Assembly: GCA_040905475.1 (NCBI GenBank)
Contig: JBBDRM010000035.1
Coordinates: forward strand, 1 to 48,409
Source of the DNA: Actinomycetota bacterium
GTDB lineage: Bacteria; Actinomycetota; AC-67
Length of the DNA stretch: 48,409 bases
Reading direction: 5' to 3'
The notes under the pieces are model-generated. The model was given only the letters and a program-made list of their open reading frames with translations. It was not told the DNA's origin and ran no database searches. Within the stretch, counting starts at the first letter, position 1, and every line of letters starts with the position of its first letter. Positions 1 through 48,409 of this stretch are shown one piece after another. A program made the position numbers and the translations under genes.

Positions 1-112
1 GGTGGTGAGGTATGGGGGGCTGGGGGCGCTGCTCCTCCAGGTGTGCCGCCGACGTCACCAAGCGCGGCCGTTGTGCGATGGGCTCGAGCAGCCGCTGGAA
101 CGTTCCGGCGTC
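1..112 (-). pseudogene. Fragment of a CNB-domain gene (paralogue of the M50-CNB protein)
   Basis: The minus-strand reading from 112 downward gives DAGTFQRLLEPIAQRPRLVT and then SAAHLEEQRP. This matches the junction between the two CNB domains of the protein at 5752-7920 (around residues 571-600). Over about 82 bp, aligned with 6131-6212, I count about five mismatches, so the two are close paralogues. The match stops abruptly at 112, where no start codon or first CNB domain remains, and an in-frame stop lies just upstream. It begins 26 bp past the stop of the LVIVD gene and continues off the left edge. It is either a 5'-truncated duplicate or the scar of a recombination. Confidence 0.7.
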
Positions 113-138
113 GACCGCAATACCGGCTCACTGAGAAG

Positions 139-1566
139 TCACGCGCACGCTGGATTCGACGTTTCCCGGACAATGTACAGGCCAAAGTTCATGTCGCTCA
201 GGAAGACACAGCCGCGGTCATCAACGACGACGCCCCAGATCTCGGTCACGTACCCCACCACGTGGTGAGGGTCTTTTGCCGGCGGCGGTACGAGGTGAGC
301 GATCTCCAACGGCCGCGTCGGATCGCTGATGTCAAGCACGCGGACGCCATCTGAGTACCACGACACGTACGCCTTGTTGCCGACGACGACGGGATTGTGC
401 GCCGTATAGTCGCCCGACCGGAAGTTGGATGGGCTCTGGGAGTTCGGCGTCTTGTACTGCCCTACCTGGATGGGCCGAGCGGGGTCGGAAACGTCGAAGA
501 CGCGAACGTATCCCCAACCTTTTTCGAGTTGGAGATTCGCACCGGGACATGCGCCGGTAGGCGGAAGGACCTCATCGGTATGCAGGAGGTAGCGCTCGTC
601 GCCCGTCAGATCGCCGGAATGGCCATCACCCTCCGCATTCGCGGGATAGGGAGTCTTGCCCAGATATCTGGGAGCCGCGGGGTCGGTGATATCGAGGATC
701 ACCGTTCCGAGGTCCCAGTGCGCCACGTAGGCGATCGTCCCCGCGGCGTTCGTGGTGGCGGCGTGCCCATAGGTGAGCACGGTGCAGCCCATCCCCTCGA
801 ACGGTGCATTCGACGTCAGCCCTTCGCGGTTCGAACTCCAATCACTCAGCTCTACCGGATACGCAGGATCCGACAGGTCGACGATCCGCACATCACCACG
901 CTTTGGATTCTGATCGTCCCGGAGCATCGAGAACGGGACAGCGAGGATGCCTATGACGCGACCGTCGCTCCGCGGAGTTACCCAGAACTCGTGCACTCCG
1001 AAGACTGCCGGCGTTGACAAGAATCCGATCTCGCTCGGGTGAGCGGGGTCGGTCACGTCAAAGATCTGCAATCCGCGCGGGGCATCGCTGACGCGTTCAC
1101 ACGCCTGGATGCCAACGAAGGCGATATCCCGTCCCGCAGCCGGACCACCGGTATAGGTGATGACTTGCATGTCTTCAGCCGATGTCCCTGCCGGGTTCTG
1201 CAACGTTGCGATGACCCGCGGGTCGGCGGGATCGGACACGTCCACCACCCGCACGCCGGTTGCCGATCCCGATGGACAGTGACGCGGCCCATCCGTTCGA
1301 CCGAACCCCCATTGGCCGACGTACGCGGCCCGCTTGTGAACCCAGACATCGCCATTGAACCCGCGGCCGCCAAGATCGTTGCTTCCGACGATCTCCATCC
1401 CCAGCGCGGAGGCGCCGGGCACGGCGGCAGTGGCCGATGGTGGAGCAGCGGCGATCAGGAGAAGTGAACTGATGATCCCCCAGATCGCCATCCGCCGATG
1501 AAGCTGAGGAGACAGCGCCCGGAGGACGACCGAAGAGGAGAACAAGGAACCCACTTCCCGACGCAT
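139..1566 (-). CDS. Secreted LVIVD-repeat beta-propeller protein
   Basis: 475 residues. The ATG at 1566 follows GGGGTGGGAG; the open frame reaches further upstream but only inside the neighbouring cyclase gene. The N-terminus is long and basic with a hydrophobic stretch ending near SATA (about residues 26-47), so the protein is probably exported. Six repeats of the LVIVD type follow (VVDVSDPADPRVIATL, FDVTDPAHPSEIGFL, VDLSDPAYPVEL, LDITDPAAPRYLG, FDVSDPARPIQVG, LDISDPTRPLEIA), which in this family build a propeller. No catalytic motif is seen. The likely role is an extracellular binding or scaffold protein. It follows the cyclase gene on the same strand after 187 bp that contain a palindrome. 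Confidence 0.85.
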   Translation of the reverse strand: MRREVGSLFSSSVVLRALSPQLHRRMAIWGIISSLLLIAAAPPSATAAVPGASALGMEIVGSNDLGGRGFNGDVWVHKRAAYVGQWGFGRTDGPRHCPSGSATGVRVVDVSDPADPRVIATLQNPAGTSAEDMQVITYTGGPAAGRDIAFVGIQACERVSDAPRGLQIFDVTDPAHPSEIGFLSTPAVFGVHEFWVTPRSDGRVIGILAVPFSMLRDDQNPKRGDVRIVDLSDPAYPVELSDWSSNREGLTSNAPFEGMGCTVLTYGHAATTNAAGTIAYVAHWDLGTVILDITDPAAPRYLGKTPYPANAEGDGHSGDLTGDERYLLHTDEVLPPTGACPGANLQLEKGWGYVRVFDVSDPARPIQVGQYKTPNSQSPSNFRSGDYTAHNPVVVGNKAYVSWYSDGVRVLDISDPTRPLEIAHLVPPPAKDPHHVVGYVTEIWGVVVDDRGCVFLSDMNFGLYIVRETSNPACA

Positions 1567-1697
1567 CTCCCACCCCTCGTCTCTCTGCGACGGCTGTACA
1601 CCGTCGTCGACCCCACGTGCACCCTCTATTACGGGTGCCGAGCGGACATCTTGCGGGGCCGCCCTTTTCGTCATATCAGAAGATCGATGCCAGAACC

Positions 1698-1711
1698 GTC
1701 GGCTTGCCGAC
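1698..1711. promoter_or_regulatory. Palindrome GTCGGC-TT-GCCGAC upstream of the LVIVD gene
   Basis: Perfect inverted repeat with 6-bp arms and a 2-bp spacer, 132 bp upstream of the LVIVD start and past the end of the cyclase gene. A related element (GTCGGC-TC-TCTGAC with the same AACC flank) lies at 5732-5745, about 100 bp upstream of the basic-peptide genes. That position suggests a shared operator, but no cognate regulator can be assigned. Confidence 0.35.
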
Positions 1712-1753
1712 ACTTTGCCTCGGTGGTCGCTCTCATGCGCCCCGCCGCCGCTC

Positions 1754-4700
1754 CTAACGGGCACGTTCGAGCCACGCTTCCGCCTCAGCGATGCGAGGTT
1801 TCGCCTCGAGTCGACCGAAGATGTCCAGCGACCGTTGGAGCCATATGCGGGCGTCGGGTTTCCCGAGCTGAGCCAGGCACCGTCCGGCGCCGAGGGCGCA
1901 CGTCGCGTCTTCGACGACGTGCCCGTACTGGTTCCATCCCTCGGCGGCATCGACGTACGACCGAGCGGCATATTCTAGTTGCTGGCGGGCCTCGGCGATG
2001 GCCGCCCTGGACGTGAGAACCGCGTGTTCGAATCGCGGGAACGGCGGAAGATCGAGGTTCGTGAGGAGCTCCTCCGCCCGCCGAATATCGTTCGCCGCGA
2101 CGTAGGAGCGGATGACGTCCGGGAGCTGAATCCCTACGTATTGGCTCATGCCAGAGAGTTCCCGCGCCAATCGATCGAGTTCTGCCAGGGGTGCCGCGAC
2201 GTCGTCGATGCGCTGTTCGGACACGGCGGTCATCGCGGCGAGACTAAAGACCTGGGCCAGGACCGTCGTAAACGCAATCTCCCGAACTTCGTCTAGGTAT
2301 TCACCCAAGAGCGCTGAGGCGTCACGCGCAAGGCCGCGCATCAGCCGGACCCGGGTCGCGAGGACTCCGGCGAGGAGCCTCGCCCACGCTGCGCCGGTCT
2401 TTCGATGATGTCGTTCCAGGACTGCGGCTTGTTCAAGGAGTGCGTCCCAATGGCCGATCTCAAACATCTGCTCGAGGGCGAGCGTGTTGCCCACCATCTC
2501 CATGTTCGTTAGACCACGTCGGGCGGCGAAATCCACCTCTTCGCGGGCCCAATCCAGTGCCTGCCGCGGCCCTTCCGAGAACCAGATTGATTCTCCCAGG
2601 TTTCCCTGGATGCGAACGGCATGGGCTGCGGTTCCATGGTCGAGGGCGAGTGAAAGCGCTTCCTTCGCGTCCTCGATACCGCCGACGTCACCAAGATCCC
2701 ATCGAGCGAAGCCTTTCGCCTCGAGGCCTAGATATAGAGGCGCGCCGGGAGGCATGTCCCGGGCCGCCGTTAAGGCCCTTTCCGCGAATTCGATGGCTTC
2801 TCTCGATCGACCGCCGAGCATCAGCGCGTAGGCGGCATCTGCATACGCAGCCGCAAGGCGCTCTGGGTCGTTCCCTTCTTCCTCGAAGATCTTGATCGCT
2901 CTCTCGAGCGTTTCGAACGCAGGCGCTGGTCCCTTCGTCTGTCGGAGCGGGTACGACAGCGCGGCCCAGGCATCCGCTGCACCTACGCGATCGCCGATCC
3001 GGTCGCATTCCTCGATCGCCATACGAAGGTCGCGTTCCGACTCGCCGAGGCGGCCAGCGTGGTAGGCGGCCTTCCCGGCGGAGACCAGCACTCGGGTCCG
3101 GCCGAGGTCGTCGGGCGAGAACAACTCCAGCGCCCTGCGGTAGTACTGTTCCGCCCTGCCTGCGTCGAGGTTCAGCGCTCGGTCGCCGGCGAGTGTGAGG
3201 AACTGGCGGGCCCGTTGCTTGAGGTCGACCGCGTCGTCGGTGCCGCCGACGGTTTCCGCGATCCTCAAGGCCTCCAGGTAATGGTGAGCGAGCAGCTCGG
3301 CGTGGTCCTGGATGCGTTCTCCCGCTATCCCTTCGATCCACGCCGCGGCGGCGCGGTGCTTCTGGATGCGCCCTGCTCTCGGGATCTGTGCGTAGGCCAC
3401 GTCGCGCACGAGCGCGTGCCAGAAGGTGTACTCACGCTGATCCTTCACCGACGAGTTGCGGGCCGGTTTGACGAGCTCCTTGGCCGACAGCGCGTGAAGG
3501 CTTTCATGCACGTCACGCCCGGGGCGGTTGCCGATCGTGGCCACCGCCCCGTCCCAGAAGACCCTGCCCATCACCGAGGCGTCCTGAAGCAACGACTTCT
3601 TGTCCGCGGCGAGGGTGTCGAGGCGCGCGGCGATGAGCGCCTGCACGGAATCGGGGACGGGGATCTCGTCTTCGGATCCGGCGAGGTCCATGCCGTCGCC
3701 GACGACGCCGCGATCCTTCACCATCCGCACGAACTCGGCTGCGTACAGCGGGTTCCCCCCCGCGCGCTCGAGCACGAGCGCTTGCGTCTTCGGCGGAAGC
3801 ACCGAACGCTCCAACAGATCCGAGACCAACCGTGCGGTCTCTTCCTCCGTCAGCGGCCCGAGCGCGATCGTGTTGGAGTTGCGCTTCCCCCCGCCCCACC
3901 CGGCGGCTTGCTCGAAGAGCTCCGGACGCGCCGTGCAGAGGACGAACAGCGGCACGCCGGAGGACCAGTCGACGAGGTGCTCCAGAAACGCCCGCAAGGC
4001 CTCGTCCGCCCAATGCAGGTCCTCGAACACCAACACCATGGGTCCCCGGGTCGCGATGGCTTCGAACAATCGCCGCCACGCAGTGAACGACTCCGATCGG
4101 TCAGCAGCGTCCTTGGGTTGCGATGTGGCGATCCCGACGAGCGGCGCGGTCTGCGAGAGGATCCACTCCCGGTCGGACTCGTCTTCGACGGCCTCCTCGA
4201 TCGCGATGCCGAGTTTCTGTCGCGCCTCGTCTGTGCCGTCCGATTCGAGGATCCCGGCCTGAGCTTTGACGATCTCTCCGAGCGCCCAGAACGTGATGCC
4301 GTCGCCGTACGGCAGACAGCGGCCTTGCCGCCAGGAAACGAGATCCGGGAGCCCCTCGATGAAGTTGGAGAACTCCTCGACGAGGCGAGTCTTGCCCACG
4401 CCCGGTTCACCGGTGATCGTGACGAGCTGGACCGACGACTCGCGGACGCAGCGACCGTACGTGCGTTTCAACACCTCGACCTCGTCGTCCCGGCCGACGA
4501 AGGGCGAGAACGCGCCGCGCTCGACGTCGATCCCGAAGCGAGCGCGCGGCGCGACGGCCCGCCAGACGAGCAGCGCCTCGGACTTCCCTTTGACCTCGAC
4601 CGGCGGCAGCGCCTCGTAGTCGAAGACGCGAGCCGTCGTGCGGTACGTCTGCTCGCCGACCACGACCTTTCCCACCGGCGCGACCGCCTGGAGCCGACTG

Positions 4701-5197
4701 GCGCTGTTGACGACATCACCGGTGACGATGCCTTCTCCGAGCTCGGGCCGAGCAGAGAGCGTGACGAGCGCCTCGCCGGTGTTGATACCGACGCGGACGG
4801 CGATGCCCAGGCTGGGTTCGGAGCGGTTCAGCTCATCGATCGCATCGAGGATGTCGAGCCCGGCGCGAACCGCGCGTTCGGCGTCGTCCTCGTGCGCAAC
4901 CGGCGCACCGAACACGGCCATGACGGCGTCGCCGATGAACTTCTCGACGGTGCCGCCGAAGCTCGCGATCTCGCTGCGCAGGAGCGCGTGATAGGGGCGG
5001 AGAGCGGCGCGCACGTCCTCGGGATCGGCGCGGTCGGAGCGCGCGGTGAAGCCGACGAGGTCGCAGAACAGGACCGTGACGATCTTGCGTTCCTCGCTGG
5101 CGGCCGGCGGCACCGGCGCGGCAAGCGGCTGCCCGCAGTCGAGACAGAACCGCGCGCGCTTGGGATTCTCTGCGGAACACCTCGGGCACGCCGGCAT
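1754..5197 (-). CDS. Zinc-ribbon class III cyclase / STAND ATPase / TPR signalling protein
   Basis: 1147 residues. A zinc ribbon (CPRC...CLDC, residues 4-21) precedes a class III nucleotide cyclase domain (about 38-220) with metal aspartates D46 (LFCDLVGF) and D90 (FIGDAVMAVFG) and the transition-state pair N164/R168 (VNSASR). An AAA/STAND ATPase follows, with Walker A GEPGVGKT at 263-270 and a Walker B VLVFEDLHWAD. The C-terminal half is a helical TPR array. All cyclase catalytic residues are present, so it should make cAMP from ATP under control of the ATPase/TPR sensor; the ligand is unknown. A strong hairpin upstream (5246-5271) suggests its own transcription unit. A close architectural relative lies at 11663-14827. 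Confidence 0.9.
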   Translation of the reverse strand: MPACPRCSAENPKRARFCLDCGQPLAAPVPPAASEERKIVTVLFCDLVGFTARSDRADPEDVRAALRPYHALLRSEIASFGGTVEKFIGDAVMAVFGAPVAHEDDAERAVRAGLDILDAIDELNRSEPSLGIAVRVGINTGEALVTLSARPELGEGIVTGDVVNSASRLQAVAPVGKVVVGEQTYRTTARVFDYEALPPVEVKGKSEALLVWRAVAPRARFGIDVERGAFSPFVGRDDEVEVLKRTYGRCVRESSVQLVTITGEPGVGKTRLVEEFSNFIEGLPDLVSWRQGRCLPYGDGITFWALGEIVKAQAGILESDGTDEARQKLGIAIEEAVEDESDREWILSQTAPLVGIATSQPKDAADRSESFTAWRRLFEAIATRGPMVLVFEDLHWADEALRAFLEHLVDWSSGVPLFVLCTARPELFEQAAGWGGGKRNSNTIALGPLTEEETARLVSDLLERSVLPPKTQALVLERAGGNPLYAAEFVRMVKDRGVVGDGMDLAGSEDEIPVPDSVQALIAARLDTLAADKKSLLQDASVMGRVFWDGAVATIGNRPGRDVHESLHALSAKELVKPARNSSVKDQREYTFWHALVRDVAYAQIPRAGRIQKHRAAAAWIEGIAGERIQDHAELLAHHYLEALRIAETVGGTDDAVDLKQRARQFLTLAGDRALNLDAGRAEQYYRRALELFSPDDLGRTRVLVSAGKAAYHAGRLGESERDLRMAIEECDRIGDRVGAADAWAALSYPLRQTKGPAPAFETLERAIKIFEEEGNDPERLAAAYADAAYALMLGGRSREAIEFAERALTAARDMPPGAPLYLGLEAKGFARWDLGDVGGIEDAKEALSLALDHGTAAHAVRIQGNLGESIWFSEGPRQALDWAREEVDFAARRGLTNMEMVGNTLALEQMFEIGHWDALLEQAAVLERHHRKTGAAWARLLAGVLATRVRLMRGLARDASALLGEYLDEVREIAFTTVLAQVFSLAAMTAVSEQRIDDVAAPLAELDRLARELSGMSQYVGIQLPDVIRSYVAANDIRRAEELLTNLDLPPFPRFEHAVLTSRAAIAEARQQLEYAARSYVDAAEGWNQYGHVVEDATCALGAGRCLAQLGKPDARIWLQRSLDIFGRLEAKPRIAEAEAWLERAR

Positions 5198-5245
5198 GGA
5201 TCGAGTTTAGGGCCGGAGGATCGTAAGGCGGTAAGACGGCCGGAC

Positions 5246-5271
5246 GAGGCCCGGCCGTGGGGCCGGGCCTC
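5246..5271 (-). terminator. Strong hairpin between basic-peptide and cyclase genes
   Basis: GAGGCCCGGCC - GTGG - GGCCGGGCCTC: perfect 11-bp stem with a 4-nt loop, 14 bp after the stop of the basic-peptide gene. No U-run follows on the minus strand, so it may be a GC-type terminator or an mRNA-stabilising structure. Confidence 0.5.
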
Positions 5272-5285
5272 CCCGTGGATGTGGA

Positions 5286-5444
5286 TCAGCCGCCCCGCTT
5301 GAGAGCGGCCGTCTTGCGGGCGCTCTTGCGGCCACGCTTGAGGGCCGCGGTCTTGCGACCCGCCACCTTCGACTGCGCCTTGGACCCGGTCTTGCTAGCC
5401 AAGCGCGCCGCCGGTCGCTTCGGCTGGATCTTCTTCGCTGTCAT
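5286..5444 (-). CDS. Small lysine/arginine-rich histone-H1-like protein (copy 2)
   Basis: 52 residues with 11 Lys, 7 Arg and no acidic residue. It opens with MTAKKIQPKRPAAR and ends in two repeats of (K)TAALKRG. The start is set by a strong GGAGGAGGAGG just before the ATG. Composition and low-complexity K/A/S/T pattern resemble bacterial H1-like (Hc1-type) tails and the basic tails of actinobacterial HU, so nucleoid or RNA binding is the first guess. It is a tandem paralogue of the gene 24 bp upstream (28 of the first 33 residues identical). Conservation of the N-terminus and two good ribosome sites argue for a real gene. Location beside a PqqD-type protease also allows a peptide-substrate role, which is speculation. 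Confidence 0.75.
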   Translation of the reverse strand: MTAKKIQPKRPAARLASKTGSKAQSKVAGRKTAALKRGRKSARKTAALKRGG

Positions 5445-5468
5445 GACCTCCTCCTCCGGTGTTGTTGA

Positions 5469-5630
5469 TTAGCCGCCATACCTACTACCGGCCGTCTTGC
5501 GGGCGCTCTTGCGACCACGCTTCAACGGTCTGGCGGTCTTGCGGCTGGCCACCTTCGACTGCGCCTTCGAATCGGTCTTGCTCGCGGCGCGAGCCGCTGG
5601 CCGCTTCGGCTGGATCTTCTTGCCTGCCAT
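5469..5630 (-). CDS. Small lysine/arginine-rich histone-H1-like protein (copy 1)
   Basis: 53 residues: 10 Lys, 8 Arg, one Asp. It begins MAGKKIQPKRPAAR and contains LKRGRKSARKTAG near the end. An earlier in-frame ATG (5636) exists, but GGGAGG lies 8 nt before the ATG at 5630, which I prefer. It is the first of two tandem paralogues; the C-terminal tails differ (GSRYGG here, ALKRGG in the copy downstream). It follows the M50-CNB gene on the same strand after 121 bp that include the element at 5732-5745, so the pair may have its own promoter. Probable role: DNA- or RNA-binding basic protein; function untested. Confidence 0.75.
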   Translation of the reverse strand: MAGKKIQPKRPAARAASKTDSKAQSKVASRKTARPLKRGRKSARKTAGSRYGG

Positions 5631-5731
5631 CCCCATCGCCTCCCCTTCCTCGCCCGAGCCCTCTGCCCGGACACAGTCGAACCCTACGACCCGGGCACGT
5701 TTCCCTATATCTCAAAGGCGACACAAAAACC

Positions 5732-5745
5732 GTCGGCTCTCTGAC
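5732..5745. promoter_or_regulatory. Imperfect palindrome upstream of basic-peptide genes
   Basis: GTCGGC-TC-TCTGAC, with the left arm and the AACC flank identical to the perfect palindrome at 1698-1711. It overlies the last codons' side of the M50 gene and sits about 100 bp before the first basic-peptide start. Candidate operator only. Confidence 0.3.
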
Positions 5746-5751
5746 AGATGC

Positions 5752-7920
5752 TCAATGCTCCTGCTCCCAACCCACCGCGGCATGCGGACTGACCAACCCT
5801 CGCCGGAAAGCTCCCCGGACCAGCCGGTCAAAGCCTGCACGGCTCAAGCGGAACGCGCGGACCGGCGTCAACGTCCGAACCGATGCGGTGCGTGGCGAGT
5901 CGCGCAGGAGCGCAACCTCTCCCACGTGCGACCCCGGACCCAGTTCACGCACGCGTCTCCCGTCCTCCAACACCTCGACCCGGCCCGATCCGATCGCGTA
6001 GAACTCCGCCGCCTCGGCCCCTTGCTCGATGAGCGTGGACCCCGGCGCAACGTTCACCCACTCGCCCAGATACAGCACACGCGCCAGCTCGTCGGTCTCG
6101 AGATGGCGGAACGGTGGCAGGCGGCGCAGTTCCTCCAGCTGAGCCGCCGACGTCACCAAGCGCGGCCGTTGGGCGATGGGTTCGAGCAGCCGCTGGAACG
6201 TTCCGGCGTCAAGCTCAAAGACCTCGGACGGGACTGTGGCGCGGACGGTCGCGGTCCGCGTCGCGCGTTCGACGAGCCCGAGCTCCCCGAACGCTTCCCC
6301 ACGCCCGAGCGTGCGGATAACGCGCTCCCGCCCATCGTTTCCCTCCTCGACCACGTCGAGCGACCCCCGACGTACCACGTAATAAGCGCGGGCCGGCTCA
6401 CCCTGCCGGACTACGGGCTGGCCGCTCGCGATGCGCTGCAGACGCACGCGGCCGGCGATCTCGTTGAGCGTCTCGACCGGTAGCTCTTCGAACACCGCAA
6501 GTCGATCGAGAAGCCCAGCAGCTTCGACCCGCCAGCGTTTCTGTGCCCGGAACGCGACGGCACGCCAGAGATCACGGACGCGAAGGGCAAGCGATCGCAG
6601 AAGCTTCACGATCCCGCGAACGATCGGTCCCCCGATGAATACACCGAGCGCGACGAGCATGATCTTGCCGCCGAGCCCGCTTTCCCACATGCTTTCGATC
6701 ACGCTGAAGAACAGGCGCTTCCAGAAGAAGTAGCTCAGCCAGAACGAGAAGATCGTGAACGCGATCCCCACGACGCCGTAGACGAGGAGCCCCACCTCCA
6801 CCCGGTTGATCCGCACGCGCGTGCGCAGCTTGTGCCACAAGTCGTACCGCAGGAACGCGAGGGATCGCGGCCGCAGGTCGGGCACCTGGATCGCATCGGA
6901 GAGGATCCAGTAGCCGTCGAGCTCCAACAACGGCACCAGGTTCATCCACAGGATGAAGTAGTTGAGGACCGCCCATTTGTAGAGCGTCGGCGCGCCCCAG
7001 CCGTCGGGGTTGAGCCACACGTACAAGGCCGCAGGCGCCGCGAGGATCATCTCGGCGTACGGCCCGGCCCACGCCTGCCCGATGCGCGTGCGGCGGTCGA
7101 GCATCATCGCGTCCGACGAATCGACGAAGAACGCCGGCGCGCCGTAGTAGATCCGGAACCCGGCACTCTTCACACGCCGGCCGTGCCGGATGACGACCAG
7201 CGCATGGCCGAGCTCGTGCGCGAAGATGATGAACAGGTTGAGGATCCAGATGATCACGAACTCGACGCCGGCGCTCGTCGGCTCGAGATGGTACGCGCCG
7301 GGCTGTATCAGTCCGCCGAACGCGACTAGGCCCGCGACGGCGATCAGACCGCACACGATCTTCGCAGGGCGGGTGAACAGATACTTCAGCCCATTCCGAT
7401 AGAGCCACCGCACCAGCCGGTCGGCGTCGGACCACTCGATCGACAACGTCCGGAAGAATTCTTTGGCCCTCGCACGCCGGCGGGACACCGGCTTCAACCC
7501 GCGCCGGACCGCGGCATCGACGTCTTCGAACGGGGGCTCCAGGAAGCCGCCGATGCGGAGTTGGGTGATGAGGTCGGCGACGGCGTCAGGGTCGAGCCCC
7601 TCTTCCGCTCCAAGACGCTCGGCAACGAGCTCGTTGACGGTCCGCGTCCCATCCATGCGCCGCATGAGTTCCGCCTCCCAAGGCAGCAGCCGATAGAAGA
7701 CGAGGTCCCGCGGGTTCGCGGCCATCGCGTAGTCGTTGCCCCAGCGAAGCGTGAAGTCTTTGATCTCGATGTCCGGCGCGAGTAGAGGCTTGTAGAGCGT
7801 AGGGTCGAGCCGCTCTCGAACTTGCCTCCAAGCGCCCCGATCGAACACCTCTCCGTCTCGTGATGAGGACGCCACGGCACGGCCGAGCTCCAGCCATACA
7901 TCAGAAGGAGGCGCAGTCAC
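5752..7920 (-). CDS. PqqD-like / M50 intramembrane metalloprotease with two cyclic-nucleotide-binding domains
   Basis: 722 residues, GTG start. Residues about 50-130 look like a PqqD-type peptide-recognition winged helix. Membrane segments surround the M50 zinc site: H235-E-L-G-H239 in a hydrophobic helix, and MNLVPLLELDG at 326-336, which supplies the third ligand D335 as in site-2 proteases. More membrane helices follow (about 372-400 and 417-440). The cytosolic C-terminus carries two CNB domains with phosphate-binding cassettes FGELGLVERATRTATV (544-559) and VGEVALLRDSPRTASV (666-681); the second is canonical. The architecture predicts a cAMP- or cGMP-controlled intramembrane peptidase. 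It lies 52 bp after the secreted serine protease gene and upstream of the basic-peptide genes. The substrate is unknown. Confidence 0.88.
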   Translation of the reverse strand: MTAPPSDVWLELGRAVASSSRDGEVFDRGAWRQVRERLDPTLYKPLLAPDIEIKDFTLRWGNDYAMAANPRDLVFYRLLPWEAELMRRMDGTRTVNELVAERLGAEEGLDPDAVADLITQLRIGGFLEPPFEDVDAAVRRGLKPVSRRRARAKEFFRTLSIEWSDADRLVRWLYRNGLKYLFTRPAKIVCGLIAVAGLVAFGGLIQPGAYHLEPTSAGVEFVIIWILNLFIIFAHELGHALVVIRHGRRVKSAGFRIYYGAPAFFVDSSDAMMLDRRTRIGQAWAGPYAEMILAAPAALYVWLNPDGWGAPTLYKWAVLNYFILWMNLVPLLELDGYWILSDAIQVPDLRPRSLAFLRYDLWHKLRTRVRINRVEVGLLVYGVVGIAFTIFSFWLSYFFWKRLFFSVIESMWESGLGGKIMLVALGVFIGGPIVRGIVKLLRSLALRVRDLWRAVAFRAQKRWRVEAAGLLDRLAVFEELPVETLNEIAGRVRLQRIASGQPVVRQGEPARAYYVVRRGSLDVVEEGNDGRERVIRTLGRGEAFGELGLVERATRTATVRATVPSEVFELDAGTFQRLLEPIAQRPRLVTSAAQLEELRRLPPFRHLETDELARVLYLGEWVNVAPGSTLIEQGAEAAEFYAIGSGRVEVLEDGRRVRELGPGSHVGEVALLRDSPRTASVRTLTPVRAFRLSRAGFDRLVRGAFRRGLVSPHAAVGWEQEH

Positions 7921-7972
7921 GACGGCTCTAGCCGCTCATCGGAAACCGAACTGGCGGTTCCGAAGGAGCCTC

Positions 7973-8848
7973 CTAGGCGGCCGATGAAGCGATGAAATCG
8001 CTGAACGGCGCAACCTCGGCGTACACACCGGGTTTGCCGGGCCTGGCACACCCGTCGCCGAACCAGGTCACGCCAATCAGGATCCACTCGCCTTCAGACG
8101 ACTTCGCGAGCAACGGGCCTCCCGAGTCCCCTTGGCAGGTGTCGACGCCGCCTTCGTCGTACCCTGCGCAGACCATCGTCTCGGCAACGAAGTCCTCCGG
8201 ATATGCGGCCGCGCATGCAGCGTCGGCAACGATCGGGACCTCTGCCTCCTGGAGCTGATACGTGGGATCGAGCATCGCCTGCATGATCGCGCCTGCCGGG
8301 CCGAGAGGGGCCTCCTCACGCAGGCCCCAGCCGATGATCGTCGACAGGGTCCCCGCTGGGTACAGGGATTCGTCGCTCGGCGCGGCCCAGCGGAGGACAG
8401 GCTGTGTGGAATCTTCGTAAAGTTCGATCACCAGGAGGTCACTGTTCGGATCCGAGACGCGATGGAAGGCTTTGATGCGGATCCGCTCGCCGCCTTCCTG
8501 GAGGTCCGTCGTTCCGAGCAGCACGCTCAAGCCGAGCCCGGCGGGATCCGCCGGAAGGGCGGCTAAGGTTGGATCGATGAACGGTGAAAGGGTCGGGTCG
8601 ACAAACGGCGCCATGCAATGACCGGCTGATATGACGAAACGCGGTGCGACGAGAGCGCCTCCGCAGTTGGGTCCTCGGACCAGGGGGACCGGGCCGGCCG
8701 GGTCGTCACCGCGATACATCGCAGCGGCCCAGGGATACTCACCCGGGTCGGCCGGCTGCCCCCCGACGACGGCGCTCGACGTCCCGCCGATCGAGAGGAC
8801 GAGCGCGATCGGCAATACGAACCGAGAAACTTGGCGCAAGCCTTTCAT
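7973..8848 (-). CDS. Secreted trypsin-like serine protease (S1A)
   Basis: 291 residues with a signal peptide (about 1-26). The mature chain would start VVGG at 27, the position of the trypsin activation site. The catalytic triad is visible: H77 (SAGHC), D137 (NSDLLVIEL), S242 (GDSGGPL). D236, six residues before the serine, predicts cleavage after Arg/Lys. Cysteines occur at the usual places (C62/C78, C227/C238 region). The start follows GGGGGTGAGAG. It sits between crp and the M50-CNB gene on the same strand, so the three may be co-regulated. Chymotrypsin-fold proteases with a full trypsin signature are scattered in actinobacteria. Confidence 0.93.
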   Translation of the reverse strand: MKGLRQVSRFVLPIALVLSIGGTSSAVVGGQPADPGEYPWAAAMYRGDDPAGPVPLVRGPNCGGALVAPRFVISAGHCMAPFVDPTLSPFIDPTLAALPADPAGLGLSVLLGTTDLQEGGERIRIKAFHRVSDPNSDLLVIELYEDSTQPVLRWAAPSDESLYPAGTLSTIIGWGLREEAPLGPAGAIMQAMLDPTYQLQEAEVPIVADAACAAAYPEDFVAETMVCAGYDEGGVDTCQGDSGGPLLAKSSEGEWILIGVTWFGDGCARPGKPGVYAEVAPFSDFIASSAA

Positions 8849-9026
8849 CTCTCACCCCCTGTTGCCATCCTCAAAGCGGTGCCTTTTGGTTGCAATAGGG
8901 CAGTTAGCCCATCTTTGACCCGACTGGGGCGAGGATAGCTGGAAGCGCTGTTTCCAACCGTCGCCGTGATGACACTCCAGCGGCAGTTGAGGGATCGGGT
9001 CATGCCGGGTCGGCTTGCCGGCCCCA

Positions 9027-9683
9027 TTATGAACGTGCTCGGCGGCGCAACTCCTCGATGTCGCGGACCTCGATACGGCCGCGACCCAGGGCGATCATCA
9101 AGGACCGCTCGGCGTCCTTGAGGACGGAATTGACGGTCGGGCGAGTCGCCCCCGCGAGGGCGGCAATGTCGTCCTGACTCAAGGGGATGACCAGGTCGGT
9201 CGTCCCCTCCGCATACACATCGCCCAACGCCAGCAACCGGCGGAACACCCGCGTCTGGACGGGGACGAACAACGCCTCCAGAAGGTGAGACGTCAGCCGC
9301 TTCACCTGTGTGGCGAGGGCTGCAGCCAAGACCTCGTTGACCTCTGGGGATCGCGAACGGATGTCCTGGAAGGCGTCGCGATGGATGATCACCGTCTCGG
9401 TGGGCTCGAGCGCGACGATCGTCGCCGTTCGCGCCGGTGGAGGTGTGATCAACGCCATCTCGCCGAAGAAGTCTCCGGACCCGAGCACGGCGAGCGTCGC
9501 GACGTCACCACGCGGGGTCGTCACGCGAACGGAAACGCGGCCGCTCTCGATCAGATGAAGCGTCTCGGCGGGATCACCCTGATGGAAGATGATCTCGTTC
9601 CGCGCATACCTGCGACGCCGCGCGAGCGCGAGGAGTGAGTCTCGCTCTTCGGGCGATAGGCCGGCGAGGAGTTCCCACTCCAT
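9027..9683 (-). CDS. Crp/Fnr-family transcriptional regulator
   Basis: 218 residues. A CNB domain (about 1-120) with the cassette FGEMALITPPPARTATI (73-89), which includes the E75 and R85 expected for cAMP contact, is followed by a dimerisation helix and a winged helix-turn-helix (about 164-215, SQDDIAALAGATRPTVNSVL). It probably senses cAMP made by the cyclases nearby and regulates transcription. The ATG lies 3 bp after the stop of the small zinc-protein gene, so the two form one operon. Codons 1-75 are inside the perfect 447-bp repeat and recur in the chimeric ORF at 18348-18947. Confidence 0.92.
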   Translation of the reverse strand: MEWELLAGLSPEERDSLLALARRRRYARNEIIFHQGDPAETLHLIESGRVSVRVTTPRGDVATLAVLGSGDFFGEMALITPPPARTATIVALEPTETVIIHRDAFQDIRSRSPEVNEVLAAALATQVKRLTSHLLEALFVPVQTRVFRRLLALGDVYAEGTTDLVIPLSQDDIAALAGATRPTVNSVLKDAERSLMIALGRGRIEVRDIEELRRRARS

Positions 9684-9904
9684 CGGTCAGTCCAGCTCCG
9701 GCAACACCACCGGATCGGGTCTCGGCGAACAGGTACCGCACCAGAGGGCATCTTCGACGACGAGGACTTTGATCGGACCTTCGCCGCGTGCGCGATAGAG
9801 CTCGAGGATGTAGGGACGATCCTGTACATGGTCCTCGCAGAGGCCTCGCGCACAGAAACGGCAAGAGCCCACCGCCGTCTTCCTGCAATGCCAGCAGTCC
9901 ACTT
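9458..9904. repeat. 447-bp perfect direct repeat, copy A
   Basis: Reads identically, base for base, to 18722-19168 (offset 9264). It contains nearly all of the zinc-protein gene and codons 1-75 of crp. Similarity continues weakly for about 10 bp past a 1-bp indel at 9904/19168, then both flanks are unrelated. The lack of any substitution implies a recent duplication or ongoing gene conversion. Confidence 0.95.
9687..9902 (-). CDS. Small cysteine-rich zinc-binding protein (copy A)
   Basis: 71 residues from a GTG at 9902. Paired cysteines C3/C6 (CWHC), C14/C17 (CRFC), C22 with H25 (CEDH), then C55/C58 (CGTC) form a B-box-like or DUF2180-like zinc module. No catalytic motif is seen; a role in protein or nucleic-acid contacts is likely. 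It is followed at once by crp (3-bp gap). Compared with the second copy at 18951-19181, one T is missing just before this start, so the MGAR start of the other copy is out of frame and only GTG remains, with a weak AGGGG upstream. Expression of this copy may therefore be lower. Confidence 0.75.
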   Translation of the reverse strand: MDCWHCRKTAVGSCRFCARGLCEDHVQDRPYILELYRARGEGPIKVLVVEDALWCGTCSPRPDPVVLPELD

Positions 9905-9977
9905 GCGAGCCCCTGTCCCGAGGATCCGAGGGGATGATAGTCCCAATAACCGTGAAACCGGGCAGATTCTGGGTAAT

Positions 9978-10244
9978 TCCGGCGACGAGCTCGGAGCATT
10001 GTTTGCGTGGTCTGGGCAGTTCGACGAAGCCCGAAGTAGGGCGATGGAGGCTGTCCGTGCGACTCAGAAGACGGACCTCGTCAACGACCAGGCGGATGCT
10101 CTGTTCAGCTTGGCAATGGTGTCCCTGGCTGCCGGGCAGGTCGACGAAGCTAGGGACGCCGCCTCGAGGAGCCTGGAGATCTACCTCCGAAAGGGGAACC
10201 AGGCGAGCGCCCGCCAGGCCGAGGAGTTCCTTGCTCTGCTGTAG
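9978..10244 (+). pseudogene. C-terminal TPR tail of a cyclase/ATPase-type regulator
   Basis: The frame reads SGDELGALFAWSGQFDEARS, later LVNDQADALFSLAMVSLAAG and ends in AEEFLALL. This is the same pattern as the last 90 residues of the protein ending at 11663 (AINDQADTRVDAASIFIRGG, then ALQELETA). No ATPase or cyclase portion precedes it; the sequence upstream is the zinc-protein region. It is a 5'-truncated remnant that ends 5 bp before the operator of the XRE module. Confidence 0.7.
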
Positions 10245-10249
10245 TTCTC

Positions 10250-10265
10250 ATAGCAGATATGCTAT
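10250..10265. promoter_or_regulatory. Operator-like palindrome before the XRE gene
   Basis: ATAGCA-GATA-TGCTAT, a perfect 6-bp inverted repeat, 11 bp upstream of the ATG in an AT-rich patch (TATAAATTCGATAT) that is unusual for this DNA. It fits autoregulation by the XRE protein; no Shine-Dalgarno is visible, so the transcript may be leaderless. Confidence 0.55.
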
Positions 10266-10276
10266 AAATTCGATAT

Positions 10277-10654
10277 ATGAAAACCATGATGATCGGATCA
10301 GTTCTGCGCACAGCCCGGCTCGGGAAGAAGCTCACCCAGGCGCAGGTCGCCGAGCGGATGGGGACGACACAGTCCGTCATCTCGCGAGCGGAAGCGGGCT
10401 GGCTCGAACCGTCGTCCGGCTTCATCGAGCGCTTCGCACGGGCAGTCGGGCAACCGATCACCGTGACGTTCGGAGGGGAACCCTCGCTGCCCGACCGCCG
10501 AACCCGTCGTGGTCGAGTGCGGCGAGCACTCGGCGACTACGTGTTCGATCCGTGGGAGCGGTCCCCGGGCTCTGCTGAGATCAAGAGCCTTGAGTCTGAT
10601 GGGCTGACGCGTGAGCACTTCGAAGGCCGAGCGGCTTCTCGCACGCGCCGCTAA
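10277..10654 (+). CDS. XRE-family HTH protein (putative antitoxin)
   Basis: 125 residues. Residues about 8-60 form a Cro/C1-type helix-turn-helix (LTQAQVAERMGTTQSVISRA), followed by a basic linker (RRTRRGRVRR) and a short tail. It overlaps the next gene by 44 bp, so the two are co-translated. A small XRE protein ahead of a nucleotidyltransferase-like protein fits a type II or type IV toxin-antitoxin or abortive-infection pair, with this member binding its own promoter palindrome. Function is inferred from layout. Confidence 0.75.
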   Translation: MKTMMIGSVLRTARLGKKLTQAQVAERMGTTQSVISRAEAGWLEPSSGFIERFARAVGQPITVTFGGEPSLPDRRTRRGRVRRALGDYVFDPWERSPGSAEIKSLESDGLTREHFEGRAASRTRR

Positions 10655-11210
10655 ATCAAAGGTCCGGCTACGCCGCCACCTCTTGGTTGCTGCAGCGCTC
10701 CGCGAAGTGCTCGGAAGCGATCCGATCGTCGTCGGCGGAACGGCCGAGGAGTTCTGGACCAGCGATGAGTATCGCGAGACAGATCTCGACGTGTGCGCCC
10801 CATTGACGACCGCAGAACGCAAGACCTTGGGGAGCCTAGGCTTCGAACGGGAAGGACGCCACTGGTATCACGCCTCTTCTCGCGTGGCGGTGGAGTTTCC
10901 CGACTCGACGATCGACGGTGACCCCGAAAGAACCGTACTCGAGTCCGTACCCGGCGGAGCGGCTCGCATCATCGGCGTCGACGACCTTTACCTCGATCGG
11001 CTTCGTCAGGCGACGATGAACGAAGACATCGAGGACGTCCACTTCCAGTCGACCCTCGCCGTGGCGGCCGCCTGTTTCGATGTCATCGACTGGCGCTACG
11101 TGCGATCCCGGCTCGCAGCGATCGAAGAGACCGATCGCACCGTCGGCTCGGCGATGAAGCGAATCAACACCAGAGTGAGACGGCGAGCCTTGTCGGTCTC
11201 GAGGCAGTGA
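10611..11210 (+). CDS. Nucleotidyltransferase-fold protein (putative toxin of XRE module)
   Basis: 199 residues from a GTG inside the XRE gene. Residues 39-62 read IVVGGTAEEFWTSDEYRETD and then LDVC. The GG motif and the spaced T-D-x-D (T57, D58, D60) match the minimal polymerase-beta nucleotidyltransferase pattern found in AbiEii/MNT-type toxins. A possible third acid is in VAVEFPDS (about residue 106). Together with the HTH partner this suggests a TA-like module that modifies RNA or protein by NMP transfer. The motif is short, so family assignment is moderate. A terminator hairpin follows at 11300. Confidence 0.6.
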   Translation: MSTSKAERLLARAAKSKVRLRRHLLVAAALREVLGSDPIVVGGTAEEFWTSDEYRETDLDVCAPLTTAERKTLGSLGFEREGRHWYHASSRVAVEFPDSTIDGDPERTVLESVPGGAARIIGVDDLYLDRLRQATMNEDIEDVHFQSTLAVAAACFDVIDWRYVRSRLAAIEETDRTVGSAMKRINTRVRRRALSVSRQ

Positions 11211-11299
11211 CATCCTGATCAGATGTCACGTGCACGAGCGCGGATCCGATCCAGCAATCGGCGCCGGCGTTTTTCGGTGCGATCGGGTTCGATAGCCGA

Positions 11300-11336
11300 G
11301 GGACGGCTCCGTTGAAGGAGGAGCCGTCCCCCGTTT
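11300..11336 (+). terminator. Intrinsic terminator after the XRE/NTase module
   Basis: GGGACGGCTCC - GTTGAAGGA - GGAGCCGTCCC: perfect 11-bp stem, followed by CCGTTTT. It lies 90 bp past the nucleotidyltransferase stop. Confidence 0.75.
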
Positions 11337-11339
11337 TCA

Positions 11340-11660
11340 ACCGACTCCCACCTATCGATGGTCTGCCAGTCGGCGTGTTCCTCGGTTTTGTTTTTCGTGT
11401 TGGTGAGGTTTCGTAAGCCACCGCTGCCGTCGGCGTTCAGCACGTACAGGTCCGACGGCGGAAATGTGATGTCCGCGAAGTGTTCGAACAATGAGCTTGC
11501 CGTCGGGTGACCAGCTTGGAGTTATGTTGTTGCCGAACCCGCTCGTGACTTGCCGAACCCTCGTCCCGTTGAACCGCATGACGAAGAGATCGCTGACGGC
11601 GTCGATGCACGAGTTGTTCTCGAAGACGATGCTCGCACCGTGCGGGCCGTCGATCGAGCT
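11340..11660 (-). pseudogene. Frameshifted TolB/PD40-type beta-propeller fragment
   Basis: The minus strand encodes FVMRFNGTRVRQVTSGFGNN and SWSPDGKLIV, then in the next frame FEHFADITFPPSDLYVLNAD and GLRNLTNT. Together these read as one PD40/TolB repeat block (SPDGK...DLYVLNADGSG...LRNLTN). A single-base loss at the GTTCGAAC near 11487-11492 separates the halves. The upstream part is cut off at the end of the cyclase gene (11663), and no start or signal peptide is left. It is a decayed remnant of a secreted or periplasmic propeller gene. Confidence 0.7.
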
Positions 11661-11662
11661 GG

Positions 11663-14600
11663 TCAGGCGGTTTCCAGCTCCTGGAGTGCGGCTCTCGCCC
11701 TCGCGGCGGAAACGACGTTCTCCTTCTCCTCGTAGAGCGCGAGCGCTGCCCGCAACATAGTCCTGGCATCGTCACGCCGGCCGCCCCGGATGAAGATCGA
11801 CGCCGCATCCACCCTGGTGTCTGCCTGGTCGTTGATCGCGTGAGAGGCATCGACGATCGCGAGCGCTTCTCGTATGAGTTCCTCGGCTCCATCGAGATCG
11901 CCTCTGGCCGCGAGTAGCTGCGCTTTCGCGCGACGCCATTCCATCTGCGTGACGGCATCCTCTGCCCCACCGGTTTCTCGGCTGATCTCAGCCAATGCCT
12001 CCGCCTCGTCATAACGACCGCACGCATGGAGCGCCAGCGCAGAGGCTGACGCAAGCGTCGACAGGTAAGTGCGCTCGCCTAGTTTGCTCAGGATGTCGTA
12101 GTCAGGCTGTAGATGTGCGACGGCCGCCTCCGGGTCGCCCGCCAGCATCTCGACCTTTGCGGCGAAGTACGAATACGTGGCCCCGAGGACGGTTCGGCCT
12201 GCGTCGTCAACGAGAGCTCGACCGTCGCGATACTGCTGGCGCGCCGTAATGAAGTCGCCTCTCCGTGCATGGAGAAGCGACTCGAAGATCGAGAGCAGAC
12301 CGCGCGCGAAGCGGTCCTCTCTGAGGTCATCATTCAAGGCGTGAAGCCGCTTGAACGCCTCTGATGTCGGGACATGCCCCTCGACCGCGACAAGGAGCAG
12401 CCAGATGGCAGCATCCAGAAAAGCGCGTCTGTCGCCTGCCCTCCGGGCATAGTCCAGCGCCCGCATCAGCGCCTCCTCGGCGTGTCGCGTCATCATCCCG
12501 AACAGATGGTTATCCGCAACGAGCTTCCAGACCTTCGCCAATGCCGCATCGTCGCCGGATACCTCGAAGATCCGCACAAGGTCCTCCGACTTCCGATAGG
12601 CCTTCATGGCTTCCTCGGGCTGAACCATCACTTGACGCCGCCAACGTTCAAGCGCCACAAGCGCTCCGAGGCGCGCATCGCTCCCAGGCGCAACGGCCTC
12701 AGCATTGTTGATCGAAGCTTCGGCCGCATCGAACTCGCCGCCCTCGGTCTGAGCTGCAGCGAGATCTACCAGGAGTTCGACGTGCCGAGAGCCGCGGTCA
12801 GGCGAGAGGGCTACCGCGCGAGCCAGCAGTCGCGAAGCAGCCGGCATGTCGGAGCGGGCCAGTGCGCGCCGGCCCGCACGAGCCAGGTACTCCGTCGCGC
12901 GCCCGGCCAACTCCATCCCCGCCGAGCCGACCGGCCCGAGCTCGGAAGACCAACGGAATGCTTGCTCGAAGTGATAGCCGACGATCTCCTCCAGCTCGAT
13001 GGCGCGATCGCCGAGCGAGGCTTCGAGCCATCGGGCGAACCGTTCGTGCAGGGCGGCACGCGATTCCTTGGTCACTGCGGCGTACGCCGCATCGCGGATG
13101 AGGATGTGTCGGAATCGATAGCTGGGGGCCGTCGTCGACGGATCCGGTTGGATGAGATCGCGCCGCTCGAGCGCGTCGAGGCTCGGGACGAGGGCGTCTC
13201 GCAGCTGATCCCCGGCCAGATGGCGGACCTCCTCCTCCTCGAACGTCCGCCCAATGACGGACCCGCATCCGATCACGGTTCGCTCCTCGTCCTGAAGCTG
13301 GTCGAGGCGCGCCGCGAGGATCCCTTCGATCGTCGCGGGCATCTTCAATTCGGCCGGATCGCCGGCGAGTGCCCATGACCCGTTCTCGCGACGGAGAACG
13401 CCTTGGTCCACGAGCATCCCCACGAGCTCTTCGAGGAAGAGCGGGTTTCCTTCGGCGATCGCGACCATCCGCCCGGCGACGTTGCCCGCGATAGCGGCCT
13501 CTCCGAGAAGGATCGTCACAAGATCACCCGCTGCGTTTTCCGGCAACGCCTCGAGCGCGATACGAGGACCGACCTCGACCCATGAAGGGCGCTCTTCCAA
13601 GAGTTCCGGCCGTGCCGGGCAAACGATCAAAAGAGGAGCCGCGACGCGCGCCTTCAGATATTCGAGCATGTCGAGGAACGTCGGCTCCGCCCAATGGATG
13701 TCTTCGAAGACGAGAGCCAGCCCGGCTGGACGAGCGACCGCCTCAAACACCTTTCGAACAGCCCAGAAGAGCTCGTGGGTCGCCACACCGAGGCCTCCGA
13801 CACCGAGGATCTCAGCAACCCCGTTCATGATCGCGGCCTGCTCGGGATCTCCGGCGATGAGCCGGCCGATCTTGGCGCCGACGCCCTCCGCGTCATCCTC
13901 ATCGAGGATACCGGCCGCTTGTTTGATCGCTTCCGCCGCGGGCCAGAACGTGATCCCTTCACCGTAGGGAAGACATCGAGCACGCACGACCCCGCGATCG
14001 ACGCCGGCTAAGAACTCGGCCGTGAGCCGGGATTTTCCTATCCCGGGCGAGCCGAGGATCGTGACGAGCTCACAGGAACTACCGCGCCATACGCGCTCGG
14101 CAAACTCACGTAGTTGCGCAAGCTCGGGGTCTCGGCCGATCAGCGGCACGCCACGCGCACGGCGCGCCGAGGCGTCTTTGCGTATGTCGATCAGCCGATG
14201 TGCGGCGATACGGTCGGCCTTGCCTTTGACTGAGAGCGGTTCGATCGCTTCCGTTGTCGCAGCATCCCGGATCAGCGAATACGTGATAGGGCCGATCACG
14301 ATCTCGCCGGCCGAAGCCGCCTGTTCCAAGCGGGCCGCGAGATTGACCGCGTCTCCGGTGACCAGCGTTTGACCGACGGCGGGATCGCCCGTCACGACCT
14401 CGCCGGTATTCACGCCGATCCGGATCGCCAGGCGGGTTCCCCAGCGCGATTCGAACTCGTCGTTCAACTGCTCGAGCGCCCGGCGCATCTCGTCCGCCGC
14501 GCGTACGGCTCGCATCGCGTCATCCTCGTGGAGCTTCGGGATCCCGAACACGGCCATAACCGCGTCGCCGATGAACTTCTCGACCGCGCCGCCGTGTCGC

Positions 14601-14827
14601 TCCAGCACGGCCCGCATCTCCCCGAAATAGCGGGACATCACCCCACGCACGGTTTCGGGGTCGAACCGTTCTCCCAGCTCGGTCGACCCGACGATGTCCG
14701 AGAACACAATCGTTACCGTCTTTCGGATCCGCGACGGCGCCGCCGTGCCGGCCAATGCGGAGCCGCACGACGAGCAGAAGCGCGCGTGCTCGGGATTCTC
14801 GGCGCCGCAGTTCGGGCATGCAGCCAC
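11663..14827 (-). CDS. Zinc-ribbon class III cyclase / STAND ATPase / TPR protein (second)
   Basis: 1054 residues. The zinc ribbon (CPNC...CSSC, residues 4-21) is followed by a cyclase domain with metal aspartates D44 (VFSDIVGSTE) and D88 (FIGDAVMAVFG) and N162/R166 (VNLAAR). An ATPase domain has Walker A GSPGIGKS (259-266) and Walker B LVFEDIHWAEP; a long TPR region ends ALQELETA. It has the same domain order as the protein at 1754-5197 but differs throughout, so it is an old paralogue. All cyclase catalytic positions are kept. Its tail resembles the remnant at 9978-10244. It is divergent from the 14866 remnant and the gene at 15068. Confidence 0.9.
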   Translation of the reverse strand: MAACPNCGAENPEHARFCSSCGSALAGTAAPSRIRKTVTIVFSDIVGSTELGERFDPETVRGVMSRYFGEMRAVLERHGGAVEKFIGDAVMAVFGIPKLHEDDAMRAVRAADEMRRALEQLNDEFESRWGTRLAIRIGVNTGEVVTGDPAVGQTLVTGDAVNLAARLEQAASAGEIVIGPITYSLIRDAATTEAIEPLSVKGKADRIAAHRLIDIRKDASARRARGVPLIGRDPELAQLREFAERVWRGSSCELVTILGSPGIGKSRLTAEFLAGVDRGVVRARCLPYGEGITFWPAAEAIKQAAGILDEDDAEGVGAKIGRLIAGDPEQAAIMNGVAEILGVGGLGVATHELFWAVRKVFEAVARPAGLALVFEDIHWAEPTFLDMLEYLKARVAAPLLIVCPARPELLEERPSWVEVGPRIALEALPENAAGDLVTILLGEAAIAGNVAGRMVAIAEGNPLFLEELVGMLVDQGVLRRENGSWALAGDPAELKMPATIEGILAARLDQLQDEERTVIGCGSVIGRTFEEEEVRHLAGDQLRDALVPSLDALERRDLIQPDPSTTAPSYRFRHILIRDAAYAAVTKESRAALHERFARWLEASLGDRAIELEEIVGYHFEQAFRWSSELGPVGSAGMELAGRATEYLARAGRRALARSDMPAASRLLARAVALSPDRGSRHVELLVDLAAAQTEGGEFDAAEASINNAEAVAPGSDARLGALVALERWRRQVMVQPEEAMKAYRKSEDLVRIFEVSGDDAALAKVWKLVADNHLFGMMTRHAEEALMRALDYARRAGDRRAFLDAAIWLLLVAVEGHVPTSEAFKRLHALNDDLREDRFARGLLSIFESLLHARRGDFITARQQYRDGRALVDDAGRTVLGATYSYFAAKVEMLAGDPEAAVAHLQPDYDILSKLGERTYLSTLASASALALHACGRYDEAEALAEISRETGGAEDAVTQMEWRRAKAQLLAARGDLDGAEELIREALAIVDASHAINDQADTRVDAASIFIRGGRRDDARTMLRAALALYEEKENVVSAARARAALQELETA

Positions 14828-14865
14828 GGCCAGATTCTATGGTCGTGCTCCGGCCGATATTCAAG

Positions 14866-15021
14866 ATGCCTCTTCCAGCGTTCGTTCGCTCGGCGTACGA
14901 GAGGCATGTCTCGGCGGCGAAGGCGGCGCTCGGTGAGGAGCGGTGGCATGAAGAGGTTCAGAGAGGGCGAGCAATGACGATCGACGAGGTGCACCAGCTC
15001 GCACGCTCGCTCGTCCGATAA
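14866..15021 (+). pseudogene. C-terminal remnant of a cyclase/NB-ARC regulator
   Basis: The frame reads MPLPAFVRSAYERHVSAAKA, then ALGEERWHEEVQRGRAMTID and EVHQLARSLVR. This lines up end to end with the last ~50 residues of the intact protein that follows (APLPPFIRDAYETNL ... GEARWEDEFRAGRAMT ... HQLAEGLLE). Nothing of the cyclase, ATPase or TPR parts precedes it. It ends 46 bp before the intact paralogue, suggesting a tandem duplicate of which only the 3' end is left. Confidence 0.75.
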
Positions 15022-15067
15022 CGCTCGGCCCTCTCTTCGACCGTCCTTGATTGCGAGCCCATCCAGC

Positions 15068-17809
15068 ATGTATCCCTTGCCCATGACCCTACCGTCGGGG
15101 ACCGTGTCGCTGCTGTTCACCGACATCGAGGGCTCCACCCGGCTGCTGCATGAGCTCGGCGATCGCTATGCCGAGGCGCTCGGACAGCATCGAGGGCTTC
15201 TTCGCGAGGCCTTCACCAAGCACGGCGGTGTCGAAGTAGACACGCAAGGCGACGCATTCTTCATCGCCTTTCAACGAGCGCCCGACGCGATCGCTGCTGC
15301 TGCTGACGCGCAAGTCGCCTTGGCGGCCGCGTCCTGGCCGGACGACAAGCCGGTCCGCGTCAGGATGGGCATCCACACCGGTACGCCCACCCGGGTGGCC
15401 GAAGGGTACGTTGGGATCGACGTCCACCGCGGCGCGAGGATCTGCGCCGTTGGGCACGGCGGCCAGGTGCTCGTCTCAGCCCAAGCGCGCGCTACGGGGG
15501 TCGAGCACGACTTCAAGTTCCGCGATCTCGGCGATCATGCGCTAAAGGATCTCGCGGAACCGCAGCAGCTCTACCAACTCCTCATCCGCGGTCTGGCAGA
15601 GGACTTCCCGCCTCTTCGTTCGCTTCGGCCCACGAACCTCCCCACGCCGGCCAGCTCTCTGGTGGGTCGCTCGGCAGAGCTTCGCGCGATCGTCGAGCAG
15701 ATGCGTCGCGGCGGCGTCCGTCTGCTAACGCTTACGGGAGCGGGCGGGAGCGGCAAGACGCGTCTGTGCATCGAAGCCGCCCGCCGCCTCTTGGACGACT
15801 ATCCGGCCGGGTGCTTCTTCGTCGGTTTCGCTTCCGTGAGCGAGTCGGATCTCATCGTTCCTACGATCGGTCGCGTCTTGGGGATCCGCGATGCGTCCGG
15901 GGCCCTCCTGTTGGACGCGATCGGTCGACGCGTCGCAGGCAAGAAGCTCCTCTTGGCCTTGGACAACCTCGAGCATCTGCCAAAGGCCGGGCTCGCGGTA
16001 AGCGAGATCCTTAGCGCCGCGCCGGAGCTTAACGTTCTCGCCACGAGCCGGCAGCCCCTGCACTTGTCAGGGGAAACGCGGTTCGCCGTGCCGCCGCTCG
16101 ATCTGCCGGATACGCGACACGACCAGGAGCTGGGAACGATCGCCCGCTCGGAGGCCGTCGCGTTGTTCGTCGAGCGCGCTCGCGCCGTCGATCCGAATTT
16201 CGACCTCACCGATGACAACGCGAAGATCGTCGCAGAGATCTGTGCAAGGCTCGACGGCCTGCCTTTGGCGATCGAGCTCGCCACCGCGCGACTCTCAATC
16301 CTGTCTCCAGCCGAGATCCTCGCAAGATTGGATGACAGGCTGAGTTTGTTGACCGTTGGCGGTGGCGACCTGCCCGAACGGCAACAGACGCTCGCCGCCA
16401 CGATCGAGTGGAGCTTTAACCTGCTCGATCCCAACGTTCGGGCCACACTTGCGACCCTGTCCGTCTTCGCGGAATCGTTCACCATGGACGCCGCCACGTT
16501 CGTCTGCAGGCCGAACCATGAGATCGAACTCGTGGACCATCTCCAGGCGCTCACGGACTTCAACCTTCTCGTACGACGTGACGTCGACGCGGATCGTCGT
16601 CTCGGGATGCTGGAAACGGTCGCGGAATTCTCCCGTAACCGCCTGGAGGACTCAGGAGTCGCGACCGAGACGCGGATGCGACACGCGGACTATTACATCG
16701 AGTTGACCGAACGCGGCGATAAGGAGCTGATGGGTCCCAACGCCGCGACATGGGCGAGGACCCTCGATCGAGAGATGGACAACATACGACGAGCGCTCCG
16801 CTGGCTTGCCGAGACGAAGCAGACAGACCAGGCTCTACGACTCCTCGTGCCACTCGCGCGGTGCTGGACATATCACGGCCGCTTCTCAGAGGCTCTTCAG
16901 TGGCGCGACCGATTTCTTCCTGGCGTTCAGGAGACCTCGCAGCTCGCCGCTAAGGCGTACCGGACATCCGGTGACCTCGCAGTAACAGTAGGCGACTATC
17001 GGGGTGCTGAACCGCTGTTGCTCAAGGCGCGGTCGATGTTCGAAGAAATGGGCGACGTATCAGGGATGGCCGAGGCTCTCAATGGTCTGGCACGTCTTGA
17101 GATTTGCCAAGCCCATTGGGAGGCGAGCGTCGCATTCAGCGAATCGGCGGTTGCGGCCGCGCGAAAGTGCACGGATCGTCGCATCGAGGTTCGAGCTCTT
17201 CGATCGCTCGCGGTGGCGCTGGCGGAGAAAGGCGAGTTCGAGCTCGCGGCGACGAGATACGAGGAAGCAGCGCTTCTGGCGCGCGAGCTTGAATACCATT
17301 GGGAGATGTCCATCATCCGGGCGAACATGAGCTGGTTTTCCTACATCCAAGGTGACTACATCGGCGCACGGTCCCTAGGCGAGGAGTCGCTCGCCGAATC
17401 GAACGCGCTGGGGCTCGCGCGAACAAATGCTCCGCAGCTCCATACGTTAGGTCTTGTAGCACTGCGCGATCACGAACTGCGGCGCGCGCGCGACCTTCTC
17501 ATCGAAGGACTGGTGCTCTCCCACGAGAACGGTGAACCCTTCGACTGGGCGTCGTGCGCGGACGGCCTGGCGGGAGTCGCCGCCGTGGCGGGGGAGTATG
17601 TGGCCGCCGCGCGACTTTTCGGCGCGGCGACGGAGTCGTGGGGAAGAATCGACGCACCGTTGCCACCGTTCATCCGTGACGCGTACGAAACCAACCTCTC
17701 GTCGGCCCGTCGCGATCTCGGCGAAGCACGTTGGGAAGATGAGTTCCGCGCGGGCCGAGCTATGACACCGGATGAGACACACCAGCTAGCAGAGGGTCTG
17801 CTCGAATGA
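15068..17809 (+). CDS. Class III cyclase / NB-ARC STAND ATPase / TPR regulator
   Basis: 913 residues from the ATG at 15068. A TTG at 15047 and an ATG at 15083 (MTLPSGTVSLLFTDIEG, the usual family start) are alternatives; none has a good ribosome site. The cyclase domain comes first (FTDIEGSTRL metal Asp; DTQGDAFFIAF second Asp; GxH-TGT). The NB-ARC ATPase has Walker A TGAGGSGKTRL, Walker B LLLALDNLEHL and the GLPLAIELA motif. TPR-type helices fill the C-terminal half. There is no DNA-binding domain. It probably couples ligand or partner sensing to cyclic-nucleotide synthesis. The remnants at 14866 and 21434 come from relatives of this protein. Confidence 0.88.
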   Translation: MYPLPMTLPSGTVSLLFTDIEGSTRLLHELGDRYAEALGQHRGLLREAFTKHGGVEVDTQGDAFFIAFQRAPDAIAAAADAQVALAAASWPDDKPVRVRMGIHTGTPTRVAEGYVGIDVHRGARICAVGHGGQVLVSAQARATGVEHDFKFRDLGDHALKDLAEPQQLYQLLIRGLAEDFPPLRSLRPTNLPTPASSLVGRSAELRAIVEQMRRGGVRLLTLTGAGGSGKTRLCIEAARRLLDDYPAGCFFVGFASVSESDLIVPTIGRVLGIRDASGALLLDAIGRRVAGKKLLLALDNLEHLPKAGLAVSEILSAAPELNVLATSRQPLHLSGETRFAVPPLDLPDTRHDQELGTIARSEAVALFVERARAVDPNFDLTDDNAKIVAEICARLDGLPLAIELATARLSILSPAEILARLDDRLSLLTVGGGDLPERQQTLAATIEWSFNLLDPNVRATLATLSVFAESFTMDAATFVCRPNHEIELVDHLQALTDFNLLVRRDVDADRRLGMLETVAEFSRNRLEDSGVATETRMRHADYYIELTERGDKELMGPNAATWARTLDREMDNIRRALRWLAETKQTDQALRLLVPLARCWTYHGRFSEALQWRDRFLPGVQETSQLAAKAYRTSGDLAVTVGDYRGAEPLLLKARSMFEEMGDVSGMAEALNGLARLEICQAHWEASVAFSESAVAAARKCTDRRIEVRALRSLAVALAEKGEFELAATRYEEAALLARELEYHWEMSIIRANMSWFSYIQGDYIGARSLGEESLAESNALGLARTNAPQLHTLGLVALRDHELRRARDLLIEGLVLSHENGEPFDWASCADGLAGVAAVAGEYVAAARLFGAATESWGRIDAPLPPFIRDAYETNLSSARRDLGEARWEDEFRAGRAMTPDETHQLAEGLLE

Positions 17810-17827
17810 GAACCCCGAAGCCTTAGT

Positions 17828-18136
17828 TCAGCAGCCGGTCGCGGTTCGCAGGGCCCGGCACACGTCGTGAAGCCTCGGCAGGCCCAGCTGGCAGATCCGC
17901 TCGGTCAACGACCACTTGGGGATCGTAAGGATGTTGTCGAAGCTGGCCGCGCAGGGCTCGGGCATCCCATCGTCCGCGTCCAGCGCGACCTCGGTCGGGA
18001 TACCTCGAACGGTCCGGCTGATCTGGGCGACGACAATGCCCGAGAGCACGGGGATGGCTGCCTGTCTGGTGAGGATGAGGTATGGACGGCGTCCCGCGTC
18101 GGGATGCTCCGCCCACCAAACCTCGCCCCGGTTCAC
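17828..18136 (-). CDS. mazF: MazF/PemK-family mRNA interferase toxin
   Basis: 102 residues from a GTG that overlaps the antitoxin stop (GTGA). The N-terminus NRGEVWWAEHPDAGRRPYLI is the standard MazF opening, with the conserved Arg-Pro and a later LTIPKWSLTERICQL segment. It is expected to cleave single-stranded mRNA and to be neutralised by the upstream RHH protein. It lies 18 bp past the end of the convergent cyclase/NB-ARC gene. Confidence 0.88.
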   Translation of the reverse strand: MNRGEVWWAEHPDAGRRPYLILTRQAAIPVLSGIVVAQISRTVRGIPTEVALDADDGMPEPCAASFDNILTIPKWSLTERICQLGLPRLHDVCRALRTATGC

Positions 18137-18378
18137 CAGGGCTCGGCGGCGATCGACTCCCGCAGCGACGCCTCCCATGCGGCGTCGGCGACCTGAGGGC
18201 GACGCGTGTACGCCTCGACGATCTGGTTATCGATCGCCGCGCCGATGGCGTCTGCGAGGTAGGTCTCGACCGCTTCCCTGATCAGTTGAGATCTGGAAAC
18301 ACCCCTCTCGGCCGCCCGCTGGTCGAGCGCCGCGAGAAGCTCCTGGTTCAGCTGGACCAGCGTAGCGGTTCGCGCCAT
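18133..18378 (-). CDS. Ribbon-helix-helix antitoxin of the MazF pair
   Basis: 81 residues. The start MARTATLVQLNQELLAALDQ followed by RAAERGVSRSQLIREAVETY is a CopG/MetJ-type RHH fold: a DNA-binding strand and two helices. The acidic C-terminal stretch would wrap the toxin. A perfect palindrome directly abuts the ATG, so autoregulation is likely. The 5' end overlaps the 3' end of the chimeric CNB-cyclase frame. Confidence 0.87.
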   Translation of the reverse strand: MARTATLVQLNQELLAALDQRAAERGVSRSQLIREAVETYLADAIGAAIDNQIVEAYTRRPQVADAAWEASLRESIAAEPW

Positions 18379-18947
18379 GACAATATCGTAGCATATTGTT
18401 CACGGTTCGCCGTGGTTGCCGCGTCAAGACCCGCCCTCTCGGGCGGCCGGGCCTCGGCGCACGCGGCCTGGAGTTCCACCGCTGCGCGAACAGCCTGCGC
18501 GGTCGAGGTGAACACGGCCAGCGCCTCGTCGCCGCGAAGCTCGATGACTTGCCCGCCGCGCGCTTCGACCGCGTCGCGGGCCAGGTCGGCGAACTTCTTC
18601 GCCAGACGCGCGGCCGCCGCATCGCCGTGCTCGCGCGTGAACGCCGTGTATCCGCGAACGTCGGCGATCAGGAACGTCCGCACGGAAACGGCGGTCGCGG
18701 AATCAGCCGGCGGTTCCGAGGTCTCGCCGAAGAAGTCTCCGGACCCGAGCACGGCGAGCGTCGCGACGTCACCACGCGGGGTCGTCACGCGAACGGAAAC
18801 GCGGCCGCTCTCGATCAGATGAAGCGTCTCGGCGGGATCACCCTGATGGAAGATGATCTCGTTCCGCGCATACCTGCGACGCCGCGCGAGCGCGAGGAGT
18901 GAGTCTCGCTCTTCGGGCGATAGGCCGGCGAGGAGTTCCCACTCCAT
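18348..18947 (-). CDS. Chimeric CNB half-domain / truncated cyclase ORF
   Basis: 199-codon frame. Residues 1-75 equal those of Crp (9027-9683), ending at GDFFGE inside the cAMP-binding cassette. From residue 76 it becomes a class III cyclase (about 88-172) with metal aspartates D96 (FLIADVRGYTAF) and D140 (ELRGDEALAVF). The cyclase lacks its second half (no G-H-TGE strand, no N/R pair). The frame then runs through the antitoxin operator and stops inside the antitoxin gene. Both domains are incomplete, so the product is probably inactive. It starts 3 bp after the second zinc-protein gene. It is best read as a product of recombination followed by toxin-antitoxin insertion. Confidence 0.7.
   Translation of the reverse strand: MEWELLAGLSPEERDSLLALARRRRYARNEIIFHQGDPAETLHLIESGRVSVRVTTPRGDVATLAVLGSGDFFGETSEPPADSATAVSVRTFLIADVRGYTAFTREHGDAAAARLAKKFADLARDAVEARGGQVIELRGDEALAVFTSTAQAVRAAVELQAACAEARPPERAGLDAATTANREQYATILSWREPLRWSS
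18380..18399. promoter_or_regulatory. Operator palindrome of the RHH/MazF module
   Basis: ACAATAT-CGTAGC-ATATTGT, a perfect 7-bp inverted repeat beginning one base before the antitoxin ATG. It is AT-rich in GC-rich surroundings, as expected for an RHH operator overlapping the promoter. Confidence 0.7.
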
Positions 18948-19168
18948 CGGTCAGTCCAGCTCCGGCAACACCACCGGATCGGGTCTCGGCGAACAGGTAC
19001 CGCACCAGAGGGCATCTTCGACGACGAGGACTTTGATCGGACCTTCGCCGCGTGCGCGATAGAGCTCGAGGATGTAGGGACGATCCTGTACATGGTCCTC
19101 GCAGAGGCCTCGCGCACAGAAACGGCAAGAGCCCACCGCCGTCTTCCTGCAATGCCAGCAGTCCACTT
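18722..19168. repeat. 447-bp perfect direct repeat, copy B
   Basis: Identical to 9458-9904. At its left end the crp frame is replaced by the cyclase frame within one codon. At its right end the zinc-protein gene has a normal ATG and ribosome site, so this copy looks like the ancestral 5' context, while copy A has the intact 3' context. Confidence 0.95.
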
Positions 19169-19181
19169 TGCGAGCCCCCAT
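18951..19181 (-). CDS. Small cysteine-rich zinc-binding protein (copy B)
   Basis: 76 residues beginning MGARKVDCWHC; the ATG is preceded by GGAAG at a good distance. The rest is identical to copy A (9687-9902), with C/C-C/C-C/H-C/C zinc positions. It reads directly into the chimeric CNB-cyclase frame (3-bp gap). The 230 bp upstream, shared with the divergent propeller-RTX gene, contain two TTGACG hexamers (19359 and 19367), possible -35 elements for the rightward gene. Confidence 0.75.
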   Translation of the reverse strand: MGARKVDCWHCRKTAVGSCRFCARGLCEDHVQDRPYILELYRARGEGPIKVLVVEDALWCGTCSPRPDPVVLPELD

Positions 19182-19412
19182 CCACGCGCTTCCGGAGGAT
19201 GATATCGGCTCAGCGGCAGATCCCCCGCCGAACGAGCGACAGTCGATCGGAGCGTTGACTGTCATCTGGCAAACAGACCGGTAGTGGTACGCGAGGGTTA
19301 GCTCTAGCCAACAGTCGGGTTGCACTCGAGCGATTGAGCGGCTGCCGATGCAGTGCGTTTGACGTATTGACGTCGCCACCGACCGCGCGGATGGTTACGG
19401 CAAGGGGGGAAT

Positions 19413-21395
19413 ATGAGAACTCAAGGGGGATTCGCTTCAGCCACCGCACGCGACACTTCGACCACTCGACGCGGCCTTCGGGCGGCCACGATCACGCTGG
19501 CCGCCGCCGCCATGCTGCTTCCCATGACCGTCGTCGTCGAGGCCGCAGCGCCGTGCCCGGCAGGGCTGACGCCCGAGACCTCCCGCCCGATCCCAGTCCG
19601 AACTTCCGCGACCAACTTCTCTGTCAGAGTGCACAGCGTTTCGCCCGTCACCAGTCCGTGGGACATCGTTACCGGCCCCGACGGCAATCTGTGGGTCTCC
19701 GGAAGCAGCAGCCGTATCGCGCGGGTAACAACGAGCGGCACAGCGACCACGTTCGATATGCGTGTGAGGGAGCTCGTGCTGAGCCCGGGGTCGGACGGCA
19801 ACATCTGGTACGGCGCCGCCAACCAGTTCGGTAGGGTCAAACCCGCGACGGGCAAGGTCACCGCGCGATTCGGCTTCGTCGGCAACCCCAACGACATGAC
19901 GCTCGGTCCCGACGGGAACATCTGGTACGCGAACAACCCCTCCGAGTTCGGACTGCCCGGCACCGACGCCGTCGGACGCATCTCTCCGACGGGGCAGATC
20001 GATCACTTCGGCCCCGTTAGCTACGCTCCGTTCTTCGTCTCCCCGGGCCCGGACGGCAACATCTGGTTCACGAGCAAGAACGGCGGGGGGATCCTGGGTT
20101 GCGTCACGCCATTCGGCGAGATCACCGAGTACGACCCGCCGGGCTTCGGCGCGCCCGAGGGGATCACGAAGGGCCCGGACGGTGCGATCTGGATCACCGA
20201 GCGCGGGGCGGACCGGATCGCGCGCGTCACGCCGGCGGGCTCCTACCGCGCGTACGCGCTGCCACAGGAGTTCGAAGAACCGATAGCGATCGAGGCCGGC
20301 GCCGACGGCAACCTATACTTCACGCTCTTCGGATGCTTCTGTCCGGAGATACTGACGAACGTGGTCGGTCGCTTGACGCCGGACGGCATCCTGACCGAGT
20401 TCATGTTGCCCGACCAGCTCAACCCGCTCGCCGTCGTCGCAGGACCGGACGAGAAGATGTGGTTCACGGCTCCAGCCACGGCGTCGGTCTTCGTACTGGA
20501 AGATTTCGAGCCGTGCACCATCACCGGGACGGACCGGGACGACCTCCTGATCGGCACGCCCGGACGCGACGTCATCTGCGGGCGGGCCGGCGATGACGTC
20601 ATCGACGGCTTAGGTGGCGACGACGTTCTCATCGGCGGGATCGGCAGCGACACTGTCGACTACTCGAGCTCCCCGTCGGCAGTCACCGTCGACATCGGGA
20701 GTCAGACTGCCGCCGGCAACGGCAACGATCAGATCCCGAGCATGGAGAACGTGATCGGATCCGCGTTCGGAGATTCAATCGTGGGCACCGCTCGATCCCG
20801 TTCTCTGTCCGGAGGAGCGGGCGACGATCAAATCCTCTCGCCGGGGTTCGGTTCGACGGCTGTGTACGGCGGGGCGGGGAACGACACCCTCGAGGGCGGG
20901 GGCTCGCTGTTCTCAGGCGGCGACGGTAACGACATCCTGTTCGGCAGCCCCCAGTTCATGGACGGCGGTAACGGCGACGACATACTCAAGATCTTTTCGG
21001 AGATCGGCTGCGCGCCGTCGGGCGGATGTCGAGCCGCCGAGCAGTTGATCGGCGAGGCGATGATCACGGGTGGGCCCGGGCACGATGCCTACGACGCGTC
21101 CAACATCGGCGTGGGACTGTCGGTCGACCTCGCGACAGGAGAGGTATTCGCCTGCTTGAGCGAGCCGGAGCCCGGGTTCTGCGAGATGGCGATCAGCTTC
21201 GGGATCGGCGAGATCGAAGTCGTCATCGGGACCGCGTTCGATGACGTCATCACCGGCGACGATCTGAACAACCATCTCCTTGGAGAGGCCGGCGATGACA
21301 CGCTGGACGGCCGGGGTGGGGTTGACACGCTCGACGGCGGCCTGGGCACAGACCAGTGCACGAACGGCGAGACCGTCTCTGGGTGCGAAACGTAA
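19413..21395 (+). CDS. Secreted Vgb-like beta-propeller fused to RTX calcium-binding repeats
   Basis: 660 residues; the ATG follows AAGGGGGGAAT. The signal peptide ends about residue 46 (VVVEAAAP). Residues about 70-360 are propeller repeats with the signature GPDGNLWV / GSDGNIWY / GPDGNIWF / GPDGAIWITE seen in virginiamycin-B-lyase (Vgb) and SMP-30-like proteins. From about 370 there are RTX nonapeptides (GRAGDDVIDGLGGDD, GGAGNDTLEGG, GGDGNDILFG, GEAGDDTLDGRGG). The catalytic His of true Vgb cannot be confirmed, so this may be only a scaffold. The C-terminus ends in CTNGETVSGCET. Calcium-dependent folding outside the cell is expected. Confidence 0.87.
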   Translation: MRTQGGFASATARDTSTTRRGLRAATITLAAAAMLLPMTVVVEAAAPCPAGLTPETSRPIPVRTSATNFSVRVHSVSPVTSPWDIVTGPDGNLWVSGSSSRIARVTTSGTATTFDMRVRELVLSPGSDGNIWYGAANQFGRVKPATGKVTARFGFVGNPNDMTLGPDGNIWYANNPSEFGLPGTDAVGRISPTGQIDHFGPVSYAPFFVSPGPDGNIWFTSKNGGGILGCVTPFGEITEYDPPGFGAPEGITKGPDGAIWITERGADRIARVTPAGSYRAYALPQEFEEPIAIEAGADGNLYFTLFGCFCPEILTNVVGRLTPDGILTEFMLPDQLNPLAVVAGPDEKMWFTAPATASVFVLEDFEPCTITGTDRDDLLIGTPGRDVICGRAGDDVIDGLGGDDVLIGGIGSDTVDYSSSPSAVTVDIGSQTAAGNGNDQIPSMENVIGSAFGDSIVGTARSRSLSGGAGDDQILSPGFGSTAVYGGAGNDTLEGGGSLFSGGDGNDILFGSPQFMDGGNGDDILKIFSEIGCAPSGGCRAAEQLIGEAMITGGPGHDAYDASNIGVGLSVDLATGEVFACLSEPEPGFCEMAISFGIGEIEVVIGTAFDDVITGDDLNNHLLGEAGDDTLDGRGGVDTLDGGLGTDQCTNGETVSGCET

Positions 21396-21414
21396 GGAAC
21401 GCGCGAAACAACGG

Positions 21415-21433
21415 GGCGGGCCGGAAGCCCGCC
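21415..21433 (+). terminator. Hairpin after the propeller-RTX gene
   Basis: GGCGGGC - CGGAA - GCCCGCC, perfect 7-bp stem, 20 bp after the stop. No T-run follows. Confidence 0.4.
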
Positions 21434-21649
21434 GCCGAGCGTCTCCGCTAAACCTAGGAACACGGCTGCTCTCCCGAATCGACCCTCTGCGACAGCGCAT
21501 GCGCCAAGTCCGGCCAGTGCCTGCGCGGCCGAGTCTCGATTCTGGCGTTCCCGACCCGCGCTCATCAGCGCGGCCCGGTAACAAGGTCGTCGCAAATCGT
21601 CCGAGCGGTCTAGGAGGAGGAGAAGTTGCCCCGCGGTGGCGAGTGTCAT
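21434..21649 (-). pseudogene. C-terminal TPR fragment of a regulator family protein
   Basis: The minus frame reads MTLATAGQLLLLLDRSDDLR, then AALAGL-type text QALAGLGACAVAEGRFGRAA and VFLGLAETLGGG. This matches the helix pair of the protein at 15068-17809 (CADGLAGVAAVAGEYVAAAR / LFGAATESWGR). It lacks both a family start and the final PLPPF...HQLA tail. The remaining bases to the aldolase gene (21650-21907) show no gene on either strand. Confidence 0.55.
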
Positions 21650-21907
21650 GGAAGCTGCATAGTCGAAACCGAGGGATCACGAGATCTCGATTGTCGCCAC
21701 CACACGGAAACCGAACCGCTTCACATGCCTGGTCTCCTCACCGACTCCGAGCCCCTTCGGCCGGTCAGCCCCTTGCGCGGTTCGGTGCCGACGCTATCAC
21801 CCGCCTACGACAGCAACGCCGTGAAGCCGACCGGGCGCGAGAGTTGACAACCGGGCCCGCCTGGCCACCAATCTGAGGAAACAACCTCGAGCGAGGGGGT
21901 CCCTTTC

Positions 21908-22933
21908 ATGGCCACGACAAAAGAGCTCAACAAGGTGGCGCGCGCGCTCGTGGCGCCCGGCAAGGGCATCCTCGCCGCCGACGAGTCCACCGGCTCGATC
22001 CAGAAGCGATTGGAATCGATCGGCGTCGAGTCGACCGAAGAGACGCGCCGGGCTTATCGCGACGTGCTCCTCACGACCAAGGGGATGGGCGAATTCATCT
22101 CCGGGGTCATCCTGTTCGACGAGACGATCCGCCAATCGTCTGGGGACGGCACCACGTTCGTGAAGGCGCTCCAGGACGCCGGCGTGATCCCCGGCATCAA
22201 GGTCGACACGGGGGCGAAGCCGCTGGCGAAGTCGCCCGGCGAGACGGTGACCGAGGGCCTCGACGGGCTGCGCGACCGGCTGATCGAGTATCGCGGGATC
22301 GGCGCCAAGTTCACCAAGTGGCGCGCCGTGATCGACATCGCCGGTGACGAGATCCCGTCGCGCTATTCCATCCAGGTCAACGCGCATGCGCTCGCGCGAT
22401 ACGCGTCGCTCTGCCAGGACGAAGGACTCGTCCCGATCGTCGAGCCCGAAGTGCTGATGGACGGCGATCACACGATCGAGCGCTGCGATCAAGTCACTCG
22501 CGAAACGCTGACGGTCGTTTTCGCCGAGCTCGAAGCGCAGCTGGTCGACTTCTCAGGGATGTTGCTCAAGCCGAACATGGTGGTCCCCGGCAAGACGTCG
22601 TCGACACAAGTCGACCACGGGAAGATCGCTGAGATGACGGTCGCCGCGCTCAAGGCGTCGGTGCCCGAAACGGTGCCCGGCGTCGTGTTCCTGTCCGGCG
22701 GGATGTCGGACGAGGACGCGACGGCGCGCCTCAACGAGATGAACAAGCTCGGGCCGCACCCGTGGCAGCTGTCGTTCTCGTACGGCCGGGCGTTGCAAGC
22801 GCCGGCGCTGAAGACGTGGAAGGGCGAGTCGAGCAACGTCGAAGCTGCGCAGCGCGCGTTCTACCACCGGGCGAAGATGAACTCGCTCGCTCGCACCGGC
22901 GAGTACAAGTCCGAGATGGAGAGCGCCGCCTAG
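21908..22933 (+). CDS. Class I fructose-bisphosphate aldolase
   Basis: 341 residues, full family length, with AGGGGG ahead of the ATG. It interconverts fructose-1,6-bisphosphate with glyceraldehyde-3-phosphate and DHAP through a Schiff base. The lysine is K221 in LLKPNMVVPG; other active-site residues appear as K137 (FTKWRAV), E179 and E181 (VEPEVL), and the SGG phosphate loop (FLSGGMSDED). It is cytosolic glycolysis/gluconeogenesis. Transcription ends in a strong hairpin at 22983. The gene stands alone. Confidence 0.96.
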   Translation: MATTKELNKVARALVAPGKGILAADESTGSIQKRLESIGVESTEETRRAYRDVLLTTKGMGEFISGVILFDETIRQSSGDGTTFVKALQDAGVIPGIKVDTGAKPLAKSPGETVTEGLDGLRDRLIEYRGIGAKFTKWRAVIDIAGDEIPSRYSIQVNAHALARYASLCQDEGLVPIVEPEVLMDGDHTIERCDQVTRETLTVVFAELEAQLVDFSGMLLKPNMVVPGKTSSTQVDHGKIAEMTVAALKASVPETVPGVVFLSGGMSDEDATARLNEMNKLGPHPWQLSFSYGRALQAPALKTWKGESSNVEAAQRAFYHRAKMNSLARTGEYKSEMESAA

Positions 22934-22953
22934 GTGGTCTCGTCGTTCGCGTC

Positions 22954-23038
22954 GATCTGCTCGTTCCTGTGAAGCGTGACCCAAAACCTACGCCCGGCGT
23001 AGGTTTTCGGCCCCGGTCTTCTAAGGAACGAGCAGATC
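22954..23038. repeat. Nested inverted repeats between aldolase and thioesterase (bidirectional terminator)
   Basis: The inner element is AAAACCTACGCC-C-GGCGTAGGTTTT (22983-23007), with an A-run on one side and a T-run on the other, a good bidirectional terminator for two convergent genes. It is bracketed by a second perfect 15-bp inverted repeat, GATCTGCTCGTTCCT (22954-22968) and AGGAACGAGCAGATC (23024-23038). The whole can fold as one long stem with an internal loop topped by a second stem. Confidence 0.85.
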
Positions 23039-23080
23039 CGGACACGGTCTGCGCGTGTCTGGGTAGCCGGGAGCCTCAGG

Positions 23081-23491
23081 CTATTCCGTCGGGCGTTCTC
23101 GAACCGCCAGCGTCACTCGCCCCGAAGCGGTGAGCTTTCCGGTTTCGATGTGGGTGACCTCGACCTGCCAGACGTGGGTCGTTCTGCCGGTGTGGATCGG
23201 GGTGGCGACACCGCGAACGTGACCCTCCCTGCTCGCGCGGATGAAGTTCGTGGATTGCTGGAGTCCCATCACGAGCCTCTCGGGCCAGCCCGCGACGGCG
23301 GCCGCGCCGGCCGACGCGAGCGTCTCGATCAGCGAGCACGTCGCGCCGCCGTGGAGGATCCCGTCGGGCTGCGTGTTCCCTTCGACCGGCATCGTTCCGA
23401 CGACGCGCTCGCGTCCCCATTCTTCGATCGTGATGCCGAGCCGCTCGGTTAGCGTGTCGAGGCCGGGTGGGATCAGGGGTTCGTCGGCCAC
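23081..23491 (-). CDS. PaaI-type hot-dog thioesterase
   Basis: 136 residues, GTG start. The motif QPDGILHGGATCSLIETLAS carries the HGG loop and the catalytic acid of the PaaI/MenI-type acyl-CoA thioesterases. The family hydrolyses aromatic or medium acyl-CoA esters. It follows the small helical gene by 8 bp, so both are probably one operon. The exact substrate cannot be told. Confidence 0.9.
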   Translation of the reverse strand: MADEPLIPPGLDTLTERLGITIEEWGRERVVGTMPVEGNTQPDGILHGGATCSLIETLASAGAAAVAGWPERLVMGLQQSTNFIRASREGHVRGVATPIHTGRTTHVWQVEVTHIETGKLTASGRVTLAVRERPTE

Positions 23492-23499
23492 AGGCTCGA

Positions 23500-23784
23500 T
23501 CAGCTCTCGATCTCGGGGTCGCGAGGCGACAGGCGGGGCATCATCCGGCCGACGCGCTCGACCGCGCTCTCGAGCGGACCCGTCACCTTCACGACCTGCC
23601 CGATGAGCTGATCGAGCCTTCCGGCGAGGCCGAGGAACGATTGGGCCAGCGTCTCATAGCGGGCGCCGAGCTCCTCGACCTTCGGCCCGATATCCCGGGC
23701 GAACAACGCGAGGTCGTGGATGTCGTCGAGCAGGCGCCCGACGCTCCACGGATTGATGGGGAACAACGTGGCGAGCAAACCCAT
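23500..23784 (-). CDS. Small helical protein of unknown function
   Basis: 94 residues from MGLLATLFPINPW; an in-frame ATG at 23811 would add nine residues but would overlap the start codon of the divergent acyltransferase gene (CATG). Neither start has a clear ribosome site. The N-terminus is hydrophobic (LLATLFPINPWSVGRLL). The rest predicts amphipathic helices with heptad-like leucines (LAQSFLGLAGRLDQLIGQVV). No known family is recognised. It is in an operon with the thioesterase. Confidence 0.65.
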   Translation of the reverse strand: MGLLATLFPINPWSVGRLLDDIHDLALFARDIGPKVEELGARYETLAQSFLGLAGRLDQLIGQVVKVTGPLESAVERVGRMMPRLSPRDPEIES

Positions 23785-23809
23785 AAGCGGAGGATAATCG
23801 AGCGACGCC

Positions 23810-24664
23810 ATGAAGGAGCAACAGCTTGATCTCATCGAGCCCGAAAAGCGCGCCTTCGTCAGCGGCGTCGCCGCCGACCTCGAGGCGCGCGATCCCGAGT
23901 ACATCCGCAGCCAGCTCCCGTTGATGTGGCTGCTGGCGACCCTGTACTTCCGGGCCGAGGTGAAGGGCTTCGAGCGGATCCCCGAGGAAGGGCCGCTGCT
24001 GTTCGTCGCCAACCACTCGGGCGGGAACATGACGCCGGACTCGATCGTGTTCACGCTCGCCTTCAACACGTACTTCGGCGTGGAGCGGCCGCTGCACGCG
24101 CTGGCGCACGCGCTCGTCACCTCGTATCCGATCCTCGGGACCCTCGCGAAGAAGTGGGGCATCGTGACGGCCGGGCCCGAAGCTGCGAAGGCGATCCTGG
24201 AGCGGGGCCACAGCGTGCTCGTGTATCCCGGCGGCGACGTCGAGGTGCACCGCCCGTGGACCGCGCGCCATGAGATCCGCTTCGACGGACGCAAAGGCTT
24301 CCTGCGACTCGCGAAGGAAGCCAACGTGCCGATCGTTCCCGTCGTCTCGCTCGGCGGGCAGGACACCTACCTGCCGCTGACCGACGGCCGCGCGATCGCG
24401 AAGGCGCTCCGCTTGGACAAGCTGGCGCGCCTCAAGGTTCTGCCGATCTCGCTTGCGCTGCCGTGGGGGCTCAACATCGGCGACTTCCTCGGCCACATCC
24501 CGCTCCCGGCGAAGATCCGCCAGGAAGTGCTCGAGCCGATCGATGTCGTCTCCAAGTTCGGCGACGACGCCGACTCGGACGACGCGTACGACTACGTCAC
24601 CGGCCGGATGCAGGAAACCCTCACCGCGATGGCGGCTTCGCGCGTGCTGCCGCCCTTCGTGTGA
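23810..24664 (+). CDS. Lysophospholipid/diacylglycerol acyltransferase-type protein
   Basis: 284 residues. ANHSGGNMTPDSIVF (about 67-81) is the NHx-D acyltransferase motif I, and VYPGGDVEVHRPW the PEG-type motif III; a KGFLRLAKE segment and VPIVPVVSLGGQ follow. This is the PlsC/DGAT-like family that transfers acyl chains to glycerol lipids at the membrane. GGAGG lies rather far upstream (about 15 nt). Its stop overlaps the start of the SRPBCC gene by one base (TGATG), so the two are coupled. Confidence 0.85.
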   Translation: MKEQQLDLIEPEKRAFVSGVAADLEARDPEYIRSQLPLMWLLATLYFRAEVKGFERIPEEGPLLFVANHSGGNMTPDSIVFTLAFNTYFGVERPLHALAHALVTSYPILGTLAKKWGIVTAGPEAAKAILERGHSVLVYPGGDVEVHRPWTARHEIRFDGRKGFLRLAKEANVPIVPVVSLGGQDTYLPLTDGRAIAKALRLDKLARLKVLPISLALPWGLNIGDFLGHIPLPAKIRQEVLEPIDVVSKFGDDADSDDAYDYVTGRMQETLTAMAASRVLPPFV

Positions 24665-25107
24665 TGCGTGTCCAGCAATCGATCTTCATCGACCGGCCTC
24701 CGAAGGACGTCTGGCGGCTCGTCGGCGATCTCGCGCGGTATCCGGAGTTCTTCGCCGGCATCACGAAGTGGGACCCCAAGTCCGAGGAGCGCTCCGGCGT
24801 CGGCGCGCGCTATCGCGTTCTGATGCAGGTCGGGTCGATCCAGGCGGGCGGCACCCTTCACGTGACCGAATGGGAGGAGAACCGCGGGATCGCCTGGGAG
24901 TCGGAGACCGGCATCGGGATGACCGGACGCACCGAGATCGAGCCCGAACGCGCCGGGACGCGGGTGCGCCTGGAGATCGACTTCACGCTGCCGGGCCTGG
25001 GAGGCTGGCTGGTCGAGCGCATCGCCGGCAGGATCGTCGGACGCAACCTCTGGGCGACGCTGCTCGCCGCCAGGTGGGTCGTCGAGCACGAGCAGGACGC
25101 GGCTTAG
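24664..25107 (+). CDS. SRPBCC (START-like/polyketide-cyclase) lipid-binding protein
   Basis: 147 residues; start coupled to the acyltransferase through TGATG. The opening MRVQQSIFIDRPPKDVWRLV and then DLARYPEFF is the signature of the SRPBCC/coenzyme Q-binding helix-grip fold, which holds hydrophobic ligands. Pairing with an acyltransferase suggests lipid handling. Its stop overlaps the stop of the convergent cyclase gene. Confidence 0.88.
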   Translation: MRVQQSIFIDRPPKDVWRLVGDLARYPEFFAGITKWDPKSEERSGVGARYRVLMQVGSIQAGGTLHVTEWEENRGIAWESETGIGMTGRTEIEPERAGTRVRLEIDFTLPGLGGWLVERIAGRIVGRNLWATLLAARWVVEHEQDAA

Positions 25108-25994
25108 ACCGCCCGGTAGGTCGCGACCGGTTCGGACAGGCCGCGCGGCTGAACGCTCCCCGCATCGACGAAACGCAGCGAGTCCAGGTCCTTCTCCGCG
25201 AGCAGCTTCGCGTCCGCGGTCACCAGCACGTCGCCGGGCTCGCAGTGCTCGAGGAGCCGGGCCGTGAGGTTCACGTCGTGGCCGATCAGGTCGTCGCGCA
25301 CCACCGACGGGCGCCCGGCGTGCACGGCGATCCGAACCTGCTGGAACGACGGGTCGGCCGCTCGCTTCTTGCGCGCCGAGTCGCGGAGCGCCAGCGCCGC
25401 CTGCGCCGCGTCGGCGGCGGTCGCGAACGCGAGCAGGAACCCGTCGCCGAGATGCTTCACGACCTCGCCCTCGTGGAGGTTGCAGATGCTTCCCACCATC
25501 GTCTCGAGACGCTTCACCAGAGAGACGGCCGCGTCGTCGCCGTTCTTCGCCGTGTACGCGGTGAAGCCGACGACGTCGATGAACACGATCCCGACGTGGT
25601 CGCCGCCGGCGATCTCGGCGAAGCGCCCGCTCGACGCCTCGTCGTCGGTCGCGAGCGCGGTGACGAGCTGCGCGGTGCCGTAGGCGAGCCTGCCGAGGAA
25701 CGACGGCCGGCGCTCGACCGCGTCCGCGAGGACCGGCTCGAGCGCGTCCGCTGCGTGGAGCCACGCCGCGGCGCTGCGCTTGCCGCCCGCGCGCCGCTGC
25801 GCGTCCTCCATCTCCTCGGCCAGCTCAGTGTCCTGCCCTAAGGCGGTCTTGATGGCCTCGCGGATCGCCGACGCCGCCCGGCGACCGCCCTCCCGCTTCG
25901 CCTCGCGCGCTTCTTCCTTCGCGAGCGCGGCCTTGGACCTGGCTTTCGCTTTCGCCTTGCCCTTCGCCGCGTCTTTGCCTTTGGGATCGGACAT
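25104..25994 (-). CDS. Class III nucleotide cyclase with lysine/alanine-rich N-terminus
   Basis: 296 residues. Residues 5-40 are a highly charged K/A/R tail (GKDAAKGKAKAKARSKAAL). The cyclase domain lies at about 132-290 with D140 (FIDVVGFTAYT), D184 (HLGDGFLLAF) and N242/R246 (VNLTAR), so it should be active. The start overlaps the stop of the acyl-CoA ligase gene (TGATG). There is no membrane segment. The basic tail might bind nucleic acid or membrane. Coupling to an acyl-CoA ligase hints at control by fatty-acid status, which is inference. Confidence 0.88.
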   Translation of the reverse strand: MSDPKGKDAAKGKAKAKARSKAALAKEEAREAKREGGRRAASAIREAIKTALGQDTELAEEMEDAQRRAGGKRSAAAWLHAADALEPVLADAVERRPSFLGRLAYGTAQLVTALATDDEASSGRFAEIAGGDHVGIVFIDVVGFTAYTAKNGDDAAVSLVKRLETMVGSICNLHEGEVVKHLGDGFLLAFATAADAAQAALALRDSARKKRAADPSFQQVRIAVHAGRPSVVRDDLIGHDVNLTARLLEHCEPGDVLVTADAKLLAEKDLDSLRFVDAGSVQPRGLSEPVATYRAV

Positions 25995-27625
25995 CAGGCC
26001 TCCCGCTCGGCCAGCACGCGCTTCAGCACTTTGCCGGTCGGGTTGCGCGGCAGCTCGTCGAGGAACTCGACCTCGCGCGGCACCTTGAAGCGCGCGAGAT
26101 GAGCCTTGATGTAGTCCCGGACCTCTTCCTCGGTGACCTTTCTGCCGTCGCGGGTCACGACGAACGCTTTGAGCCGCTGGCCGAACTTCGGGTCGGGGAC
26201 GCCGATCACCGCGGCCTCGGCTATCGCGTCGTGCCTCGCGAGCAGATCCTCGATCTCACGCGGGAAGACGTTCTCGCCGCCCGAGACGATCATGTCGTCG
26301 GCGCGTCCGGTGACGGTGAGGCGGCCCGCTTCGTCGAAGGAGCCGACATCGCCGCTCGACATCAAGCCGTCGACGACCTCCTTGCTCCCACCGCCGGTGT
26401 AGCCCTCGAAGACGACCTCGCTGCCGACGAAGATCCGGCCGGTCTCGCCCTGCGGAACCTCGCGCCCCTCGTCGTCCAGGATCTTCACGACCGTGCCGTA
26501 CGGCGGGCGGCCGGCGGTACCGGGCGCCTCGCGCAGATCCTCCGGCGTGGCGATCGACGCGTAGCCGACCTCCGTCGAGCCGTAGAGGTTGTAGACGACG
26601 TCGCCGAAGTCGTCCATGAAACGCACCGCGAGGTCGCCGGGGATCGCCGAGCCCGACAACGGCACCGCGCGCAACGACGAGACGTCGTACCGGCGGCGCA
26701 CCGGCTCCGGCAGCTCCATGATCCGTTGCAGCATCACCGGCACCATCGGCGCCGAGTGCACCTCGTGCTCGCCGATGGTCGACAGGGTGCGTTCGGGATC
26801 GAAGCGGCGGCGCAGCACCACGGTCGTGGCGAGCAGGAACGACATGCTGAGGTGGAACAGTCCCCACGAGTGGAACAGCGGCGCGACGATGAAGTGCGTC
26901 TCGCGCGTCTTGAGCGGGATCGTGGACAGGATCGCGATGACCGGATCGAGCGAGGATATCGGCGGCCGCGCCGCGCCTTTCGGCGCGCCGGTCGTTCCCG
27001 ACGTGAGGATGATCTGCCGTCCCGGCCGCTCCGGAGGGAGGGGCTCCGCGTCGTCGGCGCCGGAGATCACCTGCTCGATCGTCGGGTCCTTCGGCGAGCC
27101 GTCCACCCACGCCACGAATCGCTTGCGACGGCGCCCGGCTTCGGCGAGCAGGCCGGCGAACTCCTCGTCGTAGATCAGCGCCCGCGCCTTCTCGCGCTTG
27201 ACGACGTCGGTGATCTGCGGCCCGGCGAAGTCCGTGTTGAGCAGAACCGCGTCGGCCCCGAGCTTCGAGCAGGCGATGATCGCCTCGACGATGTAGCGGT
27301 GGTTGCGGCACATGATCGCGACGCAGTTCCCCTCCTTGATCCCCGCCTCGGCGAGCCCGTTGGCGAGCGCGTTCGTGCGTCGGTTCACCTCGGCGAACGT
27401 GAGGCGTCCGAGCTCGTCGATGATGTAGGTCTCGTCCGGATGACGCGAGGCGTTGGCCGTCGCGCCGGCGGCGGGCGTTCGATCCCACTCGACGAGCGCG
27501 AGGAGAGCCCGGAACAGCCGGTCGGGCCGCTCCGGCCGGGCCAGCCCCGCGCGCGCCAGCACGCGCACCGCTTGGAAGCGTTTGTCGATCTCGCCGATCA
27601 GCCCGCGCCACTGTGGAAGATCCAT
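25994..27625 (-). CDS. Acyl-CoA synthetase (AMP-forming ligase)
   Basis: 543 residues from ATG 27625. ANL-family motifs: P-loop LTSGTTGAPKGAA (about 207-219), YNLYGSTEVGYAS, the hinge region SGDVGSFDEAGRLTVTGRAD and then MIVSGGENVFPREIE, and the final lysine in RNPTGKVLKR. It activates a fatty or aryl acid to acyl-AMP and transfers it to CoA; ligand class cannot be fixed. It is the first gene of an operon with the cyclase and divergent from the aldo/keto reductase. Confidence 0.93.
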   Translation of the reverse strand: MDLPQWRGLIGEIDKRFQAVRVLARAGLARPERPDRLFRALLALVEWDRTPAAGATANASRHPDETYIIDELGRLTFAEVNRRTNALANGLAEAGIKEGNCVAIMCRNHRYIVEAIIACSKLGADAVLLNTDFAGPQITDVVKREKARALIYDEEFAGLLAEAGRRRKRFVAWVDGSPKDPTIEQVISGADDAEPLPPERPGRQIILTSGTTGAPKGAARPPISSLDPVIAILSTIPLKTRETHFIVAPLFHSWGLFHLSMSFLLATTVVLRRRFDPERTLSTIGEHEVHSAPMVPVMLQRIMELPEPVRRRYDVSSLRAVPLSGSAIPGDLAVRFMDDFGDVVYNLYGSTEVGYASIATPEDLREAPGTAGRPPYGTVVKILDDEGREVPQGETGRIFVGSEVVFEGYTGGGSKEVVDGLMSSGDVGSFDEAGRLTVTGRADDMIVSGGENVFPREIEDLLARHDAIAEAAVIGVPDPKFGQRLKAFVVTRDGRKVTEEEVRDYIKAHLARFKVPREVEFLDELPRNPTGKVLKRVLAEREA

Positions 27626-27684
27626 CAAGACGCTTTCCTACCCGAGTCGCACGCTGCGGGCCAACCTGCGTAGGCTCCTGCGCG

Positions 27685-28629
27685 ATGCGCTACCGGCCGC
27701 TGGGCAAGAACGGTCCCCCGATATCGACGGTCGGCTTCGGCACGTGGGCCGGCGGCGGCGGCATGTGGGGGCCGACCGACGACGACGAGATCATCGCGGC
27801 GATGCAGCGAGCCCACGACCTCGGGATCACCTGGTACGACACCGCCGACGCCTACGGGTGGGGCCACGCCGAGGAGCTCGTCGCCGACGCCTTCGACGGC
27901 CGTCGCGACGAGGTGTTCATCGCGACCAAGCTCGGCATCACCCCGCGCGGGGTCGTCCTGACGCCGGAGCACATCCGCAAAGCGTGCGACGCGTCGCTGT
28001 TGCGCCTGCGCACCGACCGGATCGACCTGTACCAGATCCACTGGCCGGCCGACCGGAAGACGCCGCTCGAGGAATCGTGGGAAGCGATGGCGGCGCTGCA
28101 GGATCAAGGGAAGGTGCGCTTCCTCGGCGTCTCCAACTTCAAGGTGAAGCACCTCGAGCGCTGCGAGCCGATCCGCCACGTCGACTCGCTGCAGCCGCAC
28201 TACTCGATGCTGGTACGCGACCCCGAGAACGCGCTGATCGGATGGTGCCGGGAGCACGGCACCGGCGTGGTGAGCTACGGCTCGCTCGCCTACGGGATCT
28301 TGACCGGGAAGTTCACGCCGGACGCGACCTTCCCGCCCGACGACTGGCGCTCCGGAGAGATGGGGATCGACTACTACGAGCACCTGTTCGCGCCGAAAGC
28401 GTTCGGCAAGCATCTGCGCACGGTGGACGAGCTTCGCGAGATCGCCGACGGGCTCGACCTCACCGTCGCGCAGCTCGCCGTCGCGTGGCTGCTCCGCGAC
28501 GACGCGGTCACCAGCGCGATCTGCGGCGCGAAACGGCCCTCGCAGATCGCGGAAACCGCCGCGGCCGGCGACGTCGAGCTCGATCAGGCGACCGTCGATG
28601 TGATCGAGAAGATCTTGTCCGCGCCGTGA
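27685..28629 (+). CDS. Aldo/keto reductase
   Basis: 314 residues from ATG 27685. The tetrad is visible: D52 and Y57 (YDTADAYG), K82 (ATKLG), H119 (QIHWP). The C-terminal NADPH loop is VTSAICGAKRPSQIAE. It reduces carbonyl compounds with NADPH in the cytosol. The last base pairs overlap the next gene (GTGA). The fold is a TIM barrel of the AKR11/12-like bacterial type. Confidence 0.93.
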   Translation: MRYRPLGKNGPPISTVGFGTWAGGGGMWGPTDDDEIIAAMQRAHDLGITWYDTADAYGWGHAEELVADAFDGRRDEVFIATKLGITPRGVVLTPEHIRKACDASLLRLRTDRIDLYQIHWPADRKTPLEESWEAMAALQDQGKVRFLGVSNFKVKHLERCEPIRHVDSLQPHYSMLVRDPENALIGWCREHGTGVVSYGSLAYGILTGKFTPDATFPPDDWRSGEMGIDYYEHLFAPKAFGKHLRTVDELREIADGLDLTVAQLAVAWLLRDDAVTSAICGAKRPSQIAETAAAGDVELDQATVDVIEKILSAP

Positions 28630-29012
28630 CGCCCCTCCGCCGAAAGTCGCCGGAACGCGAGGCGTTCCGCCGCGTCGTCTCGGAGCTCGACGCCGCACAG
28701 CGGGTGCTTCTTTCCGCAATCCCGACCTCACGCGATCCCGGTTCGCCGCTGAAGCCGGCGATCGAGGAGTTCCTCGCCGGGCTCGGCCGGGCCGAGGCCT
28801 CGATGGCGGCGTGGCGTAACGACCGGACAGAGCCGATCTGGACCCGATGCACACAGGCGCTCATGATGGCGCGGATCCACGCGGAGCGGATGCGCGATGA
28901 CCCGGCCTCGGCACGGCTCGGCTTCGAGCCGCTCAATGCGCGGCTCGGCGACATCGTCTCCCCGCTCGAAGAGTTCGCCGACGCTGCGGAGGAGATCCGG
29001 CGACTTCACTGA
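28626..29012 (+). CDS. Conserved-looking helical protein, function unknown
   Basis: 128 residues from a GTG that overlaps the aldo/keto reductase stop (GTGA). It reads VTPLRRKSPEREAFRRVVSE and further predicted helices rich in Ala, Arg and Glu (LEEFADAAEEIRRLH at the end). No motif or family is recognised. Overlap and even codon usage support translation. Confidence 0.65.
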   Translation: MTPLRRKSPEREAFRRVVSELDAAQRVLLSAIPTSRDPGSPLKPAIEEFLAGLGRAEASMAAWRNDRTEPIWTRCTQALMMARIHAERMRDDPASARLGFEPLNARLGDIVSPLEEFADAAEEIRRLH

Positions 29013-29037
29013 GCGGGGGATGGACCGCTCCGAACGG

Positions 29038-29080
29038 TGTCAGACAAGACGACGTCACTGTGTCTGACAATCGTCTGACA
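29038..29080. repeat. TGTCAGACA / TGTCTGACA inverted and direct repeats
   Basis: TGTCAGACA (29038-29046) and TGTCTGACA (29061-29069) are perfect inverted repeats; a further GTCTGACAA (29072-29080) repeats the second arm. They lie between two convergent genes, so may act as a terminator, but no U-run is present. The same arms recur at 47213. Confidence 0.7.
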
Positions 29081-29110
29081 ACCCTTTGAGCGCGCTTCAG
29101 GCCGAACGAC

Positions 29111-29707
29111 CTAGCGGGTTCGGAGCCCTTCGAGCAGGCCGATCAGGGCGGCGCCCACTTCTTTGCGCGCCCGCACCGGATCGTCCGCCGCTCCGATCGT
29201 CAGCGCGGCCTCGTTGATCGCGCCGGCGACGATGTGGGCGAGCGGCTCGACCGGCTGGCGCGCGATCAACCCGTCGCCCATCGCGGCCTCGAGCGCCATC
29301 TGGATCAGCGCCAGCCCGTAGGTGCGCTCGATCTCGCGCCAGGTCGCGAGCCCGAGCGCGGAGGGAGCGTCGATCAGGATGATCCGGCGGATCGCCGGGT
29401 CGAGGCACTCGTCGAGGAACGCGTCGGTCGCGGCGACGATCCCCTCCCAGATGCCGCCGGCCCCCATCGCGGCCTCGCCGGTCTTCGCGGTCACCTCGCC
29501 CTCGATCTGCTCGACGACGGCGCGGAACAGCGCGGTCTTGTCCTTGAAGTGGTGGTAGAGCGCGCCGCGGGTCACGCCCGCGTGTTGGACGATCTCTTCG
29601 GTAGCGGTGTCGGCGAACCCGTGCTCGGCGAAGAGCCCGCGGGCCGCAGAGATCAACGCGGCGCGGGTGGCTTCCGACTGCTCGGCCTTGCGTCTCTTGA
29701 CATCCAT
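29111..29707 (-). CDS. TetR-family transcriptional repressor
   Basis: 198 residues from ATG 29707. The N-terminal helix-turn-helix (ALISAARGLFAEHGFADTAT ... HAGVTRGALYHHFKDKTALF) is classic TetR. The C-terminal ligand domain has no recognisable specificity. It is divergent from the thioesterase gene 29773 with a palindromic operator between the two, so it probably represses itself and the thioesterase/hydrolase pair. Confidence 0.93.
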   Translation of the reverse strand: MDVKRRKAEQSEATRAALISAARGLFAEHGFADTATEEIVQHAGVTRGALYHHFKDKTALFRAVVEQIEGEVTAKTGEAAMGAGGIWEGIVAATDAFLDECLDPAIRRIILIDAPSALGLATWREIERTYGLALIQMALEAAMGDGLIARQPVEPLAHIVAGAINEAALTIGAADDPVRARKEVGAALIGLLEGLRTR

Positions 29708-29712
29708 ACTGT

Positions 29713-29729
29713 CTGTATGTAACATACAG
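29713..29729. promoter_or_regulatory. TetR operator palindrome
   Basis: CTGTATGT-A-ACATACAG, a perfect 8-bp inverted repeat 6 bp upstream of the tetR ATG, inside a stretch with extra TGTCTGTAT half-sites (29711 and 29732). It lies in the divergent intergenic region, as expected for this family. Confidence 0.75.
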
Positions 29730-29772
29730 GCTGTCTGTATCCTACACCAGCGGGAGCCATGGAGGTGGAAGA

Positions 29773-30192
29773 ATGGCAACCATGACCCAATCCGGTGCGG
29801 ACATCATGCGCGAGTTCCTGAAGGCCTCTCCTTTCGTGGGGCACCTCGGGATGAAGCTGGTCTCGCTCGAGCCCGATTCCGCGGAGCTGCTCCTCCCCTT
29901 CTCCGAGCCGCTCATCACGATCGGAGACACCGTCCACGGCGGGGCGATCTCCTCGCTGATCGACACCGCGGCGATGGCCGCGTCGTGGTCGACGGAGAAG
30001 CCGCCGGAGAATCTGCGCGGCACCACGGTGTCGCTCAGCATCTCGTTCACGAAGGCGGCGCGCTCCACGGATCTGACCGCACGCGCGCGCGTCGTGCGCC
30101 GCGGCCGCAACCTCTGCGCCTGCGACGTGGACGTGACCGACGCCGCCGGCGAGCTCGTGGCGAAAGGGCTCGTCACCTACAAGCTCGGATAA
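29773..30192 (+). CDS. PaaI-family hot-dog thioesterase
   Basis: 139 residues; GGAGGTGGAAG precedes the ATG. ITIGDTVHGGAISSLIDTAA holds the HGG motif and catalytic acid. It likely hydrolyses an acyl-CoA. First gene of a TetR-controlled pair with the alpha/beta hydrolase 10 bp downstream. Confidence 0.92.
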   Translation: MATMTQSGADIMREFLKASPFVGHLGMKLVSLEPDSAELLLPFSEPLITIGDTVHGGAISSLIDTAAMAASWSTEKPPENLRGTTVSLSISFTKAARSTDLTARARVVRRGRNLCACDVDVTDAAGELVAKGLVTYKLG

Positions 30193-30202
30193 GGAGACCA
30201 GC

Positions 30203-31060
30203 ATGCCGAAGCTCGAGGAGATCAAAGAGGTCCGGCTCCCGCAGGGAACCGTTCGCTATCGCGACGCCGGGCGCGGCGAGCCGATCGTGTTCGTCCACGG
30301 CTTCATGGTGGACGGGCGGCTCTGGCGGAAGGTCGTCCCGCTGCTCGACCGGGATCACCGCTGCATCGCTCCCGACTGGCCGCTCGGATCCCACGAGGTT
30401 CCGATGAACCGCGACGCCGACGTCTCGCCTCTCGGAGTCGCGAGAATCATCGCGGACTTCATCGAGGCGCTCGACCTCTCCAACGTCACGCTGGTGGGCA
30501 ACGACTCCGGCGGCGCGCTGACGCAGCTCGTCGCCGCGGAGCATCCGAAGCGGATCGGCCGCATCGTGCTCACCAACTGCGACGCCTACGACAACTTCCC
30601 GCCGAAGGGCTTCCGCTGGCTCAGCAAAGCCGCGCACATCCCCGGCTTCGTGTTCGAGATGGCTCAGCCGATGCGCTTGAAGTCTTTCCGCAACGGTCCG
30701 CTGGCGTTCGGGCACCTCGCCAAGCACGGACTCGATCAGGAGATCCTGGAGAGCTGGTGCCGGCCGGGTATCCGCAGCAGCGCGATCCGCCGCGACATCG
30801 GCAAGTTCCTGCGCGAGCTCAAGCCCGAGCACACGCTTTCGGCGATCCAGAAGCTCAAGCATTTCCACGGCCCGTCGCTGATCGCCTGGGCGCCCGGTGA
30901 CAAGCTCTTCCCGTTTCACTACGCGGAGCGGCTCGCGGCCGATCTGCCGAACGCCCGCCTCGTTCAGATCCCCGACTCGTGGGCGTTCATCCCCGAAGAT
31001 CAGCCGGAGAAGCTGGCCGACGCCATCAAGACGTTCATGCGGGAGACGGCGGCGGCGTAG
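30203..31060 (+). CDS. Alpha/beta-hydrolase (GNDSGG type)
   Basis: 285 residues, ribosome site AAGGAG. HG motif IVFVHGFMVDG; the nucleophile elbow is VGNDSGGAL with D101 at the nucleophile position, as in haloalkane dehalogenases and epoxide hydrolases. The usual C-terminal catalytic His is not visible: the segment that should hold it reads IPDSWAFIPEDQPEKL. This GND(S/T)GG subfamily is common in actinobacteria and its chemistry is unclear. It is in an operon with the thioesterase under the TetR operator. Confidence 0.85.
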   Translation: MPKLEEIKEVRLPQGTVRYRDAGRGEPIVFVHGFMVDGRLWRKVVPLLDRDHRCIAPDWPLGSHEVPMNRDADVSPLGVARIIADFIEALDLSNVTLVGNDSGGALTQLVAAEHPKRIGRIVLTNCDAYDNFPPKGFRWLSKAAHIPGFVFEMAQPMRLKSFRNGPLAFGHLAKHGLDQEILESWCRPGIRSSAIRRDIGKFLRELKPEHTLSAIQKLKHFHGPSLIAWAPGDKLFPFHYAERLAADLPNARLVQIPDSWAFIPEDQPEKLADAIKTFMRETAAA

Positions 31061-31066
31061 GACTTC

Positions 31067-32311
31067 TCAGCGGCGGCGCGGACGGCGACCCATCATCCGG
31101 CCGCGGCCTCGCCCGCCCACGTACACGAGCTGCGGCGGAAGCACCTTGAAGCCCGATTCGACGAACTCGGCTTCCAGGCCGAGCTGGCGAACCATCCGGC
31201 TGACGTCCGCGCGCTGGTCCGGCGTGACGAGCGTGATGCCGGTGCCCGTGCGGCCGGCGCGTGCGGTGCGGCCGACGCGGTGGATGTAGGACTTGTCGTC
31301 GTCCGGCGGGTCGTAGTTCACGACGTGCGTGATGTGCTCGAGGTCGAGGCCGCGGGCCGCGACGTCGGTCGCCACGAGCACGTCGGCCTTGCCGGACGCG
31401 AACCGCGAGAGCGAGCGTTCGCGCGCCGCCTGGCTCATGTCGCCGTGGAGCGCTTGCGCGCCGAACCCTTGCGTCTTCAGCGTTTGGGCGAGCCGGTCTG
31501 CGCCCCGCTTGGTCCGACAGAAGATCAAGGTCAAGCCGCGATCGCCGGCCAACTCGCGCGCGAGTGTGGCGACCTTCTCCTCGCGCGGCACCGAGATGAA
31601 CCGGTGATGCGCCTCCTCGATGATCGGACGATCCTCGATGATCTCATGGAGGATCGGATCGTGCGTGTACCGCGCCGCCAGCCGGCCTACTTCTCCGTCG
31701 AGCGTGGCCGAGAAGAGCATCGTCTGACGATCCTCGGGAAGCTTGGACAGGATGTCGCTCACGTCCGGGAGGAACCCCATGTCGAGCATGCGGTCGGCTT
31801 CGTCGAGCACGACGACGTGGACACGGTTGAGCGAGAGCATGTGGCGGCGCACGAGGTCGAGCAGCCGGCCCGGCGTCGCGATGACGATGTCGGCCTTGGC
31901 CGCGCGGGTGGCTTGTTCTTTCAACCCGACGCCGCCGTAGACGGTCGCGACTCTGAGCTTCTTCACGTCGGCGATAGTGCGGAACTCCTCGGCCACCTGG
32001 CTGGTGAGCTCCCGCGTCGGCACGAGGATCAGCGCGGCGGGTGAGGCGTTGTCGTGGGTCAGTCCTTGCACGATCGGGATGGCGAACGCGAGCGTCTTGC
32101 CAGAACCGGTGCGCGACCGCGCCAAGACGTCGCGACCTGAGATCGCGTCGCGCAGCACCAGAGCCTGGATGGGGAACGTGGCGTGGAAGTCGCGCAAGGC
32201 CAGCGCCTCGACGATCTGCAGGGTAACGCCGAACTCGGCGAAGCTTCGAGGGGTCGCCGGGATCGGGGACTCGACGACGACGGGCGGGTTGTTCGGAGAA
32301 TCAGGTTCCAT
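31067..32311 (-). CDS. DEAD-box ATP-dependent RNA helicase
   Basis: 414 residues; AAAGGA before the ATG. Motifs in order: Q-like PIQALVLRDAI, motif I RSRTGSGKT, Ia PTRELTSQ, II DEAD, III SAT, IV LIFCRTKRGADRL, V DVAARGLD, VI HRVGRTARAG. The tail is short and arginine-rich (GGRGRGRMMGRRPRRR). It remodels RNA, typically in ribosome assembly or cold adaptation. It is convergent with the hydrolase gene and divergent from DUF1214. Confidence 0.96.
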   Translation of the reverse strand: MEPDSPNNPPVVVESPIPATPRSFAEFGVTLQIVEALALRDFHATFPIQALVLRDAISGRDVLARSRTGSGKTLAFAIPIVQGLTHDNASPAALILVPTRELTSQVAEEFRTIADVKKLRVATVYGGVGLKEQATRAAKADIVIATPGRLLDLVRRHMLSLNRVHVVVLDEADRMLDMGFLPDVSDILSKLPEDRQTMLFSATLDGEVGRLAARYTHDPILHEIIEDRPIIEEAHHRFISVPREEKVATLARELAGDRGLTLIFCRTKRGADRLAQTLKTQGFGAQALHGDMSQAARERSLSRFASGKADVLVATDVAARGLDLEHITHVVNYDPPDDDKSYIHRVGRTARAGRTGTGITLVTPDQRADVSRMVRQLGLEAEFVESGFKVLPPQLVYVGGRGRGRMMGRRPRRR

Positions 32312-32396
32312 GGGTCCTTTCTGTCGTTTCTAAACGGGCTTCTTACAGGATAACCGGGGTACACTCGCGCTCCGCCGCGGGTGAGGGGGTGAGGCG

Positions 32397-33479
32397 GTGA
32401 CGGGGGCCGAGCAGACAAGCCACGCGTTTCGCGAGCTGCTCGAAGAGGCCCGCCTCCTGGAGCGGAAGCTCCACGAGGGCCCAAATACCCCCCTCGACGA
32501 TCAGGGCGTGCTCGAGGGGTACCGCTGGATCTTCTCCATCTTACAGGTAGCGATGGACGTTTACGTATGGGCCGACGCCGCCCGGCCCAGATTCGTCGAC
32601 ATCGTCGGTCCCTACAAGAAGTGGGGAGGCGACAATGCGGACGCCTTCTACCAGTTCGCTCCGATCGATCCGGCGCGCACCTACCGGGTCCGCGGTCGGA
32701 TGGGCGACGCCGTCTACCTGTCCCTGACCGTGTACGGCGGGCCCGATGACGGCCGCTACTCGGAGCGGATCGTCGGTACCGTCAACGACCGCACCCTGGA
32801 GATCGCGCCCGACGGCTCGTTCGAGGTCGTGCTCGGCGTGGAGCCCCCGTCGGGTGGCGGGAACTGGCTCAAGCTCGCTCCCGACGCGGTGTGCGCGATC
32901 ACGCGCGACTATCTGGTCGAGCCCAAGCGCGGGCGCCGGGTCGAATGGTCGATCGAGGCCGACGACCCGCCGGCGACGCGCCGCGAGGACGACGCCGACC
33001 TCGCGCGCCGGTTCCGCGCAGCGCTGACCTGGCTCCGCGAGCAGGCCGGGATGGTTCCGCTCCCGCTCGGCGAGCCGAACACCGTCGACGCACCGTACCC
33101 GGTGCCCGAACACACCTACGGCTGGCAGGCGGGCGACGCCGCGTACGCGTTCGGCAGCTTCGCGCTCGCCGACGACGAGGCGCTCGTGATCGAAGGACGT
33201 TCGCCTGCGTGCGCGTTCTGGAACCTGTGCCTCTGGAATCAGTTCCTCCACACGTACAACTACGACTACGAGCGCGTGACGATCAACGGCGGGCAGGTCC
33301 GCTACGAGGACGACGGCTCCTGGCGGATCGTCGTCGCGCCGACCGATCCGGGGCATCCCAACTGGGTCTCGACGGCAGGCCACCCGCGCGGCCGGATCTG
33401 GTTCCGCTGGTTCTACCCCGAGGCGACGCCGGAGCAGCCGGTCACAAGCGTCGTGAAGATCGACGACATCCCACGATGA
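32397..33479 (+). CDS. DUF1214-domain protein
   Basis: 360 residues, GTG start after GTGAGG. The C-terminal part (WRIVVAPTDPGHPNWVSTAG, then GRIWFRWFYPEATP) is the DUF1214 signature; the N-terminal part has FVDIVGPYKKWGGDNADAFY. No signal peptide. Such proteins occur beside lipid and steroid-like metabolism genes in actinobacteria but have no assigned reaction. The stop overlaps the sulfotransferase start (ATGA). Confidence 0.88.
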   Translation: MTGAEQTSHAFRELLEEARLLERKLHEGPNTPLDDQGVLEGYRWIFSILQVAMDVYVWADAARPRFVDIVGPYKKWGGDNADAFYQFAPIDPARTYRVRGRMGDAVYLSLTVYGGPDDGRYSERIVGTVNDRTLEIAPDGSFEVVLGVEPPSGGGNWLKLAPDAVCAITRDYLVEPKRGRRVEWSIEADDPPATRREDDADLARRFRAALTWLREQAGMVPLPLGEPNTVDAPYPVPEHTYGWQAGDAAYAFGSFALADDEALVIEGRSPACAFWNLCLWNQFLHTYNYDYERVTINGGQVRYEDDGSWRIVVAPTDPGHPNWVSTAGHPRGRIWFRWFYPEATPEQPVTSVVKIDDIPR

Positions 33480-34741
33480 GCCGCCCGTCCGCCGTCCGTA
33501 TCGACGACCTCGCCGCGCCGCGGTTCCCGGACGAGATGACGCCGATGCTCGACGGAATGACGGCGATGGCCGCGCAGATCACCTTCGAGCCGGACGACCT
33601 GATGCAGATGGCGAAGGAGCAGACGGGTCTGGACGACTTCGGCGTCGCCGGGTTCGTCGAGCGGCTGGACGTCCTGTGCGCGGCGTTGCGAACCGAGGCG
33701 CGGCTCGGACCGATCGGGAAGCTCACCATCGGCGGCCTCATGGTTCACCTCCTCAAGAATCGGCTGCTGATCGAGGATCTGATCCGCCGTAATCCCGAGA
33801 TCGAGCAGGTCGAGATCATCCGCCCGATCATCGTCTGCGGCTTGCCGCGCACCGGCACGACCCACCTCCAGAATCTGATCTCCGCGGATCCCGCGCTGCG
33901 ATCGCTTCCGTACTGGGAGAGCCTCGAGCCGGTGCTCTCCGACGCGGAGCGGCCGGCCGCCGGGGAGCCGGACCCGCGGCTGGCGCGTACCGAGATGGCC
34001 CTCGGGCTCGTCAACGCGCTGATGCCGCTGTTCGAGCGCATGCACGAGATGACCGTCGAGCACGTCCACGAGGAGATCCAGCTCCTCGCGATCGACTTCT
34101 CCTCGATGCTGTTCGAGACGACGGCGCCGATGCCGACGTGGCGCGACTTCTACCTCGCCCACGACCAGACGCCGCATTACGCCTACCTCAAACGCGTCCT
34201 TCAGGTTTTGACCTGGCTCCGCGGCGGCGATCGGTGGGTGCTGAAGTCGCCGCAGCACATCGAGCAGTTCGGTCCGCTGCTCGCGACGTTCCCCGACGCA
34301 ACCTTCGTCGTGACGCATCGAGATCCGATCGCGGTGACCGCATCTGTCACGACGATGCTGGCCTACACGGCGCGCATGAGCCGGGCGGAACCGGACCCGC
34401 GCGAGGTGGCGGCCTATTGGTCGGACCGTCTCGAGCGGATGCTGCGCGCGTGCGTGCGTGACCGCGATCTTCTGCCGGCCGCCCAGACGATCGACGTCCC
34501 GTTCGACGAGTTCATGGCCGACGACGTTGCGATGGTCGAGCGCATCTACGCGCTGGCCGGACAGCCGATGACCGGAGAGAGCCGCGCTGCGATGGACGCT
34601 TTCATGGCCGGCCACCCGCGCGGCCGGTTCGGGTCGATCATCTACGACCTCGCCGAGCTCGGCATCGACCGCGGCGAGCGCCGTCAGGCGCTGGAGTTCT
34701 ACATCGAGCGCTTCGCGATCCCGCTCGAAGGAGAGCGGTAA
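33476..34741 (+). CDS. Sulfotransferase family protein
   Basis: 421 residues. PAPS 5'-phosphosulfate loop CGLPRTGTTHLQN (121-133); a second binding motif is VVTHRDPIAVTASVTTM. The family transfers sulfate from PAPS to alcohols or lipids, but many actinobacterial members are unproven. Translationally coupled to the DUF1214 gene, so the two probably act on the same compound. Confidence 0.9.
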   Translation: MSRPSAVRIDDLAAPRFPDEMTPMLDGMTAMAAQITFEPDDLMQMAKEQTGLDDFGVAGFVERLDVLCAALRTEARLGPIGKLTIGGLMVHLLKNRLLIEDLIRRNPEIEQVEIIRPIIVCGLPRTGTTHLQNLISADPALRSLPYWESLEPVLSDAERPAAGEPDPRLARTEMALGLVNALMPLFERMHEMTVEHVHEEIQLLAIDFSSMLFETTAPMPTWRDFYLAHDQTPHYAYLKRVLQVLTWLRGGDRWVLKSPQHIEQFGPLLATFPDATFVVTHRDPIAVTASVTTMLAYTARMSRAEPDPREVAAYWSDRLERMLRACVRDRDLLPAAQTIDVPFDEFMADDVAMVERIYALAGQPMTGESRAAMDAFMAGHPRGRFGSIIYDLAELGIDRGERRQALEFYIERFAIPLEGER

Positions 34742-34744
34742 GGA

Positions 34745-35191
34745 TCAGACGGCGTGGATCGTCAATCCCTCTTGCCCCTCGCTGAGCCGGCGAAGATCTT
34801 GCTCGTCACTCGTCAGGATCCGTGCACCAGCCGCATGGATCGCGGTCGCGACGACGAGGGCGTCGATCGTGGAGCGCGAGCGCGACGCGCCGAGAAGCGC
34901 TCCTGCCGTGCGAGCCGAGGCTTCGTCGGTTGTCAGCACTGCGTCGATGGCCGCGACAACGCGGTTCACGGCGGCGTCGCGAGGGCCGCGACCCCGCACG
35001 GTCTCCGCGACGGCAACCGCGGGAACGAACACTTTCGCTCCTTCGTCGAGGGCAAGGGAAAGGAACCCACTAACCCGCACATCGCCTCGGGCGAGGGCGA
35101 TGACCGCCCCGGAATCGAGAACTAGCGGCGGGGCGACTTGCTGGTAGGCGGCCTTCTTCGTGCGGCGAGTTGCTCGGTTCCTCGGTCCCAT
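34745..35191 (-). CDS. vapC: PIN-domain ribonuclease toxin (VapC)
   Basis: 148 residues. Acidic active-site residues are present: D26 (LVLDSGAVIAL), E63 (VAVAETVRG), D110 (STIDALVVATA) and D129 (LTSDEQDL). VapC proteins cleave tRNA or rRNA with Mg2+. The ATG at 35191 lies 70 bp inside the antitoxin gene; no later start fits before the first catalytic Asp, so the long overlap is real. Confidence 0.9.
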   Translation of the reverse strand: MGPRNRATRRTKKAAYQQVAPPLVLDSGAVIALARGDVRVSGFLSLALDEGAKVFVPAVAVAETVRGRGPRDAAVNRVVAAIDAVLTTDEASARTAGALLGASRSRSTIDALVVATAIHAAGARILTSDEQDLRRLSEGQEGLTIHAV

Positions 35192-35397
35192 TCCCTGCGA
35201 ACCTCCTCCATCACTTCGGGGGGGATAGGACCTCGCTCGGCTTCCATCTCCGCGAGCAATGCGCGGAGGCGGTCGTGCTGAAGCCGGATGCGGAGCGCCT
35301 CGTCCACGTACTTGGAAAGACCACGACGTCCCACCTGCTTGCGAGCCTGTCTAAGGGTCTGCTCGTTCAGCGTGAGAGATACCTTCTCCGTCGCCAT
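35122..35397 (-). CDS. vapB: VapB-like antitoxin
   Basis: 91 residues from ATG 35397. MATEKVSLTLNEQTLRQARK and the next helix (GLSKYVDEALRIRLQ) give an RHH DNA-binding domain; the acidic/basic tail overlaps the toxin gene. A perfect palindrome sits 9 bp upstream. Upstream in-frame ATG (35433) is less likely because it would span that operator. Confidence 0.88.
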   Translation of the reverse strand: MATEKVSLTLNEQTLRQARKQVGRRGLSKYVDEALRIRLQHDRLRALLAEMEAERGPIPPEVMEEVRREWDRGTEQLAARRRPPTSKSPRR

Positions 35398-35405
35398 CCC
35401 GATTA

Positions 35406-35422
35406 TCCTACTCGAAGTAGGA
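35406..35422. promoter_or_regulatory. VapBC operator palindrome
   Basis: TCCTACT-CGA-AGTAGGA, a perfect 7-bp inverted repeat directly upstream of vapB, preceded by GATTA. Likely autoregulatory site of the RHH antitoxin. Confidence 0.7.
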
Positions 35423-35436
35423 CAAGCCGTCATCCC

Positions 35437-35826
35437 TCACTGCCCGGGCCGCTCCGCGAGCATGCGCAGGACCTGCTCGCGCGGTGGCGAGAACGCGTCG
35501 ATGATCACGCAGCCGTCCTCGAGGGCGGTCGCTCCGTGCGGCGTGCCCGGCGGCGCCGCGTAACAGTCGCCGGGCCCCATGAGCCAGGTGGACTTCCCAT
35601 CGGTGAACTCGCACGTTCCGGAGACGACGTAGCCCAGCTGCTCCTCGTCGTGCGTATGCACCGGCGCGACGGCCCCCGGCCGGAGCGTCACCTCCTGGAT
35701 GTTGAGGCGGTCCCCGATCACCGGTCTGACGCTGATCCCCTCGACGAGCGGAAGCTCGGGGAGATCGCCGGACCGCTCGACGCGGAAGTCCGCGTCGCCT
35801 TTCGACGTGTCGGTGAAGTAGCTCAT
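35437..35826 (-). CDS. Cupin-domain protein
   Basis: 129 residues, GAGGAGGAAG ahead of the ATG. Cupin motif 1 is PGAVAPVHTHDEEQLGYVVS (two His and a Glu as metal ligands) and motif 2 is PGDCYAAPPGTPHG. A small single-domain cupin; substrate unknown. Monocistronic, between vapBC and the kinase. Confidence 0.88.
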   Translation of the reverse strand: MSYFTDTSKGDADFRVERSGDLPELPLVEGISVRPVIGDRLNIQEVTLRPGAVAPVHTHDEEQLGYVVSGTCEFTDGKSTWLMGPGDCYAAPPGTPHGATALEDGCVIIDAFSPPREQVLRMLAERPGQ

Positions 35827-35895
35827 CGCTTCCTCCTCAGCAGCGGGTCGAAGAGCCGGACTCTAACGACCAGCTCAGGAGCCAGCCACCCGGGC

Positions 35896-35919
35896 AGCGT
35901 ACGCGGCAGCGGGTACGCT
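35896..35919. promoter_or_regulatory. Inverted repeat before the histidine kinase gene
   Basis: AGCGTAC-gcggcagcgg-GTACGCT, perfect 7-bp arms, 11 bp before the kinase ATG. Could be an autoregulatory site or just a short hairpin. Confidence 0.3.
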
Positions 35920-35930
35920 CGTAGCCTGCG

Positions 35931-37676
35931 ATGAAAGACGCAATCGAGATCCTCCAGTACCTGGTCGCAGGGGGATTCGTGCTGGTCGCGCTCGCCGGAC
36001 TTCGCCGGTGGCGCCGGCAGGGCGGACGCGCGACCGCCGTCATCGCCGCCGCGATCGGGCTCATCGCCGTCGTATCGATCCTCGGCCGCCTCGGCGAGGT
36101 GACCGACTACCGCTTCCGGATCTTGTTCGACCTGAGCCTGGTCGGATTCCTCGCCTCCGGGTACTTGCTGCTCCAGTTCCGCCACGAGTTCCTGCCGCTC
36201 CGGATGTCCGTGCGGATCGCGGCCCTCGTCGTGACCGCGGGGGCAGCCGGGTTCCTCATCGCCCGGCAGCTCGAGTACGGACCGGACGTGCGTTACACGG
36301 GCGTCGACTCGATCGCGCTCATCGTCGTGGTCGCCGTCTGGGCGGCGATGGTGATCGAGCCGATCATCCGATTCTGGCGAGCGTCCCGGAAGCGCCCAAG
36401 TGTTCAGCGCGCGCGGCTCCGGTCACTGGCCGTGGGCTACGCCGGGATCATCGTGATCCTCGTCGTCGGGCTATCGTTCGGCACCGATTCCTCCGACGCG
36501 GTCACGCTCGGTCTCCAGGTCGCGGTGCTTGCGCTCGTGCCCGCCCTTGCTGCGGCCATCGCTCCGCCGAGCTGGCTCCGCCACCTGTGGCGAGCGCCGG
36601 AAGAGGAGGCGTTACGCGCGTCGCGGGACCTCGTGATGTACGCGCCGGATCGTCACACGCTTGCCGCGCGCGCGATGGACTGGGCGACGCGCCTCGTCGG
36701 CGGTGACGCCGGCTTCATCGCCACACCGAAGGGCGACGTGCTCGCCGAAGCGGGGATGCCGCACGACGAAGCCTGCGACATGGCCGCGCGCCTCCACCCG
36801 GAGGAGGAGGCTACTTCGGTCCCGACGCGCGGCGGCGCCGGCAGAGCGATCGTCGCCCCCGTCCGCACGGAGCAGGGAACCGGTTCGATGGTCGTCTTCT
36901 CCGGCCCGTTCGCACAGATGTTCGGATCGGACGAGATCGAGCGTCTGGACGAGTACGCCTCAGAGGTCGGCATCGCGTTGGATCGCGTGCACCTCACCGA
37001 GGAGATGCGACGTCTCGACGAAGCGCGGCGCGCGTTCATCGCCAACGCCGCGCACGAGCTGCGCACGCCGCTGACGGCGATCCTCGGATTCTCGTCAATG
37101 GTGGCGAACGATCCGTTGAGGATGTCGCCCGAGCAGCTCCAGAGAGCGATGGACGCGGTGCATCGCCATTCGCTCCGCATGCGAACCCTCGTGAACAACC
37201 TGCTCGACCTCACCCAGATCGAAGCCGGCAAGCTGACCGTGAACATCGCGCCTCTGTCTCTGGCGGAGGTCGCGCGTCAGGCGCTCGAGAGCACGCCCCC
37301 GCCCGAGGACCATTCGGTCTCGCTGAACGTCCCCGACGTCCCGGTGATCGCGGACCGCTTTCGCCTGGAGCAGGTGTTCGCGAACCTGCTCGCCAACGCC
37401 TACAAGTACGGCGGCTCCAGGATCGCGGTCGAGGGGCGCGTGGAGGATGGATCCGTCGTGGTCACGGTTTCCGACGATGGGCTCGGGATCGCGGAGCCGC
37501 TGCGTTCCCGGCTCTTCGAGCCGTTCGTCCGCGGCGCAGCCGTGGGCAAGGAGGGCTCAGGCCTCGGGCTGGCGATCGTACGGAGCCTGCTCCGCGCCTT
37601 CGGGGGGGACATCTGGTACGAGCAAGCCACGCCACACGGCGCTCGGTTCCTGTTCCGGCTAGAGTGCGCACCGTAG
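35931..37676 (+). CDS. Membrane sensor histidine kinase (7TM, GAF-like, HisKA, HATPase)
   Basis: 581 residues. About seven hydrophobic segments between residues 8 and 212 form the sensor. A GAF-like domain follows (about 225-355). The dimerisation/phosphoacceptor box is ANAAHELRTPLTAILGF with H375; the ATPase has N-box NLLANAYKYG, G1 VSDDGLGIAEP and G2 GSGLGLAIVRSL. It autophosphorylates and passes the phosphate to the response regulator encoded 2 bp downstream. The signal is unknown. Confidence 0.93.
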   Translation: MKDAIEILQYLVAGGFVLVALAGLRRWRRQGGRATAVIAAAIGLIAVVSILGRLGEVTDYRFRILFDLSLVGFLASGYLLLQFRHEFLPLRMSVRIAALVVTAGAAGFLIARQLEYGPDVRYTGVDSIALIVVVAVWAAMVIEPIIRFWRASRKRPSVQRARLRSLAVGYAGIIVILVVGLSFGTDSSDAVTLGLQVAVLALVPALAAAIAPPSWLRHLWRAPEEEALRASRDLVMYAPDRHTLAARAMDWATRLVGGDAGFIATPKGDVLAEAGMPHDEACDMAARLHPEEEATSVPTRGGAGRAIVAPVRTEQGTGSMVVFSGPFAQMFGSDEIERLDEYASEVGIALDRVHLTEEMRRLDEARRAFIANAAHELRTPLTAILGFSSMVANDPLRMSPEQLQRAMDAVHRHSLRMRTLVNNLLDLTQIEAGKLTVNIAPLSLAEVARQALESTPPPEDHSVSLNVPDVPVIADRFRLEQVFANLLANAYKYGGSRIAVEGRVEDGSVVVTVSDDGLGIAEPLRSRLFEPFVRGAAVGKEGSGLGLAIVRSLLRAFGGDIWYEQATPHGARFLFRLECAP

Positions 37677-37678
37677 AC

Positions 37679-38056
37679 ATGGCGCTCACCGCACTCATCG
37701 TCGAAGACGAAGGCGACCTCCGGCTGATGACTCGTATGATCCTCGAGTCCCGCCCCGGCTACGCCGTGCTCGAAGCCGAGAGCGGCGCGGAGGCGCTCGC
37801 GCTTCTGGACCGTTCCGAGATCGACCTCATCCTGCTCGATATCCGCCTTCCGGACATGGAGGGATGGGAAATCCTCGAGCGTCTCACCGAGCAGGGCCGC
37901 TTCCCGGAGATGCCGGTGGTGATGGTGTCGGCGCACTCGACGCCTTCGACGGCGGAGCGTGCGATGCGCGAAGGCGTCCGCGCCTACGTCACCAAGCCGT
38001 TCACATCCGATGAGCTGTTCGACGCGATCGCCCGCGCGCTCCCTGCGCCGGGCTAA
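37679..38056 (+). CDS. Single-domain response regulator
   Basis: 125 residues from ATG 37679; a GTG at 37664 would overlap the kinase stop and adds five residues. Receiver residues: D10/E11 (VEDEGD), phospho-acceptor D54 (LILLDIRLPDM), S84 (VVMVSAHS), K106 (YVTKPFTS). There is no output domain, so it acts by protein contact. Kinase partner is adjacent. Confidence 0.93.
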   Translation: MALTALIVEDEGDLRLMTRMILESRPGYAVLEAESGAEALALLDRSEIDLILLDIRLPDMEGWEILERLTEQGRFPEMPVVMVSAHSTPSTAERAMREGVRAYVTKPFTSDELFDAIARALPAPG

Positions 38057-38496
38057 TCCGCCGGCTTCGGCTCCCGGATCAGCACCGTCCCCTGCGCGGC
38101 CGCAACGGCGCGACCCTCGTTCGTCACGTCGACCCGGACCACCGCCGTGCGCTTGGTCAACGAGATGACCGTCGCCTCGGCCGTCACCGTTCCGCTTCGG
38201 ACCGGAGCCAGGTAGTTCAGCTTGAACTCGGTTGAGGCCGCCCAGTAGCCCCGCGGGATGACCGGGTACAACACCGCAGCCAGCACGTGATCGACCATTC
38301 CCGCGAGGATCCCGCCGTGCATCGTGCCGAACGGGTTCCGGAACTCCTCTTTCGCCTCGAGCGAGGCGACCAGGCGGCCGGCCTCGATGGAGTCGATCCG
38401 CAGGCCGAGGAAGCGCGGCAGGCCGGGCTGGGACTCGTTGATCCGCACGAACGCGTCGGCGATCCCCGGGTCGAAATGCTCGAACTGCAGCCCCAT
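38053..38496 (-). CDS. PaaI/hot-dog thioesterase (DUF4442-like)
   Basis: 147 residues from MGLQFEHFDPGIADAFVRIN; the open frame continues upstream but without a better start. NPFGTMHGGILAGMVDHVLA carries the hot-dog HGG motif and an Asp. A third thioesterase of this fold in the window. Its stop overlaps that of the convergent response regulator. Confidence 0.85.
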   Translation of the reverse strand: MGLQFEHFDPGIADAFVRINESQPGLPRFLGLRIDSIEAGRLVASLEAKEEFRNPFGTMHGGILAGMVDHVLAAVLYPVIPRGYWAASTEFKLNYLAPVRSGTVTAEATVISLTKRTAVVRVDVTNEGRAVAAAQGTVLIREPKPAD

Positions 38497-38584
38497 GGGC
38501 GGCAACGATACCCCTCCCCTCGCCCGGGAAGGGACCGGGAGGCCGGGCGTCGAATCCCCACATATCAATCGGGGGAGGACTTTC

Positions 38585-41401
38585 ATGCGCCGTACGCTCG
38601 CCGCCGTCCTGCTACTGGTCTCTTCACTGCCCGGCCTGGCCGGATCGCAGACCGAGCTGCCCTCTCAGGTGCGCGCCGGCTACGGGGAGGCCGACGCGAC
38701 CTGGAACGTCGGCGCCGGAGCCGGTCAATACACGACTCAATTCGAGGACACCAACCTGTCGCACGCCGTCACCGGCGACGAGATCGATCCGCACAACCAC
38801 TCGTGGATCCAGAGCCACTCCTACGGCGTTCAGTCCCGCCTCTCGATCCGCACCGTCGTGGTCGAGGGTTCGAACGGCGAGCGCGTCGCGTTCGTCAAGA
38901 CAGACAACTACCTCGCGTCGGACGCGCTCTCCCGGCGTGCGGCGCAGATCCTCGACGCCGCCGGGACGTCGGGTATTGGCTACGACCACATCATGCAGAT
39001 GGCGTCACACAACCACTCGTCGCCGTTCTACTACTCGCCGTCGGTGGGCGTCTGGCTGTTCCAGGATGTGTTCGATCTGCGCGCGTTCGAGTACGAGGCG
39101 CGCGCGATGGCCGAGTCGATCGAGCGCGCTGCGGCCGACCTCCGGCCGGCGCGGATGGGAGCGACGGTCGTCCAGCACTCGATCTACAAAGGGAACATCG
39201 CCGGCTCCACGACGGGCGACGATGGGACGCCGGCCGGCTACCCGGATTCCCACGCCGACTTCGGCATGACGGTGATCCGCTTCGACGAAGTGCCGAGCGG
39301 CGAGCCGATCGCACTCCTCGTCAACCACGGTCAGCATCCTGAGTCCAACGACGGTTACGACCTGATCACCGCCGATTACCTCGCGCCGGCGGAGCGCATG
39401 GTCGAACGCGACCTCGGCGCAAAGCTCGTGTGGAGCCAGGGCGACGTCGGCAGCGCGGAGGGACCATACTTCCGCGATAACTTCGAGACGCTACCGGACG
39501 GCGTGATCCGCGCCTGGGCTCACGTGGGCCACGCACAGACCGAGCGGGGCGCGCGGTATCTCGCCGATGCGATCGTCTCCGCCTACATGTCGATCGGCGC
39601 CGGCGATGCGGTCGTGCCGTTCACGTCCGACTTCCCCGTCAAAGCGGGCAACGCCTGGGTGCCGGGCCCCGTCTCGCATCCCCACCCCAGCGTCTCAAAC
39701 TGCCGCACCGAGACGACCGGCGAGGGTGACCCCGGTTCGCCGATCCTCGGCTTGCCCGACTGCTTCAGGGGGACCGACGCGGAAGACCTGCTGGAGGAAT
39801 TTACCGGCGTGAACCCACACATCTCCCAGGGGCCGGATCCCAACAACAAGACTTGGGAGCAGCTGAAGGCCACGGGCATTCCGCTGCCCGAGCACTACGA
39901 CGCGCCGTCGTTCGGGGCCGTGCAGGAACACACGGCGCTGCACCTCCAAGCGTTCCGGATGGGCGAGGTACTGCTCGCCTCCTGCGCCTGCGAGGCGCAG
40001 ATGGACCTGATCCTGAACTTCGAGAGCCGAGCGAACGCGGTGCAAGGCGACATCTTCGACGGCTACGAGTACCCGTGCCCCACCGACAACGGTGACGGGA
40101 CTTGGAACTGCCTGCAAGGCTCGGATCTGCAGAACACCGTCGTCGTCACCGACGAGGAACACGCGCGGATGCTCGCGCAGGTGCACAACGACGCCGCCGG
40201 CTGGGAAGACCCGGGCAACGCGGTCGCCGCCAACGCCGAGCCGTCGGACCCGTCGCAGATCTGGGGCAACTTCACCAAGGAGGAGCTGCCGGCGGACCTC
40301 GGGTACGCGCTCCCGGTGGGCGTGGGGCACGCCGGCGACTACAACGGCTACGTCGTCAGCTACCGCGAATACATGATCCGCGATCACTACCGGAAGGCGC
40401 TGACCGCGTACGGCTCGCACACCGCCGATTACATGTCGACGCGGATGGTGCGGCTGGCCGGTTCGCTCAAGGGCGGACCCGCGCTCGCGCCTGAGCCGCT
40501 CGAGCCGGTGGCGGTCGTCGACCTGGCGCGCGAGGAAGCGTTCATGCTCGCGCTCGGCGCGGCGTCGTCCGCCGCGTACGAGGCGTGGATGTCCTCGCAC
40601 CCCAACGACGTCGGCCCCGCCGCGGCGGTCACCCAGCCCGAGAACATCACGCACTTCGACGCCGCGGAGTTCACCTGGCGCGGAGGATCGAACGCCGTCG
40701 ACAACCCGGTCGCGTCGGTGGAGCGTCTCGTCGACGGCGCCTGGGTGCCGTTCGCGGATCAGAGCGGCGAGGTTCAGACGAAGGTCCAGTTCCCGTCCGG
40801 TGTTCAGGGCGTGCTCGACACGTATCTCGGCAACCAGGAGTGGCTCTGGACGGCCAACTTCGAGGCGTTCATCGCCTTCCCGGCGACCGTCGTGCCCGGC
40901 GGGCAAACGCCGCTCGGCACCTACCGGTTCGTCGTCGACGGCTTGATCCGGCAGGGCGGCGCGAACGAGCCGTACCACCTCGAGAGCGCACCCTTCACCG
41001 TGTCGCCGTGGACGGGCCTGACGGTGAGCGCCGCGAAGGTCGAGCCCGGTGGCTCGGTGTCATTTACCGCCGCCGCCGCGTACCCCCGCACGTATGACTC
41101 CTCGTTCGCGTACATCCAGGACGACCCGAATGCGGTCCTTTGCAAGACCTGCTCGTTCCGTCCGTGGGCGTCGTCGTCGGCCGTCGTCGCGGCGACCGTT
41201 CACGTGGTTCGAGCGAGCGGCGCGGTCGAAGATGTTCCCGCGTCGTTCACGGGCGGGCGCTGGGTCGCTGCGACCGCACTTCGGCCCGGCGACGTCGCGA
41301 CGATCCGCCCCGGAGCCGTCGTCGATGCGGCCGGCACGACGAACGGCGCGAGCGTCTCGCTTGGATCTGCGGTTTGGGACGTGCTGCACGTCGGCGCCTG
41401 A
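38585..41401 (+). CDS. Secreted neutral/alkaline ceramidase-like hydrolase
   Basis: 938 residues; GGGGGAGGAC precedes the ATG. Signal peptide about 1-21. The first ~650 residues follow the neutral ceramidase plan: AGYGEADATWNVGAG opening, MASHNHSSP (139-147, candidate zinc His), LVNHGQHPESN (245-255), and WSQGDVGSAEG (283-293) where true ceramidases have GDVSPN with the catalytic Ser. The Ser is displaced, so substrate may differ. The last ~250 residues resemble the Ig-like C-terminal domain. It would hydrolyse amide-linked lipids outside the cell. The GH92 gene follows after 32 bp. Confidence 0.8.
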   Translation: MRRTLAAVLLLVSSLPGLAGSQTELPSQVRAGYGEADATWNVGAGAGQYTTQFEDTNLSHAVTGDEIDPHNHSWIQSHSYGVQSRLSIRTVVVEGSNGERVAFVKTDNYLASDALSRRAAQILDAAGTSGIGYDHIMQMASHNHSSPFYYSPSVGVWLFQDVFDLRAFEYEARAMAESIERAAADLRPARMGATVVQHSIYKGNIAGSTTGDDGTPAGYPDSHADFGMTVIRFDEVPSGEPIALLVNHGQHPESNDGYDLITADYLAPAERMVERDLGAKLVWSQGDVGSAEGPYFRDNFETLPDGVIRAWAHVGHAQTERGARYLADAIVSAYMSIGAGDAVVPFTSDFPVKAGNAWVPGPVSHPHPSVSNCRTETTGEGDPGSPILGLPDCFRGTDAEDLLEEFTGVNPHISQGPDPNNKTWEQLKATGIPLPEHYDAPSFGAVQEHTALHLQAFRMGEVLLASCACEAQMDLILNFESRANAVQGDIFDGYEYPCPTDNGDGTWNCLQGSDLQNTVVVTDEEHARMLAQVHNDAAGWEDPGNAVAANAEPSDPSQIWGNFTKEELPADLGYALPVGVGHAGDYNGYVVSYREYMIRDHYRKALTAYGSHTADYMSTRMVRLAGSLKGGPALAPEPLEPVAVVDLAREEAFMLALGAASSAAYEAWMSSHPNDVGPAAAVTQPENITHFDAAEFTWRGGSNAVDNPVASVERLVDGAWVPFADQSGEVQTKVQFPSGVQGVLDTYLGNQEWLWTANFEAFIAFPATVVPGGQTPLGTYRFVVDGLIRQGGANEPYHLESAPFTVSPWTGLTVSAAKVEPGGSVSFTAAAAYPRTYDSSFAYIQDDPNAVLCKTCSFRPWASSSAVVAATVHVVRASGAVEDVPASFTGGRWVAATALRPGDVATIRPGAVVDAAGTTNGASVSLGSAVWDVLHVGA

Positions 41402-41433
41402 TCCCATGTCGGCAGCTCGCCCGGCGGGAGACG

Positions 41434-43857
41434 ATGCGTTCTGTGACGACGACTGACATGGCTGACATGTCAGCCATGTCAGCCATGTCAGCCATGTCAG
41501 CCACCCGCGCGACGAAGCTTCGTGCCGTCCGGCTCTTACTCGCGCTGATCGTCCTGATCGGCTCGATCGCGAGCGTTCCTTCGGGCGTCACGGCGGCCCC
41601 CACCGACCCAACGAGCTACGTCGACCCGATGATCGGCACGCTCGGCTCGGGATTCGTGTTCCCCGGACCCGCGGCGCCGTACGGGATGGTGCAGCTCTCG
41701 CCCGACACCGACGGCGTATTCGCGTACACCGGCTACCAGTGGATCGACCTCTTCATGCGCGGATTCAGCCACGTGCACGTGCAATCGATGGGCGTGCCCG
41801 AGGGCGGCAATATCCCGTTCATGCCCACCGCAGGGCCGGTCACCTCGACCGACGTCGAGCAGTACAAGTCTCTGTACTCGCACGCGTTCGAGCTTGCCGA
41901 GGCCGCTTACTATCGCGTGAAGCTCCTCAGCTATGGGATCGACGCCGAGCTGACGACCGGCTTGCGCGTCGGGATGCACCGCTACACCTTCCCGCCGGGC
42001 GTTCAGCAGAACGTGATGCTCGACATCGGACGGCAGATCCCAGGCGGCGAGTCCACCGAGCTCACCCGAACGCCGGGGACGAACCTCGCCTCGATCAGCA
42101 TCCTTCCCGATCAGCGCACCGTGATGGGGACCGCCAACGTCGACCTCGAGGCCGAGGACAACTACCCCGTCCACTTCGCCGCGCGCTTCGACCGGCCGTT
42201 CGACTCGTACGGCGTATGGCCGAGCCGGGGAGCGCCGGTCAAAACCGGCGCAACGACCATCGACGGCGACGGAGCCGGTGCCGTCGTCAGCTTCGCATCC
42301 GACCAGACGCAGCTCGTCGTCAAGACCGGCCTCTCGTTCACGAGCCCGGAGGCGGCGCTCGCGAACCTCGAGGCCGAGCTGCCGGGCGACGACTTCGACT
42401 TCGACGCGCAACGCGTCGAGACCCGCGCCGCCTGGAGCGACGCACTCCGATCGATCACCGTCGACGGCGGCACCGTGCTCGAGAAGCGCAGCTTCTACAC
42501 GGCGCTGTATCACGCGCAGCACCATCCGAACGTGTTCAACGACGCGGCCGGGACGTACCTGGGCCACGACGGAGCCGTGCACACGATCGGCGCGCCCGGC
42601 GACCCGATGCCGGCAGGATCGACCTACTACGCGAACTTCTCGCTGTGGGACACGTATCGCGCCGAGATGCCGCTGCTGATGCTCATCGCGCCCGACCGGA
42701 TGCGCGACATGATGCGCTCGTGGCGCGCGATCGTGCGGCAGGGCGGACGGCTTCCGCGATGGAGCCTGATGAACGTGCACGCCGACTTCATGAACGGCGA
42801 GCCGGCGCTGCAGTCGTTCGCCGACGCCTACTGCCGGGGGCTGGTGCCCGACGACGTCCTTCCCGAGCTCTACGCCGATGCCGTCCGCCTCGCGCTCGTC
42901 GACCGGCGCGACCCCGAGTACCTCGAACTCGGTTACGTGCCCTACCCGGGGAGCGGCGCCAGCTCGACGCTCGAACACGCGATCGGCGATTTCGCTTTGG
43001 CGCTGGTCGCCGACCGGCTCGGCGAGACCGCCGACCGCGACGCGCTGCTGGCACAGGCCGACAACTGGCGCAACATCTTCGATCCGCAGACAAAGTTCAT
43101 ACGCCCGCGGCGCGCGGACGGCGCGTGGAAGGCCAACTACCACCCCGAGCTCCCCGACGGGTTCCGCGAGGGCACCGGCTGGCAATACACCTGGCTCGTT
43201 CCCCAAGACGTCGCGGGCCTGTTCCAGGCGATGGGCCCCGCGAAAGCGCGCCGGCGGCTCGACACGTTCTTCATGACACCGGTCGCGGAGCTGATCCCCT
43301 ATCTCACGCCCGAGGTGCAGCAGAAGCTCTCGCTGTACGGCATCGCGTACTACGGCAACCAGTACGCGCCCTCGAACGAGCACGACCTCCAGGCGCCGTA
43401 CCTCTACGACTGGACGTCGGAGCCCTGGAAGACCCAAGCGCTGGCACGCGCGTATCAGACGCTGTACCGCGCGACGCCCGACGGGCTGCCGGGCAACGAC
43501 GACCTCGGCACGATGAGCGCGTGGTTCGTGTGGAGCGCGCTCGGCTTCTACCCGACGATCGCCGGCGCGCCCGTCTACACGATCGGGAGCCCGCTCTTCC
43601 CGCGCGCGACGATCCGGCTCCCCGGCGGCGCGTTCACCGTCGAGGCGCCTGGGACGTCGTTGCTCGGCAAGTACGTGCACGGCGCGACGCTCAACGGCGC
43701 TCCGCTCGACAGGACCTGGTTCACGCACGATTCGTTCACGCCCGGCGGCTCGGCGCGGTTCGAGATGGGCGTCACCGCGAACAAGGGCTGGGGATCGACC
43801 ACGACGCCACCTTCGATGAGCACGAGCCCGCTGAGCGCTTTCGGCTGCACACCCTAG
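41434..43857 (+). CDS. Secreted GH92 alpha-mannosidase
   Basis: 807 residues from ATG 41434, with GGCGGGAG before it. The N-terminus is odd: MRSVTTTDMADMSAMSAMSA, from a 9-bp tandem repeat, precedes a normal basic/hydrophobic signal segment (LRAVRLLLALIVLIGSIASV). The mature chain starts YVDPMIGTLG, as in GH92. Family motifs: YYANFSLWDTYRAEMPL, REGTGWQYTWLVPQD, GNDDLGTMSAWFVWSALGFY. These calcium-dependent enzymes remove alpha-1,2-, 1,3- or 1,4-mannose by inversion. A start after the repeats (MSATRATKL) is possible but has no ribosome site. Confidence 0.92.
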   Translation: MRSVTTTDMADMSAMSAMSAMSATRATKLRAVRLLLALIVLIGSIASVPSGVTAAPTDPTSYVDPMIGTLGSGFVFPGPAAPYGMVQLSPDTDGVFAYTGYQWIDLFMRGFSHVHVQSMGVPEGGNIPFMPTAGPVTSTDVEQYKSLYSHAFELAEAAYYRVKLLSYGIDAELTTGLRVGMHRYTFPPGVQQNVMLDIGRQIPGGESTELTRTPGTNLASISILPDQRTVMGTANVDLEAEDNYPVHFAARFDRPFDSYGVWPSRGAPVKTGATTIDGDGAGAVVSFASDQTQLVVKTGLSFTSPEAALANLEAELPGDDFDFDAQRVETRAAWSDALRSITVDGGTVLEKRSFYTALYHAQHHPNVFNDAAGTYLGHDGAVHTIGAPGDPMPAGSTYYANFSLWDTYRAEMPLLMLIAPDRMRDMMRSWRAIVRQGGRLPRWSLMNVHADFMNGEPALQSFADAYCRGLVPDDVLPELYADAVRLALVDRRDPEYLELGYVPYPGSGASSTLEHAIGDFALALVADRLGETADRDALLAQADNWRNIFDPQTKFIRPRRADGAWKANYHPELPDGFREGTGWQYTWLVPQDVAGLFQAMGPAKARRRLDTFFMTPVAELIPYLTPEVQQKLSLYGIAYYGNQYAPSNEHDLQAPYLYDWTSEPWKTQALARAYQTLYRATPDGLPGNDDLGTMSAWFVWSALGFYPTIAGAPVYTIGSPLFPRATIRLPGGAFTVEAPGTSLLGKYVHGATLNGAPLDRTWFTHDSFTPGGSARFEMGVTANKGWGSTTTPPSMSTSPLSAFGCTP
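41460..41502. repeat. 9-bp tandem repeat with palindrome in the GH92 leader
   Basis: GGCTGACATGTCAGCC (41460-41475) is a perfect 16-bp palindrome; ATGTCAGCC is then repeated in tandem four times (41467-41502). In the GH92 frame the unit encodes Met-Ser-Ala. Related repeats occur at 46435 and 47205. Confidence 0.9.
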
Positions 43858-44441
43858 GTTCGCTTCGCAGTCGGCGAGGTGAGCAGGCTGATCCTCCGCC
43901 CGCCGGCCGAGTCCTCGATCAGGGTCGCGAGCCGCCGCAGCTGCGTCTCCTCGCGCTTGGCGCTCATCACCCAAAAAGCGGCCGTGCGTTTGTAGCCGGG
44001 CGGCTGCGCCTCCCAGAACTTCCAGGCTTTTCGTTTCGCCATGAACCGCTTCTCGTACGCGGGGGCCAGCGCGCGCAAGGCATTCTCGTACGAGTAGGAC
44101 ATGTCCTTCGACCGATCGCGGCCCTCGAACGCCTTCAAGCCGGCCGGCCTCATGCGCCCGGCCTCGCGGAGCTCGCCGGCGCGCTTGATGTTGACGCGGC
44201 TCCACGGGCTCCGCGCCTTGCGGGGCGAGAACCGGATCATCCAGCTCTCTTCGCCGAGGCTCATCGCCTTCCCGTCGATCCACCCGAAGCACAACGCCTC
44301 GTCGAGCGCCTGCTTGTAGGTTATGCCGCCTTTGCCCGAGGCAACCTTGTAGAAGCCGATCCACAGCTCGACGGCTTTCGCGTGATCCTTGGCGAGACGG
44401 CGTCGGAGCTCGGCCGGGGTCTTGAAGAAGATGGGCTTCAC
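43854..44441 (-). CDS. YdeI/OmpD-associated family protein
   Basis: 195 residues. KPIFFKTPAELRRRLAKDHA, ELWIGFYK, ITYKQALDEALCFGWIDGKA and RFSPRKARSPWSRVNIKRAG are the YdeI-family signature. Biochemical role is poorly known; some members are linked to peptide resistance. Its stop overlaps the GH92 stop. Confidence 0.9.
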   Translation of the reverse strand: MKPIFFKTPAELRRRLAKDHAKAVELWIGFYKVASGKGGITYKQALDEALCFGWIDGKAMSLGEESWMIRFSPRKARSPWSRVNIKRAGELREAGRMRPAGLKAFEGRDRSKDMSYSYENALRALAPAYEKRFMAKRKAWKFWEAQPPGYKRTAAFWVMSAKREETQLRRLATLIEDSAGGRRISLLTSPTAKRT

Positions 44442-44582
44442 GCCGCCAGCATATGACCGGATTCTCCGGGACCTTCATCACTCCTCGTGCGGGAAAGCCC
44501 CAAACCCCGCCGGTTGCAGGTTGACTCTGGCCGAACCCCAGGTAGTCTCGGCGCCGGCCTACTCGACTTGGGGGTGTCTGGC

Positions 44583-45074
44583 ATGAGGCTTTCCCGGCGT
44601 CTGCTGATCGCGCTGTTCACGATCGTTCTCGCAAGTCTCGCTGCGTGCGGCGGCGACTCCAATCCAACCGCGAGCGGAGACGGCACCACGCCGCCCGTCA
44701 CCGGGAACATTCCCAACTTCTCGTCCTCGGACTGCACGTCTGCCGCGCTCGCGATCGCGGCGGCGGTTTCCGGCGGGTTCACCGGCGCCGGCGGCGGTTC
44801 GCTCGATCAGAGTGCCGCCGTGCTCGGCCGGATGGCCTCGGGCGCACCGGCGGAGATCAAGGCCGACATCCAGACCCTGGCGACCGCGACGCAGAGGTTC
44901 CAGGCGGCGCTCACGGCCGCCGGCATCGACTTCACCAACCCCAGCACCTACTCAGACCCGCAGAAGGCGGCGGCGATACAGCAAGCGGGCAGCGACTTCC
45001 AGGCGAGCGGCGCACCAGAAGCGGTCAACCGCGTCGGCGCGTACTTCGACCAGCTCTGCCCGGGCGCGCGGTAG
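44583..45074 (+). CDS. Putative lipoprotein
   Basis: 163 residues; GGGGGTG before the ATG at 44583. Signal sequence with lipobox SLAAC (C22), followed by a Gly/Ser/Thr linker. The rest is alanine-rich helix (about 50-160) with two cysteines (residues 51 and 160) that could pair. No family is recognised. It would be anchored to the outer face of the membrane. Nineteen bp before NDH-2. Confidence 0.85.
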   Translation: MRLSRRLLIALFTIVLASLAACGGDSNPTASGDGTTPPVTGNIPNFSSSDCTSAALAIAAAVSGGFTGAGGGSLDQSAAVLGRMASGAPAEIKADIQTLATATQRFQAALTAAGIDFTNPSTYSDPQKAAAIQQAGSDFQASGAPEAVNRVGAYFDQLCPGAR

Positions 45075-45093
45075 TAGCAGCACCGCGCGGCGT

Positions 45094-46404
45094 ATGCTCG
45101 CCCCCGTGCAAACGGGGGCACCGCATCGGGTCGTCGTCGTCGGAGCCGGATTCGGCGGGCTGGCGTGCGCGCGCAAGCTCGACGGTGAGCCGGTCGATGT
45201 GCTCGTCCTCGACCGGCACAACTATCACCTGTTCACGCCGCTGCTGTATCAGGTCGCGACCTCGCTGCTGAACCCGTCCGACATCGCGTATCCGCTGCGC
45301 GCGATCTTCCGGCGGTCGCGCAACGTCCGCTTCCGGCAGGCGGCCGTGTCGGACGTCGATCCCGAGCGCAAGGTCGTACACACCGTGCTCGGCGAGGAGT
45401 TCGCCTACGACTCGCTGGTCCTCGCGACCGGGAGCACGAACAACTACTTCGCCAACGAATCGCTTGCGCATCACACGCTCGGGATGAAGACGCTCGCCGA
45501 GGCGATGCGGCTCCGCAACCACGTGCTGTCCTGTCTCGAGCTCGCGAGCCGCGCGAACACGCCCGACGAGACACGCGACTGGCTCACGTTCGTCGTGGTC
45601 GGGGGCGGGCCGACCGGCGTCGAGTACGCGGGGGCGCTCGCGGAGCTCCTGCGGCTGGTGCTCGGCCGCGATTACCCGGAGCTCGACCCTTCGCTCGCGC
45701 GGATCTTGATCGTCGAGGGCCTCGACCGGCTGCTCGGGACGTTCCACCCGAAGCTCGGAGCCTACGCCGCGGAAGAGTTGAAGGCGCGCGGCATCGAGGT
45801 GCGCACCGCGACCCTGGTCGAGAGCGCCGGCGACGATCACGTCGTGTTGCGCGGCGGCGACACGATCCGAAGTCGCACGGTCGTCTGGTCGGCCGGAGTG
45901 CGTCCCACCGACCCACTCGGCGAGCGCGTGAAAGAACGCAGCCGCTCGAAGCGAATCGCGGTCGACGACCGGCTGCGCCTGCCGGGGTCACCCGGCGTCT
46001 ACGTGATCGGCGACGCGGCCTCGGTGACGACGCGCGACGGCGAGCTGCCGATGCTCTCGCCGCCCGCGATGCAAGCAGGCCGCTACGTCGCGCGGTCGAT
46101 CCTCGGGAAAGAGCAGCCGCCGTTCCGCTACGTCGACAAGGGAACGATGGCGACGATTGGGCGGCGGGCGGCGGTGGCCGACGTGCGCGGGCTCAAGATG
46201 AAAGGCACGCTCGGCTGGCTCGCGTGGTTGTTCGTGCACATCTACTACCTGATCGGATTCCGGAACCGGGCCGCGGTCCTCGCGTCGTGGACCTGGGACT
46301 ACATCCGCCGGGACCGGCCGATCCGGCTGATCCTTCGCAGCGAAGCCGACCCCGTCGCCGCAGCGGTCGATCCCGAGGACGACGAGCTTCCCCGCGAGAC
46401 TTGA
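45094..46404 (+). CDS. ndh: Type II NADH dehydrogenase (NDH-2)
   Basis: 436 residues. FAD-binding VVVVGAGFGGLACA (13-26) and NADH-binding FVVVGGGPTGVEYAG; the FAD-contact VYVIGDAAS and PPAMQAGRYVA are present. Near the C-terminus KGTLGWLAWLFVHIYYLIGF is the membrane-anchoring segment, and a charged tail follows. It passes electrons from NADH to quinone without pumping protons. The ATG has no clear ribosome site; a GTG at 45106 is possible. Confidence 0.94.
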   Translation: MLAPVQTGAPHRVVVVGAGFGGLACARKLDGEPVDVLVLDRHNYHLFTPLLYQVATSLLNPSDIAYPLRAIFRRSRNVRFRQAAVSDVDPERKVVHTVLGEEFAYDSLVLATGSTNNYFANESLAHHTLGMKTLAEAMRLRNHVLSCLELASRANTPDETRDWLTFVVVGGGPTGVEYAGALAELLRLVLGRDYPELDPSLARILIVEGLDRLLGTFHPKLGAYAAEELKARGIEVRTATLVESAGDDHVVLRGGDTIRSRTVVWSAGVRPTDPLGERVKERSRSKRIAVDDRLRLPGSPGVYVIGDAASVTTRDGELPMLSPPAMQAGRYVARSILGKEQPPFRYVDKGTMATIGRRAAVADVRGLKMKGTLGWLAWLFVHIYYLIGFRNRAAVLASWTWDYIRRDRPIRLILRSEADPVAAAVDPEDDELPRET

Positions 46405-46434
46405 CCTCGTAGGTCTATGGCGTTTCCGAGAGGT

Positions 46435-46468
46435 GACAGACATGTCTGTCATGTCTGTCATGACTGTC
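46435..46468. repeat. TGTCTGTC-type palindrome and 9-bp repeats
   Basis: GACAGACATGTCTGTC (46435-46450) is a perfect 16-bp palindrome; ATGTCTGTC follows at 9-bp spacing (46442, 46451) and then a variant ATGACTGTC (46460). It is in the gap after NDH-2. Same layout as 41460 with one base of the unit changed. Confidence 0.88.
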
Positions 46469-46476
46469 GCTCGGGG

Positions 46477-46496
46477 GCGGCGCAGGGCAGCGCCGC
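46477..46496 (-). terminator. Hairpin after a minus-strand ORF
   Basis: GCGGCGC - AGGGCA - GCGCCGC, perfect 7-bp stem, 1 bp past the stop of the 46498-46725 frame. No U-run. Confidence 0.4.
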
Positions 46497-46497
46497 T

Positions 46498-46725
46498 TCA
46501 GGGAGTCGATCCGGAGTCGGGCGCTTCCGTCGCATCCGTCGCCGCCTCCGTCACCAGCGGTTCGGGCGTCGGGATCGCCACGTCCGGGATCTCGTCCGCC
46601 GCTGCCGCAACGACCTGCGCCTGCTGAACCGTGGCGATCAAGTGACCAACCCGGTCGGCGATCGCCGTGGGAACGCTCTTCTTCATCTTGACGAGGCTGC
46701 GCTCGAGCGAATCCAGCGCGGTCAC
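46498..46725 (-). CDS. Short hypothetical ORF, possibly a 5'-truncated gene
   Basis: 75 residues from a GTG. It reads TALDSLERSLVKMKKSVPTA and IADRVGHLIATVQQAQVV, then an acidic Pro/Thr/Ala tail (EPLVTEAATDATEAPDSG). The helix-plus-acidic-tail pattern and the hairpin right after its stop support real coding. Its start falls at the point where the plus-strand PKD fragment also begins, so it may have lost its 5' part in a rearrangement. No family is recognised. Confidence 0.4.
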   Translation of the reverse strand: MTALDSLERSLVKMKKSVPTAIADRVGHLIATVQQAQVVAAAADEIPDVAIPTPEPLVTEAATDATEAPDSGSTP

Positions 46726-47188
46726 GACCGTCGAACTGACGGCCTATACCTCCGAGGCCGGCTACACCACCATCGACAGCGGCCTCACGCTCGACAACCT
46801 CGACATCATTCCGAGCGAGTGCCCGACCTCGGTGTCGTGGAGCTTCGGCGGCTCGACGTCGTCGGGCGGGTGCGGGCAGATCGTGTCGCATACGTTCGCC
46901 GGGCCCGGCGAGTACGAGGTGACCGCTTCCGTCGTCGACCCGCGGACGGGCAACACGATCACGTGGACCGGGACGCTGATCGTCGACGAGCCGCTCTCCG
47001 CGACGGTCGACGTGGCCGGGGACGTTTTGACGGCCGGTGTTGTCGGCGTACAAGGCACGATCCTCGCCGCGCACTGGTCCTTCGACGACGCCACGTCCGC
47101 CGAGGGGATCATCGTCACCAAGCCCGGCGCCCACGGCACGGTCGAGGTCGTCGACGGCGCCGGGAACCACGCGACCACCAGCTTCTAG
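46722..47188 (+). pseudogene. PKD-domain protein remnant lacking its 5' end
   Basis: The frame reads TTVELTAYTSEAGYTTIDSG, SVSWSFGGSTSSGGCG, HTFAGPGEYEVTASVVDPRT and later HWSFDDATSAEGI. Two PKD-type Ig folds are recognisable (W-x-F-G/D...HTF..PGEYEVTASV). There is no signal peptide or ribosome site at the only upstream start (46667). It stops cleanly at 47188. Probably the 3' end of a secreted protein gene. Confidence 0.6.
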
Positions 47189-47204
47189 GCCTTCGCGTCG
47201 GAGC

Positions 47205-47230
47205 GTCAGACGTGTCTGACATGTCAGACA
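47205..47230. repeat. 18-bp palindrome TGTCTGACATGTCAGACA
   Basis: Perfect palindrome at 47213-47230 with another GTCAGAC at 47205. Its arms are those of the inverted repeat at 29038-29069. A second palindrome, GGCCCGCGCGGGCC (47244-47257), follows, before the phosphoesterase ribosome site. Confidence 0.88.
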
Positions 47231-47284
47231 CCCTCGGGAGAGAGGCCCGCGCGGGCCGTCGACTTCCACCTCTGGAGGAAAGGC

Positions 47285-47377
47285 ATGGAGCAAATGTCCT
47301 ACCGCGCCGCAGGTTCCGGGGGTCCCGCGTCGAATCTCGATCGCGATGAGCCTCACGCGCAGGGAGTTCCTCCGTAG
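47285..47377 (+). CDS. Possible 30-residue leader ORF
   Basis: Begins with the best ribosome site of the area, GGAGGAAAGGC-ATG (SD at 47274). It encodes MEQMSYRAAGSGGPASNLDR and ends VPP at a TAG inside the phosphoesterase gene, in a different frame. It could be a leader peptide that couples translation, or the old start of the gene disrupted by a frameshift. Confidence 0.35.
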   Translation: MEQMSYRAAGSGGPASNLDRDEPHAQGVPP

Positions 47378-48409
47378 CGTCGCCGGGGCGCTCGCCGCCG
47401 GCGGCGCTGCGGCAATGGCGCCCGGAATCCTGCGTGCGGCCGGCGCGTCGGCCCCAGACGGCGCCGAGTGCCCCATCGAGCACATCGTCGTCCTGACGAT
47501 GGAGAACCGGTCGTTCGACCACTACTTCGGCTCGCTCTCGCTCGACGAGGGACGCACCGAGGTCGACGGTATCGTGCGCGACGCCGGCGGAGCGCTGCCG
47601 TCGAACCCGTGGCTCGGCGGGGACCGGCTCGCGATGTTCCCGATCCAAGACACCTACTGCCAGCGCCTCGATCCGCCGCACGAGTGGGAGTCGTCGCGCA
47701 TCCAATACGCGGAGGGCACCAACGAGGGCTACCTGCGCGCGATGCAGCACCATCACAACGATCCGTCCGAGCCCGACGCGCGCCCGTCCGGCATGGAGAA
47801 CGTGATGGGCTACTACACGCGCCCGCAGCTTCCGTTCCTCTACTCCGCGGCCGACGAGTTCACGATCTGCGACCGCCACTTCTCCCCGGTAGGCGCGCCG
47901 ACCTTGCCGAACCGCCACTACCTGCACGCGGCGACCTCGGGCGGGCTGATGGACAACCGGCTCGACGACAAGGGCACTGAAGGGATGGGCAACCCGCTGA
48001 ACGGGTTCGGGTTCCCGACGATCTACGACCGGATCGACGAGGCCGCCGCGAACGGCGCGACGGTAGGCGGTCGGCCGCTGGACTGGGGCGTCTACTACCT
48101 CGAGGCGCCGTTCACGATGCTCTACCGCGAGCCGCGGACGCGTCATCCTGAGCGTTTCAAGCCGTTCGCGGCGTTCTTCGCGGATCTCGCGCTGGGCACG
48201 CTGCCGAGCTTCGTCACGCTCGACCCGGGCTACTTCACCGCGTCCGATCACTCGCCGCAGCACGTGCAGCTCGGGCAGATCTACATGGCGGCCGTGTACG
48301 CGGCGCTGGCGTCGTCGGGGCTGTGGAACAAGACCGCGCTATTCATCACCTACGACGAGGACGGCGGCTTCTACGACCACGTCCCGCACACGTTCTTCCC
48401 CGACGAGCG
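47346..48409 (+). CDS. Tat-exported phospholipase C / acid-phosphatase-type phosphoesterase (3' end outside the window)
   Basis: 354 codons to the window edge, no stop. Twin-arginine signal LTRREFLRSVAGALAAGGAA. The catalytic domain begins IEHIVVLTMENRSFDHYFGS, the signature of the PLC/AcpA phosphoesterase family; the Asn of MENRSFD is the metal-binding or nucleophile region. Later ASDHSPQHVQLGQIYMAAVY and LFITYDEDGGFYDHV give further metal ligands. It would cleave phospholipids or phosphomonoesters outside the cell. The only start in this frame is ATG 47346, which lacks a ribosome site of its own and lies inside the leader ORF. Confidence 0.9.
   Translation, partial: MSLTRREFLRSVAGALAAGGAAAMAPGILRAAGASAPDGAECPIEHIVVLTMENRSFDHYFGSLSLDEGRTEVDGIVRDAGGALPSNPWLGGDRLAMFPIQDTYCQRLDPPHEWESSRIQYAEGTNEGYLRAMQHHHNDPSEPDARPSGMENVMGYYTRPQLPFLYSAADEFTICDRHFSPVGAPTLPNRHYLHAATSGGLMDNRLDDKGTEGMGNPLNGFGFPTIYDRIDEAAANGATVGGRPLDWGVYYLEAPFTMLYREPRTRHPERFKPFAAFFADLALGTLPSFVTLDPGYFTASDHSPQHVQLGQIYMAAVYAALASSGLWNKTALFITYDEDGGFYDHVPHTFFPDE

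Follow-up and report, generated by a model that had tools for sequence, protein, structure and literature searches.

A minus-strand locus from a soil Actinomycetota bacterium encodes a protease that joins, in one chain, an RRE/PqqD-like domain, the membrane core of an M50 site-2 protease, and two cyclic-nucleotide-binding (CNB) domains, and in two phyla this protease was accompanied by a small zinc-finger protein (ZF) and by short peptides composed of a leader and a variable tail. We give about an even chance to the reading that this site-2 protease, gated by a cyclic nucleotide, uses its RRE to bind the leader/variable-tail micropeptide and then cleaves it, with ZF as a partner. The window, that is, the whole stretch of 48,409 nucleotides that was analyzed, belongs to an assembly of 4.24 Mb in 173 contigs, and its relatives are Actinomycetota MAGs. 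The row of six minus-strand genes at positions 5286–9902 reported in a preliminary description was recovered exactly where it had been placed, and consists of the genes for ZF, Crp, and a trypsin, followed by those for the PqqD-M50-CNB-CNB protease and for a pair of lysine-rich micropeptides (Table 1). A 60-amino-acid ORF at positions 8845–9027 had no homologue and is unlikely to represent a real gene.

Table 1. Features of the protease locus and its flanks in the window.
Feature	Position	Strand	Basis or remark
ZF, 71-aa acidic zinc-finger protein	9687..9902	-	near-obligate protease partner
Crp/Fnr-type regulator, CNB + HTH_Crp_2	9027..9683	-	Pfam
Trypsin-like secreted serine protease	7973..8848	-	Pfam PF00089, 2.6e-40
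RRE(PqqD)-M50 site-2 protease-CNB-CNB, 722 aa	5752..7920	-	Pfam, predicted fold
RRE/PqqD-like winged-helix domain, residues about 40-130	7531..7803	-	predicted fold; PF05402 in relatives
HELGH zinc-ligand and catalytic motif, residues 235-239	7204..7218	-	invariance in relatives
LDG third zinc ligand, residues 334-336	6913..6921	-	invariance in relatives
CNB1, residues about 490-582	6175..6453	-	PF00027; E546 and R555 invariant
CNB2, residues about 607-700	5821..6102	-	PF00027; E668 and R677 invariant
Micropeptide 1	5469..5630/5636	-	family with KK[IV]xP leader; Shine-Dalgarno-like sequence
Micropeptide 2, tandem paralogue of micropeptide 1	5286..5444	-	codon comparison; Shine-Dalgarno-like sequence
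Zinc-ribbon class III cyclase-AAA-TPR protein, downstream neighbour	1754..5197	-	Pfam
Zinc-ribbon class III cyclase-AAA-TPR protein, upstream flank	11663..14827	-	
Class III cyclase-ATPase protein, further flank	15047..17809	+	
Second copy of the ZF gene, DNA-identical, inside an exact 446-bp repeat	18951..19166	-	

Site-2 proteases (M50) are characterized by an HExxH motif, a distal (N/L)xxPxxxLDG motif, and a membrane core of several spans. In the window protease, Pfam detected Peptidase_M50 (2e-6) and, twice, cNMP_binding (4.1e-43); HELGH lies at residue 235 and ELDG, within LLELDG, at residue 333, and simple hydropathy revealed four strongly hydrophobic stretches. Residues H235, E236, H239, N327, P330, L334, D335, and G336 were invariant across 44 protease relatives, and the protein matched SpoIVFB and MJ0392, so that the M50 assignment originally based on HELGH and LDG is upheld. 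AlphaFold2, with 44 sequences as input, modelled residues 1–452 with a pLDDT of 90.5. The top PDB match of the membrane core of this model in Foldseek was SpoIVFB bound to pro-sigmaK, and its N-terminal domain matched the leader-bound RREs 5v1u, 5v1v, and 6jx3 (TbiB1:leader, lasso B1:leader) and PqqD 5sxy; the Foldseek probabilities were 0.99–1.00, yet the E-values of the RRE and PqqD matches were just 0.1–0.3 and each match spanned only part of the model. RRE/PqqD domains are winged folds of three strands and three helices that bind peptide leaders, and the predicted fold of the N-terminal domain is of this kind, in agreement with the PqqD-like domain proposed earlier. The Pfam PqqD model (PF05402) was significant in five of the 44 relatives (best, 1.1e-6) and had no significant match in the window protease itself. 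The two proposed C-terminal CNB cassettes each carry PF00027 together with the Glu and Arg of the phosphate-binding cassette, which were invariant in both domains across 17 sequences, and their closest solved relatives were the tandem CNBs of PKG/PKA. The concern that the PqqD and CNB parts might fail to model as those folds does not apply, because both parts proved to be real.

Across the 44 relatives, the protease part matched no NCBIfam models other than those of RiPP-maturation M50s, with E-values reaching 2e-56 for daptide_HExxH and 1e-17 for YydH/LiaK. The window protease itself scored 147.7 bits (E = 4.9e-43) against the daptide protease NF041824 and 41.4 bits against the YydH/LiaK epipeptide protease NF058609, below the respective equivalog cut-offs of 300 and 225. 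M50 proteases such as EpeP, TglG, and TmoG process RiPP precursors (PMC10885120). Like EpeP/YydH of the epipeptides, the daptide HExxH protease, and TglG/TmoG of the pearlins, the window system combines an M50 membrane protease with small precursor-like peptides; unlike them, it has two CNB domains, ZF, and a different peptide family, it scores below the daptide and YydH/LiaK cut-offs, and no conserved tailoring gene was recognized at its Actinomycetota loci. A RiPP cluster is one in which an enzyme of the cluster modifies the precursor; lacking a conserved tailoring enzyme, the Actinomycetota loci may therefore not be RiPP loci in the strict sense, and current RiPP rules may miss such peptides because this enzyme is absent. 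Each of the domains, and the maturation of small peptides by M50 proteases, is already known. Nevertheless, in line with the earlier remark that no such system was known to have been described, a search of libraries and openly licensed PMC papers returned no description of the RRE-M50-CNB-CNB architecture, the ZF partner, or the micropeptide family, and no paper in the openly licensed PMC literature combined M50, PqqD, and cyclic nucleotide-binding.

The protease shares its fold and catalytic motifs with SpoIVFB and other site-2 proteases. SpoIVFB acts on pro-sigmaK and is not known to have RRE or CNB domains. As the top structural match is the SpoIVFB:pro-sigmaK complex, classic regulated intramembrane proteolysis (RIP) must be weighed, in which the protease would cut a membrane-anchored regulator or an upstream single-pass protein, and the micropeptides would be regulators, adaptors, or inhibitors. 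A single-pass membrane protein does precede the protease and overlap its start in seven or more Actinomycetota loci (by a 4-nt ATGA overlap in L012, L034, L037, L039, L040, and L042, and by a longer overlap in L035), making it an alternative candidate substrate, and a related ZF adjoins PrsW, another intramembrane protease, in two genomes (G016 and G091). However, the upstream protein is missing from the window and from many loci, whereas ZF and the micropeptide are near-constant; no function is known for an RRE in ordinary RIP; and the sole curated matches of the protease are the RiPP-processing M50s. We therefore consider classic RIP a rather unlikely account, albeit one to be taken seriously. 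In four loci (L034:9475–10227, L037:3735–4439, L039:6204–6944, and L040:9142–9366), the overlapping membrane protein has a conserved C-terminal TM segment and a VYxxIxRR-like tail.

A CNB-type domain in a peptide-processing enzyme has a precedent in HetC of Nostoc, a peptidase-containing ABC exporter that needs its CNB-type domain, for which ppGpp was the ligand found (PMC10986499). HetC resembles the window protease as a membrane peptide-processing enzyme with a CNB-type regulatory domain (essential in HetC), but it is a C39 cysteine protease and ABC transporter, and its CNB is N-terminal. Because that CNB binds ppGpp rather than cAMP, cAMP should not be assumed to be the ligand of the window protease.

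In Pycsar, a PycC cyclase is paired with a CNB effector bearing a TIR or TM toxic domain. Were the locus a Pycsar-like anti-phage defence, a cyclic nucleotide from the neighbouring cyclases would turn the CNB-protease into a toxic effector. Its CNB parts matched the CNB domains of PADLOC Pycsar effectors (6.6e-24) and the downstream cyclase matched PycC models, but the matches were confined to these shared CNB and cyclase domains and the pairing was not conserved, so membership was rejected. The class III cyclases reported on both sides of the locus are indeed there in the window, but cyclases recurred as neighbours at only a minority of the loci; with 38 cyclase-domain matches counted across the genome, they were rejected as dedicated partners. 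As the protease is, furthermore, mostly single-copy and has a dedicated peptide and ZF, unlike a defence system, we regard the defence reading as highly improbable. The secreted trypsin is likewise genuinely present, but it had no homologue in any of the related neighbourhoods and was set aside as a local passenger; neither it nor the flanking cyclases should be counted in the system without new evidence. Crp adjoins the protease in most Actinomycetota loci, as the window had suggested, but it falls into two unrelated lineages: one comprises the Crp proteins of the window and of the paralogue locus (52% identical), the other is the common type, and the two are 25–34% apart, so that Crp as a single orthologous partner was rejected. 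No Crp boxes (TGTGA-N6-TCACA) were found at the locus, such boxes being rarer than chance in the window, and no sigma-70 promoters were found.

The full protease architecture was conserved at 45–58% identity in about 20 Actinomycetota genomes of several families, most of the family members coming from MAGs. The window genome has a paralogue with 38% identity, and its locus likewise contains ZF, a basic micropeptide, and Crp. When neighbours were tabulated, as the preliminary description had proposed, the constant core consisted of the protease, the 70-aa ZF, a lysine-rich micropeptide, and usually Crp, most often in the order protease, ZF, micropeptide, Crp. Because the neighbours were non-random, the worry that this architecture might have random neighbours in other genomes is removed. 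In a survey of 297 Actinomycetota genomes, ZF was found in 17 of the 20 protease genomes (four weak or partial matches were left out) versus two of the 277 others (Fisher p about 1e-22). The micropeptide likewise occurred in 17 of the 20, against one weak match elsewhere (Fisher p about 1e-23); these p-values ignore shared ancestry and are descriptive, and the argument rests on the repeated adjacency and on a second phylum. The misses among the 20 genomes were mostly proteases truncated at contig ends. One protease relative (L047:1–2079) has DEMGH in place of HELGH, a substitution with which it is possibly catalytically inactive, and the micropeptide is still present on another contig of the same genome (G192:C201).

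The 71-aa ZF had not been singled out earlier, and proved to be the most conserved partner of the protease. It has eight conserved Cys/His residues (C3, C6, C14, C17, C22, H25, C55, and C58) in a cross-brace-like pattern, and is 65–72% identical to its Actinomycetota relatives and 46–48% identical to those in Chloroflexota. Its AlphaFold2 model (pLDDT 84) had no good match in the PDB, where the search returned only weak matches to a cross-brace finger and B-box fragments. In several Chloroflexota loci, the ZF gene overlaps the protease gene, which points to a complex. In two other Actinomycetota genomes (L156:7470–9213 and L157:7198–8842), a diverged ZF gene sits between the gene for a PrsW-family intramembrane protease and that for a small protein (winged-helix-like in L156), which suggests that this finger could partner intramembrane proteases more generally.

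The micropeptides, which have a pI of 12, a net charge of about +17, and compositions rich in Lys, Arg, and Ala, turned out to be more than the basic peptides first described: they form a true conserved family and are the best candidates for the substrate, bearing in mind that a micropeptide need not be a substrate by chromosomal adjacency. Micropeptide 1 (MAGKKIQPKRPAA...AQSKVASRKT...) and micropeptide 2 differ by 9 synonymous and 10 nonsynonymous codons, and strong Shine-Dalgarno-like sequences precede both. The Actinomycetota micropeptides share the start MAxKK[IV]xPK and mostly have ATRV[TS]K in mid-sequence, after which they diverge, these leader and junction motifs having been derived from the same sequences that they describe. 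The enrichment of the RVSK motif near the protease was modest (p = 0.002), with the motif read off these same sequences, and the motif is weak in the window micropeptides (QSKVASRK). Repetitive tails in Actinomycetota included (RSAT)n, (RDSK)n, and (VKR)n. In a repeat test, 12 of 22 tails beat their shuffles, 10 of these 12 being from Actinomycetota; two of the 22 tested were from Chloroflexota.

This composition allows another reading, in which the micropeptides are histone-H1-like nucleic-acid-binding proteins or antimicrobial polycations with no link to the protease beyond a common operon, and the protease acts on some other molecule, by degradation or export. Lysine-rich, repetitive tails of such charge could belong to histone-like, nucleic-acid-binding proteins. 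However, the KK[IV]xPK leader is conserved and non-random, co-occurrence with the protease is strict, the micropeptides occupy the same slot as the Os1348 precursors of Chloroflexota, and the tail in L033 is not lysine-rich; we therefore regard this reading as distinctly unlikely.

A scan of named genomes identified 79 loci, and those outside Actinomycetota were mostly in Chloroflexota, including Chloroflexus, Roseiflexus, and Oscillochloris. The Chloroflexota proteases have the same architecture with a shorter or longer linker, and the protease–ZF pair often precedes Os1348/NHLP-type RiPP precursors in the micropeptide slot; at some of the nearest loci, these scored above the curated cut-off (NF038399), and L075 additionally has a RiPP radical SAM C-methyltransferase (2e-195). 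ZF was found in 26 of 28 such genomes, and NF038399 peptides in 26 of the 28 versus none of 14 controls. In a survey of 201 Chloroflexota genomes, with a strong protease match set at E of at most 1e-100, ZF was present in 24 of 25 strong-protease genomes versus 10 of the 176 others, and Os1348/NHLP precursors in 21 of 25 versus 22 of 176. Loci L229, L235, and L236 showed the order protease, ZF with an overlapping stop/start, and Os1348-type precursor. The precursor tails were highly variable, and tandem-repeat tails occurred in both phyla. The Os1348-leader peptides at L229:3872–4327 and L235:3630–3938, with their long tandem-repeat tails of (NSAEAL)n and (ARNT)n, are an unusual kind of precursor.

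The leaders of these precursors often finish in LDxRVSK, resembling ATRV[TS]K of the Actinomycetota micropeptides. The micropeptides are thus like the Os1348/NHLP precursors in their slot after ZF, their leader and variable tail, and an often RVSK-like junction; unlike them, neither the window micropeptides nor their Actinomycetota relatives matched NF038399, the window micropeptides matched no other family, and sequence homology was not detectable. The shared slot, the variable and often repetitive tails, and the RVSK-like junction therefore indicate that the micropeptide fills a RiPP-type precursor slot without being detectably homologous.

In the gated-protease reading that we prefer, the micropeptide would be made as a conserved leader with a tail that is variable, basic, and in many cases repetitive; the cytoplasmic N-terminal RRE/PqqD domain of the protease would hold the leader; and the M50 membrane core (HELGH...LDG) would cut the peptide, most likely close to the [T/D]xRV[S/T]K junction, so that the tail is released or exported. 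Gating of the protease, by a cyclic or other nucleotide, would fall to the two cytoplasmic C-terminal CNB domains. ZF, whose translation in Chloroflexota is often coupled to that of the protease, may pair stoichiometrically with either the protease or the peptide, and Crp, where present, would link expression to the same signal. If true, this would be a direct link from nucleotide second messengers to the intramembrane proteolysis of a ribosomal peptide. More tentatively, and with the chances somewhat against it, a two-phylum family can be proposed in which a cyclic-nucleotide-gated intramembrane RRE-S2P-CNB2 protease with an obligate ZF releases leader/repeat-tail peptides without a tailoring enzyme, and in which ZF also partners PrsW-type proteases; the level of a second messenger would then directly control peptide release in soil Actinomycetota and Chloroflexota. 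The analysis names two uncharacterized gene families with a testable partner, the 70-aa zinc finger and the leader/repeat-tail peptide, and the conserved three-gene signature of protease, ZF, and leader peptide can be used to find peptide products.

Two further features of the window concern its assembly and annotation. An exact 446-bp direct repeat (9458–9903 = 18722–19167) contains ZF and the start of Crp, and in the 18722–19167 copy the CNB half continues in frame into an apparent class III cyclase fragment (ORF 18348–18947, in which Pfam detects the CNB part only); the repeat is either a recent duplication or an assembly artefact. At positions 139–1971, an ORF for an LVIVD-repeat beta-propeller protein shares sequence with the 3′ end of the gene for the downstream cyclase; the real start of this ORF probably lies further downstream.
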